From assembly GCA_019454045.1 (NCBI GenBank), contig SKCR01018459.1:434001-498000 (forward strand): a stretch of 64,000 bases of DNA, in the 5' to 3' direction. Of this stretch, positions 1-64,000 are shown one piece after another. The notes below the pieces were generated by a model that was not told where the DNA came from, ran no database searches, and saw only the letters and a list, made by a program, of their open reading frames with translations. Position numbers and translations under genes: made by a program. The stretch is from Zanthoxylum bungeanum. Lineage: Eukaryota > Streptophyta > Magnoliopsida > Sapindales > Rutaceae. Numbering within the stretch: the stretch's first letter is position 1; each line of letters begins with the position of its first letter.

Positions 1-1
1 T

Positions 2-853
2 TCATCTGGATTAACTTATCCCAACTCCTCAAGTTTGGGAGTAAACCCATCACCAGCACATTCACAGCTGCAGTCCTTGGTATCTGCACCTATGTTTTTT
101 CCCCCGAGTTCTGAAAGGATTGACCCAAATTCAGTCCAGTCAGCCTTTTCTTTTAGCATGGTAACTCGGGATGTCATACAGAGTGGGAACCAGTGGACGG
201 AGAGTTCTCAAAGGGATACCAGTAGAATCTTGCAGTATGATCCTTCTTCCATGGCCAATGACATTCAGAACCCTGACCTATACAAGGCTGTCACAAGTGG
301 ATCCCAGGAGCACTTCTCCGATGATTTTCCATCCTGTACATCTGGACGTCAAACCCAAGGTGTTTTAGCAGATGAGTTCCCGCATCTTGATATCATCAAT
401 GACTTGCTTGACGATGAACATAGTTTTGGGATGGCAGCTGGGGCAAGCACAGTTCTGCAGTCCCTTAGCAGTGGGCCACACATACTGAGTGGGCAGTTTT
501 CTTTTCCTTGTGATGTGAGCATGTCGAGTGTCATGGGGTCCGCGGCTGGCTCATGTAGGTTTGAGCGGACAGAGAGTTATCATGATGATGGGTTCCAAAT
601 GGGGTATAGCTCTTCTGGTGGCCATTTTGACTCCGCAAGGGAATTTATTCCTCAAGCTACTGCTCTACCCTATTCGAATGGGCAGATTGATGGGATGGTT
701 CCAACTGTGTGGCCGATGGCTGGTTCAGATATATCTTTACTGGGTATGAGAAACACAGAGGGTGAGGGTTACCCATATTTCCACCCGGAGTATTCAAATC
801 TGGCTTGTGGGGTTAATGGCTATGCGGTTTTCCAACCTTCAAATGGACATTAG
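2..853 (+). CDS. MATH/TRAF-domain protein, C-terminal part (MUSE13/14-like)
   Basis: The reading frame is open from base 2 to a TAG at 851-853, giving about 283 residues of a protein whose N-terminus lies left of the window. The segment is Ser/Gly-rich and looks disordered, with no membrane span. The acidic block DEFPHLDIINDLLDDEH (371-421) and the end YPYFHPEYSNLACGVNGY are what I recognise from the C-terminal tails of plant MATH-domain proteins such as Arabidopsis At5g43560 (MUSE14/TRAF1A). In that family the N-terminal MATH/TRAF domain, not visible here, acts as an adaptor with the SCF-CPR1 ligase in NLR immune-receptor turnover and with ATG6 in autophagy. The MATH domain being off-window is inferred. 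No intron is needed in the visible part, so it is probably the last exon. The family call rests on remembered motifs, not a search. Confidence 0.72.
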   Translation, partial: SSGLTYPNSSSLGVNPSPAHSQLQSLVSAPMFFPPSSERIDPNSVQSAFSFSMVTRDVIQSGNQWTESSQRDTSRILQYDPSSMANDIQNPDLYKAVTSGSQEHFSDDFPSCTSGRQTQGVLADEFPHLDIINDLLDDEHSFGMAAGASTVLQSLSSGPHILSGQFSFPCDVSMSSVMGSAAGSCRFERTESYHDDGFQMGYSSSGGHFDSAREFIPQATALPYSNGQIDGMVPTVWPMAGSDISLLGMRNTEGEGYPYFHPEYSNLACGVNGYAVFQPSNGH

Positions 854-1380
854 AGGAAGCTACGACGAAGCTGGCCCTCAAATTAGAGGGTTGTCTTTCC
901 CGTTGTAATAATGTATTTCAGGAAATTGTTGTGGTATGAGATTTGGGGTGAGGGTGTTATCTTTCCATGAGAAATTGTTTACGTAAAGTGTTTCTGCTTT
1001 TGTTGCATTCAGCTATTTTAATTATTTTCTTACAAATAAGGCAAAGATCATGTCCTATTGTGGTACTCTCCCCCATTGGCCCCCCTGAGCAATGTATTCA
1101 AATCGTCATGTCGTTTCAAATGTAGGGCCTCGTTAGATCCGCTTCAAAGTTTTTAAAGCTGTGCAGTATTAGATCTCCGTTTAGAGATTTTCTTGTTTTC
1201 ATTTTAAAGCAATCAGGACAAGGATAAAAAGTTTATCATCAATTGTTCTGTGGTTAATTCAATTTTCCATACAGATTCCCAAGATAGATGGGGGACCGAA
1301 ACATAACTTCAAAAAGAATTAGTAAAACTTCTTATTAGGGAAAAGTCAAAATTTCTAACTCAATGATTGGCATATGTATT
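854..1380 (+). other. 3' UTR and downstream flank of the MATH-domain gene
   Basis: No open frame is supported here. AT-rich sequence with plant-style near-upstream elements (AATAATGTA near 907 and further TTTTAATTATTTT stretches near 1018) follows the stop codon directly and is the likely 3' UTR. The cleavage site cannot be fixed by eye. Past about 1100 I see only unannotated intergenic DNA. Confidence 0.5.
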
Positions 1381-1570
1381 TTTGGTGTGTTTGATAGAGA
1401 GTATTGTATAAGTTATCTTATAAGTTATAAAACAAACGTTAGAATATAAGCTAACGTCAAAAAATAATCTCATGTGATATTATGATTTTATGAGCGTTAA
1501 CGCTAGCTTAAAGAATGCGTTTGGTAAAGTATTCTGACGCTAGTGAAACGTTCCACCAAACACACCCTAA
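1381..1570. mobile_element. MITE-like element with short terminal inverted repeats
   Basis: The left end reads TTTGGTGTGTTTG (1381-1393). The right end reads CACCAAACACACCCTA (1554-1569), whose reverse complement shares GGTGTGTTTG with the left end. The roughly 190-bp interior is AT-rich, non-coding and contains further inverted pieces (ACGTTAG near 1437 and CTAACGT near 1451, plus AGCGTTAACGCT near 1492). Size and termini fit a small non-autonomous DNA transposon of the Tourist or hAT kind. No clean target-site duplication was found, so the superfamily is left open. Confidence 0.45.
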
Positions 1571-2779
1571 TAGAATTAAGAAAATGATAATGTTATAAGG
1601 TATTTGGTCTTTTAACCTTATAAAATACAAAGGAATTACAAAATAAATACAAAAATAAAAATTAAAGACTTCGAATTCTCTGCTCATCCAAAGCCAAATA
1701 ATACATGCTCCATCGTTACAGGCCCCGCAGTTTTGACACCCCATTTCTTTGCTGTCGGTGCTGCAAGAAGACTCATTTAGAAAATGTTTCCTACTTTGGA
1801 CCTCTACAAAGCCGCGGTTCAGTAATGCAAATTATTAATAATGACATCTGGGTTTTAGGTTTATTTGGCCGGAAAAGAAGTCAAGATGCTAATCAGAAAT
1901 TAAAAATTTCAAAAGAGAAGATGAAAGACATGCTATGTTTTAGAAATTGGAAAAATTTTGAAAGAGGATGAAATTTTTTTTTTTTTTACGCAAATTAATC
2001 TGTATTTAAATGCTAAGTTTTTCAGCATAGTTTATGCGAAACCTTTTTAAGCTATATTTAGATTGATGGAAAATTATGAAATGGAGTGCAACGTAATTTG
2101 AAATATTTAAAATTTATTGTGTTAGTTCCATGTTTGTTGACAATGTCCGTAACAAAATAAATTCAATTAAGTTGTAATGAGTCTTGAATATCTCAAAGAA
2201 TTGGATAAATATTTGGTAGACTGTGCATGAAGATAGCAGATATTTGTTAGTGTTGCGTTAACGTTTGTGTTTGAAGGTGTCAAGTTTGAGTTTGGGTTCA
2301 ACGAAATTTGACAGTAGCTTCCCGTGCGACTTGTGTTCATTTTCTCATGCGAACGAAACCTTTCAGAGTATTTGCGTTCGAGGTGCGTTCGAGGTGCATT
2401 CGAGACTGTGTTCGAACGTTTTGCGGAATTGCTTGCGTTTGACACGCTTTCTTGTGACGTTCTAAGGCTATGTGTAAGTGAGTTGTTTTGGACGCATTTT
2501 TAGCCAGTTTTGCACAAGGAAAAACATATCTTTGCCCCACTTATATAAACAAATATAGAGCCACCTTATCAGTTGTTGGAAACACATTATTCCGAGTTAC
2601 AACATTGTTTGTTTTCAACCTTCTTGACAATTCACCTAAAAGAACTCTTTGGTTTCCCTGTCTTCTTTCTTTTGGTGAAATTGAGTTTTGATTAACCATC
2701 AACACAAAAACACAACACTAACCCAATTTCCTAAGCCTTCAGATTCTCTAGGAGGAAGATTGGTGCTTTGTCCCATGTG
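1571..2779. other. intergenic, no supported gene
   Basis: Frames of 60-92 codons occur on both strands (for example 1705-1971 +), but none shows a recognisable domain. A run of T lies at about 1973-1987. At 2374-2418 the unit GTGCGTTCGAG is repeated about four times with drift (GCGTTCGAG, GTGCGTTCGAG, GTGCATTCGAG, GTGTTCGAACG), a small degenerate tandem repeat. Confidence 0.6.
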
Positions 2780-2880
2780 TGTATGGAAACATGGTAAAAT
2801 GTATAGGATGATTTACTTATTTGATAATTTAGAAAGAAATAAAACAATTACTAATTTGGATAAGAATATATTTTTTTCTT
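2780..2880 (+). mobile_element. fragment related to the 3' internal part of Athila-like element F1
   Basis: The stretch containing ATTTACTTATTTGATAATTT followed by AGAAAGAAATAAAACAA aligns by eye with about 47395-47475, just upstream of the F1 polypurine tract. It is presumably a relic of an older family-F insertion. No LTR boundary is visible, and 2881-3064 holds nothing further I can identify. Confidence 0.45.
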
Positions 2881-3069
2881 TTTAGTTTTCGCTTAAATTA
2901 CTAGTCTCTGGTAATTTAAAGCACACATTTATTAAAAGAAAAATTAATCATTTTACACTTGTAGAATCTCATTAATTTAGCACATTTGTGCAATAACAAT
3001 TAAATTTATGTTTTATATATTTTTAATTTGATTTTTATTTATTGTGTAGACAAAATACTGGTTTGGAAG

Positions 3070-5103
3070 TGTTGGACAATTATGACATATAGCGTCAGCT
3101 ATTTGTATAGATCATGGTATTGTTGTACAAATTAACTATGTGACAAAGGAAATTGCTCTCTTATCATTTGTAATTAGATTACCAAAATGTATAAATGATA
3201 GGAGGACCTTATGATTAGTTCCTAGATTAAGATGATATGAGACAGTATCAATCCACGAAGGTTTAATCATTAAATATCCCTAGTCAGAGTATTATCGAGA
3301 TTGGATATCGATAATGCGTAAAAGACTAGTATTACACTTGTGCGCGTTGTGAGGGCATAACGACATAGTTCTCATATATTTGGGTATAGGATACTCATGC
3401 AAGTGTAGTAGGAGGTTGTGTTTTATCGATGGTACGGAAAACAGCTTCGCTCTGGATAGACCCATCGGAATTCCATTGGTAGTATGACTATGTGTCTATG
3501 GAAGTCGGAATCAGGGTAGGTGTATTTGGTCTTAACCTGAGACTTGTACCGCTAATATTTACGACAATCAATATACTTTGGTTTTAGGTCATCCAGGGCT
3601 TTAACAGGTTCTGTGTACGCCTCTGCTGGGTATATGAGAATCGTAGTGTGTTGGGTGTGATGTCAAGACGGAAGTATCACTCCAGTCATAGTGGAGATGA
3701 TGGTCACGTAGGATACGGAACTGGTTCTCTTATGTACTGCAGTCATCGGATAAAATGACTAGGTCATGTTTATCGATTATAGAGACTAGTTACCAGAGAT
3801 CCGATATGTGTTCGTACGGGGCAGACACAATTCCAGCCCCAAGCCTAGCACGTGACATCCGATGCTGGATCGAAATACGCAATACTACATATACTACGCC
3901 TGATATAGATCACATATTCATGTAAGGATATTTCTGGAGAATTTGGTAGGCATGACGCTTTGCTAGAAGCCAACCTTGTCTTGTAAATCGGTATAAACGT
4001 AGTACTAGGTATGTACGTGTTCGAATAATCCGACGACCGAATTTACTGCCAACATATCTGGGGATCTCATGGGTCGCTTCCCGAAGATTCACCGATGACG
4101 TATGACTCGCACTTGATTAATCTGGGATTAATTTATGATGAGAGAGAAAATTAATCTGGGATTAATTACGGAGATATTTTATCTGGGATAAAATATCATA
4201 TAAAGAGAGATAAAGATTAATTTGGAATTAATCGAGAAAATAATATATTCGATATATTATACGAAATTGGATTTCGACGCGGAATTAAAATTAGATTTTA
4301 ATTCGGGCAAACGAGTTAATTTAGAATTAATTAGTTAGCGACGTGAATAGTGATTTTGCTAGGCATAATTATTTAATTACGTCGCAACGGAAAATTCGTT
4401 AAATTAGAATTAGCGAACCCGAGCCCGGGAGTGTTTGCGAGCGCATTCACATTTCGAATTCGAGTGCGGCACGCAAGTCACATCAAGCTTCAAATCGCTA
4501 GTCACATCAAACGTCAAATCATTAGTCACTTTGAGTGATGTGACAACTTGTCACTTGATTGATGATTGATGTAAATAGTGATGTGAGTGTTTGATAGCAT
4601 TTATGCCATTTTGGAGCCAAATTTTGTGTGGACTTTGGAAAGCTTTTTACAAAATTTGGTATATGTTTTTTAATTGATTTTAGAAATCAATTTCAACCAA
4701 CACACAAAAACTCTCTCTCTTGCTTCTTTCTCCCTCTCTCACGCCCACAAGGGGCTGTTTTTCCTTCTGGTTTCACCGAGAATCACAAGGAGAAGATGAG
4801 ATGATTTGTGGCAAAAATCAAGAGTGCTAGCAACATTTGGAGGACATGCGAGGTGATAGGGAAACCCACCCGTGAGCTTGGAATCACATCACGAAAGCTT
4901 GGAGCTTGGAGTTGATTCATGGCCGAATCTTGGAGAGCCAAAACAGTGGACTGCCGTGAGCTCTAGGAAGGAAAAGCTTGAAGTTTTGTTCTTCGTCGCA
5001 TCGCTCAAACCGCTCGATGTAAGTATTCCGCAACTTCTTCGATGTATTCACATGTTGTTTCTTGCTTGATAATCGATCCTCGGGACTTAGAGATTTCCCA
5101 ACA
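3070..5103 (+). repeat. 5' LTR of A1
   Basis: This is a 2034-bp LTR, TGTTGG...CCAACA. It contains a serial hairpin region (4115-4415) and a CT-rich tract (4710-4740) after a TATATG-containing stretch that probably marks the promoter end of U3. It is directly repeated at 11040-13081. Confidence 0.95.
4115..4415 (+). repeat. run of about nine consecutive short hairpins inside the family-A LTR
   Basis: Successive imperfect palindromes sit nearly end to end: GATTAATCTGGGATTAATT, TTAATCTGGGATTAATTA, ATTTTATCTGGGATAAAAT, GATTAATTTGGAATTAATC, TAATATATTCGATATATTA, CGAAATTGGATTTCG, then three more ending with CGTTAAATTAGAATTAGCG. Most share a small loop of the form TGG, TAG or CTGGG. The block recurs at about 12090-12390, in reverse in both A2 LTRs (about 15005-15300 and 22945-23250), and in A5 at about 62630-62930. 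Confidence 0.8.
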
Positions 5104-5104
5104 A

Positions 5105-5116
5105 TGGTATCAGAGC
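5105..5116 (+). other. primer binding site (tRNA-iMet) of A1
   Basis: TGGTATCAGAGC lies one base after the LTR end. It is complementary to the 3' end of plant initiator tRNA-Met, the usual copia minus-strand primer. Confidence 0.95.
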
Positions 5117-6680
5117 GAATAAAAGCATGAAACTTGAATTTAAGGTTAAAATTGGGTAAATTGATTTTGAGCATGATTTGGTTAAATTGTTTCATTAAGT
5201 ATGCTAAATGATGTGGTATTGAAGTTTGATGGATCAATTTCATGAAATATTGTTTGGAATAATTTTTGCCCAAAATTGAGGCTTGGCCGAGAATGATGCC
5301 CTAAAAAGTCTTGGTGATTTTTTGATTTTTGATTGGATGAGTGTATGATGGAATCATGTTGGGAAGGTTGATTTATGATTTAATTGGATTGAATTCGGAA
5401 TTGATTTGAAAAAACCCTATATTGCCGAGACAAAGGAAGCATGAAATGGGTTTGATTTTGATCAATTGTGTTGGACACTAATTGTTGTTAAAGAGCATGA
5501 TTAATTAGGTTAATTGGTGTTTTGGAAATATTGATTGGGGTAATTAATTATGCTATAACCTTTGGTTAATTAAATTGTGAAATTGGATTTTTGGAATTTA
5601 ATTATGTGGGCTAATTTTGGAAATTGGGCTTGTAAAAGTTGTAATTGGGCTTATTGGGCTTGATTGTACCAAGATTGGTTTAGGCCAAATTGTTTGGATC
5701 CAATTGGGCCCAAAACCATTTCCATAAAGTCCAATTATGACTAATGGACCTTAATATTTTGATTGGGCATAATGGGCCTAAATTGGTTTATAGGCTTATG
5801 GGGTTATTCCTTGATTGGCTTTGGTTATTGGGCTTGACCCAAGTTGACCAAAAGTCCATGCCTTAAAGAAATTAATTGAAAGCCCATTGGACTTTAATTA
5901 AATTAACATTGGACGTTAATCGGACTTTGATACCCGTAACGATTAAATTTGGAATTTAAATCGTAAAGGTTCGTCAAATAAAGTGTAGTATTTAATTTGG
6001 AATTAAATAGCAAATTAGTATTAATGAAAATTGAATTGGATTTAATTTTGTAGTTTAATATAATTTGAGAATTCGTACTTTGAGTACTTATTCGCAAAAT
6101 GAGTTTGACTCGCGCAAAATCAAATCGTTGTTTGAATATTGGATGGTCACTAATATCAGATTAATTAATTGGATTAGATTGATTGATAACATGCTTGTGT
6201 GAATACATGGTTGCGATGCATGAATAATGTATATCAGATGGATATTAGATGGGTGGGGCAATTTTGGAAATTGTTGTAATAAATTTAGAATTTATTAATT
6301 GGACCTGCGTGTCCAGCCTATTACCTCCTTTCTTATTGTATTTCTCTTCTCACCTATTCCCCTCAATATAAATGAGGTTTCTTTAGAAGTGTTATAGAAC
6401 GGGTAGAAGTAAATACTTGTGCTAGCGGGAGAGAGGAAATGGAGAGATTTGATCTAGGATCAATGTGTTAAGTATCCATCCGCATATCATTATTATTTAT
6501 TTATATGCGCCTTATTATGTGTTTAGAATGCATGTGTTTAAGGGTGTATGATGATGAGACCTTAACAAAGATAATAAATTGGTTGCCAATTTGCATGCGA
6601 AAAACCCTCACAAAATATTAAGCGTTTTTCATTCCATTGAGTGATTCTTTCTCAAGATCTAAGACTGGCATTGGTTTGTT

Positions 6681-7054
6681 GGCCAAAGTCAAGGCCTTTG
6701 TCCGTCGAGGATGTGTTTGAATCACGAAAGCTTTGTTCCATATCGGTGTCTTATCCAAGTTGTGGTTTGTTGGCCAAAGTCAAGACCACTTCTTGTCTAT
6801 CGACATTGATTACGAAGCTTTTCAAGGTCAATGGGTTCCGCTTAACTGGGATCACTAAGTTTGTTGTGCCAAAGCCAAGGCTTAGTTGATTTAGAGGAAA
6901 AAGATTAGGCAATATATTGGATATATTGGCATATATAGGATATATGTTTCGGACTTGGATGTCCCCCTACTGGATCTAGGAATTGGATGGGATCCAATTG
7001 ATCTTAGAGAGATCTACCTAGTTAATTATCATACAATTGTTGGCCAAAGTCAAG
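6681..7054 (+). repeat. dispersed GGCCAAAGTCAAG motif in the A1 leader
   Basis: GGCCAAAGTCAAG occurs at 6681-6693, 6772-6784 and 7042-7054, with a variant GTGCCAAAGCCAAG at 6866-6879. The first three are preceded by (T)TTGTT or ATTGTT. The same motifs appear in A2 on the minus strand (20335-20350, 20509-20520, 20603-20620, 20695-20710). Confidence 0.8.
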
Positions 7055-7296
7055 ATTGTGTGACATTTAACGGGATCCTAGCCCACTAGGAAACATGGTT
7101 TCCCGAGTACTCCACAGAGGGTTAGAGGCTCGCCGAAAAATAGTGGGAGGCAAGTATTAAATTTGCAATAGTCGTTTAATAACTTGCCATACGCGCTCAA
7201 ATCAAATATCATTCGTCGTTAAATAAATTATTTATTAGTTGGACTAATATTTAATAGTTGTTTTATAAAAAGTTGGACTGTATTCAAACTATTCAT

Positions 7297-7506
7297 TTAT
7301 AGTTGATTATATAATTAGATTAGTAATCAATATATTTGAATTTAATTAATTAATTATAGTTGATTTTATATTAGATTATAGTAATCAATATAATTGAATT
7401 TAACCTATTAAATTATAGTTGATTATATAGTTGGACTATAGTAATCATTATAATAAATAGTACCTAAATCGTTGATTAAATAGTTGGACTATTAGAATCA
7501 AGATAA
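7297..7506 (+). repeat. AT-rich tandem repeat of about 60 bp in the A1 leader
   Basis: About four degenerate units contain ATAGTTGATTATATAGTTGG followed by TAGTAATCAATATAATTGAA. Each is partly self-complementary. The reverse-complement block is at about 19880-20112 in A2. Confidence 0.7.
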
Positions 7507-7861
7507 ATTGAAAGATTAGTGTTTAAAACATAATCCTGGGTGAAAATGTATTTAAACGACTTTAATTTTCAAATTGGGAATAAAATTTCAGGATGGTCTT
7601 GGAAACTAATAAGTTACTTTATTTGATAAAATAACATATTAGGCCTAAGCCCGGAGTTAAGCAAATAGTAAGAGCATGATGTTTGGAAGATTCATGTGAT
7701 GATAACTTTAGTGCTTAATCTATTATGCTTGCCAAATAGACTCCTTAATTTCTTAGTCAGAACTAAGGATTAGATCCTTATAGTATGATAATGAAATTGA
7801 AGGATCTTCATAGATCCATTTTTGATCTTTGAGAGGTACTAAATTGCAATAGTAAACTCTT

Positions 7862-8125
7862 GGAGAGTTAATGGCTATACTCAAGGAGTCACAGCCAAAG
7901 TTTGCAATAAGGCAAATAGCGCAAGGCGCATCTCACTTCGACGTTCGAAAGGCCAAGGCTTGGCCAAAGGCTTCTGGAGTGTGAAAAGGGCAAAGGTAAA
8001 ATCATTACAGTCTTCTGGGAAGATAAATGACATATCCCAAAATGTCTGCCTAAATTGTGGCAAACGGGATCGCGGAAACGTGACTGCCGTTTGGACAAAG
8101 CAGACATGAAGGAATTGAAGACGGT
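7862..8125 (+). pseudogene. broken gag C-terminal part of A1 (zinc knuckle)
   Basis: In a patchwork of frames the sequence gives LMAILKESQPKF near 7868, a Lys/Gly-rich stretch, and the knuckle-like CLNCGKRDRGN near 8047-8080. In copia elements the equivalent is a Cys-x2-Cys-x4-His-x4-Cys RNA-binding knuckle at the end of gag. Here the region around the His and last Cys has mutated. Frameshifts and the stop after the LKASGV-like segment prevent translation. The order relative to the protease downstream is normal for copia. Confidence 0.65.
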
Positions 8126-8149
8126 GTAAGACTCATACTTCAAATATGT

Positions 8150-9500
8150 TTGTCATAAAATGTTCACTGCTAGTATTAAAATTGGATTTTAGATACTGGA
8201 AATGGTACATAAATATGTACTGTTGTGCAGAATCTGCTGTAAGCAGGATACTGACTTCAGATGAGATTTATCTGTGAATTGGAAATGGGACGGAAGTCGC
8301 TGTTTTAACCGTAGATACCTAAGTTTAGGAACTACCCTTCGGGTGTGTACTTAAATTATGAAACTGTTAAAATGTAACTAGTTTGACTAGAAACATTATC
8401 TCTGTATCAGGGTTTAACCCGTTGCGGGTATCCTTTATATTCTAGAACACTAAAGTGTTTTATTATATAAAGATGATATTGAGATAAACACATTAGATGT
8501 GAATAACAGAATTTATATTTTGAATATAAATAAATCTCAAACATATAATATGACAAACTAATAGCTCAAACTGATTTAATCAGTTGAAACTTATTTGTGG
8601 CATTGTTGTCTGGGACACAATTTAAACAAGACTCGTATATCCACACTTTCGAAGAGTGGGTACTAGGACAGATTTGATTCTATTCAAATAAAGTCTACGA
8701 ATCTAGTTTATTGGGCAAAGTGCCTAAAACACATTTACTTAGTAAAAATGCAAGTGCCACCGATCTGTAAGCCCTTATTCATAGTGAAGCAAGTGGGCCC
8801 ATGTCTAGCTAGGCTAGAGGTGGAGAGGTGGATATGAATGTTTCGTGACCTTTACGGATGTGGCATTGCGTTATGGTTATGTGTTTCTTTTGAGACACAA
8901 ATCGTGAACTTTTAGAGTTTCGACACGAATTAGACAAACAGATCGGCTAAAGTATTAAATCGTCACGGTTAGACCATGATGAAAATACTTAAGCAATAAG
9001 TTTCTCATATACTTGAAAGAGTATAGTATTCTTTCAATGAGGACTCCTCCCGGAACACGTCAATTTGACGGTGTGTCCGAACGGATAAACCGAATTTTGT
9101 TAGACATGATAAGGTTAATCATGAGTCGCTCTGAGCTGCCATTTCATTCAACGGATAAACATAAACAGTGCATAACTTATTTTGAATAAGGTTCCATAAA
9201 AATCTGTTAGACAGATTTCACATTAGATATGAACAGGAAAGAAAACAGATTTCTCATTCCTGAAGATTTGGGTATGCTAGGCATATGTTTGGATGATACC
9301 AAACTACAACCCAAATCGGATAAGTGCCTAATTGTAGGTTATCCTAGGGATACCAAAGTATAGTACTTATACATCTCACTAGAGAACAATGTAATTGTTG
9401 CTCACCATGCGGATTTCCTAAGAGGAATACCTATATGCAGTGGTAAGTGGGAAGGAAAGTAAAACTTGATGAAAATCAGAGTAATACTATTCCAGGCACT
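8150..9500 (+). pseudogene. decayed copia protease and integrase of A1
   Basis: The protease active-site sequence L-D-T-G is visible near 8186-8200. The GAG-pre-integrase motif survives as WHCCLGHNLNKT near 8600-8635, then a very degraded integrase core. Stops occur every few dozen codons in every frame. In a working element this section would process the polyprotein and insert the cDNA. The same substitutions in the WH..LGH motif are present in A2, so the damage predates both insertions. Confidence 0.7.
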
Positions 9501-9599
9501 GATTCCTTAATGTAACACAAATAGTTCATCAAGTATGAACTATACAATAATCTTTGAATACACAAGAACCACGTAAGTCAGAGAGAGTCAGAAAATAAC

Positions 9600-10990
9600 C
9601 TGGGGTATGGGTTTATGATCTCACCTAATAAAGATGTTAATCTTATTGAGGAATACGAACTGACTACGTATGAGGAAGTGATACAAGGTATCGACTCCCT
9701 ATTATGGCAAGTGCCATGATGTCCGAAATGGATTCCATGTATATCAACTACGTTTGGATACTAGTTGATATACCGCAAGGCATTGTGCCTATTGGTACTG
9801 TATAAGTCTTCAAGGAAGACATACATGGAAGGCAACATACCAACGTACTAAGCTAGGCTTATAGCGAAAAGGTATCATTATCAACATTGTGTCGATTACA
9901 ACGAAATCTTTTACCTGCTGCCATGGTAAATCCATTTGGATAATGCTTGCTGGTGCTGCATGTTTCATTCATGAAATATGTCAGCTAAATGGAAAATCAT
10001 TTTCCTTAAAAGGAAACCTTTTGGAGGATGTTTACAACATCCTGACAGTTTTGTCGTACAAAAATAGCAAACAAGGTTTGCAGGTTATTCGATCCATGTA
10101 TGGATTGAAACAAGCATGGGTTCTCGGAACTATCGTTTTGATGTAATCATAATGGAATATGATTTAATTCAAAACCAAAATGATTTTTGTGTATATAAGG
10201 AGGTTAGTGGGAGCGCACTGATAGTAAATGTCCTGTATAATAATGACATATCATTTCTTGGAAATGACATTCCCATAAATACAATCGGTGAAAGCTTGGC
10301 TTTCATGAAAAAATTCTCCGTAGAATTCTTGGGAGAAACAACCTTTATTCTAGGAATAAGATCTACTGGGATAGATTTAAAGTTGTTGACACTCTCCGAG
10401 AAATCGTACATTAATAAATGTACGCGACCTGGTGTCTCATACGCTTTGAGCATATGGATTCACAATCGGGCCAATCCAAGTGATAGTCATTGGATTGATG
10501 TTAAGAACATCCTTTAGTATCTTATAGGAACTAATGATGCATTCCTATACTATGGAGAAGGAGAACTTGAAGTGATTGGGATCACCGTTGCAAGTTTCCT
10601 AACCGACAAAAACAACTATTAGTCACAAAATGGTACTATAAAGTTTGAATAACGGAATAGTGAGCTGGAAATCTTCCAAGCAAGATACTGTTACCGAATA
10701 AACAACAAAAGTGGATTATTGCTGCAGCTGAGGCAGCAATAGAAGCCTTCTGGATTGATTATAATCTAATTAGATTAGATAAAGTTATGTTAGCAGCTGA
10801 GCTAGGCTATAGCGCAGGCTAAAGAATTAATGGTCTCATCAACGATCCAGATATATACTTCGACTATTCATCTGATTCGTTCGGATCATACATCACGGCG
10901 ATGTGATGATCGAATAAATCGCATCAGATGATAATCATGCAAATCCGCTGACGAAAGCCTTTCCTCAGCAATTTGAGCGAACCATACATA
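9600..10990 (+). pseudogene. decayed copia reverse transcriptase and RNase H of A1
   Basis: Recognisable pieces include DVNLIEEYELTTYEEV near 9632, the KARLVAK equivalent near 9855, IRSMYGLKQAW near 10090-10120, the degraded YVDD equivalent near 10228-10250 and the RNase H region near 10690-10750. A TAA at 9803-9805 interrupts the GCKWVFK-like motif. About 50-60 residues between the thumb and the CTRPDVSYA-like motif are deleted at about 10418. Both defects are shared with A2. Two residual frames (9889-10146 and 10116-10517) are remnants, not separate genes. Confidence 0.8.
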
Positions 10991-11028
10991 GTTCGGGTGT
11001 AGGACACTCGAGTGACTGGCTATAGGCC

Positions 11029-11039
11029 AAGTGGGAGAT
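11029..11039 (+). other. polypurine tract of A1
   Basis: AAGTGGGAGAT lies directly before the 3' LTR. It is the plus-strand primer typical of plant copia elements. Confidence 0.9.
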
Positions 11040-13081
11040 TGTTGGACAATTATAACCCATAGCGTCACTATTTGTATAGATCATGGTGTTGTTGTACAAA
11101 TTAACTATGTGACAAAGGATATTGCTCTCTTATCATTTGTAATTAGATTACCAAGATGTATAAATGATAGGAGGTCCTTATGATTAGTTCCTGGATTGAG
11201 ATGATATGAGACAGTATCAATCCACGAAGGTTTAATCATTAAATATCCCTAGTCAGAGTATTATCGAGATTGGATATCGATAATGCGTAAAAGACTAGTA
11301 TTACACTTGTGCGCGTTGTGAGGGCATAACGACATAGTTCTCATATATTTGGGTATATGATACTCATGAAAGTGTAGTAGGAGGTTGTGTTTTATCGATG
11401 GTACGGAAAACAGCTTCGCTCTGGATAGACCCCTCAGAATTCCATTGGTAGTATGACTATGCGTCTATGGAAGTCGGAATCAGGGTAGGTGTATTTGGTC
11501 TTAACCTGAGACTTGCACCGCTAATATTTGAGACAATCAATATACTTTGGTTTTAGGTCGTCCAGGGCTTTAACATGTTCTGTGTACGCCTCTGCTGGGT
11601 ATATTGAGAATCGTAGTGTGTTGGGTGTGATGTCAAGACGGAAGTATCACTCTAGTCATAGTGGAGATGATGGTCACGTAGGATACGGAACTGGTTCTCT
11701 TATGTACTGCAGTAATCGGGATAAAATGACTAGGTCATGTTTATCCGATTATAGAGACTAGTTACCAAAGATCCGATATGTGCTTTGTACGGGGCAGACA
11801 CAATTCCAGCCACAGGCCTAGCACGTGACATCCGATGCTGGATCGAAATACGCAATACTACATATACTACGTCTGATATAGATCATTTATTCATGTAAGC
11901 ATATTTCTGGAGAATTGGGTAGGCATGGCGCTTTGCTAGAAGCCAACCTTGTCTTGTAAATCGGTATAAACGTAGTACTAGGTAGGTACGTGTTCGGATA
12001 GTCCGACGACCGAATTTACTGCCAACATATCCAGGGATCTCATGGGTCGCTTCCCGAGATTCACCGATGACGTATGACTCGCACTTGATTAATCTGAGAT
12101 TAATTTATGATGAGAGAGAAAATTAATCTGAGATTAATTACAGAGATATTTTATCTGGGATAAAATATCATATAAAGAGAGATAAAGATTAATTTGGAAT
12201 TAATCGAGAAAATAATATATTCGATATATTATATGAAATTGGATTTCGACGCAGAATTAAAATTAGATTTTAATTCGGGCAAACGAGTTAATTTAGAATT
12301 AATTCGTTAGCGACGTGAATAGTGATTTTGCTAGGCATAATTATTTAATTACGTCGCAACAGAAAATACGTTAAATTGGAATTAGCGAACCCGAGCCCGG
12401 GAGTGTTTGCGAGCGCATTCGCATTTTGAATTCGAGTGCGGCATGCAGGTCACATCAAGCGTCAAATCGCTAGTCACATCAAGCGTCAAATCATTAGTCA
12501 ATTTGAGTGATGTGACAACTTGTCACTTGATTGATTGATTGATGTAAATAGTGATGTGAGTGGTTGATAGCATTTAATGCCATTTTGGAGCCAAATTTTG
12601 TGTTGACTTTTGGAAAGCTTTTTACAAAATTTGGTATATGTTTTTTAATTGATTTTAGAAATCAATTTCAACCAACACACAAAAACTCTCTCTCTTGCTT
12701 CTTTCTCCCTCTCTCATGCCCACAAGGGGCTGTTTTTCCTTCTGGTTTCACCGAGAATCACAAGGAGAAGATGAGTGATTTTTGTGGCAAAAATCAAGAG
12801 TGCTAGCACACATTTGGAGACATGCGAATGTGATAGGGAAACCCACCTGTGAGCTTGGAATCACATCACGAAAGCTTGGAGCTTGGAGGTTGATTCATGG
12901 CCGAATCTTGGAGAGCCAAAACAGTGGACTGCCGTGAGCTCTAGGAAGGAAAAGCTTGAAGTTTTGTTCTTCGTCGCATCGCTCAACCGCTCGATGTAAG
13001 TATTCCGCAACTTCCTCGATGTATTCACATGTTGTTTCTTTGCTTGATAATCGATCCTCGGGACTTAGAGATTTCCCAACA
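11040..13081 (+). repeat. 3' LTR of A1
   Basis: This 2042-bp direct repeat of 3070-5103 has the same termini and the same hairpin series. It is followed immediately by the GGAAG duplication. Confidence 0.95.
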
Positions 13082-13086
13082 GGAAG

Positions 13087-13867
13087 ATCAACAGGAAAAA
13101 TGCATATGACATATAAACTCCATGATCCAGAAATCCAAAAGAGTGTGCAATTAGATTCAAATCGAATTTGGAAACATTCATTGTGTTTAGATTGACAATG
13201 AAATGAACTTATAATGTATTAAGCTACACATATATTTATTTTTATTATTATAAAAAAACAAAAAAGACAAAAAGTATAAAAGAACAAAAATAAAAAATAA
13301 AAGCATAAAAGAATAAGAATAAAATAATAAAATAATTTAAAGAAATTGTCAATCCACCATCTTCTTTTCAATATTACAAATTGCAAGACTTTGCAATTTG
13401 CAAAGTCTTGTAATTTGCAAAGCAATAGGTGAACACTTCTTGCTATAAATAGAGGTGCTCACCTCTCATTTTTCTTTGCAAATTCTCATGGATCTCTCTT
13501 GAGATTTTGTGGGATAAGCTCTTGTGTGTGTTTTTTCTTTTATAATTTATTTAATTTTCATTAACAAAATTATTAGTGTTTTTATTTATATCTTGTTCTT
13601 CTAATTTGTATCATGCTAGGGTAAATGGTGAAGCTAGTGGTATGAAAACATATTTAATTTTTATTTATATTATATTTTATAAATTGTGATTATTTTCCAG
13701 ACAAATTTGTACTCTTTCCCATTTATAGAGGACGTTTGACTAGCTGTAGACAATCCTAGATTGACACAGATAATACTTGAATCCCATAAATGCGAGAGAA
13801 TGGACTATTAAAAATATGTATTAGTTATAAACAATATGGTTCTACATGTTTTGACATACTTAGTACC
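13087..13867. other. host sequence between A1 and the D solo LTR
   Basis: This is the continuation of the DNA at 3060 that A1 entered. No coding region is supported; a short frame across the insertion site reads GRSTGKMHMTYKLH and has no family I recognise. It includes an A-rich tract (13240-13340) and a palindrome plus TATA box described separately. Confidence 0.5.
13374..13453 (+). promoter_or_regulatory. long palindrome with TATA box downstream
   Basis: TTACAAATTGCAAGACTTTG and its near-perfect inverse (TTTGCAAAGTCTTGTAATTT) form arms of about 21 bp at 13374-13420. A good plant TATA box, TATAAATAGA, lies at 13444-13453, about 25 bp further on. This could be the promoter of an old LTR whose ends are lost. 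No downstream gene was found. Confidence 0.45.
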
Positions 13868-14332
13868 TTGGCTGTTAGGGTTGGTGCTCTGAGCGTCAAT
13901 TTCTTATGTATTTCCCTGTAAATACTTTTGTATATATTTTATTAATGAATAAAATAGATAGTTTCTGTAATATAAATTATTTTATTATATGGTAAAGACG
14001 TAAATGACCATATAGTGATTGGTTATGATACAGTTGCAAAAGCATCGCAACTGACATTGAGCAGTATCATAACATTATCATTATTTAACTGTTCCTGGTC
14101 AAGGTTTACAATTACTTGGTCAGTAAGTAAACCTGTTGAGATCGATACATGTCGTATATTGGAATGTTGGATTCTAATGGTTTCTCAATGAACCATGAGT
14201 CTCGGAAGACTCATATAGACATGTAGGTGTTTATATCAGATAAACACTGAACCACTCGCCGAAGATTCTTAATAGATGGTACACCAACATCAATAAGAAT
14301 CTTCTCGGGTTGAGTGAGCATAGTGATCCTCC

Positions 14333-16351
14333 TGTTGGTGTTCTACGGTCTAACCGGGATCGATTTAAAGTAATGAAACACATGTGAATACTCGAAGAAG
14401 TTGCGGAATACTTACATCGATCGGTTGAGGCGATGCGTCGAAGAACAAAAATTTTTCTGCCCTCCTTGGAAGCTCACGGCAGTGAGCAGTTTTGCTCCTC
14501 CAAAATTTTCGGCCATGGATTCCATTGATGCTCCAAGCTCCAAGCTTTTCTAATGGTGATTCCAAGCTCACAAGTGCGGTTCCCTATCACCTTAGGATGA
14601 CTCATTTGTGTGCTAGCACTCATGATTTTGCAACAAAATCTTCACTTTTCTTCTCCTTGGTTCTCGGCTTTGTGCCAAAAATGAAGAAGAAATATTGGTC
14701 GAAGACCGTGAGATGCAAGAGAGGAAGAAGGCCACCTTGGCCGAAAGGAGAGAGGGAGAGAATGAGTGAATTAATTGTTTTTGATTTTAAAAAACAAAGA
14801 TATACCAAATCCTAGAAAAGGTAAAAGGCATTCAAGCCTTATAATCACTCCCATCAATCACAAATAGTGAAAAGCATCTCATCACTCAAAGTGATGTGAC
14901 TTATGTCACAAGAATGACTAATGATTTGACGCTTGATGTGACTTGCGGGTCGCACTTGAATTCGAAATGCGAGTGCGCTCACAAACACTTCCGGGCTCGG
15001 GTTCGTTAATTCCAAATTAACGAATTTTCCGTTGGGACGTAATTAAATAATTATGCCTAGCAAAATCACTATTCACGTTGCTAACGAATTAATTCTAAAT
15101 TAACTCGTTTGCCCGAATTAAAATCTAATTTCAATTCCGCGTCGAAATTCAATTTCGTATAATATATCGAATATATTATTTTATCGATTAATTCCAAATT
15201 AATCGTTTTCTCTCTTTTTAATAAATATTTTATCCCAGATAAAATATCTCCGTAATTAATCTCAGATTAATTCTCTCTCTCATCTAATTAATCCCAGATA
15301 AATAAAGTGCGAGTCATACGTCATCAGCGAATCTTCGGGAAGCGACTCATGAGATCCCTGGATATGTTGGCAGTAAATCCGGTCGTCGGACTATCCGAAC
15401 ACGTAAGTACCTAGTACTACGTTTATACCGATTTACAAGACACGGTTGGCTTTTAACAAAGCGCCATGCCTACCCAATTCTCCAGAAATATCCTTACAGG
15501 AATATGTGATCTATATCAGGCGTAGTATACATAATATTGCGTATTTCGATCCAGTATCGGATGTCACGTGCAAGGCATGGGGCTGGAAATGTGTCTTCCC
15601 TGTACGAAGCACATATCAGATCTCTGGTAACTAGTCTCTATAATCAGATAAACATGACCTAGTCATAATATCCCGATAGCTGCAGCATATAAGAGAACGA
15701 GTTCCGTATCCTCCGTGATCATCATCTCCACTATGAATGGAGTGATACTTCCATCTCGACATCACACCCAATACACTACGATTCTCAATATACCCAGAAG
15801 AAGCGTACACATAACCTGTTAAAGCCCTGGACGACCAAAACCAAAGTATATTGATTGTCGCAAGTATTAGCGGTGCAAGTCTCAGGTTAAAACCAAATAC
15901 ACCTACCCTGATTCAGACTTCCATAGACACATAGTTATACTACCAATGGAATTCCGAGAGGTCTATCCAGAGCGAAGCTGTTTTCCGTACCATCGGTAAA
16001 ACAAAACCTCCTACTACACTTGCATGAGTATCCTATACCCAAATATATGAGAACTATGCCGTTATGCCCTCACAACGCGCACAAGTGTAATACTAGTCTT
16101 TTCCGCATTATCGATGTCCAATCTCGATAATACTCTGACTAGGGATTTTTAATGATTAAACCTTCGTGGATTGATACTGTCTCATATCATCTCAATCCAG
16201 GAACTAATCATATGGACCTTTCATCATTTATACATCTTGGTGATCTAATCGCAAATGATAAAAAAGCAATTTCCTTTGTCACATAGTTAATTTGTACAAC
16301 AACACCATGATCTGTACAAATAGTGACGCTATGGGTCATAACTGTCCAACA
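14333..16351 (-). repeat. 3' LTR of A2
   Basis: This 2019-bp LTR reads, on the plus strand, TGTTGGTGTTCTACGG at the left and GTCATAACTGTCCAACA at the right. It repeats 22283-24295. Confidence 0.95.
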
Positions 16352-16366
16352 ATCTCCCACTTGGCC
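16352..16366 (-). other. polypurine tract of A2
   Basis: ATCTCCCACTTGGCC on the plus strand is the complement of GGCCAAGTGGGAGAT, identical to A1, and abuts the 3' LTR. Confidence 0.9.
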
Positions 16367-16399
16367 TATAGCTAGTCACCCAAGTGTCCTACACCCGAA

Positions 16400-17790
16400 C
16401 TATGTACGGTTCACTCAAACTACTGAGAAAAGACTTTCGTCAGCGGATGTGCATGATTATCACCGGATGCGATTTATACGAACATCACATCGCCACGATG
16501 TATGATCCGAACGAATCAGATGAATAGTCGAAGTATATATCAGGATCGTTGATGAGACCATTAATTCTTTAACCTATGCTGAAGCCTAGCTTAGTTGCTA
16601 ACAGAACTATTCCTAATCTAATTAGGATTATTATCAATCCGGAAGGCTTCTATTGCTGCCTCAGCTGCAGCAATAATCCACTTTTGTTGTTTATTCGGTA
16701 ACAGTATCTTGCTCGGAAGATTTCCAGCTCACTTTTCCGTTATTCAAACTTTATAGTACCGTTGTTACGACTTATAGTCGTTTTATCGATTTGGAAACTT
16801 GTATCAGTGATCGCAGTCACTTCAAGTTCTCCTTCTCCATAGTATAAGACAACATCCTTAGTTCCTCTAAGATACTCAAGGGTGTTCTTAACATCAATCC
16901 AGTGACCATCACTTGGATTGGCCCGATTGTGACTCCATATGCTCAAAGCGTATGAGACACCAGGTCGCGTACATTTATTTCAATGTACGAGTTCTCGGAG
17001 AGTATCAACAACTTTAAATCTATCCCAGTAGATCTTTATTCCTAGAATAAAGGTTGTTTCTCTAAAGAATTCTACGGAGAATTTTCATGAAAGCCAAGCT
17101 TTCACCGATTGTATTATGGGAATATCATTTCCAAGAAATGACATATTATCATTATTTCGGACATTTATTGTCAGTGCACTCCCACTAACCTCCTTATATA
17201 CACAAGAATCATTTTCGTTTTGAATTAAATCATACACCATTATGATTACATCAAAACGATAATTCCAAGAACAATATGCTTGCTTCAATCCATCCATGGA
17301 TCGAGATAACCTGCAAACCTTGTTTGCTCGTTTTGGTACGACAAAACCGTCAGGATGTTGTAAACATCCTCCAAAAGGTTTCCGTTAAGGAAAGCGATTT
17401 TGGCGTTCAGCTGCCATATTTCATAAATGAAACATGCAGCATTAGCAAGCATTGTCCAAATGGATTTACCGTAGCAACAGTTAAAAGGTTTCGTCGTAAT
17501 CGACACAATGTTGATAACGATACCTTTTCGCTACAAGCCCAGCTTAGTACGTTGGTATGTTGCCTTCCATGTATGTCTTCCTTGAAGACTTATATAGTAC
17601 CAATAGGCACAATGCCTTGCGGTACAACAACTAGTATCCAAACTTGGTTGGTATACATGGAATCCATTTCGGACATCATGACACTTTGCCATAATAGGGA
17701 GTCGATACCTTGTATCACTTCCTCATACGTATTCAGTTGGTATTCCTCAATAAGATTGACATCTTTATGAGGTGAGATCAGAAACATATA
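16400..17790 (-). pseudogene. decayed copia RT and RNase H of A2
   Basis: On the minus strand, pieces of RT and RNase H match A1: SLLWQSVMMSEMDSMYTNQV (17650-17700), GNLLEDVYN (about 17370), NDSCVYKEVSGSAL (about 17180) and IWSHNRANPSDGHWIDVKN (about 16890-16945). The TAA at 17590-17592 and the deletion at about 16971-16982 occur at the same places as in A1. Additional private frameshifts are present. The copy is not functional. Confidence 0.8.
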
Positions 17791-19240
17791 CCCCAGATTG
17801 TTTTCTGACTCTCTCCGACTTACGTGGTTCTTGTGTATTCGAAGATTATTGGTATAGTTTCATCATTGATGAACTATTTGTGTTCCATTAGGAATCGGTG
17901 CCAGAAATAGTATTACTCCGATTTTCATCGAGTTTTACTTTCCTCCCACTTACCACTGCATATAGGTATTCCTCTTAGGAAAACCGCATGACGAGCAATA
18001 ATTACATTGTTCTCTTGTGAGTTGTATAAGTACTATACTTTGGTTTCCCTAGGATAACCACAACTTGGGCACTTATCCGATTTGGGTTCTAGTTTGGTAT
18101 CATCCAAATATATGCCTAGCATTCCCAAATTTTCAGGAATGAGAAAATCCAGTTTCTTTCCTGTTCATATCTAATATGAAGTCTGTCAAACAGATTTTTA
18201 TGGAACCTTAGTCAAAATAAGTTTTGCACTGTTTATGCGTATCCGTTGAAGGAAATGGTAGCTCAGAGCGACTCGTGATTAACCTTATCATGTCCAACAG
18301 AATTCGGTCTCTCAGTTCGGACACACCGTCAAATTGACGTGTTCCGGGAGGAGTCCTAATTGAAAGAATATTATACTCTTTCAAGTATTTGAGAAACTTA
18401 TTGTTTAAGTATTTTCATCATGGTCCAACCGTGATGGTTTTATACTTTAGCCGATCTATTTGTGTATTTCGTGTTGAAACTCTAAAAGTTTCAGATTTGT
18501 GTTTCACAAGAAACATATAACCATAACGCGATGCCACATTTGTAAAGGTCACAAAATATTCATATCCACATCTATCCTAGCTAGACATGGGCCCACTTAC
18601 GTCACTATGAACGAGGGCTAACAGATCAGTGGCACTAGCACTTTTACCAAGTAAATAGTGTTTTAGGCAATTTGCCCAATAAACTAGATTCATAGACATT
18701 ATTTGATTGGAATCAAATTAGTCCTAGTACCCACTCTTCGAAAGTGTGGATATACGAGTCTTGTTTAATTGTGTCCCAGACAACAATGCCACATTTAAGT
18801 TTTAACTGATCAAATCAGTTTGAGCTATTTGTTTGTCATGTTATATGTTTGAGATTTATTTATATTCAAAATATAAATTCTGTTATTCACATCTAATGTG
18901 TTTATCTCAATATCATCTTTATAAAATGAAACACTTTAGTGTTCTAGGTTATAAAGGTATTCCCGCAACGGTTAAACCCTGATATAGAGATAATGTATCT
19001 AGTCAAACTAGTTACATTTTAACAGTTTCCTAATTTAAGTACATACCCGAAGGGTAGTTCCTAAACTTAGGTTTCTACGGTTAAAACTTCGACTGTCGTC
19101 CCGTCTCCGATTCGTAGATAGATCTCATCTGAAGTCAGTATCCTGTTTTTCAGCAGATTGTTCACAACAATACATATTTATGTACCACATCCAGTATCTA
19201 AAATCCAATTTTAATACTAGTAGTGAACATATTTATGACA
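17791..19240 (-). pseudogene. decayed copia integrase and protease of A2
   Basis: The minus strand carries the same WH..LGHN.NKT remnant (about 18755-18800) and the protease-region remnant (about 19090-19220) as A1, with stops throughout. No usable frame remains. Confidence 0.65.
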
Positions 19241-19530
19241 AACATATTTGAAGCCGGAGCCTTGCCCGTCTTCAATTCTTCATGTCTGCCTTGTCCATAC
19301 GGCAGTCACGCTTCCGTGTCCCCGTTTGCCACAGTTTAGGCAGACATTTTGGGATATGTCCTTTATCTTCCCAGAAGATTATAATGATTTTACCTTTGCC
19401 CATTTTCACACCCAGAAGACTTTGGCCAAGCCTTGGCCTTCCGGAATGTCGAAGTAAGATGCGCCTTGCGCTTCTTACCTTATTGCAAACTTTGGCTTTA
19501 TCTCATTGAGAATAGCCATTAACTCTCGAA
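19241..19530 (-). pseudogene. gag zinc-knuckle remnant of A2
   Basis: This is the reverse-strand counterpart of A1 7862-8125. It has the degraded Cys-knuckle equivalent near 19330 and a Lys/Ala-rich stretch near 19420-19470. Plus-strand frames of 69-75 codons here are antisense shadows. Confidence 0.6.
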
Positions 19531-22270
19531 GAGTTTACTATTGCAATTTAGAACTTCTAAGATCTATGAAATAGATCAATGAAGATCCTTCAATTTCAAT
19601 ATCATACTATAAGGATTTAATCCTTAATTCTGACTAAGAAATTAAGGAGTCTATTTGGCAAGCTTATTGGATTAAGCATTTAAGTTATCATCACATGAAT
19701 CTTCCAAAGATCATGCTCTACTATTTGCTCAACTCCGGGCTTAGGCTTAAGATGTTATTTTATCAAATAAAGTAACTTATTAGTTTTCAAGACTATCCTG
19801 AAGTTTATTCCCAATTTGAAAATTAAAGTCGTTTAAATACATTTTCACCCAAGATTATGTTTTAAACACTAATCTTTCAATTTATCTTGATTCTAATAGT
19901 CCAACTATTTAATCAACGATTTTAGGTACTATTGATTATAATGATTACTATAGTCTAACTATATAATCAACTATAATTAAATTGATTAAATTCAATTATA
20001 TTGATTACTATAATCCAATTATAAAATCAACTATTAATTGAAATTAGTTTATTCAAATATATTGATTACTATAATCCAATTATATAATCAACTATAAATG
20101 AAATAGTTTGAATACAGTCCAACTAATTTAAAACAACTATTAAATATTAGTCCAACTAATATATTAATTGTATTGACGAATAATTTGAATGAGCGCGTAT
20201 GGCAAGTAACTAAACGAATATTGCAAATTTAATACTTGCCTCCCACTATTTTTCGGCGAGCCTCTAACCCTCTGTGGAGTACTCGGGAAACCTTGTTTCC
20301 TAGTGGGCTAGGATCCCGTTAAATAACACACAATCTTGACTTTGGCCAACAAATTGTATGATAATTAACTAGGTAGATCTCTAAGATCAATTGGATCCCA
20401 TCCAATTTCTAGATCCAGTAGGTGGACATCCAAGTCCGAAACATATATCTTATATATGTCAATATATCCAATATATTGCCTAACCTTTTTCCTCTGAATC
20501 AACTAAGCCTTGGCTTTGGCACAACAAACTTAGTGATCCTAGTTAAGCGGAACCCATTGACCATGGAAAGCTTCGTAATCAATGTCGATGGACAAGAAGT
20601 GATCTTGACTTTGGCCAACAAATCACAACTTGGACAAGACACCGATATGGAACAAAGCCTTCGTGATTCAAACACATCCGCGACGGACAAAAGTCTTGAC
20701 TTTGGCCAACAAACCAATGCCAGTCTTGGATCTTGAGTAAGAATCACTCAATGGAAGGAAAAACGCTTATATATGTTGAGGGTTTTTCGCGTGCAATTGG
20801 CAACCAATTAATTATCTTGTTAAGGTCTCATCATCATACACCCTTAAACATGCATTCTAAACACATAATAAGGTGCATATAAATAAATAATAATGATATG
20901 CGGATGGATACTTTAACATATTGTTCCTAGAACAAATCTCTCCATTTCCTCTCTCCCGCTAGCACATGTATTACTTCTACCCGTTACATAACACTTCTAA
21001 AGAAACCTCATTTACATTGAGGGGAATAGGTGAGAAGAGAAATACAAAGAGTAAGGAGGTAATAGGCTGGACACGCAGGTCCAATTTAATAAATTCTAAA
21101 TTTATTACAACAATTTCCAAAATTGCCCCACCCATCTAATATCCATCTGATATACATTATTCATGCATCGCAACCATGTATTCACACAAGCATGTTATCA
21201 ATCAATCTAATCCAATTAATTAATCTGATAATTAATGACCATCCAATGTTCAAACAACGATTTGATTTTGTGCGAGTCAAACTCGTTTTGCGAATAAGTA
21301 CTCAAAGTACGAATTCTTGAATTAAATTAAACTACAACATTAAATCCAATTTAATATGTATTTAATACTAATTCACTATTTAATTAATTCCAAATAAATA
21401 TTACACTTTATAAATAAACCTTTACGACTTAGATTCCAAATCTAATCGTTACGGGTCTCAAAGCCCGATTAACATCCAATGTTAATTTAATTTAAAGTCC
21501 AATGGGCTTTTAATTAATTTCTAAGGCATGGACTTTTGGTCAATATGGGTCAAACCCAAATACCAAAGCCCATTTAAGGAATCACCCTTATTTGCCAAGA
21601 AACCAATTTAGGCCCATTAGGCCCAATTAAAGTTAAAGGTCCATTAGTCATAATTGGACTTTATGGTTATGGTTTTGGGTCCAATTGGATCCAACCAATT
21701 TGCCTAAACCAATCTTGGTACAACCAAGTCCATTAAACCCAATTACAACTTTTCAAGCCCAATTCCAAATTTGGCCCAACATAATTAAATTTCAAAATTC
21801 CAATTTCACAATTTAATTACTCAAAGTGTAATGCCATAATTAATCACCCAAATTAACATTTCTAAAACATCAATTTACATAATTAATTATGCTTATTATC
21901 TTCAAAACATGTCCAACACATTTTAATCAAAAATCAAACCCATTTCATGCTTACACACTCACGGCAATTTGGGGTTTTTCATGTCCTATTCGGTTTCAAT
22001 CCAATTAAATCCACAATCAACATTCCCAAATGATTTCAACTCAACCAATGAATCAAAAAACAAAAAATCACTATGAATTAGGGTATTGTTCATTCTCGGC
22101 AAGCCTAAAAAATTGGGGAAAAAATGATCCAATCAAATTTCATGAAATTGATCATGCACAACTTCAATTAAACATCATTCAAGCATACTCAATCAAATAA
22201 TTTCATCAAATCATGCTCAAATTGATTTTACCCAATTTTAACCCTAAGTTTAAGTTTCATGCTCAACTCG
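19531..22270 (-). other. long non-coding leader of A2
   Basis: This is collinear with the A1 leader. It holds the AT-rich tandem repeat at 19880-20112, GCCAAAG motifs between 20335 and 20710, and the GCCCAA-rich segment at 21480-21790. No coding function is supported. Confidence 0.7.
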
Positions 22271-22281
22271 CTCTGATACCA
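22271..22281 (-). other. primer binding site (tRNA-iMet) of A2
   Basis: CTCTGATACCA on the plus strand is the complement of TGGTATCAGAG. It lies one base inside the 5' LTR. Confidence 0.93.
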
Positions 22282-22282
22282 T

Positions 22283-24295
22283 TGTTGGTGTTCTACGGTC
22301 TAACCGGGATCGATTTAAAGCAATGAAATACATGTGAATACTCGAAGAAGTTGCGGAATACTTACATCGATCGGTTGAGGTGATGCGTCGAAGAACACAA
22401 ATTTTTCTGCCCTCCTTGGAAGCTCACGGCAGTGAGCAGTTTTGCTCATCCAAAATTTTCGGCCATGGACTCTATTGATGCTCCAAGCTCCAAGCTTATC
22501 TAATGGTGATTCCAAGCTCACAAGTGCGGTTCCCTATCACCTTAGGATGACTCATTTGTGTACTAGCACTCATGATTTTGCAACAAAATCTTCACTTTTC
22601 TTCTCATTGGTTCTCGGCTTTGTGCCAAAAATGAAGAAATATTGGTCCAAGACCATGAGATGCAAGAGAGGAAGAAGGCCACCTTGGTCGAATGGAGAGA
22701 GGAGAGAATGAGTGAATTAATTGTTTTTGATTTTAAAAAACAAAGATATACCAAATCCTAGAAAAGGTACAAGGCATTCAAGCCTTATAACCACTCCCAT
22801 CAATCACAAATAGTGACAAGCATCTCATCACTCAAAGTGATGTGACTTATGTCACAAGAATGACTAATGATTTGACGTTTGATGTGACTTGCGGGCCGCA
22901 CTTGAATTCGAAATGCGAGTGCGCTCGTAAAAACTCCCGGGCTCGGGTTCGCTAATTCCAAATTAACGAATTTTCCGTTGGACGTAATTAAATAATTATG
23001 CCTAGCAAAATCACTATTCACGTCGCTAACGAATTAATTCTAAATTAACTCGTTTGCCCGAATTAAAATCTAATTTCAATTCCGCGTCGAAATCCAATTT
23101 CGTATAATATATCGAATATATCATTTTATCGATTAATTCCAAATTAATCATTTTCTCTCTTTTTAATAAATATTTTATCCCAGATAAAATATCTCCGTAA
23201 TTAATCCCAGATTAATTCTCTCTCTCATCTAATTAATCCCAGATTAATAAAGTACGAGTCATACGTCATCAGCGAATCTTCGGGAAGCGACCCATGAGAT
23301 CCCCAGATATGTTGGCAGTAAATACGGTCGTTGGACTATCCGAACACGTAAGTACCTAGTACTACCTTTATACCGATTTACAAGACAAGGTTGGCTTCTA
23401 GCAAAGCGCCATGCCTACCCAATTCTTCAGAAATATCCTTACATGAATATGTGATCTATATCAGGCGTAGTGTACATAGTATTGCGTATTTCGATCCAGT
23501 ATCGGATGTCACGTGTAAGGCCTAAGGTTGGAAATGTGTCTGCCCCGTACGAAGCACATATCGGATCTCTGGTAACTAGTCTCTATAATCGGATAAACAT
23601 GACCTAGTCATAATATCCCGATAGCTGCAGCATATAAGAGAACGAGTTCCGTATCCTACGTGATCATCATCTCCACTATGACTGGAGTGATACTTCCATC
23701 TCGACATCACACCCAATACACTACGATTCTCAATATACCCAGAAGAGGCGTACACATAACCTGTTAAAGCCCTGGACGACCAAAACCAAAGTATATTGAT
23801 TGTCGCAAGTGTTAGCGGTGCAAGTCTCAGGTTAAGACCAAATACACCTACCCTGATTCGGACTTCCATAGACACATAGTCATACTACCAATGGAATTCC
23901 GAGAGGTCTATCTAGAGCGAAGCTGTTTTCCGTACCATCGGTAAAACACAACCTCCTACTACACTTGCATGAGTATCCTATACCCAAATATATGAGAACT
24001 ATACCGTTATGCCCTCACAACGCACACAAGTGTAATACTAGTCTTTTCCGCATTATCGATGTCCAATATTGATAATACTCTGACTAGGGATTTTTAATGA
24101 TTAAACCTTCGTGGATTGATACTGTCTCATATCATCTCAATCCAGGAAATAATCATATGGACCTTTCATCATTTATACATTTTGGTGATCTAATCACAAA
24201 TGATAAAAGAGCAATTTCCTTTGTCACATAGTTAATTGTACAACAACACCATGATCTGTACAAATAGTGACGCTATGGGTCATAACTGTCCAACA
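22283..24295 (-). repeat. 5' LTR of A2
   Basis: This 2013-bp LTR has the same ends as 14333-16351. The CCTCC target duplication follows at 24296-24300. Confidence 0.95.
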
Positions 24296-26365
24296 CCTCC
24301 GACTTGAGATACCACTGTGGGTATATGAGGTATCCTCCACACTTTGATGGCAGTCACATTACCGTTATATTTAGACCAGACCTCCGCCTGTTCGTTGGGT
24401 GTGGACTGATCCTCATGATATCATGTGCGTATCAAGATATGATCCGTCAGTTCTGTGTACAGAGCATAGGTATCCTTTTTTGGAATTAGCAATATGTTAA
24501 ATCCATGGGCCCGTGGTACACTGTAGAAATCAGTTCTAAGTGTTATTTAAGAGATTGCTAATTCATCGACATGATTATACCTAAAGAGATTTGACATTTA
24601 TATCTATATCTCTGGGATAATCCGGATACCTGTGACAGAAGGATTATACGTATGCAGTGACCTTGATCTGTATGGTTCATAGATTTTATCTGTGTTCATC
24701 ATAATTTACGAGTGGTTAGATTATGGACACGAAATTGGATTTCGTGACGGATATGCCTGAACCTAGAGAGTCTCACTAATGAGATATACTCATTGGACAC
24801 TGGGGTAACTTTTATAAATAATACTGATTATTTATAAGTCGTTTAACGGTTAAACAAAAATACATGCGTTTGCAATCTTTCAGCCATTTATTAAATGTCG
24901 AATTGTGATATTTGACATTTATTATTAATATATGTATTTTGATTATTTAATGTAAATATAATACATATATTTGAGATATTTGTATTTAATTATTTAATTA
25001 TTCAAATGTTGAATAATTGAATTAATTAATTAATTAATATCTTATTTACTTAATTAAGTAAGATAAATGACATGTTTTAATTGGATAAAGTGGCCAATTA
25101 TGATTGGTTTCATTTGGCATGATTTAATTGGATGGTTTTAGATAAACATTAATTTTAGTAATATTTTTACACCACAAAATTAATTAAATCAATTTCCAAT
25201 TATTAAAACAAAATTGGAAAATATGTGGTCTATATTTTTTTCTCAAATTCGGTAATTGTAGTGATATTATATAAGCTTGTTTTCTTTTCTGTTTCTTCAT
25301 TCTTGAACCCTAAAAATCAAATATCAAAAGAGAGAAAGAGAGCAAAGGAGAAAAGAAAGAAAAAGCTTTGAAAATCAAGCATTTTAAGTAAGTTTTTCTT
25401 ACTTTTCCTTTAATGAAAAATATTTCTAGCATACTAAGCTTCAACACGTGTAGCCGAGTTTGTTCTCTACTCTTTTATGAATGTGATTTGATGATTTGGG
25501 GCTTGATTGAAAGATGGAAGCATGTGTGATTAATTAGAATGCTTAAAATGGTTTATAAAGCTTTCTTTTGCCATTTTGATGGCTAGTTGCCATTCTAGAG
25601 TCTTTTAGCCATTCATATTAGACCTAGAATTGTTCTTGAACTATCTCATGATGGTGAGGCTTGATTGGTGTTGTAAGAATTGAATTAAAGACTTGAATTT
25701 GATTAATTTGGTGTTAATTTGTTAATTTGTGAAATTATAAAAATTAGGGTTTTGTAACCTTCACCAAATTTGGGGATTTTCATATATGTGATGATATTTA
25801 GTGTATATATGATGTATATTAAATTTGGGAATTTTTGGATTTGATCTTGGCATGTTTTGAACAAAAAGGACCAAATTGTAAATTCTTGAAAATTGAGGGA
25901 CCATTCGGCAATTAGGGAAAAATTATTTTCTTGAGTTAAAAAATTATATTTTCATGTATAAGACATGAATAAATCATTTGGAATTGATTTGGAATCAATT
26001 AGAATTGTATTTGACAATTTTGGACTAAAATGATTAAAATACAAAGTTTTGGGGCAAAATGGTAAATTATGAAAAATCTGATTTTGGGTAAAAATTTCAG
26101 TTTTTAAGTATTGAGTAATTGAAATAAATTATTTTATTTTAATTACCCAAGACAAATAATTGAAATCGGAAAATTTTGATTTTCCGCGATCCGCTGCATT
26201 TACTCAAATTACCACCCGAAACCCCAACATTGGCAAAACTAATTATTGACAGGACATATTACATGTGTTGGCATAATTAATACATGATAATCATGAAAAA
26301 AATTGATTGAGAAATAACTATAATTTATATTTTAGAAAAAGTAAAAATTATTTTATATTTGAAAT

Positions 26366-27379
26366 GTCTAGAGTGGATCCCCTAACCATACTATTTTATT
26401 TTTTTATTTTTTTTTATTAATTGAATTATTATTTTATCTTATTAAATCTATTCCATGTGGATCGACCCCGGACTTACTAGGTTAGGCGAATTGTGGAATT
26501 GACGGATACAACAGACATGTGCATATGTAGATTCAGGACTATGGGAACGGTACTATATGACGCCCCTAGATCCTAGTTTCGGGGCCATGATGATAGTATT
26601 GATTAGCGCTCCTATCTATAGTTCAGTGACTTTGGGGAAGGCGAGACGTAATGCCCCAAGATATTAGTTAGGCGTGTGGGGGATGACGATACTTAACGCC
26701 CCCATACGTCAGTTGTTTTCTAGATGAGATTTTCAGAACGACAGTTTTATGAAAGATTTTTAGAAAGAATTAGTTTTACGAGAGATCTCAGAGTTTTACA
26801 GTAAGAAAGAAGTTTCTAGAAAATTTTTACAGAAGGAGATTTATTTTCAGACAAATTTTTTTTTTCAGAGAAAATTAGTTTTTCTAGTAAAATGAGACGA
26901 TTTCGGTTTCAGGAAATAAATTTTTCATAAAGCATTTTAGTTCTTGTCCTAAACTGTCAACTCACCAGGTCGTTCAAACGATCTGACCCCCCAACTCTAC
27001 AGTTTATTTTGCAGATAGTTTTATATGGTGAGCCATAGCCGAACATTAGCCTGGGATCGAGGAATTTTATTTACTACAGTCACTAGAGTATGGGTCTGTC
27101 ATGCTAAGTTTGTTGTTCATATTTAGATAGAATGCTTGTAAGTCGGTGTGAGTAAAGTCTAAATGTATATAATATTACTGATATAAAGTATAAGTATTTA
27201 TCTAAAGTTAGTAAGTTTGTTCGTACGTCACTAATTGTTTCGTGAAACAGTTTAATGAATGTATGTTATAGTAACATAGTCAAATGAATAGTCAAGAAAG
27301 TTGAGGAATGGTTAGAGGCTCATGATGGTGGTGAGGATCCATCACCTGCCGGTAACATCTTTTCACTGGGGATGTTACA
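26366..27379. mobile_element. partial LTR of family E (gypsy-like)
   Basis: The sequence ends GGTAACATC...GGGGATGTTACA at 27379, a terminal hairpin seen at other E copies. It shares GGAATTGACGG, ACATGTGCAT, TTTTCAGAA/TTTTAGAAAG blocks and CTCACCAGGT with the minus strands of 60205-61380 and 36616-38230. The left boundary is uncertain; 26235-26365 is host DNA next to the D solo LTR. No coding sequence is present. Confidence 0.55.
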
Positions 27380-27382
27380 ATA

Positions 27383-28415
27383 GTATACCACGACTATGGA
27401 TTTAATAGATCGCAATCTGATGAAGGATAGATAAATCTTGTACACATGACTGACTGATCATCTCTAGATACATCATCAGATATCATGAGTATTAGTCCAC
27501 ACCCAACGAACAGGCGGAGATCTGATCTAAATAGATCGTTGATGTGACTGCCATCAAAGTGTGGAAGATAGTTTATAAATCCTCGTAGGTATCTCAAGTC
27601 GAAGGACCACATATTCTATTTGTTATGTTTTAATACGGTTGCCTAGTTTCTGATTTCTTGTTCAATCGGCACCAAGAAACAGATTCAACCAACACAAGAT
27701 CAAGCTAAAAACATTCACACCCAAGAACACAAGATTTTTACCGTGGTTCGCCTGAAAGATTCAGACTACATCCACGTTGAACTCCAGGAACTTGGAGCTC
27801 ACTGCACTATTATTAACAAGATCGTACAAGACTACTTCCTCATTCTCTTTCACTACAACTTCTCCCAAAAACAGAGCCCCAACAATAAACCCTAGAATTC
27901 CAACGCAACCACCTCACTTCTCAAGAACTCAGTTACAGTCTCCGATTACTCAATACAAAGAAAATCAAGACATACACACACTGAATTACAAGCAAATTGT
28001 CACTCCTTGACTCTAGTTTTGTTTATTGCTGTGACGAAGGCAGAGGGGAGAAGAACCAGATCGTAGCCGAGAAAGAAATGAGAGGAAATCAGCTTTTACC
28101 CCAAAATTAGATTTCGTCAACCCTAAGCATAAAATATATATGAAGAGCAAGTAAACAGCAACGGTGGAGATGCTTCCATGTGTCCAGATCCAATGGTCAA
28201 ACTCTTTTAACAACAAACGACATGTCGTACTAAGGATACCAAAAGAAACGACAAGTCAGTCAACAAATGAATGGCTTCACACTTTTACACTATTTAACTC
28301 GGAAGATATCCTATTGATATTGGTGTATCATCTATTAGGAATCTTTAGTGAGTCATTCAATATTCATGCACCATGAATACCTATATGTCTATACGAGTTT
28401 CCTGAAATTAATGTT
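27383..28415 (-). mobile_element. broken family-D LTR fragment
   Basis: 27383-27620 aligns with 39998-40229 (TATACCACGACTATGGATTT, GTCCACACCCAACGAACA, CTGCCATCAAAGTGTGGA). About 28270-28415 continues with the part at 40240-40345 (TATCATCTATTAGGAA, ATACCTATATGTCTATACGAG). The middle is displaced by an inserted sequence (27621-28263). Confidence 0.75.
27621..28263 (-). mobile_element. probable copia solo LTR inserted in the D fragment
   Basis: The segment breaking the D LTR begins TGTTATG and ends GTCAACA, so both strands read TG...CA. Its minus strand carries GTGGATGTAG followed by GAACCACGGTAAAAATCTTG, resembling the R/U5 region of many plant copia LTRs. No matching 5-bp duplication was found (CTATT left, AATGA right). 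The solo-LTR call is therefore an inference from position and termini. Frames of 67-77 codons inside it are not convincing genes. Confidence 0.45.
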
Positions 28416-29557
28416 CATTAAGATTAGAGATGGCAAATATTTTCAGATCCGACCTACGTATCTGCATGGATCCGGAAAAATCTAGATATGTATTAATAAA
28501 AATACGGATCCGAATTTACTTTTATAAGATCCTTATGGATCCTATAAAATACACTACTAATTTGCTTTATTAATTAATTATGTTTTATTTATACATGTGT
28601 TTATCCTATTTGTTTTGTGCAACTTTATGTAAAACTTTTTATGCATATATCATTACACTTTTACCTTCACGGGTTTGTCCGAGTTTCTTTTTTTCTTTTT
28701 TTTTTTTTTGACACGAATTTTAAATTATTGATGTTATGTAATTTAATGGTGAATTAATTAACATAATCAAATATTAATTTGACTTTCATTATCCAAATCA
28801 GCCGCTTGGACTATTCTTTTATCAATTTGTATTTTATTAGATTGGGTTGAAGAAATTTATCGTATCATGTAACTGAAGATTATGTAATGAATTGTCGGAA
28901 AACACTGTAAAGTTCTTAAAACTTTTAAATTTTAATTAGGTAAGTTAGGTATCAAGCCTTGAATATTGTCTAGATATCTTTGAAGGGAGGGTTATGCTAT
29001 ATATTGTCAAAAGAAATATTTGTATAATAAATGCAATTTACATTCTGAAGAAGATATTTTGTTTAACAAGTTAACAAAGCAATATTATATAGATATCTTT
29101 GAAGATAGGGTTTATTGCTATTGTCAAAAGATTTATTTCTATAATACATGCAATTTACGTTCGGAAGAAGATATTGATTTAACAAGTTAACAAAATGATA
29201 AGGATTCAGTGCTGAGTTATTTTGTGTTGAACACCAAATTAATCATAGTTAGGCGAGAGAAATGAAAAAATAAATTGAAACTGAAAAATATATTATGGTT
29301 ATTGATTTAGTGATCAATATAAAATCAGCAATGCTAATTCAAATTATATAGTGGGAATACTAATATAAGCTTCATTATATATATGGAACAATATTTTGTT
29401 ACAAACAGAAAGGGAGAAAAAAAAAAGAACTTAAAATATCATAATTGATCTTAGTATTCTCACAAATCAAGCATAAGGATATAATTGAGAATCCCTTTAT
29501 TTTTTTCATGTATGACTTAGTATAATGTCTGATTTTTATTAACTGCCCCTTGGAGCC
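28416..29557. other. intergenic AT-rich region downstream of the protease-inhibitor gene
   Basis: No gene is supported. The stretch contains GGATCC/CGGATCCG repeats near 28465-28540, a T-rich tract near 28690, and a 119-bp direct duplication at 28971-29203. 29204-29540 is plain AT-rich DNA that probably includes the 3' UTR of the minus-strand gene. Confidence 0.6.
28971..29203 (+). repeat. 119-bp direct duplication
   Basis: Two copies start TAGATATCTTTGAAG at 28971 and 29090. Both contain TTGTCAAAAGA, ATGCAATTTAC, GAAGAAGATATT and AACAAGTTAACAAA in the same order. They have diverged by substitutions and small indels. Confidence 0.85.
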
Positions 29558-29868
29558 CTAACCCAGAGCAGGAACCCTAGTAACAATGCCATTGGTGTCG
29601 ACCCACACACGAACCCTAGTGCATAAAAATTCCAAGGTGACAATGGTCCCTTCTAAAACTATCTGAGCATTCACATACGGATTCTCCCTCTCAACTGTTG
29701 CTGCTGCCTCCACACCTTTAGCTCCAAGGAGCTCCGGCCATGACCTCTTACCTACAAAATATAATTTTTTTTTTTTTTATAGCTTAGAGGAAACCCTATA
29801 TAAAACAAATCATTGGCATGTATTTTTAGCACTAAAATAAATTCGTTACCTCTGCATTGTGATGCCAT
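29558..29868 (-). CDS. potato inhibitor I family serine protease inhibitor, two exons
   Basis: Exon 1 (29850-29868) encodes MASQCRG up to a GTAACG donor. Exon 2 (29558-29751) starts after a TTTTGTAG acceptor and ends with TAG. The 98-bp intron is T-rich before the acceptor. Spliced, the protein is 70 residues, the usual size for cucurbit-type family members, with no signal peptide, so a cytosolic product is likely. Family marks are GKRSWPELLGAKG, ATVERENPYVNAQIVLEG and RVRVWVDTNGIVTRVPALG. The two Cys residues (5 and the one in LEFLC) match the family disulfide. By alignment to known inhibitors the reactive bond is Leu-Glu in GTIVTLEF. A Leu P1 suggests subtilisin, elastase or chymotrypsin-like targets rather than trypsin (inference). 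Members are commonly wound- or pathogen-inducible. Splice sites and frame are clean, so the gene looks intact. Confidence 0.9.
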
Positions 29869-29938
29869 ACTCTTTGCCTTTTCTTTGTTTAATTCACTCT
29901 TCCCAATTGCTGGTGTTGAGATTGAAATGGCCGATTGG

Positions 29939-29946
29939 TATTTATA
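29939..29946 (-). promoter_or_regulatory. TATA box of the protease-inhibitor gene
   Basis: On the minus strand CTATAAATACC lies about 71 bp upstream of the ATG. That leaves room for a short 5' leader (CAATCTCAACACC and A-rich sequence before the start codon). Confidence 0.75.
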
Positions 29947-29949
29947 GCG

Positions 29950-30356
29950 TCTAATTTTGATGGCGTGGGGTTGATGATTTTATATAGTCTCATTTTGATA
30001 GCGTGAGGTTAATTATTTTTTGACTTTCTGTATGTTTAACGCCGTAGAAAAATTATTTTAGTTTAAGATGAGATATACTCGATATTAGTTATGTTTGACC
30101 CGCAACAGCCAAAGACATAGAGAGGCATAAATTTTAGCTTGCAGCTGAGTCAACACAGGAACACTTGTTAATTATTTCGTAATTAAAAAACTAATATAAT
30201 CTAGCTTGTAAAAATAAAAATAAAACAACGAAATTTCTGTCTTTCACACATGTGACCTGCACTTTAAAAATGTGAATTTTCACTGTTACAAAAGGGAAAC
30301 TTTTTCCAGCGAACCAACACTCAAATTTACGCACTAGCAATCCTAAGCCATCAAAC
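29950..30356 (-). promoter_or_regulatory. upstream region of the protease-inhibitor gene
   Basis: Between the TATA box and the F2 solo LTR there is no other gene. TTTTGATGGCGTGGGGTTGA and TTTTGATAGCGTGAGGTTAA (29956-30014) are a short imperfect tandem duplication. A TTGAC W-box core occurs near 30020. The F2 LTR begins only about 0.5 kb from the start codon and could influence expression. Confidence 0.4.
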
Positions 30357-30549
30357 ACTCCTGATGAGTGGTAAATCTATCACTATTTCCCACTCATTTA
30401 ACCTAATATTTTGTATGGTTTCTTGAGTTTTGTGAACGTTTTGATATGTTTTGTATTATTTTGTAGATAAATAAAGTTTCAGGACATTCTGGAGGTGATT
30501 TGGGCCAAAACAGCGAAAATTGGACGAAAAGGGCATTTCAGTAAATTGT

Positions 30550-31145
30550 CCGCGTCGCGACGCCAGGCCTTCAGCGTCGCGACGCCTAACGTGCGCCGAA
30601 CAGTGCTAACGTGCGCCGGGTCCACAAATCAGAATCTGAGAAAAGTTTGACTTTGCTAAAATGCGCCGTGGCACGTGTCACCATCACAGCCGATCTGCTA
30701 ACATACGCCGTGCCACGTGTCAGCATCCTACGGTGCCGACAGTCATCATAGCCACGTTTGCCACGTGTCATCCTACGTGTCTCCATGTCATCAGCCACGT
30801 CAGCAAGTCAACAAGTCAACATTGCCACGTGTCGTGCCACATCATCATCAGCCAATCAGGAAGTGCCACGTGTCGCAATCCTACGGTGCTGACACTCTCT
30901 TTCCCACGTCAGCGCCACGTCAGCATTAATAATTGAGTATCTAATCCTTATCTGACACGTGGCGGATAAGAATCTCCTCGACCAATCAGAAGCCGCCACG
31001 TGTCACAATAATTGAAGCCCAACAACCTCGCCACGTGTCACCTTATCAGCTTATCCAGAATCTTCAAACCGGCGAACCAGAGCGTGCCACGTCGACAAAA
31101 GCTGGCGTAGCGACGCTGAAGGCCCTGGCGTCGCGACGCTGGAAG
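30550..31145. repeat. inverted repeat of about 36 bp bounding the G-box cluster
   Basis: GCGTCGCGACGCCAGGCCTT then CAGCGTCGCGACGCC near 30552-30588 is matched, inverted, by GGCGTAGCGACGCTGAAGGC then CCTGGCGTCGCGACGC near 31104-31138. Each arm itself contains the palindrome GCGTCGCGACGC. Confidence 0.8.
30672..31037. promoter_or_regulatory. cluster of eight G-box (CACGTG) sites in the F2 LTR
   Basis: CACGTG occurs at 30672, 30714, 30762, 30826, 30867, 30956, 30997 and 31032, mostly as GCCACGTGTC, the ABRE/G-box form bound by plant bZIP and bHLH factors. Additional CCACGTCAGC half-type sites lie between (about 30794, 30903, 30914). Function as an enhancer is inferred from motif density. Confidence 0.7.
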
Positions 31146-31457
31146 CCTACCGAGGCCTATAAATTGAGCTCGAGATTTCAGAATTCAGTGCACCATTCTC
31201 TCCCATTTCTTTGATTTAAATAAGGAGTCTTCTCTCTCTAAGTTTCTTTTAATTTTTAGTTTTTAGTTTTGTAATAATTTTAATTACTTTTTGTAATAAT
31301 AGTAATTTACTTTCTTTACTTTTTACAGTTTTTACTATTCACCATGAGGAGGTAACTTCCCCAGCTAGAGTGAAAGGTAATTCTTTTACTATTGCTATTT
31401 AGATTAACCTTCCTTAAAAATAATATATTCACTATTTAAAATATTGACTTAAAAATG

Positions 31458-31655
31458 ATACCGTTATATTGGTCGGTTGGTAATTTAATCTTAATCTGGT
31501 TTAAACCTGACTATTCAAGGATACCGCCAAATTGGTCGGTTGGTAATTTAATTTTGGTTCCGCCTTTATGGTTGGTTTATGGACAAATATTACCGCCTTA
31601 ATGGCTGGTTGAACTTAATTTGACTTAATCAGGATACCGCCAGATTGGTCGGTTG
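31458..31655 (+). repeat. five spaced ACCGCC...GGTTGG motifs in the F2 LTR
   Basis: ATACCGTTATATTGGTCGGTTGG and four variants (for example ATACCGCCAAATTGGTCGG) recur every 30-60 bp. The same five-motif block is at 42706-42890 and 48948-49130 in F1. Each can fold as ACCG...CGGT. Confidence 0.75.
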
Positions 31656-33159
31656 GTAATATTATCACGAGTTTATATATTATTTTATGGGAGATATCTA
31701 AATTAGTAGTAGTAAAAGTAATTCCTTTTACCTTAGCATTTTATTTTATTATAATTTACTTTTCAGTATTTACTTTACCGCATTTTTACTTTATGTCTTT
31801 TATTTTCAAGTTTTTTACTAGCCCTAGTTATGTGTTGTAACTAAATTAGTTATCTGGGGTTGTGATGAAATCTAATATCACCATTTTATAAGGGTTAGAT
31901 TATAGCTTGGGTAATATAAAAGTTTATTTATTGAGTCTTAATCTTAATGTTTTTTCATTAACTGGCCATTAATAAAATTGATCTGGTAAATCTAAAATGA
32001 ACTAGACATAGAGATTTTAGGTTTCAGCCTTAGACTCAATAGCCCACGATCTTCCTTGAGGATAGATAACCCTTTAATAGATTTCCTTATAGGATAGGAA
32101 TATACCTGTCGGGCGGGGGTAGTCATAATTGGAACTTAAACTTAATGAATCCAAATAATTTGGTTGACATAGACATATGGTTCAATTGGGTTAAACTGGG
32201 TATTTGTGTCTGACCATCGACATAGGCTTACACATAATTTAGTGTTCCAGGTTAATAAATCAATATATTACCCAACTTTAAGATAACCACTTCATCTTTA
32301 AAATGATATTGGAAGAAATCACAACCCTATATAGTTTTTAATATTGAATTTTCTTAAAACCTATTTTCGACAATTTTATTTACTTGCTTTTAAATTTAGA
32401 ATCGTCACCATTTCAAATAAATCAATCAACATGTTAGATACTAGTAATCATTTGACCTCATAAAATTAATAGTTTTGATATTAAGTCCTCGTGGGATCGA
32501 TATTTTTATACTACTTGAACGATACGTGCGTTTGCGTTATACGTGTGTGTTTACGCCGGTCAACTCCTAAAAACATTACATCCTTTGGTTGAATTTATGA
32601 GGAGGATCACATATTGAAGGAAAATTCGAGTTTTGGAAAAATAATTCATCAAGATTTCTAGGGTTATTCTAAAATAAATATTTCTTTTTATTTTATTTTC
32701 AATTCTTTATTTAAAGAACTAAATTGATTGTTAAGGCTATGATATAACCTAGACATGAACTCTCAATATTATCCAATCATGCTGATTTTATGATTTTCCA
32801 TTTTATTAAAAATTAATTGTACTATGATTATTGATAATTCGAGTTTGATGTTTAGTTACCATTATTCATGAATTAGCAAGTTTGATGCCAATAAAGGTAA
32901 ATGTTATATCCGTTTGGGTTTTACCTTCGTGCCATCAAAACAAGAATAACTAATCATAGATGCTATATGGATTAGAGTTTGTGTTTCATAAATTTTAATG
33001 GATTTTTTATGTTGATAATTTACTTAGATACATGCCGTAAAGAATTTTCATGTTTGAATATTTTTGATGTCACCAAATGACATGAAACTGAATAGGGAAA
33101 TTGATCATCACAATGAGGAATTATTTGAGATTATTATGTTACGTTTGTTAAGAGGGATT

Positions 33160-33480
33160 AGCTATTGCTTCCCTTACTTGTAATTTTTCATTATTTTAGT
33201 TGACAGATTTTGCCTATCAAAAATTCATGACAAAAAAAAATCAGTAAAAAAATGTCATGAACACATGACAGATTAATATGGTAGATTTATTTCTATCGAG
33301 AATTTTAGGCGGGAAATAAAATTTGTAATTTTCATGACACATTGTTTTGATAAAAAAATTTCTGTCAAGAATTTTAGGGAGGAAACAATTTATAATTTTT
33401 TATTTTAACACGAATTTTGGGAGGAAAATTTAAATATATTTTTAAAAATTGAAATAATGACAGAAATTAATTTTTTTGGT
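33160..33480. repeat. degenerate repeats with GGCGGGAAA and TTCTGTCA blocks
   Basis: GAATTTTAGGCGGGAAAT (about 33299), GAATTTTAGGGAGGAAAC (about 33370) and GAATTTTGGGAGGAAAAT (about 33412) recur with TTTCATGACA and TTTCTGTCAA boxes. The pattern resembles subterminal repeats of plant CACTA transposons, but no CACTA terminus was found. Confidence 0.35.
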
Positions 33481-33799
33481 CATGTGGTGTTGATAGATAT
33501 TATCTGTCAATGCAAATAAATATTGCACAAGATAATTGAAATAAAACTTGCATAATATACATAACTATCAAGGTAGTCATTAACAAAATATTATATATCT
33601 TCCAATATATTTTTCCTAAACTTAATAACTATACCGAAAACTATTATGTCGGTTAAACAATGATAATTCTATAAGGATAAAAAAATTAAATAAGGCCTCG
33701 AACATAAAATGCCCAATCCGAAAGAACTTCACCGATCTCATATTGAGAATATACTTATTTTTTTTCATTGAACTATAAATATAAAAATTAAGTTAGAGT

Positions 33800-33821
33800 T
33801 ATATATATATATATATATATT
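33800..33821. repeat. (AT)n microsatellite
   Basis: An uninterrupted AT dinucleotide run of about 10-11 units. Confidence 0.9.
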
Positions 33822-34339
33822 GAATTTATTTGCATAATTTAAGCAAAACACAACTTAATTTCACTAAATTATATATGTTATAGACTGTGAATTCAACTTT
33901 AAATTAAAAAATAAAAAGCATACATGTATCTGAATATCCTAATTTGTAATAACCCTACAAGAACGACAACTATCACACTTTGATGATGAATTAGAAGAGA
34001 ATTGATGAACAAAGAAAAAATTTATCAATAATTATCACACTTTCTAAGCACAAAACGATGTACCTTTGTCAAAGAAGAATAGATTTTTTAAGAACAAAGA
34101 AAATTCTTATTAATAATTATCATACACTTTCCATGCATAGAATGATACTTTTTTGTCAAAGAAAACTCTAGCCCTAAAGCAAAAAGAAGGAAGACAACAC
34201 CAAATCGTGCGAAAGAAGTGTGTTGACGGTTGTTTTTCGTTTCAGGGGTAATTCGGGAAAAACTACTCCTCGAATAAACCTCCCTCAAGCTGTGAATTTG
34301 TTTGGTTAGTTTGGAACCAAAGTAAACTTGACAAGCAAA

Positions 34340-36615
34340 AATAAAATCACAGAGAAGACAAAGGATTTAAGGTTGAAAAACCTAAAACAAAACTGCAAAA
34401 GATTTCTCACGATGACACATATATGTGGCATCTTAGACTTGGCCATATTAGCCTTGATAAGATATATAGGTTGATAAAGAATGAAGCTTTAAACCAGTTA
34501 AAGCTTGGTGTTTTACTAGTCTGCGAATCTTGTTTAGAAGGAAAGATGACCAAAAGAACTTTTGCAGGATAAGGTATAAGAGTCAGTGAACCACTTAAGT
34601 TAATAAATTCAGACATTTACGGACTGATGAAAGTATTATCCCTATGTGGTTATGAATACTTCATCATATTTATTGACGATTATTCAAGATATGGGTACGG
34701 TTACCTAATGCATCACAAATGAGATACCTTTGAAAAGTTCAAAGAGTATCGTGCTGAGTTTGAGAACCAATTAGGTAAGATGATCAAAACTCTACAATCT
34801 GATCGTGGAGGAGAATACCTTGATAGTGATTTCGAGGAATTCTTAGTTGAGCTGGGTTAGTATCCCAGCTCACAACACCTTGAACACCAACGCATAATGG
34901 TGTTGCAAAGAGGAGAAATCAGACCATATTAGACATGATAATATATATGTTTAGTTATAGTTCACTGCCTAGTTCATTATGGGTATATGCATTATAAACA
35001 TGAATGTATATCCTTAATGTAGTTCCATCTAAGTCGATTTATAAGACTCACTTAAAGTTGAAAAGTGATCTCTTAAAGCTAGTTTATGACATTTCCGCAT
35101 ATGAGGGTGTCTAGCACATGTACTGAAGAATAAAACTACAAAGTTTGAGTTATGTTCTCAGTTGTGTCTATTTGTAGAATATCTTAAGGAGACTAGGGGT
35201 GGGTTCTTTTATAGTTCAGAAGATAATAAAGTGTTTGTATCGTTAAACGCTACATTTCTTGAGGAGGACTATATGAGGGAGTTCAAACCTCGAAGTAAAG
35301 TGTTACTCGATGAGTTACTAACTAGTTCGACCAGCACGCCATCGTCAACAAAGGTTGACAGAAGCATAACACCTTCAACATCTGAGCATCAGATGCAAGA
35401 ATATCAGAATGATCTATCACCTATACAGAGTGAGAGGGTTGTATGACAACCTGAACGCTATCTAGGAGTTGGAGAGGCATAATTTGTCCCATCCAGAGAT
35501 GGTGTAGATAATCCATTGACCTATCGTAGTGCAATGGATGATTCTGATAAAGTGGAATGACTCAAAGCCATGAACCTCGAGATGGTATCGATGTACTCCA
35601 ACTCCGTTTGGGAACTTGAAGACCAACCTCATGGGGGTAAAACCCATAGGTTGCAAGTGGATCTACAAGAGAAATATATTAGCATATGAGAAGGTACAGA
35701 CCTTTAAGGCAAGTTTAGTGGCTAAGGGTGCCCAAATAGAGTGAGTCGACTATGAGGAGACTTTCTCGCCAGTAGCCATGCTCAAATCCATCTACACTCC
35801 CCTCTCTATTGCTGCATATTATGACTATGAGATTTGACAATAGACGTCAAAACTACAATGTTCAATGTAAATCTTGATGAGTGTGCGTATATGGTACAAC
35901 CAGAGGGGTTCATAGCCCAAGGTCAAGAGCAAAAAGTTTGCAAGCTGCAAAGGTCCATTTATGGACTCAATCAGACATCCGATATTGGAACATAAGATTT
36001 GATACCACAATCAAGTCTTATAATTTTGAGCAGAACATCGATGAGCCTTGTATATACAAGCGCGTCATTGATGGTAAGGTATTTTTTCTCATGATGTACG
36101 TCGATGATATTTTACTCATTGGGAATGAGGTAAAAAGATTATCAGATGTGAAATCCTGACTAGCTAATTAATTCCAAATGAAAGATATAGGAGAGGCCAG
36201 TTATATACTTGGGATCCAGATTCTTTGGAATCACAAGAAACGACTATTAGCTATGTGTCATGCATCATATATTGACTAGATCCTTGTGAGTTTTGGGATG
36301 CATAATTCCAAGAAATGCAATTTGCCATTCCGACATGGAATTCTTTTGTCAAATGAACAGTCTCCTAAGACACCTCAAAGAGTTGAGGAAATGAGACATA
36401 TTCCACATGCCTCAGCAGTTGGTAGTCTCATGTATGCTATGTTATGCATGAGACCAGACATCTGTTTTACATTGGTAGTAGTCAATAGGTATCAATCTAA
36501 CCCAGGATTTGATCATTTGGTAGCTGTGAAACACATTCTCAAGTATCTTAAGAGACAGAGAAATTATATGCTTCTGTATTATGGTGATGATATGATCCTC
36601 AAGGGATATACATAC
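34340..36615 (+). pseudogene. decayed copia pol (integrase, RT, part of RNase H), element G
   Basis: Domains in order: GAG-pre-integrase zinc motif WHLRLGHI (34426) with CESCLEGKMTKRTF, integrase core with FIDDYSRYG (about 34673) and SDRGGEYL (about 34800), RT with DECVYMVQPEGF (about 35878), LQRSIYGLNQ (about 35945) and FLMMYVDDILLIGNE (36085-36128), then GEASYILGIQI and the intact PHASAVGSLMYAMLCMRPDI (36400-36460). Several stops and frameshifts break it. gag and protease are missing on the left. On the right it ends abruptly at a TGTCACATC terminus of family E. It is more typical in sequence than A1/A2 and keeps the segment they have lost, so it is a different copia family. No LTRs are attached. 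Confidence 0.88.
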
Positions 36616-38230
36616 TGTCACATCTCGGTATTTCCGAGCATGTGATGGGCATGAGATGGCTTAGCTATCGCTCAAACCCTTCACATAGACTGCCAGTTGT
36701 ACTGAAATGATTGACACACAACATGAAATCATATACACATACACATCATAAACCTGAAAACCTATCTATTTCATATCATAAATTTGTACTCATAAAAATC
36801 CAGATACAACTGACATAATACTTAACACACATACATTGCCTTATGGCCTATCTTGATGTCATCTGACACTGATGACTGGGCCCGACTCTGAACTGATGCC
36901 TGAGGTGTGTAATGATTGTCGATGGGTCCCATCTCATTCAAGCAATGTCTGAACTATGACATGTAAAACAACTGGAGAGTGAGGTGGATTAGGTCTTTTA
37001 AAAAACCTGGTGAGTGAATACAGAAGGGAAATTAAAATAATCTGAAGTGAAATACATGATTAAACTGAAACATAGTATAAGATAGAGTTAAAGTACTGAA
37101 TCACGATAATAAAATAATAAGCTGAGAAACCCAATGAGGTAATTGAAATCTGAATACATGATATAAAGATCTGGAACTTAATCTAACTGATAACTGGGTA
37201 TATGATTGAACCTAGCTTTACTATTATGAGATGTTATCCTGAACTTGACCTAGAGCTGTCATGGACTGAATAATATGTTTTTTGCATGGCCTAAATGATG
37301 TATGCTGACTTGAGTCTACTACATGAACTATTGAACTATCTAAACTGAGAACTAACTATTGACATCCTAACGTGGGCTGAACCTACATGATTTGACCTGA
37401 AACCATATGAACTGAACCTGATTCCCTAAACTGATCTAAACCTAAAACTGCACTAACCTGACCTGATTATGAAATCTATGTGACATATACTGGATCTACT
37501 TGAATTGAAGGCTGCCTACTGAACATGACTTATTTTTTTTGGAAGTACCTGAATTGGAAGTGCATTTACTGAATCTGTAAATTAAACTGAACCTACATGA
37601 CTAGGCGCTGAATAATTAAACTGAATATGTCTGAGCTAAACCTGAATGCTAAACTGAAATGCATGAATTGAACATGAAATGCATGAACCACATCTGCCTC
37701 CATAATCTGTAAATATGTGAGCTCTGAAAACTAACTAACATGCATGCGTTAATTCTGATTATCTAACTGAGGTTGCATAAGTTAACTTGAATATCTAACT
37801 TGAACATGCATGAGATGTCCCGAATGTCTAAGCCATATATGCATTAACTTCGCCTAACTACTTAAACTGTAATTCATACCTAACTACATGAATTGGGAAT
37901 GGATGAACCTAAAACCTGAACCAGACAAGCATGGACTGGTCTGATTATCTGGCCTGGAATGCATGATCCGACCTGAATATCTAACTGAATGCATAAGTTA
38001 TACTTAACTATATGAACTAAAAGTACATGAGCTAATATGTTGGTTGCATGTACTAAAAACTGTTTGTGGTCGTGATCATGAAACTAATTAATGCTATAAC
38101 CAAACCACCCATTCCCATGGTGGCTTGGTTCTAATCTAACTTGTGCATGAATCATGAAATCTAGGAATTAATACATGAACTACAACCCACAAGCTTGAAA
38201 CTGTAACATCCCCGATCCGGGAGATGTTAC
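36616..38230. mobile_element. family E LTR sequence, with a second E terminus at 38202
   Basis: Starts TGTCACATCTCGG with a hairpin (TCACATCTCGG / CCGAGCATGTGA). CCTGGTGAGTGAAT near 37007 matches the reverse complement of CTCACCAGG near 26961. 37020-38190 is dominated by CTGAA/CATGAA words, the complement of the TTCAG-rich part of E. A second terminus TGTAACATCCCCG...GATGTTAC begins at 38202 and is cut after 29 bp by element D. The gypsy assignment is tentative. Confidence 0.5.
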
Positions 38231-40753
38231 TGTTGGGGTTTCGAGCGATGGGCGCAGCGGAAGCGCGGTTCGGGCGAAATCGTAATTTAAAACTTTTTCA
38301 AATTACCGAATAAATTATTCAATCCAAATATGAATAATTTATTCATATTTCACCTAAATCTATTTATACGATATTAAATAACGACATAAATATATATGAA
38401 ACGTCGCGAAACTTTTACGAAAACGTTTTTCCGCAAAATGACGCAACACCTTTTTTACCGAACCGACCCCCCCAACACTTATGGAGACTGTCCAGGTCAG
38501 CCCAAATAGTTTTAGGGCAGTTCATGGGCTGCCCGAACAGTGACAAATTCACTGTTTGGACAACCGTCACCCGATTGGCTCAAAAGTCACCAGGTAACGC
38601 CGTTTTTGGCCGTTTTCGCTTATTTCAACTCCGAAATACTTTCCGGAAATTGTTCCAATTCCCAAAACACATCCAATACATTCATATGACATCAAATATA
38701 TCACAAAGTTTCCAGTTTTTCCAAAAATGATCCAGAAACCGAAATTACCAAATTTCATGCTTTAAATCCAATTTCAAGATTAATCCAATTAATCCACAAC
38801 ACCAATCAAAGTTACCACACATGAAGCACCAAAAAATTTTAGGCATTACCAGAGTGGTCATAACACTTTAGAATGAAAACATATCATCTAATGAACAATT
38901 TGGATAAATATTACAATAATACTACCCAAATCTACTTCACACATGCATAATACTTCCATCTCCATCCACCACAACCAAAATCCCCAAATTTAAGAAAAAA
39001 AGGAATCCTAGAACCATTCTAATAACTCAAGAAAACAAGAAACAAATTTCCAAGCTCAAAAAGATTTAGGATTACCTTTAATCTTCAATTTTCTAAGCCT
39101 TTTTTTCTTGAATTTTTCTTTTGTTTTCTTCATGGTTTGATCAAACAAACCTTAGGGCTTTTCTTTTTGTGAAGTTTCTGCTATGGTGGATTAACAAGTG
39201 AAGAAGAAAATTTTTTCTCTTTTTTGAATCATCAAAACCGACTTTAGGGGGCAAAATTATCCTTTTGGCAATTTAATCAAATTAAATTATAATTAACTTT
39301 ATGATAACCAATCAAATTAGCACACATAAAGTATAATTAAATCATGCCATATGTTCCAATAATAATTGGACAAATTTCATAATATTTATGAAAAAAGTTT
39401 ATTAATTAATCATATAAATATTTAACAATTAAATATCCAAATAATCAATTAATATAATAATTATTATATATGTATTTTTATTTACAATAAATAAAAAATA
39501 CATATATTTATGGCATATGTCAAAATCTCATTCGACGAATAATTAATGTGTATCTAATCGAATTATGTATCAAATACAAATACACAATAATTACGATTGA
39601 CAAAAATTGCCCCTATGTATGTGTTATCGTTTAACCGATTAAATGATTCGAATTAACTCATTTAATCCGATGAAGTATTATTAATAATCCGTATTATTCA
39701 TATCGCGTTGCCCAAGTGCTCAACGAGTACACTTCATATTATGAGACTTTCTAAGTTTAGGTTTATCCATCACGAAATCCGATTTCATGTCCATAATTCA
39801 CCCACTCATGAATTATGACGACCACATATAATCTCGCTAAACTAAGCAAGCCAAGGTCATTGCATACATATAATCTCTCCGTCACAGGCTATCCATTTTA
39901 TACATGAGATATAGATGAGAATGTCAAATCCGTTCGGTATAATACAGTCGACTTTCAATTTACGATCTCTAAATAACACTCGGAACTGATTTTTGAAGTT
40001 ATACCACGACCATGGATTTACTAGATCGCAAACACGTAAGGATGCCTATGCCCTGTATACAGGACTGACGGATCCTATCTTGATACGCACTGGATATCAT
40101 GAGCATCAGTCCACACCCAACGAACATGAGGAGGTTTGATCATGAATAGATCAGTGACATGACTGCCATCAAAGTGTGGAGGATAACTCATAAATCCCAC
40201 TGTGGTATCTCAAGTCGAAGGACCACTATGCTCGCTCAACTTGAGAAGATTCTTATTGACTTTGATGTACCATCTATTAGGAAATATTCAGTGAGTCGTT
40301 CAGTGTTTATCAAATAAATACCTACATGTCTATACGAGTCTCCCGAGACTCATGGTTCTTTGGGATAAACCATCGGACCAAGTCACGATATACGACATGT
40401 ACTGGTCTCACCGGATTTTACTAACCGAACCGTGTTAGTAAATCTTGACCATGAACTTTATTTAAGGATATATATCTAATAGTGTGCTTCTCAATGTCAA
40501 TTACAAATTACGTTGTAACTGCACACTATTTTGTAAATCCTAGGGTCTTTGTCTAACATACACGTATCACTAAACCAGATTTAGTTTCAATCTAATCGTA
40601 ATTGAATATCCAATCGTAATTAGATCGAATATGTGAATAAAAGACAATGGTGCTACCATGAAAGTAGTAATATTATGGAAAATAGAATTGCTCGTATTCA
40701 TGAATTAGACATAAATACGATCCAGATTGACACTCCGAGCACCAACCCTAACA
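38231..40753 (-). repeat. 3' LTR of element D
   Basis: This 2523-bp LTR on the plus strand begins TGTTGGGGTTTCG and ends CAACCCTAACA. It is the reverse complement of the D solo LTR type. Confidence 0.9.
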
Positions 40754-40768
40754 ATTTCTCCCACTTGC
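40754..40768 (-). other. polypurine tract of element D
   Basis: ATTTCTCCCACTTGC on the plus strand is the complement of GCAAGTGGGAGAAAT and abuts the 3' LTR. Confidence 0.85.
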
Positions 40769-41819
40769 TCTAGTGCCAATCCACGGTATCCTATACACAT
40801 CTAAATGCATATCATATACTCGTGGCCCTCAAGAGCTCACCTAGCACTCAAGAGTAGGCAACAACAAGTAAGCATGTTTTTAACAAATCAAGTCCGTCCA
40901 ACAAACTCAATCATTTTCCTTAGCAAACATCATTCATATTTCGTACAATCCAAATTCCGCATCAATATGACTCGCTATATCAGTATTGTGCTATAGCTAC
41001 TGAGTTGTCTAAGTATATATGGATCAAATCCAAAATACTATAAGACAACCGCAAGCAAAAAACTAATATCAACACTTCTAATCATTGAGGTCACTTTGCA
41101 ACTTCTTAAGTCAATACTTCAAAAGTCGCAACTGATTCCACTAGTTTAGTAGAATCAACGATGACACCCCCACTGTATCTTTTCTGACTTTATATGACAT
41201 AGACAATCTAATGTCATAATTAGGATCGAAACTAATCTGACCTTATGGTTGTAGAGTAAATTCTCCATGAATTAGAAACTCGTTCTTAATATCTCAAAGA
41301 TCACAAAGAAAATGTTTAAGGTCCATCATATGGTCTACATCATATCAAAATAACTCTTAACAATTACGATTAAATTGATATCTTTAATCACACATAATAT
41401 ATTATTTATTACGCCATCATCCTATGGTGCATAAAATTGACTAGACATTCCAATCAATCTCTCTTTCGACAAAGGTATCATCCTTTACGAAAGATGAATA
41501 CTATATATATAAAAGACACGTTAACTGTCAAACAGTTATACTAACTGTCATACATATAGTCTTACTATGTCCTTATTAGATCATATCTAATACGCGACTA
41601 ATGAGAGTTTCTCACAAGTCTCTTAGTTTTATATCATATATGAAAATTTATATCAAATATGTCAGAAACTACTACCACTAATTCCACGGAGAAAAAGAAG
41701 ACTTAAGTAAATGTTTTACTTCACTAACATCTCATTATTACTTTAATAATGATAATGTCATTAGGATATATAACCTTAGAAAGAAATTTGTATGCTCCCA
41801 CCGACCCTTTTATCAATAT
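40769..41819 (-). other. internal region of element D, 3' part
   Basis: AT-rich sequence with stops in all frames and no recognisable copia domain. It ends at the F1 insertion site (AATAT at 41815-41819). Confidence 0.6.
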
Positions 41820-43714
41820 TGATGAGTGATAATTATATCACTATTTCCCACTCATTTAACCTAATATTTTGTATAGTTTATCGAGTTTTATGAACGTTTT
41901 GATGTGTTTTTTGTTTCTTTCGCAGATAAAAATAATATTGGGACTTAATGGAATCAACTCGGGGCTAAAATGATGAAATCCGGAGAAAAAAAGTCAAAAA
42001 CAAAAATTTACTGTACGCGTCACAAAGTGCAGTCCTAAATTTCAGTTTTGCGCAATTTTGGTATTTTGGCCATAACGTTTTCATCTGATATCCGATTGAG
42101 CTGATTCAAATTGCAGATTAACGAATACTCAAAGATCTACAGCTTTTAAATTTTAAATATTTTCTAATTCCAAATTTTTAAAGATCGAAATTAACGAATA
42201 ATCCAATGTGTTTTGTGTAATTACGAAAGACATTATCAAAAAAATAAAAAAAAATGGAAAATGACAATTTACAATTGTCAAACTTCCAAAAACATGCTTG
42301 CATGTTTGGTGGAGTGTTTTTTGGAGTGTCTTGTGGCATATTTGGTGGAGTGTTTGGTGGAGGATTTTGTGGAGTGTTTGGTAGAGTGTTTGGTGGAGCA
42401 ATTGGTGGAGAAATTGGTGGAAGCCTTTAGATTTTCCTATAAATACCAAGCCATTTCATTTGTAATTCTCATGCTTTCCTTAGGTTTTTGTAAGGAATTT
42501 AAGGATTGCTTCTTGTTTGTATTTATTTTTAGCATTTAAATTATGTATTTTAATTTTCAGTAATAGTAGTAGTTTCTTTTTCTTCTCTTCTCTTTTATGT
42601 TTAGTAGTTAGATTTCCGCTGGGGAAGGGTGAAGCTTTTATTATTTTAATTTAGATTAATCTCCCTTAATTATAATATGGAAATTATAATTCAAACTAAA
42701 AGGTTTACCGCCTTAATGGCTGATTTTATTTATTTGACATAATGTGACACCGCCTATATGGCCGGTCTTTAGGTGACAGATGATTACCGCATATATGGCT
42801 GATTTATGGATAAATAATGATACCGCCTTTATGGCTGGTTGGACTTAATTGGAAATCTGAGTTAATGAGGATACCGCTTATATGGTCGGTTGGTAATATT
42901 ACTGATAAATTTCATATTATAATAAGGGAGATTTCTAAATTTGAAGTAGTAAATGTGGATCCCATAACCCCCATATTTTATTTTTATTCTAGGAAAGTGA
43001 TGAAACACAATATTAACATGCTTAATAATTGATTTAATTATATTATGGGTAATTCTTTAGTTTGTTTATTGAGTCTTAAGTTTAATGCTTTTTGTTAACT
43101 GGCCATTACTAAGATTGATGTGGTAAACTTAAAATGAACTTGACGAATGAATTTTAGGTTTCAGTCTTAGATTCAATAGCCCACGATCTTCCTTGAGGAT
43201 AGATAACCCTTTAATAGATTTCCTTACAGGATAGACATATACCTGTCTGGCGGGGGTAGCCACTATTGGAACTTGAACTTAATGAATTCAGGTAACTTGG
43301 TTAACGTAGACATATGATTAATTAGGTTATTTGGGTGTTTGCATCTGACCATCGACAGAGGCTTTTGCATATCTTCGTGTTCCAGGTTATCAAACTGAAT
43401 GATTACACATATATAAGAAAATCAATATATCATTAGAATAATATTGGGTCGAGTCACAACCCTAGATATTTGTGTCTTTTATTTATTTTCCTTAGTATTT
43501 TATTTTGTGTTTTTATTTATTTATTTAATTAGCAAATCCACAATCAACCAACCAATCGAGCGAACATTATCTTCTCCCTCAATTAGATACCTATAAATAA
43601 ATAGTATCAATAATTAATAACAACAGTAGGAATTAAGTCCCCGTGGGATCGATATTTTTATACTACTTGAACGATACATGCGCTTGCGTTATACGCGTGT
43701 GATTACGCCGGTCA
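41820..43714 (+). repeat. 5' LTR of F1
   Basis: This 1895-bp LTR carries a minisatellite at 42304-42421 and five ACCGCC motifs at 42706-42890. It is repeated at 47766-49958, which contains an extra TRIM. Confidence 0.95.
42304..42421 (+). repeat. 12-bp minisatellite TTTGGTGGAGTG in the F1 5' LTR
   Basis: About nine degenerate units of TTTGGTGGAGTG. The corresponding part of the 3' LTR (48584-48668) has fewer units, so the copy number changed after insertion. Confidence 0.85.
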
Positions 43715-43720
43715 AGTTTT

Positions 43721-43738
43721 TGGCGCCGTTGCCGGAGA
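43721..43738 (+). other. primer binding site (tRNA-Asp) of F1
   Basis: TGGCGCCGTTGCCGGAGA, six bases after the LTR, is complementary to the 3' end of plant tRNA-Asp except for one base near its end. This is the usual Athila/Tat primer site. Confidence 0.92.
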
Positions 43739-43847
43739 CTTATTTTTCTTGAGTTATTAATATTGAAGCTATCTAATTTACTTGTATCTAATTTTCTTTT
43801 TATCTGTAATTTTTATTTCCTTCTCTTATTTTTCAGGTGGTTAAAAA

Positions 43848-44345
43848 ATGGAACATTTTTTGGAGATTGAGAGATTACGAGCTTTACTAGAAGAGGATAC
43901 ACCCCAAATATGGAAGCAACAGTCCATTTTTCCGAGGTCTGTTGTCCAACCCAACAATTATCACTGGATGTCAGAACCAAGCAATACTATTTTTGCTCAA
44001 CAAAATGCAATGGTGAGATGTGTAATATGTGATGGTAACCACTCGAGCGATCAATGTATATACCTTTCAAAGTGGCAGAATTATCGGAATCATTCAAGGT
44101 ACGAAGAACAAACATATTTCACTAACTCATATTCTCCATCTTATCCACCATCCACCTACGATATTCATCAAGAACCAGAACCATCAGAGGAAGATCAAAT
44201 GATTGACATTCTCAAAGATTGTTTCAAGAAGCAAGATGAAAATTTGGATACAATGCTTGAATCAGTCCAAAATCAATTCGAAGGTATTCAGAGACAATCA
44301 GCATCCATTAAGAGGCTGACAGAACAAACGAGACAATTAACATAA
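43848..44345 (+). CDS. gag-like protein of F1 with CCHC-type knuckle
   Basis: A 165-residue ORF begins 133 bp after the LTR. CVICDGNHSSDQC (residues 58-70) is a Cys-x2-Cys-x3-His-x4-Cys knuckle like those in Athila gag proteins, where it binds RNA. The C-terminal third (about 115-165) is Glu/Gln-rich and helical in character, ending SIKRLTEQTRQLT. Compared with a normal Athila gag of several hundred residues it lacks the N-terminal retrotransposon-gag domain. It is a truncated or remodelled gag rather than a full capsid protein. An in-frame TAA ends it; similar acidic sequence continues in another frame downstream. Confidence 0.65.
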   Translation: MEHFLEIERLRALLEEDTPQIWKQQSIFPRSVVQPNNYHWMSEPSNTIFAQQNAMVRCVICDGNHSSDQCIYLSKWQNYRNHSRYEEQTYFTNSYSPSYPPSTYDIHQEPEPSEEDQMIDILKDCFKKQDENLDTMLESVQNQFEGIQRQSASIKRLTEQTRQLT

Positions 44346-44429
44346 AATCAGAGCTACATACCTCAATTAGCATTTTCAGATGACACTGATGAAGCCTTCG
44401 AGTACTAAGCATTTAACGATGACACTTTA

Positions 44430-45133
44430 ACTGAGGAAGAGGTGAGCAGTATCAACAACCAGAGGTATCAGTTCAGGAGCCCAAACCAGCAAAGTCTCAA
44501 TTTGATTTTTATTATTCAGACTCTGATGAGGATGAAGAAGCTGAGTTGTTTGTACCAACTGCATCAACAATTGAGGATGAAATTATGTAACCTCAAAATG
44601 AAGATCTTGGAGCATGTATTGCAATGTTGTTTGAAGAAGAACTACCCATACCAACCACAGAGGATAAAAACTTACAGACAGAGACATCTTTACATCCTCC
44701 AGTTGAAGATCTTGGAGCATTCATTGCACAAATATTTGAAGAAGATCTATCTGAGCCAGTCACATCAACCTCAGAGAATGAAGACCTAAAATCAGACACA
44801 TCTTTCTATCCTCAGGTTGACAATTATGATGCATGCATTTCACAGATGAAAAATGAAGAGTTGAACAAGGAAATTTTAAAATACATTTGTGGAGAAAAGG
44901 CGGAGGAAGAAACAGAGCAAATGGAGGAGCAAATGAAAGACGAAATGGAAGAACTTGAGCATTCAAGAGAAACATCACTGTTTTGGGGAGTACAAATTAA
45001 ATATATCGCCCAAAAGCTTGACAGAATGGAACTTCCATTCCAAGTCAAACACCATACGAGACCTCCTGATTTTCTTTGTTTCTTTTCAGGAACTGCTGTA
45101 ATGACAAGTTTAAAAAGGCGGCACAAGTACTGA
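44430..45133 (+). pseudogene. acidic repeat ORF of F1, interrupted
   Basis: One frame carries QPEVSVQEPKPAKSQFDFYY, SDSDEDEEAELF, then a TAA at 44588-44590, then 169 open codons (44624-45133). Two copies of a roughly 37-residue unit are visible: EDLGACIAMLFEEEL...TETSLHPPV and EDLGAFIAQIFEEDL...SDTSFYPQV. The third, DNYDACISQMKNEELNKEIL, is weaker. The tail is a Glu-rich coiled-coil-like stretch followed by TSLKRRHKY. It may be the degraded C-terminal part of the F1 gag. I do not recognise a catalytic domain. Confidence 0.55.
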
Positions 45134-45772
45134 ATGAGACAAAATTCTTTTTGCCACTTTACAGTTGGAAGAGACCCTTCAAAAGCAACGCTCATGAGAT
45201 TGTCTTTAATCGGACATCTAAAACCACGCTGAAACCTCCTTGACAAATAGATTTCAGTCACGTCTGGCTGAAGACGAAAAATTTAGCGCTAGCAGGGAGG
45301 CAACCCATGCAATTTGTTGTAAATTCTATTTCTATATTTTATGTATACATGTTGTAGAGTTTTTAATATTGTGTGATATTTTTGTAGGGAAAAGCACAAA
45401 CGGAGCATTTTAAGACATAAGGAATGATGTTTGGCAATCACAAAGAAGATAGCTAATTCATTTGTGATGGCTGAGTAAAGAATGAATTCTTGAGACGCAT
45501 CTTGATGGGTTTATATACCAAACGAGTGGCGTATTGCGTACACAATTCTGTTGCCTTGATAATTGCTTTGATTTGCTTTTCTTTTGTTATTATCTTGATT
45601 TTCGCAGACAGGATCACGATTTCTTTTATTGTTTAGCTAACTAGCGTCCTTTGGAAGATACTAGTGCTATTATTATTCACCCTTTTTAGGTACTATAAAT
45701 TCAGCCTATCATTGCACTTTTGAAGGCATCCAGATTTGAGAGAAAAAATACATTAAAAAATAAAAGAAAAAA
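45134..45772 (+). other. F1 internal spacer
   Basis: No gene is seen. GCGCTAGCAGGGAGGCAACC at about 45281-45300 is a conserved non-coding block of Athila-type elements, usually found at the end of pol or before the env-like position. Confidence 0.6.
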
Positions 45773-46341
45773 ATGGAAGCCACTTCAAGAAGACTAGTTG
45801 AAAACATGTGTGTGTTTTGCGATACTAGTGTTGGTACTAAACCACAATACATAGAAGCAGCACATGAATTAGGTCGAGTCTCAGTTGAAAGGAATATGCA
45901 CTTAGTATACGGCGGAGGCAATCTTGGACTTATGGGGATCATTTCAAAGGTCGCACATGAAGGATGCAGTCCGGTTTTGGGAATCATCCCAAAACCCTTA
46001 GCGGAGGTGAATCTGATAGGTCCATCAAACGGAGAGGAATTGATCGTACCAGGAATGTCTGAGCGATTGGTGGAAACGATTAACCGTGCTGATGCTTTTA
46101 TTACTTTGCTAGGTGGCTTGGGCACATTGGAGGAAATTTTTATAGTATTATCATGGGCGAACTTGAACATACACCAGAAACCGCTGGACTGTACAACATT
46201 GATGAATTTAATGATTTTCTTTGTGTGTTTCTTAATGATGTCCGGAGAAATGAGTTCTTGTCAAAACCTGTAAAAGAACTCTTCTTTACTGCTAGAACTG
46301 TCCCAGATTTAATTGATCAGATCTTAGCCTTTGAACCATAA
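45773..46341 (+). pseudogene. LOG: captured LOG-like cytokinin-activating gene, intronless, one frameshift
   Basis: LOG enzymes (cytokinin riboside 5'-monophosphate phosphoribohydrolases) release active cytokinin bases from nucleotides. Reading from ATG 45773: MCVFCDTSVGTKPQYIEAAH (12-31), LVYGGGNLGLMGIISK (44-59), LGIIPKPL (69-76), MSERLVETI (95-103), LLGGLGTLEE (112-121), LSWANLNIHQKPL (126-138). A one-base loss near 46184-46188 shifts the frame. The other frame supplies GLYNIDEFNDFL and the C-terminus to a TAA at 46339. Catalytic Arg98 and Glu120/121 of the family motifs are kept, but the usual Lys after Arg is Leu99 and the Pro of PGGxGTxxE is Leu113. Plant LOG genes have several introns; none is present, which implies capture from mRNA. 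It lies in the same orientation as F1. Length (about 189 residues) is slightly under the 210-220 of plant LOGs. Confidence 0.88.
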
Positions 46342-47753
46342 ATTGACCCTATCCTTTCCAAGATAAAATGGTCCGAGGATGATCGTGGTAAGACGCGTCG
46401 GATAAATCTGGATCTTAATCTTTAATTCCCTTTCTAGATGTAGCATCATATTCTACTATTTCAGACATTTGGGACAATGTCTCATTTAGGTTTGGGGGAT
46501 GGGAAAAGTTAATAGTATCTTGTTTTTATTGTGTTATTTTTAGTCCAAATGTTTTTCGTAAAATACAAAAAAATTGAAAAATTTTACAAAAAATCAAAAA
46601 AATATTTTGTGTTTTTGTGTTTTTAATTTGATTAATCAGGCGAAATTGGTGTGAGATAGATGTGTAAGGAATTTCCACTCATGAGACGTATCTCAACCTA
46701 TTTCGGAACAAGTTAATTTTTGTTTATTTCCTTTTGAATTATTAATTTGTGAGTTCTCCATAAAACTGACTAAAATGGATATTCATATGCTCAGTTGACA
46801 GATATTATCAACATGCATGGTAACATACGGACATGAGCTGTAATTGAAAAGTTTGTAATATTCAGTTCTCTAGTTTAATTGGAAGAAGCATCTATAAATG
46901 GAAATGGAGTAAAAAAAAAAAGAAAAAAAAAGAGAAAAAATAGAAAAAAAATGTGAAAAAAAACGTCTGAGATCCGAGTTATTAAGTCTGTAAGGGTGTC
47001 TAAACACCTAGTGCCCTAAAACCAACTAGTTTTGGAGTCACTGGCCCAAAGCTCGCTACATGGATCAAAGATGTTGCAAAAATATATATATATATATCCG
47101 AAGTCTGAGTAATTAAGTCCGTAGGGGTGTCTTAACACATAGTGCCCTAAAGCCAACTGGTTTGGGAGCCACTGGCCCAAATCTCACTACATAGACGGAA
47201 GATATTGTATATAAATAAAAAAAATAAAAAATCAAAGAAAAAAATTAGCAAAAAAAAAAAAAATTATTCCATTGCTACAAAAAGGTGTGAATTCTGATAA
47301 AAATTTAGGACAAAAATATTACTCTCTTCTCAACTGCACTTGTGACTATTGTGGGTAAAATGAGTTGATTAATATTTTGTTGGTTGTGTATATGAAGAAT
47401 GGTAAAAATAATCGGAGAATTTACTTATTCGGTAATTTAGAAAGAAAGAAAACAACTATTAACTTGGAGTAGAAGTTTCACCTGTTTAGTCACTAACTTC
47501 TTTATTCTCTTATCTTTTTACTTTTATGTGCATTATTTTTAATATCTTTTTACTTTTATAAGAAGTTTGTGGGTATCGTCGCTGTAAACCCTCACGAGAC
47601 TACAACTCGTCCACTAAGGACACCTAGGGGTTTAAAGGCTTGTTGCATACGCTAAATGCAACCGTGATCCCTACGAAAGTGGCTTAGTTTAATTTTAATT
47701 ATTATTTTTTGCATTTTATTTTGTTATTTTGCTCGAGGACTAGCAAAATGTTA
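46342..47753 (+). other. F1 3' internal non-coding region
   Basis: Contains an Athila-type GACAATGTCTCATTTAGG then TTTGGGGGATGGG block (46474-46505), A-rich tracts (46908-46962, 47215-47275), a duplication of about 110 bp (46973-47208) and the conserved GCTCGAGGACTAGCAAAATG at 47731-47750. No coding region is supported. Confidence 0.7.
46973..47208 (+). repeat. direct duplication of about 110 bp in F1
   Basis: Copies at about 46973-47079 and 47098-47208 share TTAAGTC, TAGTGCCCTAAA and CCAACT followed by CACTGGCCCAAA and a trailing GAT(G/A)TTG, separated by an AT run. Confidence 0.85.
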
Positions 47754-47765
47754 GGTTTGGGGGTG
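47754..47765 (+). other. polypurine tract of F1
   Basis: GGTTTGGGGGTG lies directly before the 3' LTR, as in Athila/Tat elements. Confidence 0.88.
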
Positions 47766-49958
47766 TGATGAGTGGTAATTATTGTTGAGGAAAATATCCC
47801 ACATCGGCTGAGATAAACAATTAAACTCAAAATATAAACATTGGGCAACCTTCAATTCTCAAGCTGGCTTTTGGGTTGAGTTAGGCCCATGAATTTCAAT
47901 ATGGTATCAGAGACACACTCATGCACGGGTGGGCCCACACTACCTGTCCACGTGACATGAACCAGGCAAAAGACCGGTTTGCACGTGAGGGGGAGTGTTG
48001 AGGAAAATATCCCACATCGGCTGAGATAAACAATTAAACTCAAAATATAAACATTGGGCAACCCTCAACTCTCAAGCTGGCTTTTGGGTTGAGTTAGGCC
48101 CATGAATTTCAATAATTATATCACTATTTCCCACTAATTTAACCTAATATTTTGTATAGTTTATCGAGTTTTATGAATGTTTTGATGTGTTTTTGTATAT
48201 TTTACAGATAAAAATAATATTGGGACTTAATGGAATCAACTCGGGGCTAAAACGATGAAATCCGGAGAAAAAAAGTCAAAAACGAAAATTTACTGTACGC
48301 GTCACAAAGTGCAGTCCTAAATTTCAGTTTTGCGCAATTTTGGTATTTTGGCCATAACGTTTTCATCCGATATCCGATTGAGCTGATTCAAATTTCAGAT
48401 TAACGAATACTCAAAGATCTACAACTTTTAAATTTTAAATATTTTCTAATTCCAAAATTTTCAAGACCGAAATTAACGAATAATCCAATGTGTTTTGTGT
48501 AATTACGAAAGTCATTATAAAAAAAAAACAAAAATGGAAACTGACAATTTACAATTGTCAAACTTCCACAAAACATGCTTGCATGTTTGGTGGAGTGTCT
48601 TGTGGCATGTTTGGTGGAGGATTTTATGGAGTGCTTGGTGGAGCAATTGGTGGAGAAATTGGTGGAAGCCTTTAGATTTTCCTATAAATACCAAGCCATT
48701 CATTTGTAATTCTCATGTTTTCCTTAGGTTTTTGTAAGGAATTTAAGGATTGCATCTTGTTTGTATTTATTTTTAGCATTTAAATTATGTATTTTAATTT
48801 TCAGTAATAGTAGTAGTTTCTTTTTCTTCTCTTTTCTTTTATGTTTAGTGGTTAGATTTCCGCTGGGGAAGGGTGAAGCTTTTATTATTTTAATTTAGAT
48901 TAATCTCCCTTAATTATAATATGGAAATTAAAATTCAAACTAAAAGGTTTACCGCCTTAATGGCTGATTTTATTTATTTGACATAATGTGACACCGCCTA
49001 TATGGCCGGTCTTTAGGTGACAGATGATTACCGCATATATTGCTGATTTATGGATAAATAATGATACCGCCTTTATGGCTGGTTGGACTTAATTGGAAAT
49101 CTGAGTTAATGAGGATACTGCCTATATGGCCGGTTGGCAATATTACTGATAAATTTCATATTATAATAAAGGAGATTTCTAAATTTGAAGTAGTAAAGAT
49201 GGATCCCATAACCACAGTATTTTATTTTTATTCTATGGAAGTGATGAAACACAATATTAACATACTTAATAATTGATTTAATTATATCACGGGTAATTCT
49301 TTAGTTTCTTTATTGAGTCTTAAGCTTAATGCTTCTTGTTAACTGGCCATTAATAAGATTGATGTGGTAAACTTAAAATGAACTTGACGAAGGGATTTTA
49401 GGTTTCAGCCTTAGATTCAATAGCTCACGATCTTCCTTGAGGATATATAACCCTTTAATAGATTTCCTTACAGGATAGACATATACCTGTCGGGCGGGGG
49501 TAGCCACTATTGGAACTTGAACTTAATGAATTCAGGTAACTTGGTTAACATAGACATATGATTAATTGGGTTATTTGGGTGTTTGCATCTGACCATCGAC
49601 AGAGGCTTTTGCATATCTTCGTGTTCCAGGTTAGCAAACTGAATGATTACACATATATAAGAAAATCAATTCATCATTAGAATAATATTGGGTCGAGTCA
49701 CAACCCTAGATATTTGTGTCTTTTATTTATTTTCCTTAATATTTTCTTTTGTGTTTTTATTTATTTATTTAATTAGCAAATCCAAAATCAACCAACCAAT
49801 CAAGCGAACATTATCTTCTCCCTGAATTAGATACATGTAAATAAATAATATCAATAATTAATAACAACAGTAGGAATTAAGTCCTCGTGGGATCAATATT
49901 TTTATACTAATTGAACGATACGTGCGCTTGCGTTATACGCGTGTGATTACGCCGGTCA
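47766..49958 (+). repeat. 3' LTR of F1, carrying a TRIM
   Basis: Starts TGATGAGTGGTAATTAT, is interrupted at 47783-48111 by a TRIM, then continues ATTATATCACTATTTCCC to the end ACGCCGGTCA. Excluding the insertion it is close to the 5' LTR. Confidence 0.93.
47783..48111 (+). mobile_element. TRIM (terminal-repeat retrotransposon in miniature), 329 bp
   Basis: Two near-identical 116-bp LTRs (47783-47898 and 47996-48111) begin TGTTGAGGAAAATATCCCAC and end CATGAATTTCA. Between them are an iMet primer site TGGTATCAGAGAC (47902) and a polypurine tract GAGGGGGAG before the second LTR. No coding capacity. TAATTAT stands on both sides (47776-47782 and 48113-48119, one extra A at the right). The F1 5' LTR is empty at this site. 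Confidence 0.95.
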
Positions 49959-52900
49959 CATATGTATTCTCTGTACTTTGATAAAATCGGACAATCTGAC
50001 TGTATCAAAATTAGAGAACACAGATTTTCGAAAACCTTACCCCAGTCTACAATAGGCTCTATAAGCCAGTATATCAAACTATGATCTTAGCAGAATACAA
50101 ACTCTAGGGCCATTCTAGAATGAATTCTTCAAACAAAGAAATCACGACGGATCTCTCATTCGAAGAAATCACCCATGAACGCCACTTTGTATTCTTTAGC
50201 TAAAATACAAAGTTTAATATCAACATTAACCAACAAATCTTTAATTTTTCAATTAGTGCGACTAGAGACAGGTATTCTCAGAATCTACAATAGATTGCTG
50301 ATTATAACCTTTCTCACTGTCATACTATAAAGGTCAAACCTTTAACAAGCTCACTTTGCTTTTGCTGCGCAAACAATTTACACATTTTATGAACTATTCA
50401 TAACGAAAGCCTAATCAAGTTCAAAACTTTATTGTAGTAAGCCATGAATAATCTTAGATCTATAGTTCAATGATTATTTCCGAAATCGATATCAAATATC
50501 GCTCTCACTGTAAGTTATAGGATAATTTTCTTCGATAAGAAAACAATAGAACCATTAAGTATTAAATACTTTGTAAATGATTCTGACATCCTATTGAACT
50601 TATACGGAAGATATCTAAGGGTCTTTTCATCTTATTAATTACGTAGTTCCATTACAGTTTATCATTCTCACATTTGACTTCAATAAGTCAAGTCTTTTCT
50701 ACAATCGTCAACATCTGATGTTACACGCCAAGTAATAAAATAATTTTATTATTTGGGATCGTAGAAAAGATATTCTATCAAATAGAATATAATATTCTAT
50801 TAAATAGAATAAATGATAAAACTTACTTGTACCTCCGAGGCACAAGTGCTTTCAATTATATAACAATTATACAAAAGAAAGTTTCAAATCTCAAACTTTT
50901 CAAGATTCGAATTTTCTACAATACATATCATATATGTAACTGTAGGAACAAATAGAGCCTTAATTAAAGAGATGAATTAGAGTTACTGGAGCATAACCCT
51001 AAGAGTATTGAAACTAATTCGGTAACACTCAATATCAACGAATCAAAACATATAAGATTCAATTACTCCCACTGACCAATTCCATCAAGATGGAATTGCG
51101 AAAGTTTAATATTGAGTAAAACTCACATTCATTAAATAAATTTAGAACCAATTGCCTTAATTCATATGTTTGATCATATCAAACATCTTTGAACAATTCA
51201 AAAAATTCACGATGAATTTCAAAGTTATAGTTTTCAACACTTCAAATTGAATATATTTGAACTATTCAAAATATTATATCCGTGTTTCATTAGAAGCATA
51301 TTGAAAGTTCTAGAACAATTTAAGACGTTCAACATGTTCTCAATTAGAAACACGTAACTAAGTCATGGCAAATCATTAACTAAGTTACGAAGTAAAGAAA
51401 ACTATCTAAGGCAATTTCTAATTCATTAAACTACATACATCCAATTTATTAGTCTAATAAATCTTGTGGTCCAATGACGATCATTGGTTAAATAAGATTT
51501 AATCACATCCTGAATAAAATATTCATTAAATGGATAAGGATATATGGTGTGAACTCGTATCAGACTATCATTTACCATAAGGAACAAACATCCAATACTT
51601 ATGTGATAAAAACTCATAAAGCACCGTTCTAAGTTATTTAGTTAACCGAACATTTTCTTAATGTTTATATTTTCATTAATGACACTACAAGTCATATTAA
51701 AATATGTAACAACTGTTTATAAAGAACAAGTAACTATCCAATATCAAATATCAAAACAATCATTAAATATTATTTTAATTAACTAGACGAGAGATATGGT
51801 ATTCAATACCTACAATTGTCGTATTGTGAGAATCAATATTCTCTATACACAACTATACACATTTCCTTTCTTAAGCTTTATAATTTGGGTTGAATTATTC
51901 ACAATATTTGCAAATGATTGATTAGCAAACTGTGTCAGACACGTGAATTCTAAAAGTCACCAAAGCCAGGAAACGTCATTATAAGATAAACAAACACTAA
52001 AGAGGTTTTCTTAATGCCAGTCAAGAATCTCGAGACATGAACTATTCAAGTCAATTCTTACTGCATAAGAAACAATTCTTTCAAGACTATTATATCCTTA
52101 AAATATATCTATTTAGATTACCTAATCGTGACTTAGAAACTAAGTCACTAACCATATTGATTTACAAGGAAATCAGAACAAAAGTTCCCGATGGTTTTAA
52201 ACTAATCTAACAATATCGTAGTCTACTGTCTTTCTAGAACCTATTCTAGAATTACGCAACCATATGTAAAGTCAGAAAACCTATTCAAGTAATAAGCATG
52301 CCGTGGATTAGAAGTATAATTCTATAAATAATATAGAATAAAAGGAAAATGAAGCAGAATTTTCCATAAAATTACGCACTGCCTTAGTTATGGATTTTTA
52401 ACCCAGCAATGTCTCCCACTACTTTACGTAATACCATAATCCCCAACGGAGAACGGAAATTCAATAATTAAATCGAATTCTATAGTGAGAGTATGATCCC
52501 ATGAATATATTTCAACTTACTTCTTTGGCACGATCTCGCCTACGTATATTCATTAGGTAGACAACCCATTGTCAATCGCTCACCAGTGACTCCTGATTTT
52601 AGTCCTGACCATTTATCGTTATGATAACTTTGGCACGTTCACAAGGAGACGTATCAAGGCTTCACTTGTCAATGACAAACTCAAGCTACCGATGTTGTCC
52701 CGACAGCTTTGGCACGTTCAGGATTTCCACTTTCACTTGAATTTGTCCAGTATCAATATACAACCGACATGGATAAAATCCTATAACCTACACCCTCACA
52801 GCTTTGGCACGATCTCGGATGCAGTTATAGAAAGATACCCCTAAACCGTACTGACAAGACGGACCAAGAAACATGTATCAATAATCACACAACAACGACA

Positions 52901-53167
52901 CACATACAAGGGAACTTACATCACCGGACTCAGGAAGCTATACTCTACATCAAATGCAGAATTTTAATCTAAATCATTTTCTAAACAATTCAATTCTACC
53001 TATCGAAAACATAACTTAATTTAACGATTAAATTTCTGTTACATTTCCGTTAGCGCATAACCGAAAAGTCAAGAAACGTATAGATTACAAGCATGTGCGA
53101 ATATTAAAATTGTATTAAATATCAAATATCGAGCATGAATAATGTAATGGATGAAGCATCAGACCTT
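49959..53167 (-). other. internal region of element D, 5' part
   Basis: About 3.2 kb of AT-rich DNA with no frame over about 65 codons and no copia domain I can recognise. The primer-proximal end (52523-52814) contains four CTTTGGCACG motifs. It is either a non-autonomous leader-only element or extremely decayed. Confidence 0.6.
52523..52814 (-). repeat. four spaced CTTTGGCACG(A/T)TC motifs in the D leader
   Basis: CTTTGGCACGATC or CTTTGGCACGTTC starts at 52523, 52628, 52707 and 52802. On the element's sense strand this reads GA(T/A)CGTGCCAAAG, resembling the GTGCCAAAGCC/GGCCAAAGTC motifs of the family-A leader. Confidence 0.8.
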
Positions 53168-53178
53168 CTCTGATACCA
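53168..53178 (-). other. primer binding site (tRNA-iMet) of element D
   Basis: CTCTGATACCA on the plus strand is the complement of TGGTATCAGAG, four bases inside the 5' LTR. Confidence 0.9.
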
Positions 53179-53182
53179 TTTT

Positions 53183-54932
53183 TGTTGGGGTTTCGGGCGA
53201 TGAGCGCATCAGAAGCGCGGTTCGGGCGAAATCATAATTTAAAGCTTTTTCAAATTATCGAATAAATTATTCAATATCTAATATGAATAATTTATTCATA
53301 TTTCACCTAAACCTATTTATACGATATCAAATAACGATATAAATATATATGAAATGTCGCGAAACTCTTACGAAAATGTTTTTCCGCAAAATGACGCAAA
53401 ACAGGTTTTTGACCGAACCAACCACCCAATACTTATGAAGACTACCCAGGTCAGCCCCAATAGTGTTAGGGAAGTTCATGGGCTGCCCGAACAGTGACAA
53501 ATTCACTATTTGGACACCCGTCACCCGGTAGGCTCAAAAGTCACCCGATAACGCCGTTTTTGGCCGTTTTCGCTTATTTCAACTCCGAAACACTTTCTGG
53601 TTGTTCCAACTCCCAAAAAACATCCAATACATTCATATGACATCAAATACATCACAAAGTTTCTAGTTTTTCCAGAACTGATCCAGAAACCGAAATTACC
53701 AAATTTCATGCTTTAAATCCAATTTTCAAGATTAATCCACAACACCAATCAAAGTTACCACACATGAAGCACCCAAGAACAATTATAGGCATTACAAGAG
53801 TGGTCATAACACTCTAGAATTGCAACATGTCATCTAATGAACAATTTGGATAAATATTATAATAATACTACCAAATCTACTTCACACATGCATAATACTT
53901 ACATCTCCATCCACCACAACCAAAAACCCCAAATTTAAGAAATAAATAAACCCTAGAACCATTATAATAACTCCAGAAAACAAGAAAAAAATTTCCAAGC
54001 CCATGAATATTTAGGATTACCTTTAATCTTCAATTTTCTAAGCCTTTTTTCTTAAATTTTTCTTTGTTTTCTTCATGGTTTGATCAAACAAACCCTATGG
54101 CTTTTCTTTTGTGAAGTTTCAGCTTTGGTGGAGTAACAAGTGAAGAAGAAATTTTTTTCTCTTTTTTGAATCATCAAAACCAACTTTAGGGGGCAAAATT
54201 GCCCTTTTGGCAATTTAATCAAATTAAATTATAATTAACTTTATGATAACCAATCAAATTAGCACACATAAAGTATAGTTAAATCATGCCATATGTTCCA
54301 ATAATAATTGGACAAATTTCATAACACTTATGAAAAATGTTTATTAATTAATCATTTAAATATTTAACAATTAAATATCCAAATAATCAATTAATATAAT
54401 TATTATTATATATGTATTTTTATTTACAATAAATAAAAAATACATATATTTATGGCATGTGTCAAAATCTCATTCGACGAATAATTAATGTGTATCTAAT
54501 CGAATTATCTATCAAATACATATACACAATAATTACGATTGACTAAAATTGCCCCTATGTATGTGTTATCGTTTAACCGATTAAACGATTCGAATAAACT
54601 CATTAAATCCAATGAAGTATTATGAATAATCTGTATTATTCATATCGCGTTGCCCGAGTACTCAACGAGTACACTTCATATTGTGGGACTCTCTAAGTTT
54701 AGATTTATCCGTCATGAAATCCAATTTCGTGTCACTAATTCACCCACTCATGAATTATGACGACCACATATAATCTCTAAACTATGCAAGCCGAGGTCAT
54801 TGCATACATATAATCCCTCCGTCACATGCTATTCATATTATACCTGGGATATAGATGAGAACGTCAAATCCGTTCGGTATAATATAGTCGACTTTCAATT
54901 TACGATTTCTAAATAACACTCGGAACTGATTT
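53183..54932 (-). repeat. 5' LTR of element D, truncated
   Basis: Begins TGTTGGGGTTTCGGG and follows 38231-39993 closely until CGGAACTGATTT, where family-E sequence takes over. Its last 450 bp (from 54481) also form the first part of tandem unit 1. Confidence 0.88.
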
Positions 54933-57900
54933 GTAACATCTTGCCTTAGCAGTGATGTTACCGGCAGGAGACAGACTAAACCCACTCCATAAGCCTCTGA
55001 TTCTAGAAAAATTTCGACATGATGTATTTGTAACATCATGCAACTTGGCCTATAGCCAGAATCCATAAACTGTTGGACAATTATGACCCATAACATCACT
55101 ATTTGTACAGATCATGGTGTTATTGTATAATTTAACTATATGACAAAGGAAATTGCTCTTTCATCATTTGTAATTAGATTACCAATATGTATAAATGATA
55201 AAAGGTCCTTATGATTAGTTCCGGATTGAGATGATATGAGACAGTATCAATCCACGAAGGTTTAATCATTAAATATCCCTAGTCGTAGTATTATCGAGAT
55301 TGGACATCGATAATGCGGAATAGACTAGTATTACACTTGTGCGCGTTGTGGGAGCATAACAACATAGTTCTCATATATTTGGGTATTGGATACTCATGCA
55401 AGTGTAATAGGAGGTTGTGTTTACCGATGGTACAGAAACAACTTCTCTCTGGATAGACCCCTCAGAATTCCATTGGTAGTATGACTATATGTCTATGGAA
55501 GTCCGAATCAGGGTATGTGTATTTGGTCTTAACCTGAGACTTGCACCGCTAATACTTGCGACAATCAATATACTTTATTTTTGATCGTCCAGGGCTTTAA
55601 CAGGTTCTGTGTACGCCTCTTCTAGGTATATTGAGAATCGTAGTGTATTGGGTGTGATGTCGAGATGGAAGTATCACTCCAGTCATAGTGGAGATGATGA
55701 TCACGTAGGATACAGAACTGGTGCTCTTTTATGCTGCAGCTATCGGGATATTATGACTAGGTCATGTTTATGCGATTATAGAGACTAGTTACCAAAGATC
55801 CGATATGTGCTTCGTACGGGGCATACAAAATTCCAGCCCCAGGCCTAGCACTTGACATCCGAATAATTAATGTGTATCTAATCGAATTATGTATCAAATA
55901 CATATACACAATAATTACGATTGACTAAAATTGCCCCTATGTATGTGTTATCGTTTAACCGATTAAACGATTCGAATAAACTCATTAAATCCAATGAAGT
56001 ATTATGAATAATCTGTATTATTCATATCGCGTTGCCCGAGTACTCAACGAGTACACTTCATATTGTGGGACTCTCTAAGTTTAGATTTATCCGTCATGAA
56101 ATCCAATTTCATGTCACTAATTCACCCACTCATGAATTATGACGACCACATATAATCTCTAAACTATGCAAGCCGAGGTCATTGCATACATATAATCCCT
56201 CCGTCACATGCTATTCATATTATACCTGGGATATAGATGAGAACGTCAAATCCGTTCGGTATAATATAGTCGACTTTCAATTTACGATTTCTAATAACAC
56301 TCGGAACTGATTTGTAACATCTTGCCTTAGCAGTGATGTTACCGGCAGGAGACAGACTAAAACCCATCTCCATAAGCCTCTGATTCTAGAAAAATTTCGA
56401 CATGATGTATTTGTAACATCATGCAACTTGGCCTATAGCCAGAATCCATAAACTGTTAGACAATTATGACCCATAACATCACTATTTGTACAGATCATGG
56501 TGTTATTGTATAATTTAACTATATGACAAAGGAAATTGCTTTTTTATCATTTGTAATTAGATTACCAATATGTATAAATGATAAAAGTCCTTATGATTAG
56601 TTCCGGATTGAGATGATATGAGACAGTATCAATCCACGAAGGTTTAATCATTAAATATCCCTAGTCGTAGTATTATCGAGATTGGACATCGATAATGCGG
56701 AATAGACTAGTATTACACTTGTGCGCGTTGTGGGAGCATAACAACATAGTTCTCATATATTTGGGTATTGGATACTCATGCAAGTGTAATAGGAGGTTGT
56801 GTTTACCGATGGTACAGAAACAACTTCTCTCTGGATAGACCCCTCAGAATTCCATTGGTAGTATGACTATGTGTCTATGGAAGTCCGAATCAGGGTATGT
56901 GTATTTGGTCTTAACCTGAGACTTGCACCGCTAATACTTGCGACAATCAATATACTTTGTTTTTGGTCGTCCAGGGCTTTAACAGGTTCTGTGTACGCCT
57001 CTTCTGGGTATATTGAGAATCGTAGTGTATTGGGTGTGATGTCGAGATGGAAGTATCACTCCAGTCATAGTGGAGATGATGATCACGTAGGATACAGAAC
57101 TGATGCTCTTTTATGCTGCAGCTATCGGGATATTATGACTAGGTCATGTTTATCCGATTATAGAGACTAGTTACCAAAGATCCGATATGTGCTTCGTACG
57201 GGGCATACAAAATTCCAGCCCCAGGCCTAGCACTTGACATCCGAATAATTAATGTGTATCTAATCGAATTATGTATCAAATACATATACACAATAATTAC
57301 GATTGACTAAAATTGCCCCTATGTATGTGTTATCGTTTAACCGATTAAACGATTCGAATAAACTCATTAAATCCAATGAAGTATTATGAATAATTTGTAT
57401 TATTCATATCGCGTTGCCCTAGTACTCAACGAGTACACTTCATATTGTGGGACTCTCTAAGTTTAGATTTATCCGTCATGAAATCCAATTTCGTGTCACT
57501 AATTCACCCACTCATGAATTATGACGACCACATATAATCTCTAAACTATGCAAGCCGAGGTCATTGCATACATATAATCCCTCCGTCACATGCTATTCAT
57601 ATTATACCTGGGATATAGATGAGAACGTCAAATCCGTTCGGTATAATATAGTCGACTTTCAATTTACGATTTCTAAATAACACTCGGAACTGATTTGTAA
57701 CATCTTGCCTTAGCAGTGATGTTACCGGCAGGAGACAGACTAAACCCATCTCCATAAGCCTCTGATTCTAGAAAAATTTCGACATGATGTATTTGTAACA
57801 TCATGCAACTTGGCCTATAGCCAGAATCCATAAACTGTTGGACAATTATGACCCATAACATCACTATTTGTACAGATCATGGTGTTATTGTATAATTTAA

Positions 57901-60008
57901 CTATATGACAAAGGAAATTGCTCTTTTATCATTTGTAATTAGATTACCATATGTATAAATGATAAAAGGTCCTTATGATTAGTTCCGGATTGAGATGATA
58001 TGAGACAGTATCAATCCACGAAGGTTTAATCATTAAATATCCCTAGTCGTAGTATTATCGAGATTGGACATCGATAATGCGGAATAGACTAGTATTACAC
58101 TTGTGCGCGTTGTGGGAGCATAACAACATAGTTCTCATATATTTGGGTATTGGATACTCATGCAAGTGTAATAGGAGGTTGTGTTTACCGATGGTACAGA
58201 AACAACTTCTCTCTGGATAGACCCCTCAGAATTCCATTGGTAGTATGACTATATGTCTATGGAAGTCCGAATCAGGGTATGTGTATTTGGTCTTAACCTG
58301 AGACTTGCACCGCTAATACTTGCGACAATCAATATACTTTGTTTTTGGTCGTCCAGGGCTTTAACAGGTTCTGTGTACGCCTCTTCTGGGTATATTGAGA
58401 ATCGTAGTGTATTGGGTGTGATGTCGAGATGGAAGTATCACTCCAGTCATAGTGGAGATGATGATCACGTAGGATACAGAACTGGTGCTCTTTTATGCTG
58501 CAGCTATCGGGATATTATGACTAGGTCATGTTTATCCGATTATAGAGACTAGTTACCAAAGATCCGATATGTGCTTCGTACGGGGCATACAAAATTCCAG
58601 CCCCAGGCCTAGCACTTGACATCCGAATAATTAATGTGTATCTAATCGAATTATGTATCAAATACATATACACAATAATTACGATTGACTAAAATTGCCC
58701 CTATGTATGTGTTATCGTTTAACCGATTAAACGATTCGAATAAACTCATTAAATCCAATGAAGTATTATGAATAATTTGTATTATTCATATCGCGTTGCC
58801 CGAGTACTCAACGAGTACACTTCATATTGTGGGACTCTCTAAGTTTAGATTTATCCGTCATGAAATCCAATTTCGTGTCACTAATTCACCCACTCATGAA
58901 TTATGACGACCACATATAATCTCTAAACTATGCAAGCCGAGGTCATTGCATACATATAATCCCTCCGTCACATGCTATTCATATTATACCTGGGATATAG
59001 ATGAGAACGTCAAATCCGTTCGGTATAATATAGTCGACTTTCAATTTACGATTTCTAAATAACACTCGGAACTGATTTGTAACATCTTGCCTTAGCAGTG
59101 ATGTTACCGGCAGGAGACAGACTAAACCCATCTCCATAAGCCTCTGATTCTAGAAAAATTTCGACATGATGTATTTGTAACATCATGCAACTTGGCCTAT
59201 AGCCAGAATCCATAAACTGTTGGACAATTATGACCCATAACATCACTATTTGTACAGATCATGGTGTTATTGTATAATTTAACTATATGACAAAGGAAAT
59301 TGCTCTTTTATCATTTGTAATTAGATTACCAATATGTATAAATGATAAAAGGTCCTTATGATTAGTTCCGGATTGAGATGATATGAGACAGTATCAATCC
59401 ACGAAGGTTTAATCATTAAATATCCCTAGTCGTAGTATTATCGAGATTGGACATCGAGAATGCGGAATAGACTAGTATTACACTTGTGCGCGTTGTGGGA
59501 GCATAACAACATAGTTCTCATATATTTGGGTATCGGATACTCATGCAAGTGTAATAGGAGGTTGTGTTTACCGATGGTACAGAAACAACTTCTCTCTGGA
59601 TAGACCCCTCAGAATTCCATTGGTAGTATGACTATGTGTCTATGGAAGTCCGAATCAGGGTATGTGTATTTGGTCTTAACCTGAGACTTGCACCGCTAAT
59701 ACTTGCGACAATCAATATACTTGTTTTTGGTCGTCCAGGGCTTTAACAGGTTCTGTGTACGCCTCTTCTGGGTATATTGAGAATCGTAGTGTATTGGGTG
59801 TGATGTCGAGATGGAAGTATCACTCCATTCATAGTGGAGATGATGATCACGTAGGATACATAACTGGTGCTCTTTTATGCTGCAGCTATCGGGATATTAT
59901 GACTAGGTCATGTTTATCCGATTATAGAGACTAGTTACCAAAGATCCGATATGTGCTTCGTACGGGGCATACAAAATTCCAGCCCCAGGCCTAGCACTTG
60001 ACATCCGA
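54481..60008. repeat. four head-to-tail 1382-bp units of chimeric LTR sequence
   Basis: Units are 54481-55862, 55863-57244, 57245-58626 and 58627-60008, each exactly 1382 bp by these borders and nearly identical. Each unit has a D LTR piece in minus orientation (about 450 bp), a family-E end fragment with hairpin GTAACATC...GATGTTAC (about 140 bp) that includes inverted ACTTGGCCTATAGCCAG like the family-A polypurine region, and the first roughly 790 bp of a family-A LTR in plus orientation. The repeat junction is ...CATCCGA|ATAATTAATG, where the two parents share only CGA. Frames of 63-99 codons repeated here are LTR sequence, not genes. Confidence 0.95.
54933..55070 (-). mobile_element. family-E LTR end fragment at the D/A junction
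   Basis: GTAACATCTTGCC...GATGTTACCGGCAGG reads on the minus strand like the E end at 27340-27379 (CCTGCCGGTAACATC...GATGTTACA, with AGAGGCT upstream). It is repeated in all four units. Confidence 0.7.
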
Positions 60009-60204
60009 TACTGGATCGTAATACGCAATACTACGTATACTACGCCTGATAAAGATCACATTTTCCTTTAAGAATATTTCTGGAGAATTGGGTAGGCACG
60101 GTGCTTTGCTAGAAGCCAACCATGTCTTATAAATCGTTAAAACCATAGTACTAGGTATGTACGTGTTCGGATAGTCCGACGACCGGATTTACTGCCAACA
60201 TATT
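60009..60204 (+). mobile_element. continuation of the family-A LTR after the array
   Basis: After unit 4 the sequence does not jump back but continues along the family-A LTR (GGATCGTAATACGCAATACT as at 3863) to GACCGGATTTACTGCCAACATAT. It then breaks into E sequence. This marks the right border of the original, unamplified junction. Confidence 0.85.
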
Positions 60205-60738
60205 CTTACCATTTATGCACTAGTGCTGACTCGTGCAAGCAATGCTCTTATATAACCCATTACCTATTTTAGAACAGGTATGGAATGGATTCCATCCAAA
60301 CGGATCCTATCCAGCACCTCTACCATGCAACATACAATCGTCAATCATAAACACACACATAAGTAACAATATCGTCGTGCTCAAACATCATATGCATGAA
60401 TCACACGAACATTAAAAAGCTTTAATTGATATTGACATCTCATAACATCACTTTGCTTGGAAAGTTTCTTTCTTTTTTTAAAAAAAACTCACAATTCTTT
60501 ATAATACATTCCATTTAGAAAACATTTTAAAAAAAAATCCTTTTCGGAAAACTCATGTTTGAAACTCCCTTTCTTTTTCTGTTCTAGAAAACTATTTTAC
60601 TAAAAATATGTTTTCTGAAAACTCATTTCTGAAAATCTTTCTTTTTCTTGTACTTCTCTCTAAAACCGTCTTTCTAAGTTCTTTTCTAAAACTCTTTTCT
60701 GAAAAATGAAATCTGAAATCCTTTTTTCTAAAAACCGA

Positions 60739-60840
60739 ATCTCCGCCTGTAGGCGCATCTCCACCCGAAGGCGCATCTCAGGCCCGAAGGCGCATCTCCG
60801 CCCGTAGGCGCATCTCCGCCCGAAGGCGCATCTCCGCCCA
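60739..60840. repeat. 18-bp minisatellite GGCGCATCTCCGCCCGAA
   Basis: About five and a half units alternating CCCGAAGGCGC and CCCGTAGGCGC. It is unusually GC-rich against its AT-rich surroundings. Confidence 0.92.
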
Positions 60841-60914
60841 GGAATATACCATCTGAGCGCTGAGGATCTAGAGGAGTCCCCCCAGTCCTCCACATGCACA
60901 TGTGTCTAAATTCG

Positions 60915-61115
60915 TCAATTCCAATTAGTGTACAACTGGGATGGGTCAAATCCCAAATCCGAATCCATATGAAATCCGTCGATTCCAACAATGTACAACT
61001 GGGATGGGTCAAATCCCAAATCCCGAATCCATATGAAATCCATCATTCCAACAATGTACAACTGTGATGGGTCAAATCCAAAATCCCGAATCCATATGAA
61101 ATCCGTCAATTCCAT
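60915..61115. repeat. tandem repeat of about 64 bp, three copies
   Basis: Each unit contains GTACAACTGGGATGGGTCAA, ATCCCAAATCC and GAATCCATATGAAATCC followed by GTC(A/G)ATTCCA. Confidence 0.92.
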
Positions 61116-61380
61116 AATTTTTCATAAAATCTCAAAGGGATGGGTTTATACCCCGATCCCGATAAAATCCATTAAAACTTTTGTTTTGTAAACTTTTGAA
61201 ACTGTTCAAATGCTTTAAACTTTAAAATCAGTTTCAACTGCAATTCAGAAAAGATTACCCAATATGCATGTTCAATGCATTATGCTTTCATTCACTCAAT
61301 ACATGCTTTCATGCTTACTTATACTCTATATGCTACTGCTATCACATATGCACATATATGCATGCGTATATACATATCCA

Positions 61381-61576
61381 TGTTGGACAATTATGACCCA
61401 TAGCGTCACTATTTGTATAGATCATGGTGTTGTTGTACAAAATAACTATGTGACAAAAGAGATTGCACTCTTATCATTTGTGATTAGATCACCTAGATGT
61501 ATAAATGATAGGAGGTCCCTATGATTTGTTCCTGGACGGAGAATGATATGTTACAATATCAGTCCACGAAGGATAA
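61381..61576 (+). mobile_element. family-A LTR fragment (left end only)
   Basis: TGTTGGACAATTATGACCC to TCCACGAAGGATAA equals the first 196 bp of a family-A LTR. It stops where the A5 LTR starts, so A5 appears to have inserted into this LTR. Confidence 0.85.
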
Positions 61577-63694
61577 TGTTGGATAACATGACCCATAGCG
61601 TCACTATTTGTACAGATCATAGTGTTGTTGTACAAATTAACTATGTGACAAGGAATTGCACTCTCATCATTTGTGATTAGATCACCTTAGATATATAAAG
61701 AAGAGAGGTCCCTATGATTAGTTCCTGGATTGAGATGATAGGAGACAGTATCAGTCCACGAAGGATTAATCATTAAATATCCCTAGCCGGAGTATTATCG
61801 AGACTGGACATCGATAATGCGGAATAGGCTAGTATTGCACTTGTGCGCGTTGTGAGGGCACAACGGCATAGTTCTCATATATTTGGGTATTGGATACTCA
61901 TGCAAGTGCGATAGGAGGTTGTGTTTCACCGATGGTACGGGAAACAGCTTCGCTCTGGATAGACCCCTCGGAATCCCATTGGTATTATGACTATGTGTCT
62001 ATGGGAGTCCGACATCAGGGTAGGTGTGTATGGTCTTAACCTGAGACTTGCACCGCTAATGCTTACGACAATCAGTATACTTTTGTTGAGGTCGTCTAGG
62101 ACTCTAACCGGTTCTATGTACGCCGACTACTGAGTATATTGAGAATCGTAGAGTATTGGGTGTGATGTCAAGACGGATGTATCACTCCAGTCATAGTGGA
62201 GATGATGTCACGCAGGATACGGTATTAGTGCTCTTAAGCGCTGGCCAGCCATCGGGATATTATGACAAGGTCATGTATATCCGATTATAGAGACTAGTTA
62301 CCAGACATCCGATATGTGCTTCGGACGGGGCAGACACTTATCCAGCTCCAGCCCTAGCACGTGACTATCCGATACTGGGCCGATATACACGATACTTGGT
62401 ATACTACGCTTGATATAGATCTTAAATATTCTTAGATGAATATTACCGGAGAATTGGATAGACTTCGTGCTTTGCTAGAAGCCGATCTTGTCTCGTAAAT
62501 CGGTAGAACGTAGTACTTGGTACGTACGTGATTCGGATACTCCGACGACCGTATTTACTGCCGAATTGTCCGAGGATCTCATGGGTCGCTTCCCAATAAT
62601 CCACCGATGACGCACAACTCGCACTCTTGAATAATCTGGGATTATATAGAAGAGAGAGAAAATTAATCTAGGATTAATTACGGAGATATTTTATCTAGGA
62701 TAAAATATCGTTAGAGAGATAACGATTAATTTGGAATTAATCGGTAAATTAATATATTCGATATATTAAACGAAATTGGATTTCGACGCGGAATTAAAAT
62801 AGGATTTTAATTCGGGCGAGCGAATTAATTTAGAATTAATTCGTTAGCGACGTGAATAGTGAATTCGCTAGGCGTAATCATTTAATTACGACGCGACGGA
62901 AAACTCGCTAATTAGGAATTAGCGAAACCGAGCCCAAGTGTGATTGCGAGCGCATTCGTATTTTGAATTCGAGTGCGGCAACGCAAGTCACATCAAGCGT
63001 CAAATCATCGTCACATCAAGCGTCAAATCAAAAGTCACTTTGAGTGATTGATTGATTGATTGATGGATGTGATTGATTGAGTGATAGACACCAACATGTC
63101 ACTTTGATAAAGTGAAATGAATAGTTGATGGAAGTAGATGAAATAGTGTTAGTTGTTGAGACTTTTACCATTTTATTATTTTTGATGTAAATTTGGTAAT
63201 TGTTTTAACATATTTTCTTGGAAAATATATAAACCTTTTTGGAAAAGGTTTTGCCAACTTAATACACAATTCATCACATTTTTTCTCTCTCATTTTTGCT
63301 CTCTCCTCTCACGCCCTTAAAGGGCTGTTTTTGCTTCTGTTCTTGGCAGTGAACTGCCGTGGAAGTGGAGCAAAAAGGGAAGCAAGAGTTGGGTTTTCAT
63401 GTGTGAAAAATCCAAGTGCTAGCATACTACGAGTCTTGCGAAGGTGGTAGGGAGGTTCACCCATGAGTTGGGATTCGTTTGACGCAATCTTAGAGCTCCG
63501 TTTGTCATCTCAAATTTCTGTTTTTGGAGGCAGTGGACTGGTCAGTTCAGGCGTGAAAGGTAGTGGGCTTTTTGGCTTCATTCGTCTCCAAATCGTCTCA
63601 ACCGATCGATGTGAGTATTCCGCAACTTCGTCGATATGTATTCGTAATGTTTTTCATGCTTATAATCGATCCGGGACCTTAATAGAAACCAACA
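61577..63694 (+). repeat. 5' LTR of A5
   Basis: 2118 bp, TGTTGGATAACATG to AGAAACCAACA. The hairpin series is preserved at 62630-62930 with several stems more perfect than in A1. Confidence 0.92.
63222..63234 (+). promoter_or_regulatory. possible TATA box of the A5 LTR promoter
   Basis: AAATATATAAACC lies upstream of a CT-rich tract (TTCTCTCTCATTTTTGCTCT). The corresponding A1 sequence is weaker (GGTATATG near 4659). Confidence 0.4.
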
Positions 63695-63695
63695 A

Positions 63696-63709
63696 TGGCA
63701 TCAAGAGCC
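63696..63709 (+). other. altered primer binding site of A5
   Basis: TGGCATCAAGAGCC stands where A1 has TGGTATCAGAGCGA. One substitution and one inserted A relative to the tRNA-iMet complement. Confidence 0.75.
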
Positions 63710-64000
63710 TAGGTTTGAGCATGAAAATTTTAGGGCTTAAAAATGGGGTAAATGTGTGTGAGCATGATTTGAATGAATTGATTGTTTAAGTATGCTTATA
63801 ACATGTTGAATTGCATTTGGTTGGACCAATTTGTTGAAAATTGATTTGGAATAATTTTTCCCCAAATATGTTACCTTGGCCGAAAGTTTAGGGCATTTGG
63901 AATTCATGGAATTTTTTGATTTTGATTCATTGGATGAGTTAGAATCATGTAGGATGATGTTAATTTAGGAATTAATTGGATTGAATTTTGAATTGAACAA

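Follow-up and report, generated by a model that had tools for sequence, protein, structure and literature searches.

A broken LOG-family frame in a pol-less gypsy element of Zanthoxylum bungeanum, probably a dead copy of a long-carried retrotransposon gene

The window analysed here, the whole stretch of 64,000 nucleotides from contig SKCR01018459.1 of Zanthoxylum bungeanum, contains an intronless but broken frame of the LOG family, which lies in sense orientation in a pol-less gypsy element (Table 1). We read this frame as a dead copy of an accessory gene long carried by an Athila-like gypsy lineage, and put the probability of this reading, mechanism included, at about 70%. The gene would derive from a spliced LOG transcript and would encode a nucleotide 5'-monophosphate phosphoribohydrolase. 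Owing to the changed side-chain pocket, this enzyme would prefer other substrates than host LOGs do. It would be expressed from the element RNA at the place of a retroviral env gene, together with an NABP-like protein, and would help the element by acting on the growth state or the nucleotide pools of the host cell. Pol-less elements would be copied by proteins from pol-bearing ones.

Genes captured by plant retrotransposons have often been taken for passengers, but the retrotransposon-borne LOG (retro-LOG) looks like a useful part of the element. The interest rests on the family: a LOG-type gene with signs of long purifying selection, by which it was apparently kept, a systematically changed pocket, and a virus-type partner gene in the pol-bearing relatives. 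The question whether retrotransposon genes can have a direct effect on the host thereby becomes testable.

Table 1. Coordinates of the window element, its parts, and the NABP-like frames of five related loci.
Feature	Sequence	Coordinates	Strand	Remarks
Whole pol-less LTR retrotransposon	window	41820..49958	+	8139 bases including nested insertion; LTR ends TG...CA; LTR pair by self-BLAST
5' LTR	window	41820..43714	+	BLAST match to 3' LTR 94.3%
Primer-binding site region TTTGGCGCCGTTGCCGGAG	window	43719..43737	+	from sequence directly 3' of 5' LTR
gag-like frames, short and broken	window	43845..45237	+	tblastn to L027 frames; common to other pol-less copies
LOG-like frame, broken (frameshift and stops)	window	45773..46425	+	open relatives encode 217 aa
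Polypurine tract region GTTTGGGGGTG	window	47755..47765	+	from sequence, ahead of 3' LTR
3' LTR	window	47766..49958	+	interrupted by nested small element
Nested TRIM-like small element	window	47783..48114		two 119-base terminal repeats, 98.3% alike, within 3' LTR
NABP-like frame	L019	3897-4409		oriented with LOG on +
NABP-like frame	L011	3907-4404		oriented with LOG on +
NABP-like frame	L010	3898-4398		oriented with LOG on +
NABP-like frame	L022	3922-4407		oriented with LOG on +
NABP-like frame	L023	3914-4411		oriented with LOG on +

The element and its LOG-like frame

Profile searches place the broken frame in the LOG family, as the initial annotation had proposed, with matches to PF03641 (1.8e-19) and TIGR00730 (4.6e-32). 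NF058542, the NCBI equivalog model for LOG itself, is matched with 82 bits, below its cut-off of 300. Among solved structures, the best matches are At2g37210 (top) and At5g11950, both from Arabidopsis. All motifs previously read in the frame, LVYGGGNLGLMG, LGGLGTLEE and MSER, are present. A LOG-like C-terminus had been described behind a single one-base frameshift; a one-base length difference does occur at about 46.18 kb, but stops interrupt the frame as well, one of them coinciding with the end of the earlier interval (46341). The C-terminal tail runs on past this stop to 46425, leaving the earlier end 84 bases short. The window copy is almost certainly dead.

The frame has no introns and lies inside the LTR element, downstream of the gag-like region and upstream of the polypurine tract, all of which agrees with the initial annotation. 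Neither of the two outcomes named there as refuting it, a frame outside the LOG family or an intron-bearing gene outside any LTR element, was obtained. A host gene or an assembly chance as its source is ruled out by the LTR context and the copy number. The LTRs, a primer-binding site and a purine tract are present, and no pol was found, which places it with the non-autonomous LTR elements of the TR-GAG or LARD type. The flanking pentamers (AATAT and CATAT) agree at four of five positions. The K2P distance of the LTR pair is 0.041 over 1850 sites, presumably about 1.5 to 3 million years at the rates of rice and Arabidopsis. In seven other elements the LTRs differ by 0.030 to 0.065, with matched LTR stretches that are partial in some.

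The gag-like frames of the window element gave no Pfam match above the cut-off. The corresponding frames of L027 were matched by tblastn in 15 of the 21 loci, counting L012, where the match lies elsewhere in the locus, and L019, where it is partial (2083-2379). Gypsy-type gag, protease, RNase H and integrase are present in relatives and not in the window copy; the protease match of L019 is below the Pfam cut-off. The earlier description of a pol-less, Athila-like element is upheld. The Athila label itself is our assumption, made from the look of gag and protease and from the primer-binding site, which fits tRNA-Asp, a feature we take to be usual in Athila. Steinbauerova and colleagues reportedly named LOGL4 in two Athila-like elements in 2011.

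Elsewhere in the window, positions 30362-32563 hold a diverged piece akin to the LTRs of the LOG element (about 79% to 94% in parts), possibly a solo LTR. Positions 54478-60008 are taken up by a tandem array (period about 1382 bases, copies about 99% alike), and stretches related to it occur on both strands at other places in the window. Scans of the 64-kb window with Rfam and for tRNAs found no match.

Copies and carrier types in the genome

The assembly searched comprises 3.96 Gb in 51,709 contigs. A 29-base LOG motif (at most three mismatches) occurs at 21,149 places, and its reversed control at none. A DNA search with the 569-base window interval gave 11,325 candidates, of which 40 were scored; each aligned over at least 564 of the 569 bases, at 100% identity for the window copy and 89% to 91% for the others. 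The claim that the LOG frame multiplied with its element is upheld. Twenty further copies were fetched with 8 to 10 kb and 19 more as short pieces. When an open LOG frame was searched by BLAST against these pieces and the window, 44 matches were obtained. The 41 that are full length count in the window copy and a second copy in L028; the second copy in L014, type B in L015 and type C in L025 were set aside as partial or divergent. Six of the 41 full-length copies, which are best matches to the window copy and not a random draw, are open to codon 217, and 35 are broken. Copies with an open frame are thus present in the genome, in line with the initial annotation, which had suggested that others may be intact.

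Carriers were typed at the 20 fetched loci and the window (21 loci with flanks). Five (L010, L011, L019, L022, and L023) are pol-bearing, with gag, protease, RNase H or integrase in differing sets, and have the order gag/pol-type domains, NABP-like frame (about 180 aa), LOG. Thirteen, including the window, are pol-less and have short gag-like frames upstream of LOG with no gag/pol-type domains between. L012, L021, and L026 fit neither type. L025 and L027 have a protease or RNase H match that falls outside the element, ahead of the 5' LTR stretch. In L012 (1827-3984, oriented with LOG on the plus strand), tandem repeats whose periods are about 43 and 86 bases precede an open LOG copy.

The pol-less carrier is probably a deletion derivative, judging from its gag-like frame, part of which resembles the gag C-terminal region of L019. 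The initial annotation held that a pol-less element had captured the gene. This is made improbable by the five loci in which LOG is accompanied by pol-type domains, and since such loci are present in the same genome, the pol-less element most likely inherited LOG rather than capturing it.

The NABP-like frames of L019 and L011 pass the curated cut-offs of both PF05515 (Viral_NABP) and PF01623 (Carla_C4), and at E<=0.01 these families are matched by 32 and 34, respectively, of 36 homologues. Named sources among the best 120 of 259 homologues are Populus, Xanthoceras, Acer, Orobanche, and Rhamnella. The frame is damaged in some copies; the last stretch of L019 is in another frame, and L022 and L023 contain stops. 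Searches of IMG/VR viral contigs with the NABP and LOG proteins found no relative. The model of the NABP-like protein is of low confidence (pLDDT 61, pTM 0.30).

The pairing of the two frames recurs in the genome. A 1455-base query spanning NABP to LOG was matched from end to end at 22 of 40 scored places, its own included (11,338 candidates). A 32-base NABP motif is found at 10,411 places (control 0), about half the LOG count, although the two patterns are of unequal stringency; it replaced an earlier, badly chosen pattern (883 places, control 7). Among the matches listed, LOG and NABP motifs are paired 838 to 845 bases apart on three contigs. L028 has a further NABP-LOG pair on the other strand, besides its pol-less element.

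Active site, selection and ancestry

Arg99 and Glu122 have been proposed as the catalytic residues of CgLOG, and its proposed prenyl pocket includes Met96, His97, Lys100, Glu125, and Trp129 (PMC4979012). Six host LOGs and two Arabidopsis LOGs keep Arg99, Glu122, Trp129, Lys100, His97, and Glu125. Among homologues, counted in the best 120 of 2351 hits and hence with uneven sampling, Arg99 is kept in 110 (absent in 10), Glu122 in 117, and Trp129 in 117, whereas Lys100 is kept in only 13 (replaced in 107), His97 in 29 (replaced in 91), and Glu125 in 13. The six open copies show the same pattern. The PGGxGTxxE motif and the Glu are found in all six and the Arg in five, whereas the places of His97, Lys100, and Glu125 are taken in all six by Ser, Leu, and Ile or Thr. 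L015 is without the catalytic Arg in both of its LOG frames, and L011 has lost the neighbouring Met. Because the pocket residues are replaced, we file the protein as a LOG-family relative and not as a cytokinin-activating LOG.

The initial annotation had taken a Pro-to-Leu and a Lys-to-Leu change in the window copy as signs of altered or lost activity. The former, by which the window copy has lost the Pro of the motif, is not typical, since this Pro is kept in 12 of the 17 other loci (of 20) whose main frame is readable there. The latter is a trait of the clade rather than decay of one copy, and since the Lys is replaced in all six open copies and in most homologues, the change is old.

The retro-LOG protein may be no LOG enzyme at all, since alanine substitution of the AMP-binding and catalytic residues of CgLOG, apparently including Lys100, nearly abolishes its activity (PMC4979012). 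It might instead have been kept for a non-enzymatic role, as a pseudo-enzyme of LOG fold to which nucleotides or partner proteins bind, a reading that deserves serious thought, if on balance it is unlikely. The frequent loss of the pocket Lys and His would fit such a role, as would the C-terminus: among the scorable homologues (87 of the 120), those that lack the pocket Lys have an LxLxL-kind tail in 71 of 79 cases, and those that keep it in one of eight. Tails of the LxLxL type are EAR-like motifs and might recruit a corepressor. However, the phosphate-binding motif and both catalytic residues are conserved in most homologues and would be needless in a pure scaffold. The predicted structure of one homologue, P0003 (pLDDT 84.8), matches AtLOG3 2a33 (E 7e-19, 46% identity, rmsd 1.4), and a LOG fold is accordingly predicted for it.

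Cytokinin activation like that of the host enzyme, which would promote division of element-carrying cells, is in our judgement unlikely. It would agree with the retention of the catalytic Arg and Glu in most homologues and with those that have kept the canonical Lys. These 13 (the P0062 group, P0032 to P0034 with P0117, and P0066) arise at the base of the retro-LOG clade or beside it when host LOGs are the outgroup, and P0032 to P0034, the P0062 group, and P0066 carry canonical MHxRK. In the window's own clade, however, other residues stand in for the His, Lys, and Glu of the proposed prenyl pocket. Certain plant LOGs have been shown to work instead as phosphohydrolases (PMC11593424), and activity is therefore not to be read from the sequence.

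Signs of selection speak for the accessory-gene reading. Variants in the 41 copies were classed as private (one copy), in two or three copies, or widely shared (four or more). Private variants comprise 44 silent, 145 amino-acid-changing and 7 stop changes (44, 143, and 6 over slightly fewer columns), those in two or three copies 45, 87, and 9, and widely shared ones 52, 58, and 4; random mutation would give about 26%, 71%, and 4%. Silent changes are in excess among shared relative to private variants (52:58 against 44:145, Fisher p 3.4e-5). This contrast holds in the five pol-bearing copies alone (p 0.015) but is absent from the 13 pol-less ones (silent to changing, 51:92 private against 14:22 shared, p 0.70). 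The simplest reading is that selection acted while the lineage spread and was followed by neutral decay after insertion; it applies to the whole 41-copy sample, the pattern not being seen within the pol-less group.

The comparison of dN/dS between copies that the initial annotation had suggested gave 0.22 to 0.42 for the 15 pairs of open copies. Codon-model omega is 0.344 for these six; with stops masked, the 41 copies together give 0.525. Six pairs of type A (that of the window) with types B (L015) and C (L025) have dN/dS of 0.14 to 0.19, rough ratios at a dS of 1.2 to 1.4 that is near saturation, and type B against type C gives 0.28. NABP pairs among the five copies range from 0.24 to 0.95, the top value being between two copies with stops. 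The type B frame (L015, 2104-2772), a second LOG frame in which the catalytic Arg is replaced, occupies the place where the 5' LTR would be expected to end and continues into the primer-binding site, an arrangement that recombination might have produced. Type C (L025, 8950-9585) contains stops and was closest in the test to P0006.

These values bear on the idea of a neutral passenger, a LOG cDNA that was caught once and copied only through its seat in a successful element. The 35 broken copies and the missing contrast in the pol-less group are what it would predict. We consider it quite improbable in the face of the low dN/dS between type A and the divergent types, the silent excess in the full sample and in the pol-bearing copies, and the occurrence in several plants (among the best 120 of 2351) of relatives with 217 aa and a similar tail.

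Host LOG genes were sought with the pattern MH(Q/E)RKAEM, which occurs at 26 places; 12 of these and one later addition were fetched, and all 13 match in separate exon-like pieces, as multi-exon genes do. A tree of 133 rows (three rows shorter than 150 aa were left out) places the window's group and its relatives in a clade of 113 rows (support 100/99) apart from canonical LOGs, and the six host LOGs included group with the two Arabidopsis LOGs outside it. The tree had been proposed as a means of finding the donor; it resolved the retro-LOG clade, but none of the six host LOGs placed falls within it. Another host gene, L060 (MHERK), was considered as a possible donor and rejected, its exons being only moderately like retro-LOG. 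Named relatives among the best 120 of 2351 are from Populus, Reevesia, and Paulownia. Database relatives were for the most part predicted on short contigs, which makes them probably intronless.

Since the retro-LOG clade is apart from the placed host LOGs and has relatives in other genera, the capture seems to predate this species' own elements. The initial annotation, if read as describing a fresh capture, fails on the same two grounds. Although the host has multi-exon LOG genes, a recent capture from one of them can hardly be correct given this tree with its six host LOGs, these relatives, and a dS of about 1.3 between type A and types B and C. Populus proteins annotated as LOGL10 and similar hypothetical proteins in the same clade may be retrotransposon frames, and such proteins need to be checked before LOG gene families are counted.

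Relation to known systems

That gypsy elements can carry LOG-type domains had been published by 2022, in PMC9289625, which cites Steinbauerova et al. 2011 for it. A YgdH (LOG) domain is reported there in gypsy consensus sequences of Citrus sinensis and C. clementina and, without a filter, of Populus trichocarpa (PMC9289625). The expectation that a LOG gene in gypsy would be a notable case is to that extent anticipated. For the pairing of LOG with a viral-type frame, the copy number and the pocket change, we found no report in open-licence papers. Neither these papers nor the main text of PMC9289625 were found to mention an NABP-like frame in such elements. Extra-frame domains other than LOG have been named for Ogre, Retand, and Athila (PMC6317226).

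Cysteine-rich proteins of carlaviruses have been described as silencing suppressors, and one of them as a transcription factor that causes hyperplasia (PMC12172455). If these roles were to carry over to the NABP-like frame, the two genes might form a host-manipulation cassette, in which a zinc-finger nucleic-acid-binding protein of the carlavirus type would suppress silencing or regulate growth, and a LOG-fold enzyme with altered specificity would act on cytokinin or on other N6-modified nucleotides. Shoot-tip cells would be pushed to division and off silencing, and transmission would increase. We hold this proposal to be speculative and doubtful; if true, the cassette would be to the retrotransposon what the hormone genes are to the T-DNA of Agrobacterium.

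The gypsy elements of Citrus and Populus are alike in having a LOG-family domain inside a plant gypsy element. The section of PMC9289625 that describes them reports for LOG neither a selection test nor a copy number nor a pol-less carrier, whereas 21,149 motif places in 3.96 Gb are found here. The 2-ODD/AlkB frame of Phalaenopsis gypsy elements is likewise an enzyme gene of host type that has become fixed behind gag-pol as an additional frame; it encodes an RNA demethylase active in vitro (PMC9289625), whereas the present frame is of the LOG type and of putative activity. The NABP-like frame resembles the cysteine-rich or nucleic-acid-binding proteins of carlaviruses (PF05515, PF01623) in its Pfam matches above curated cut-offs, its basic stretch and its Cys cluster. 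It differs in being encoded in a retrotransposon, where its function is putative, and it is absent from the window copy. With the plant LOGs AtLOG3 (2a33) and AtLOG8 (1ydh), retro-LOG shares the predicted fold, the PGGxGTxxE motif and the catalytic Arg and Glu; unlike them, it is intronless and repeated, has an altered side-chain pocket and ends in an LxLxL-type tail.
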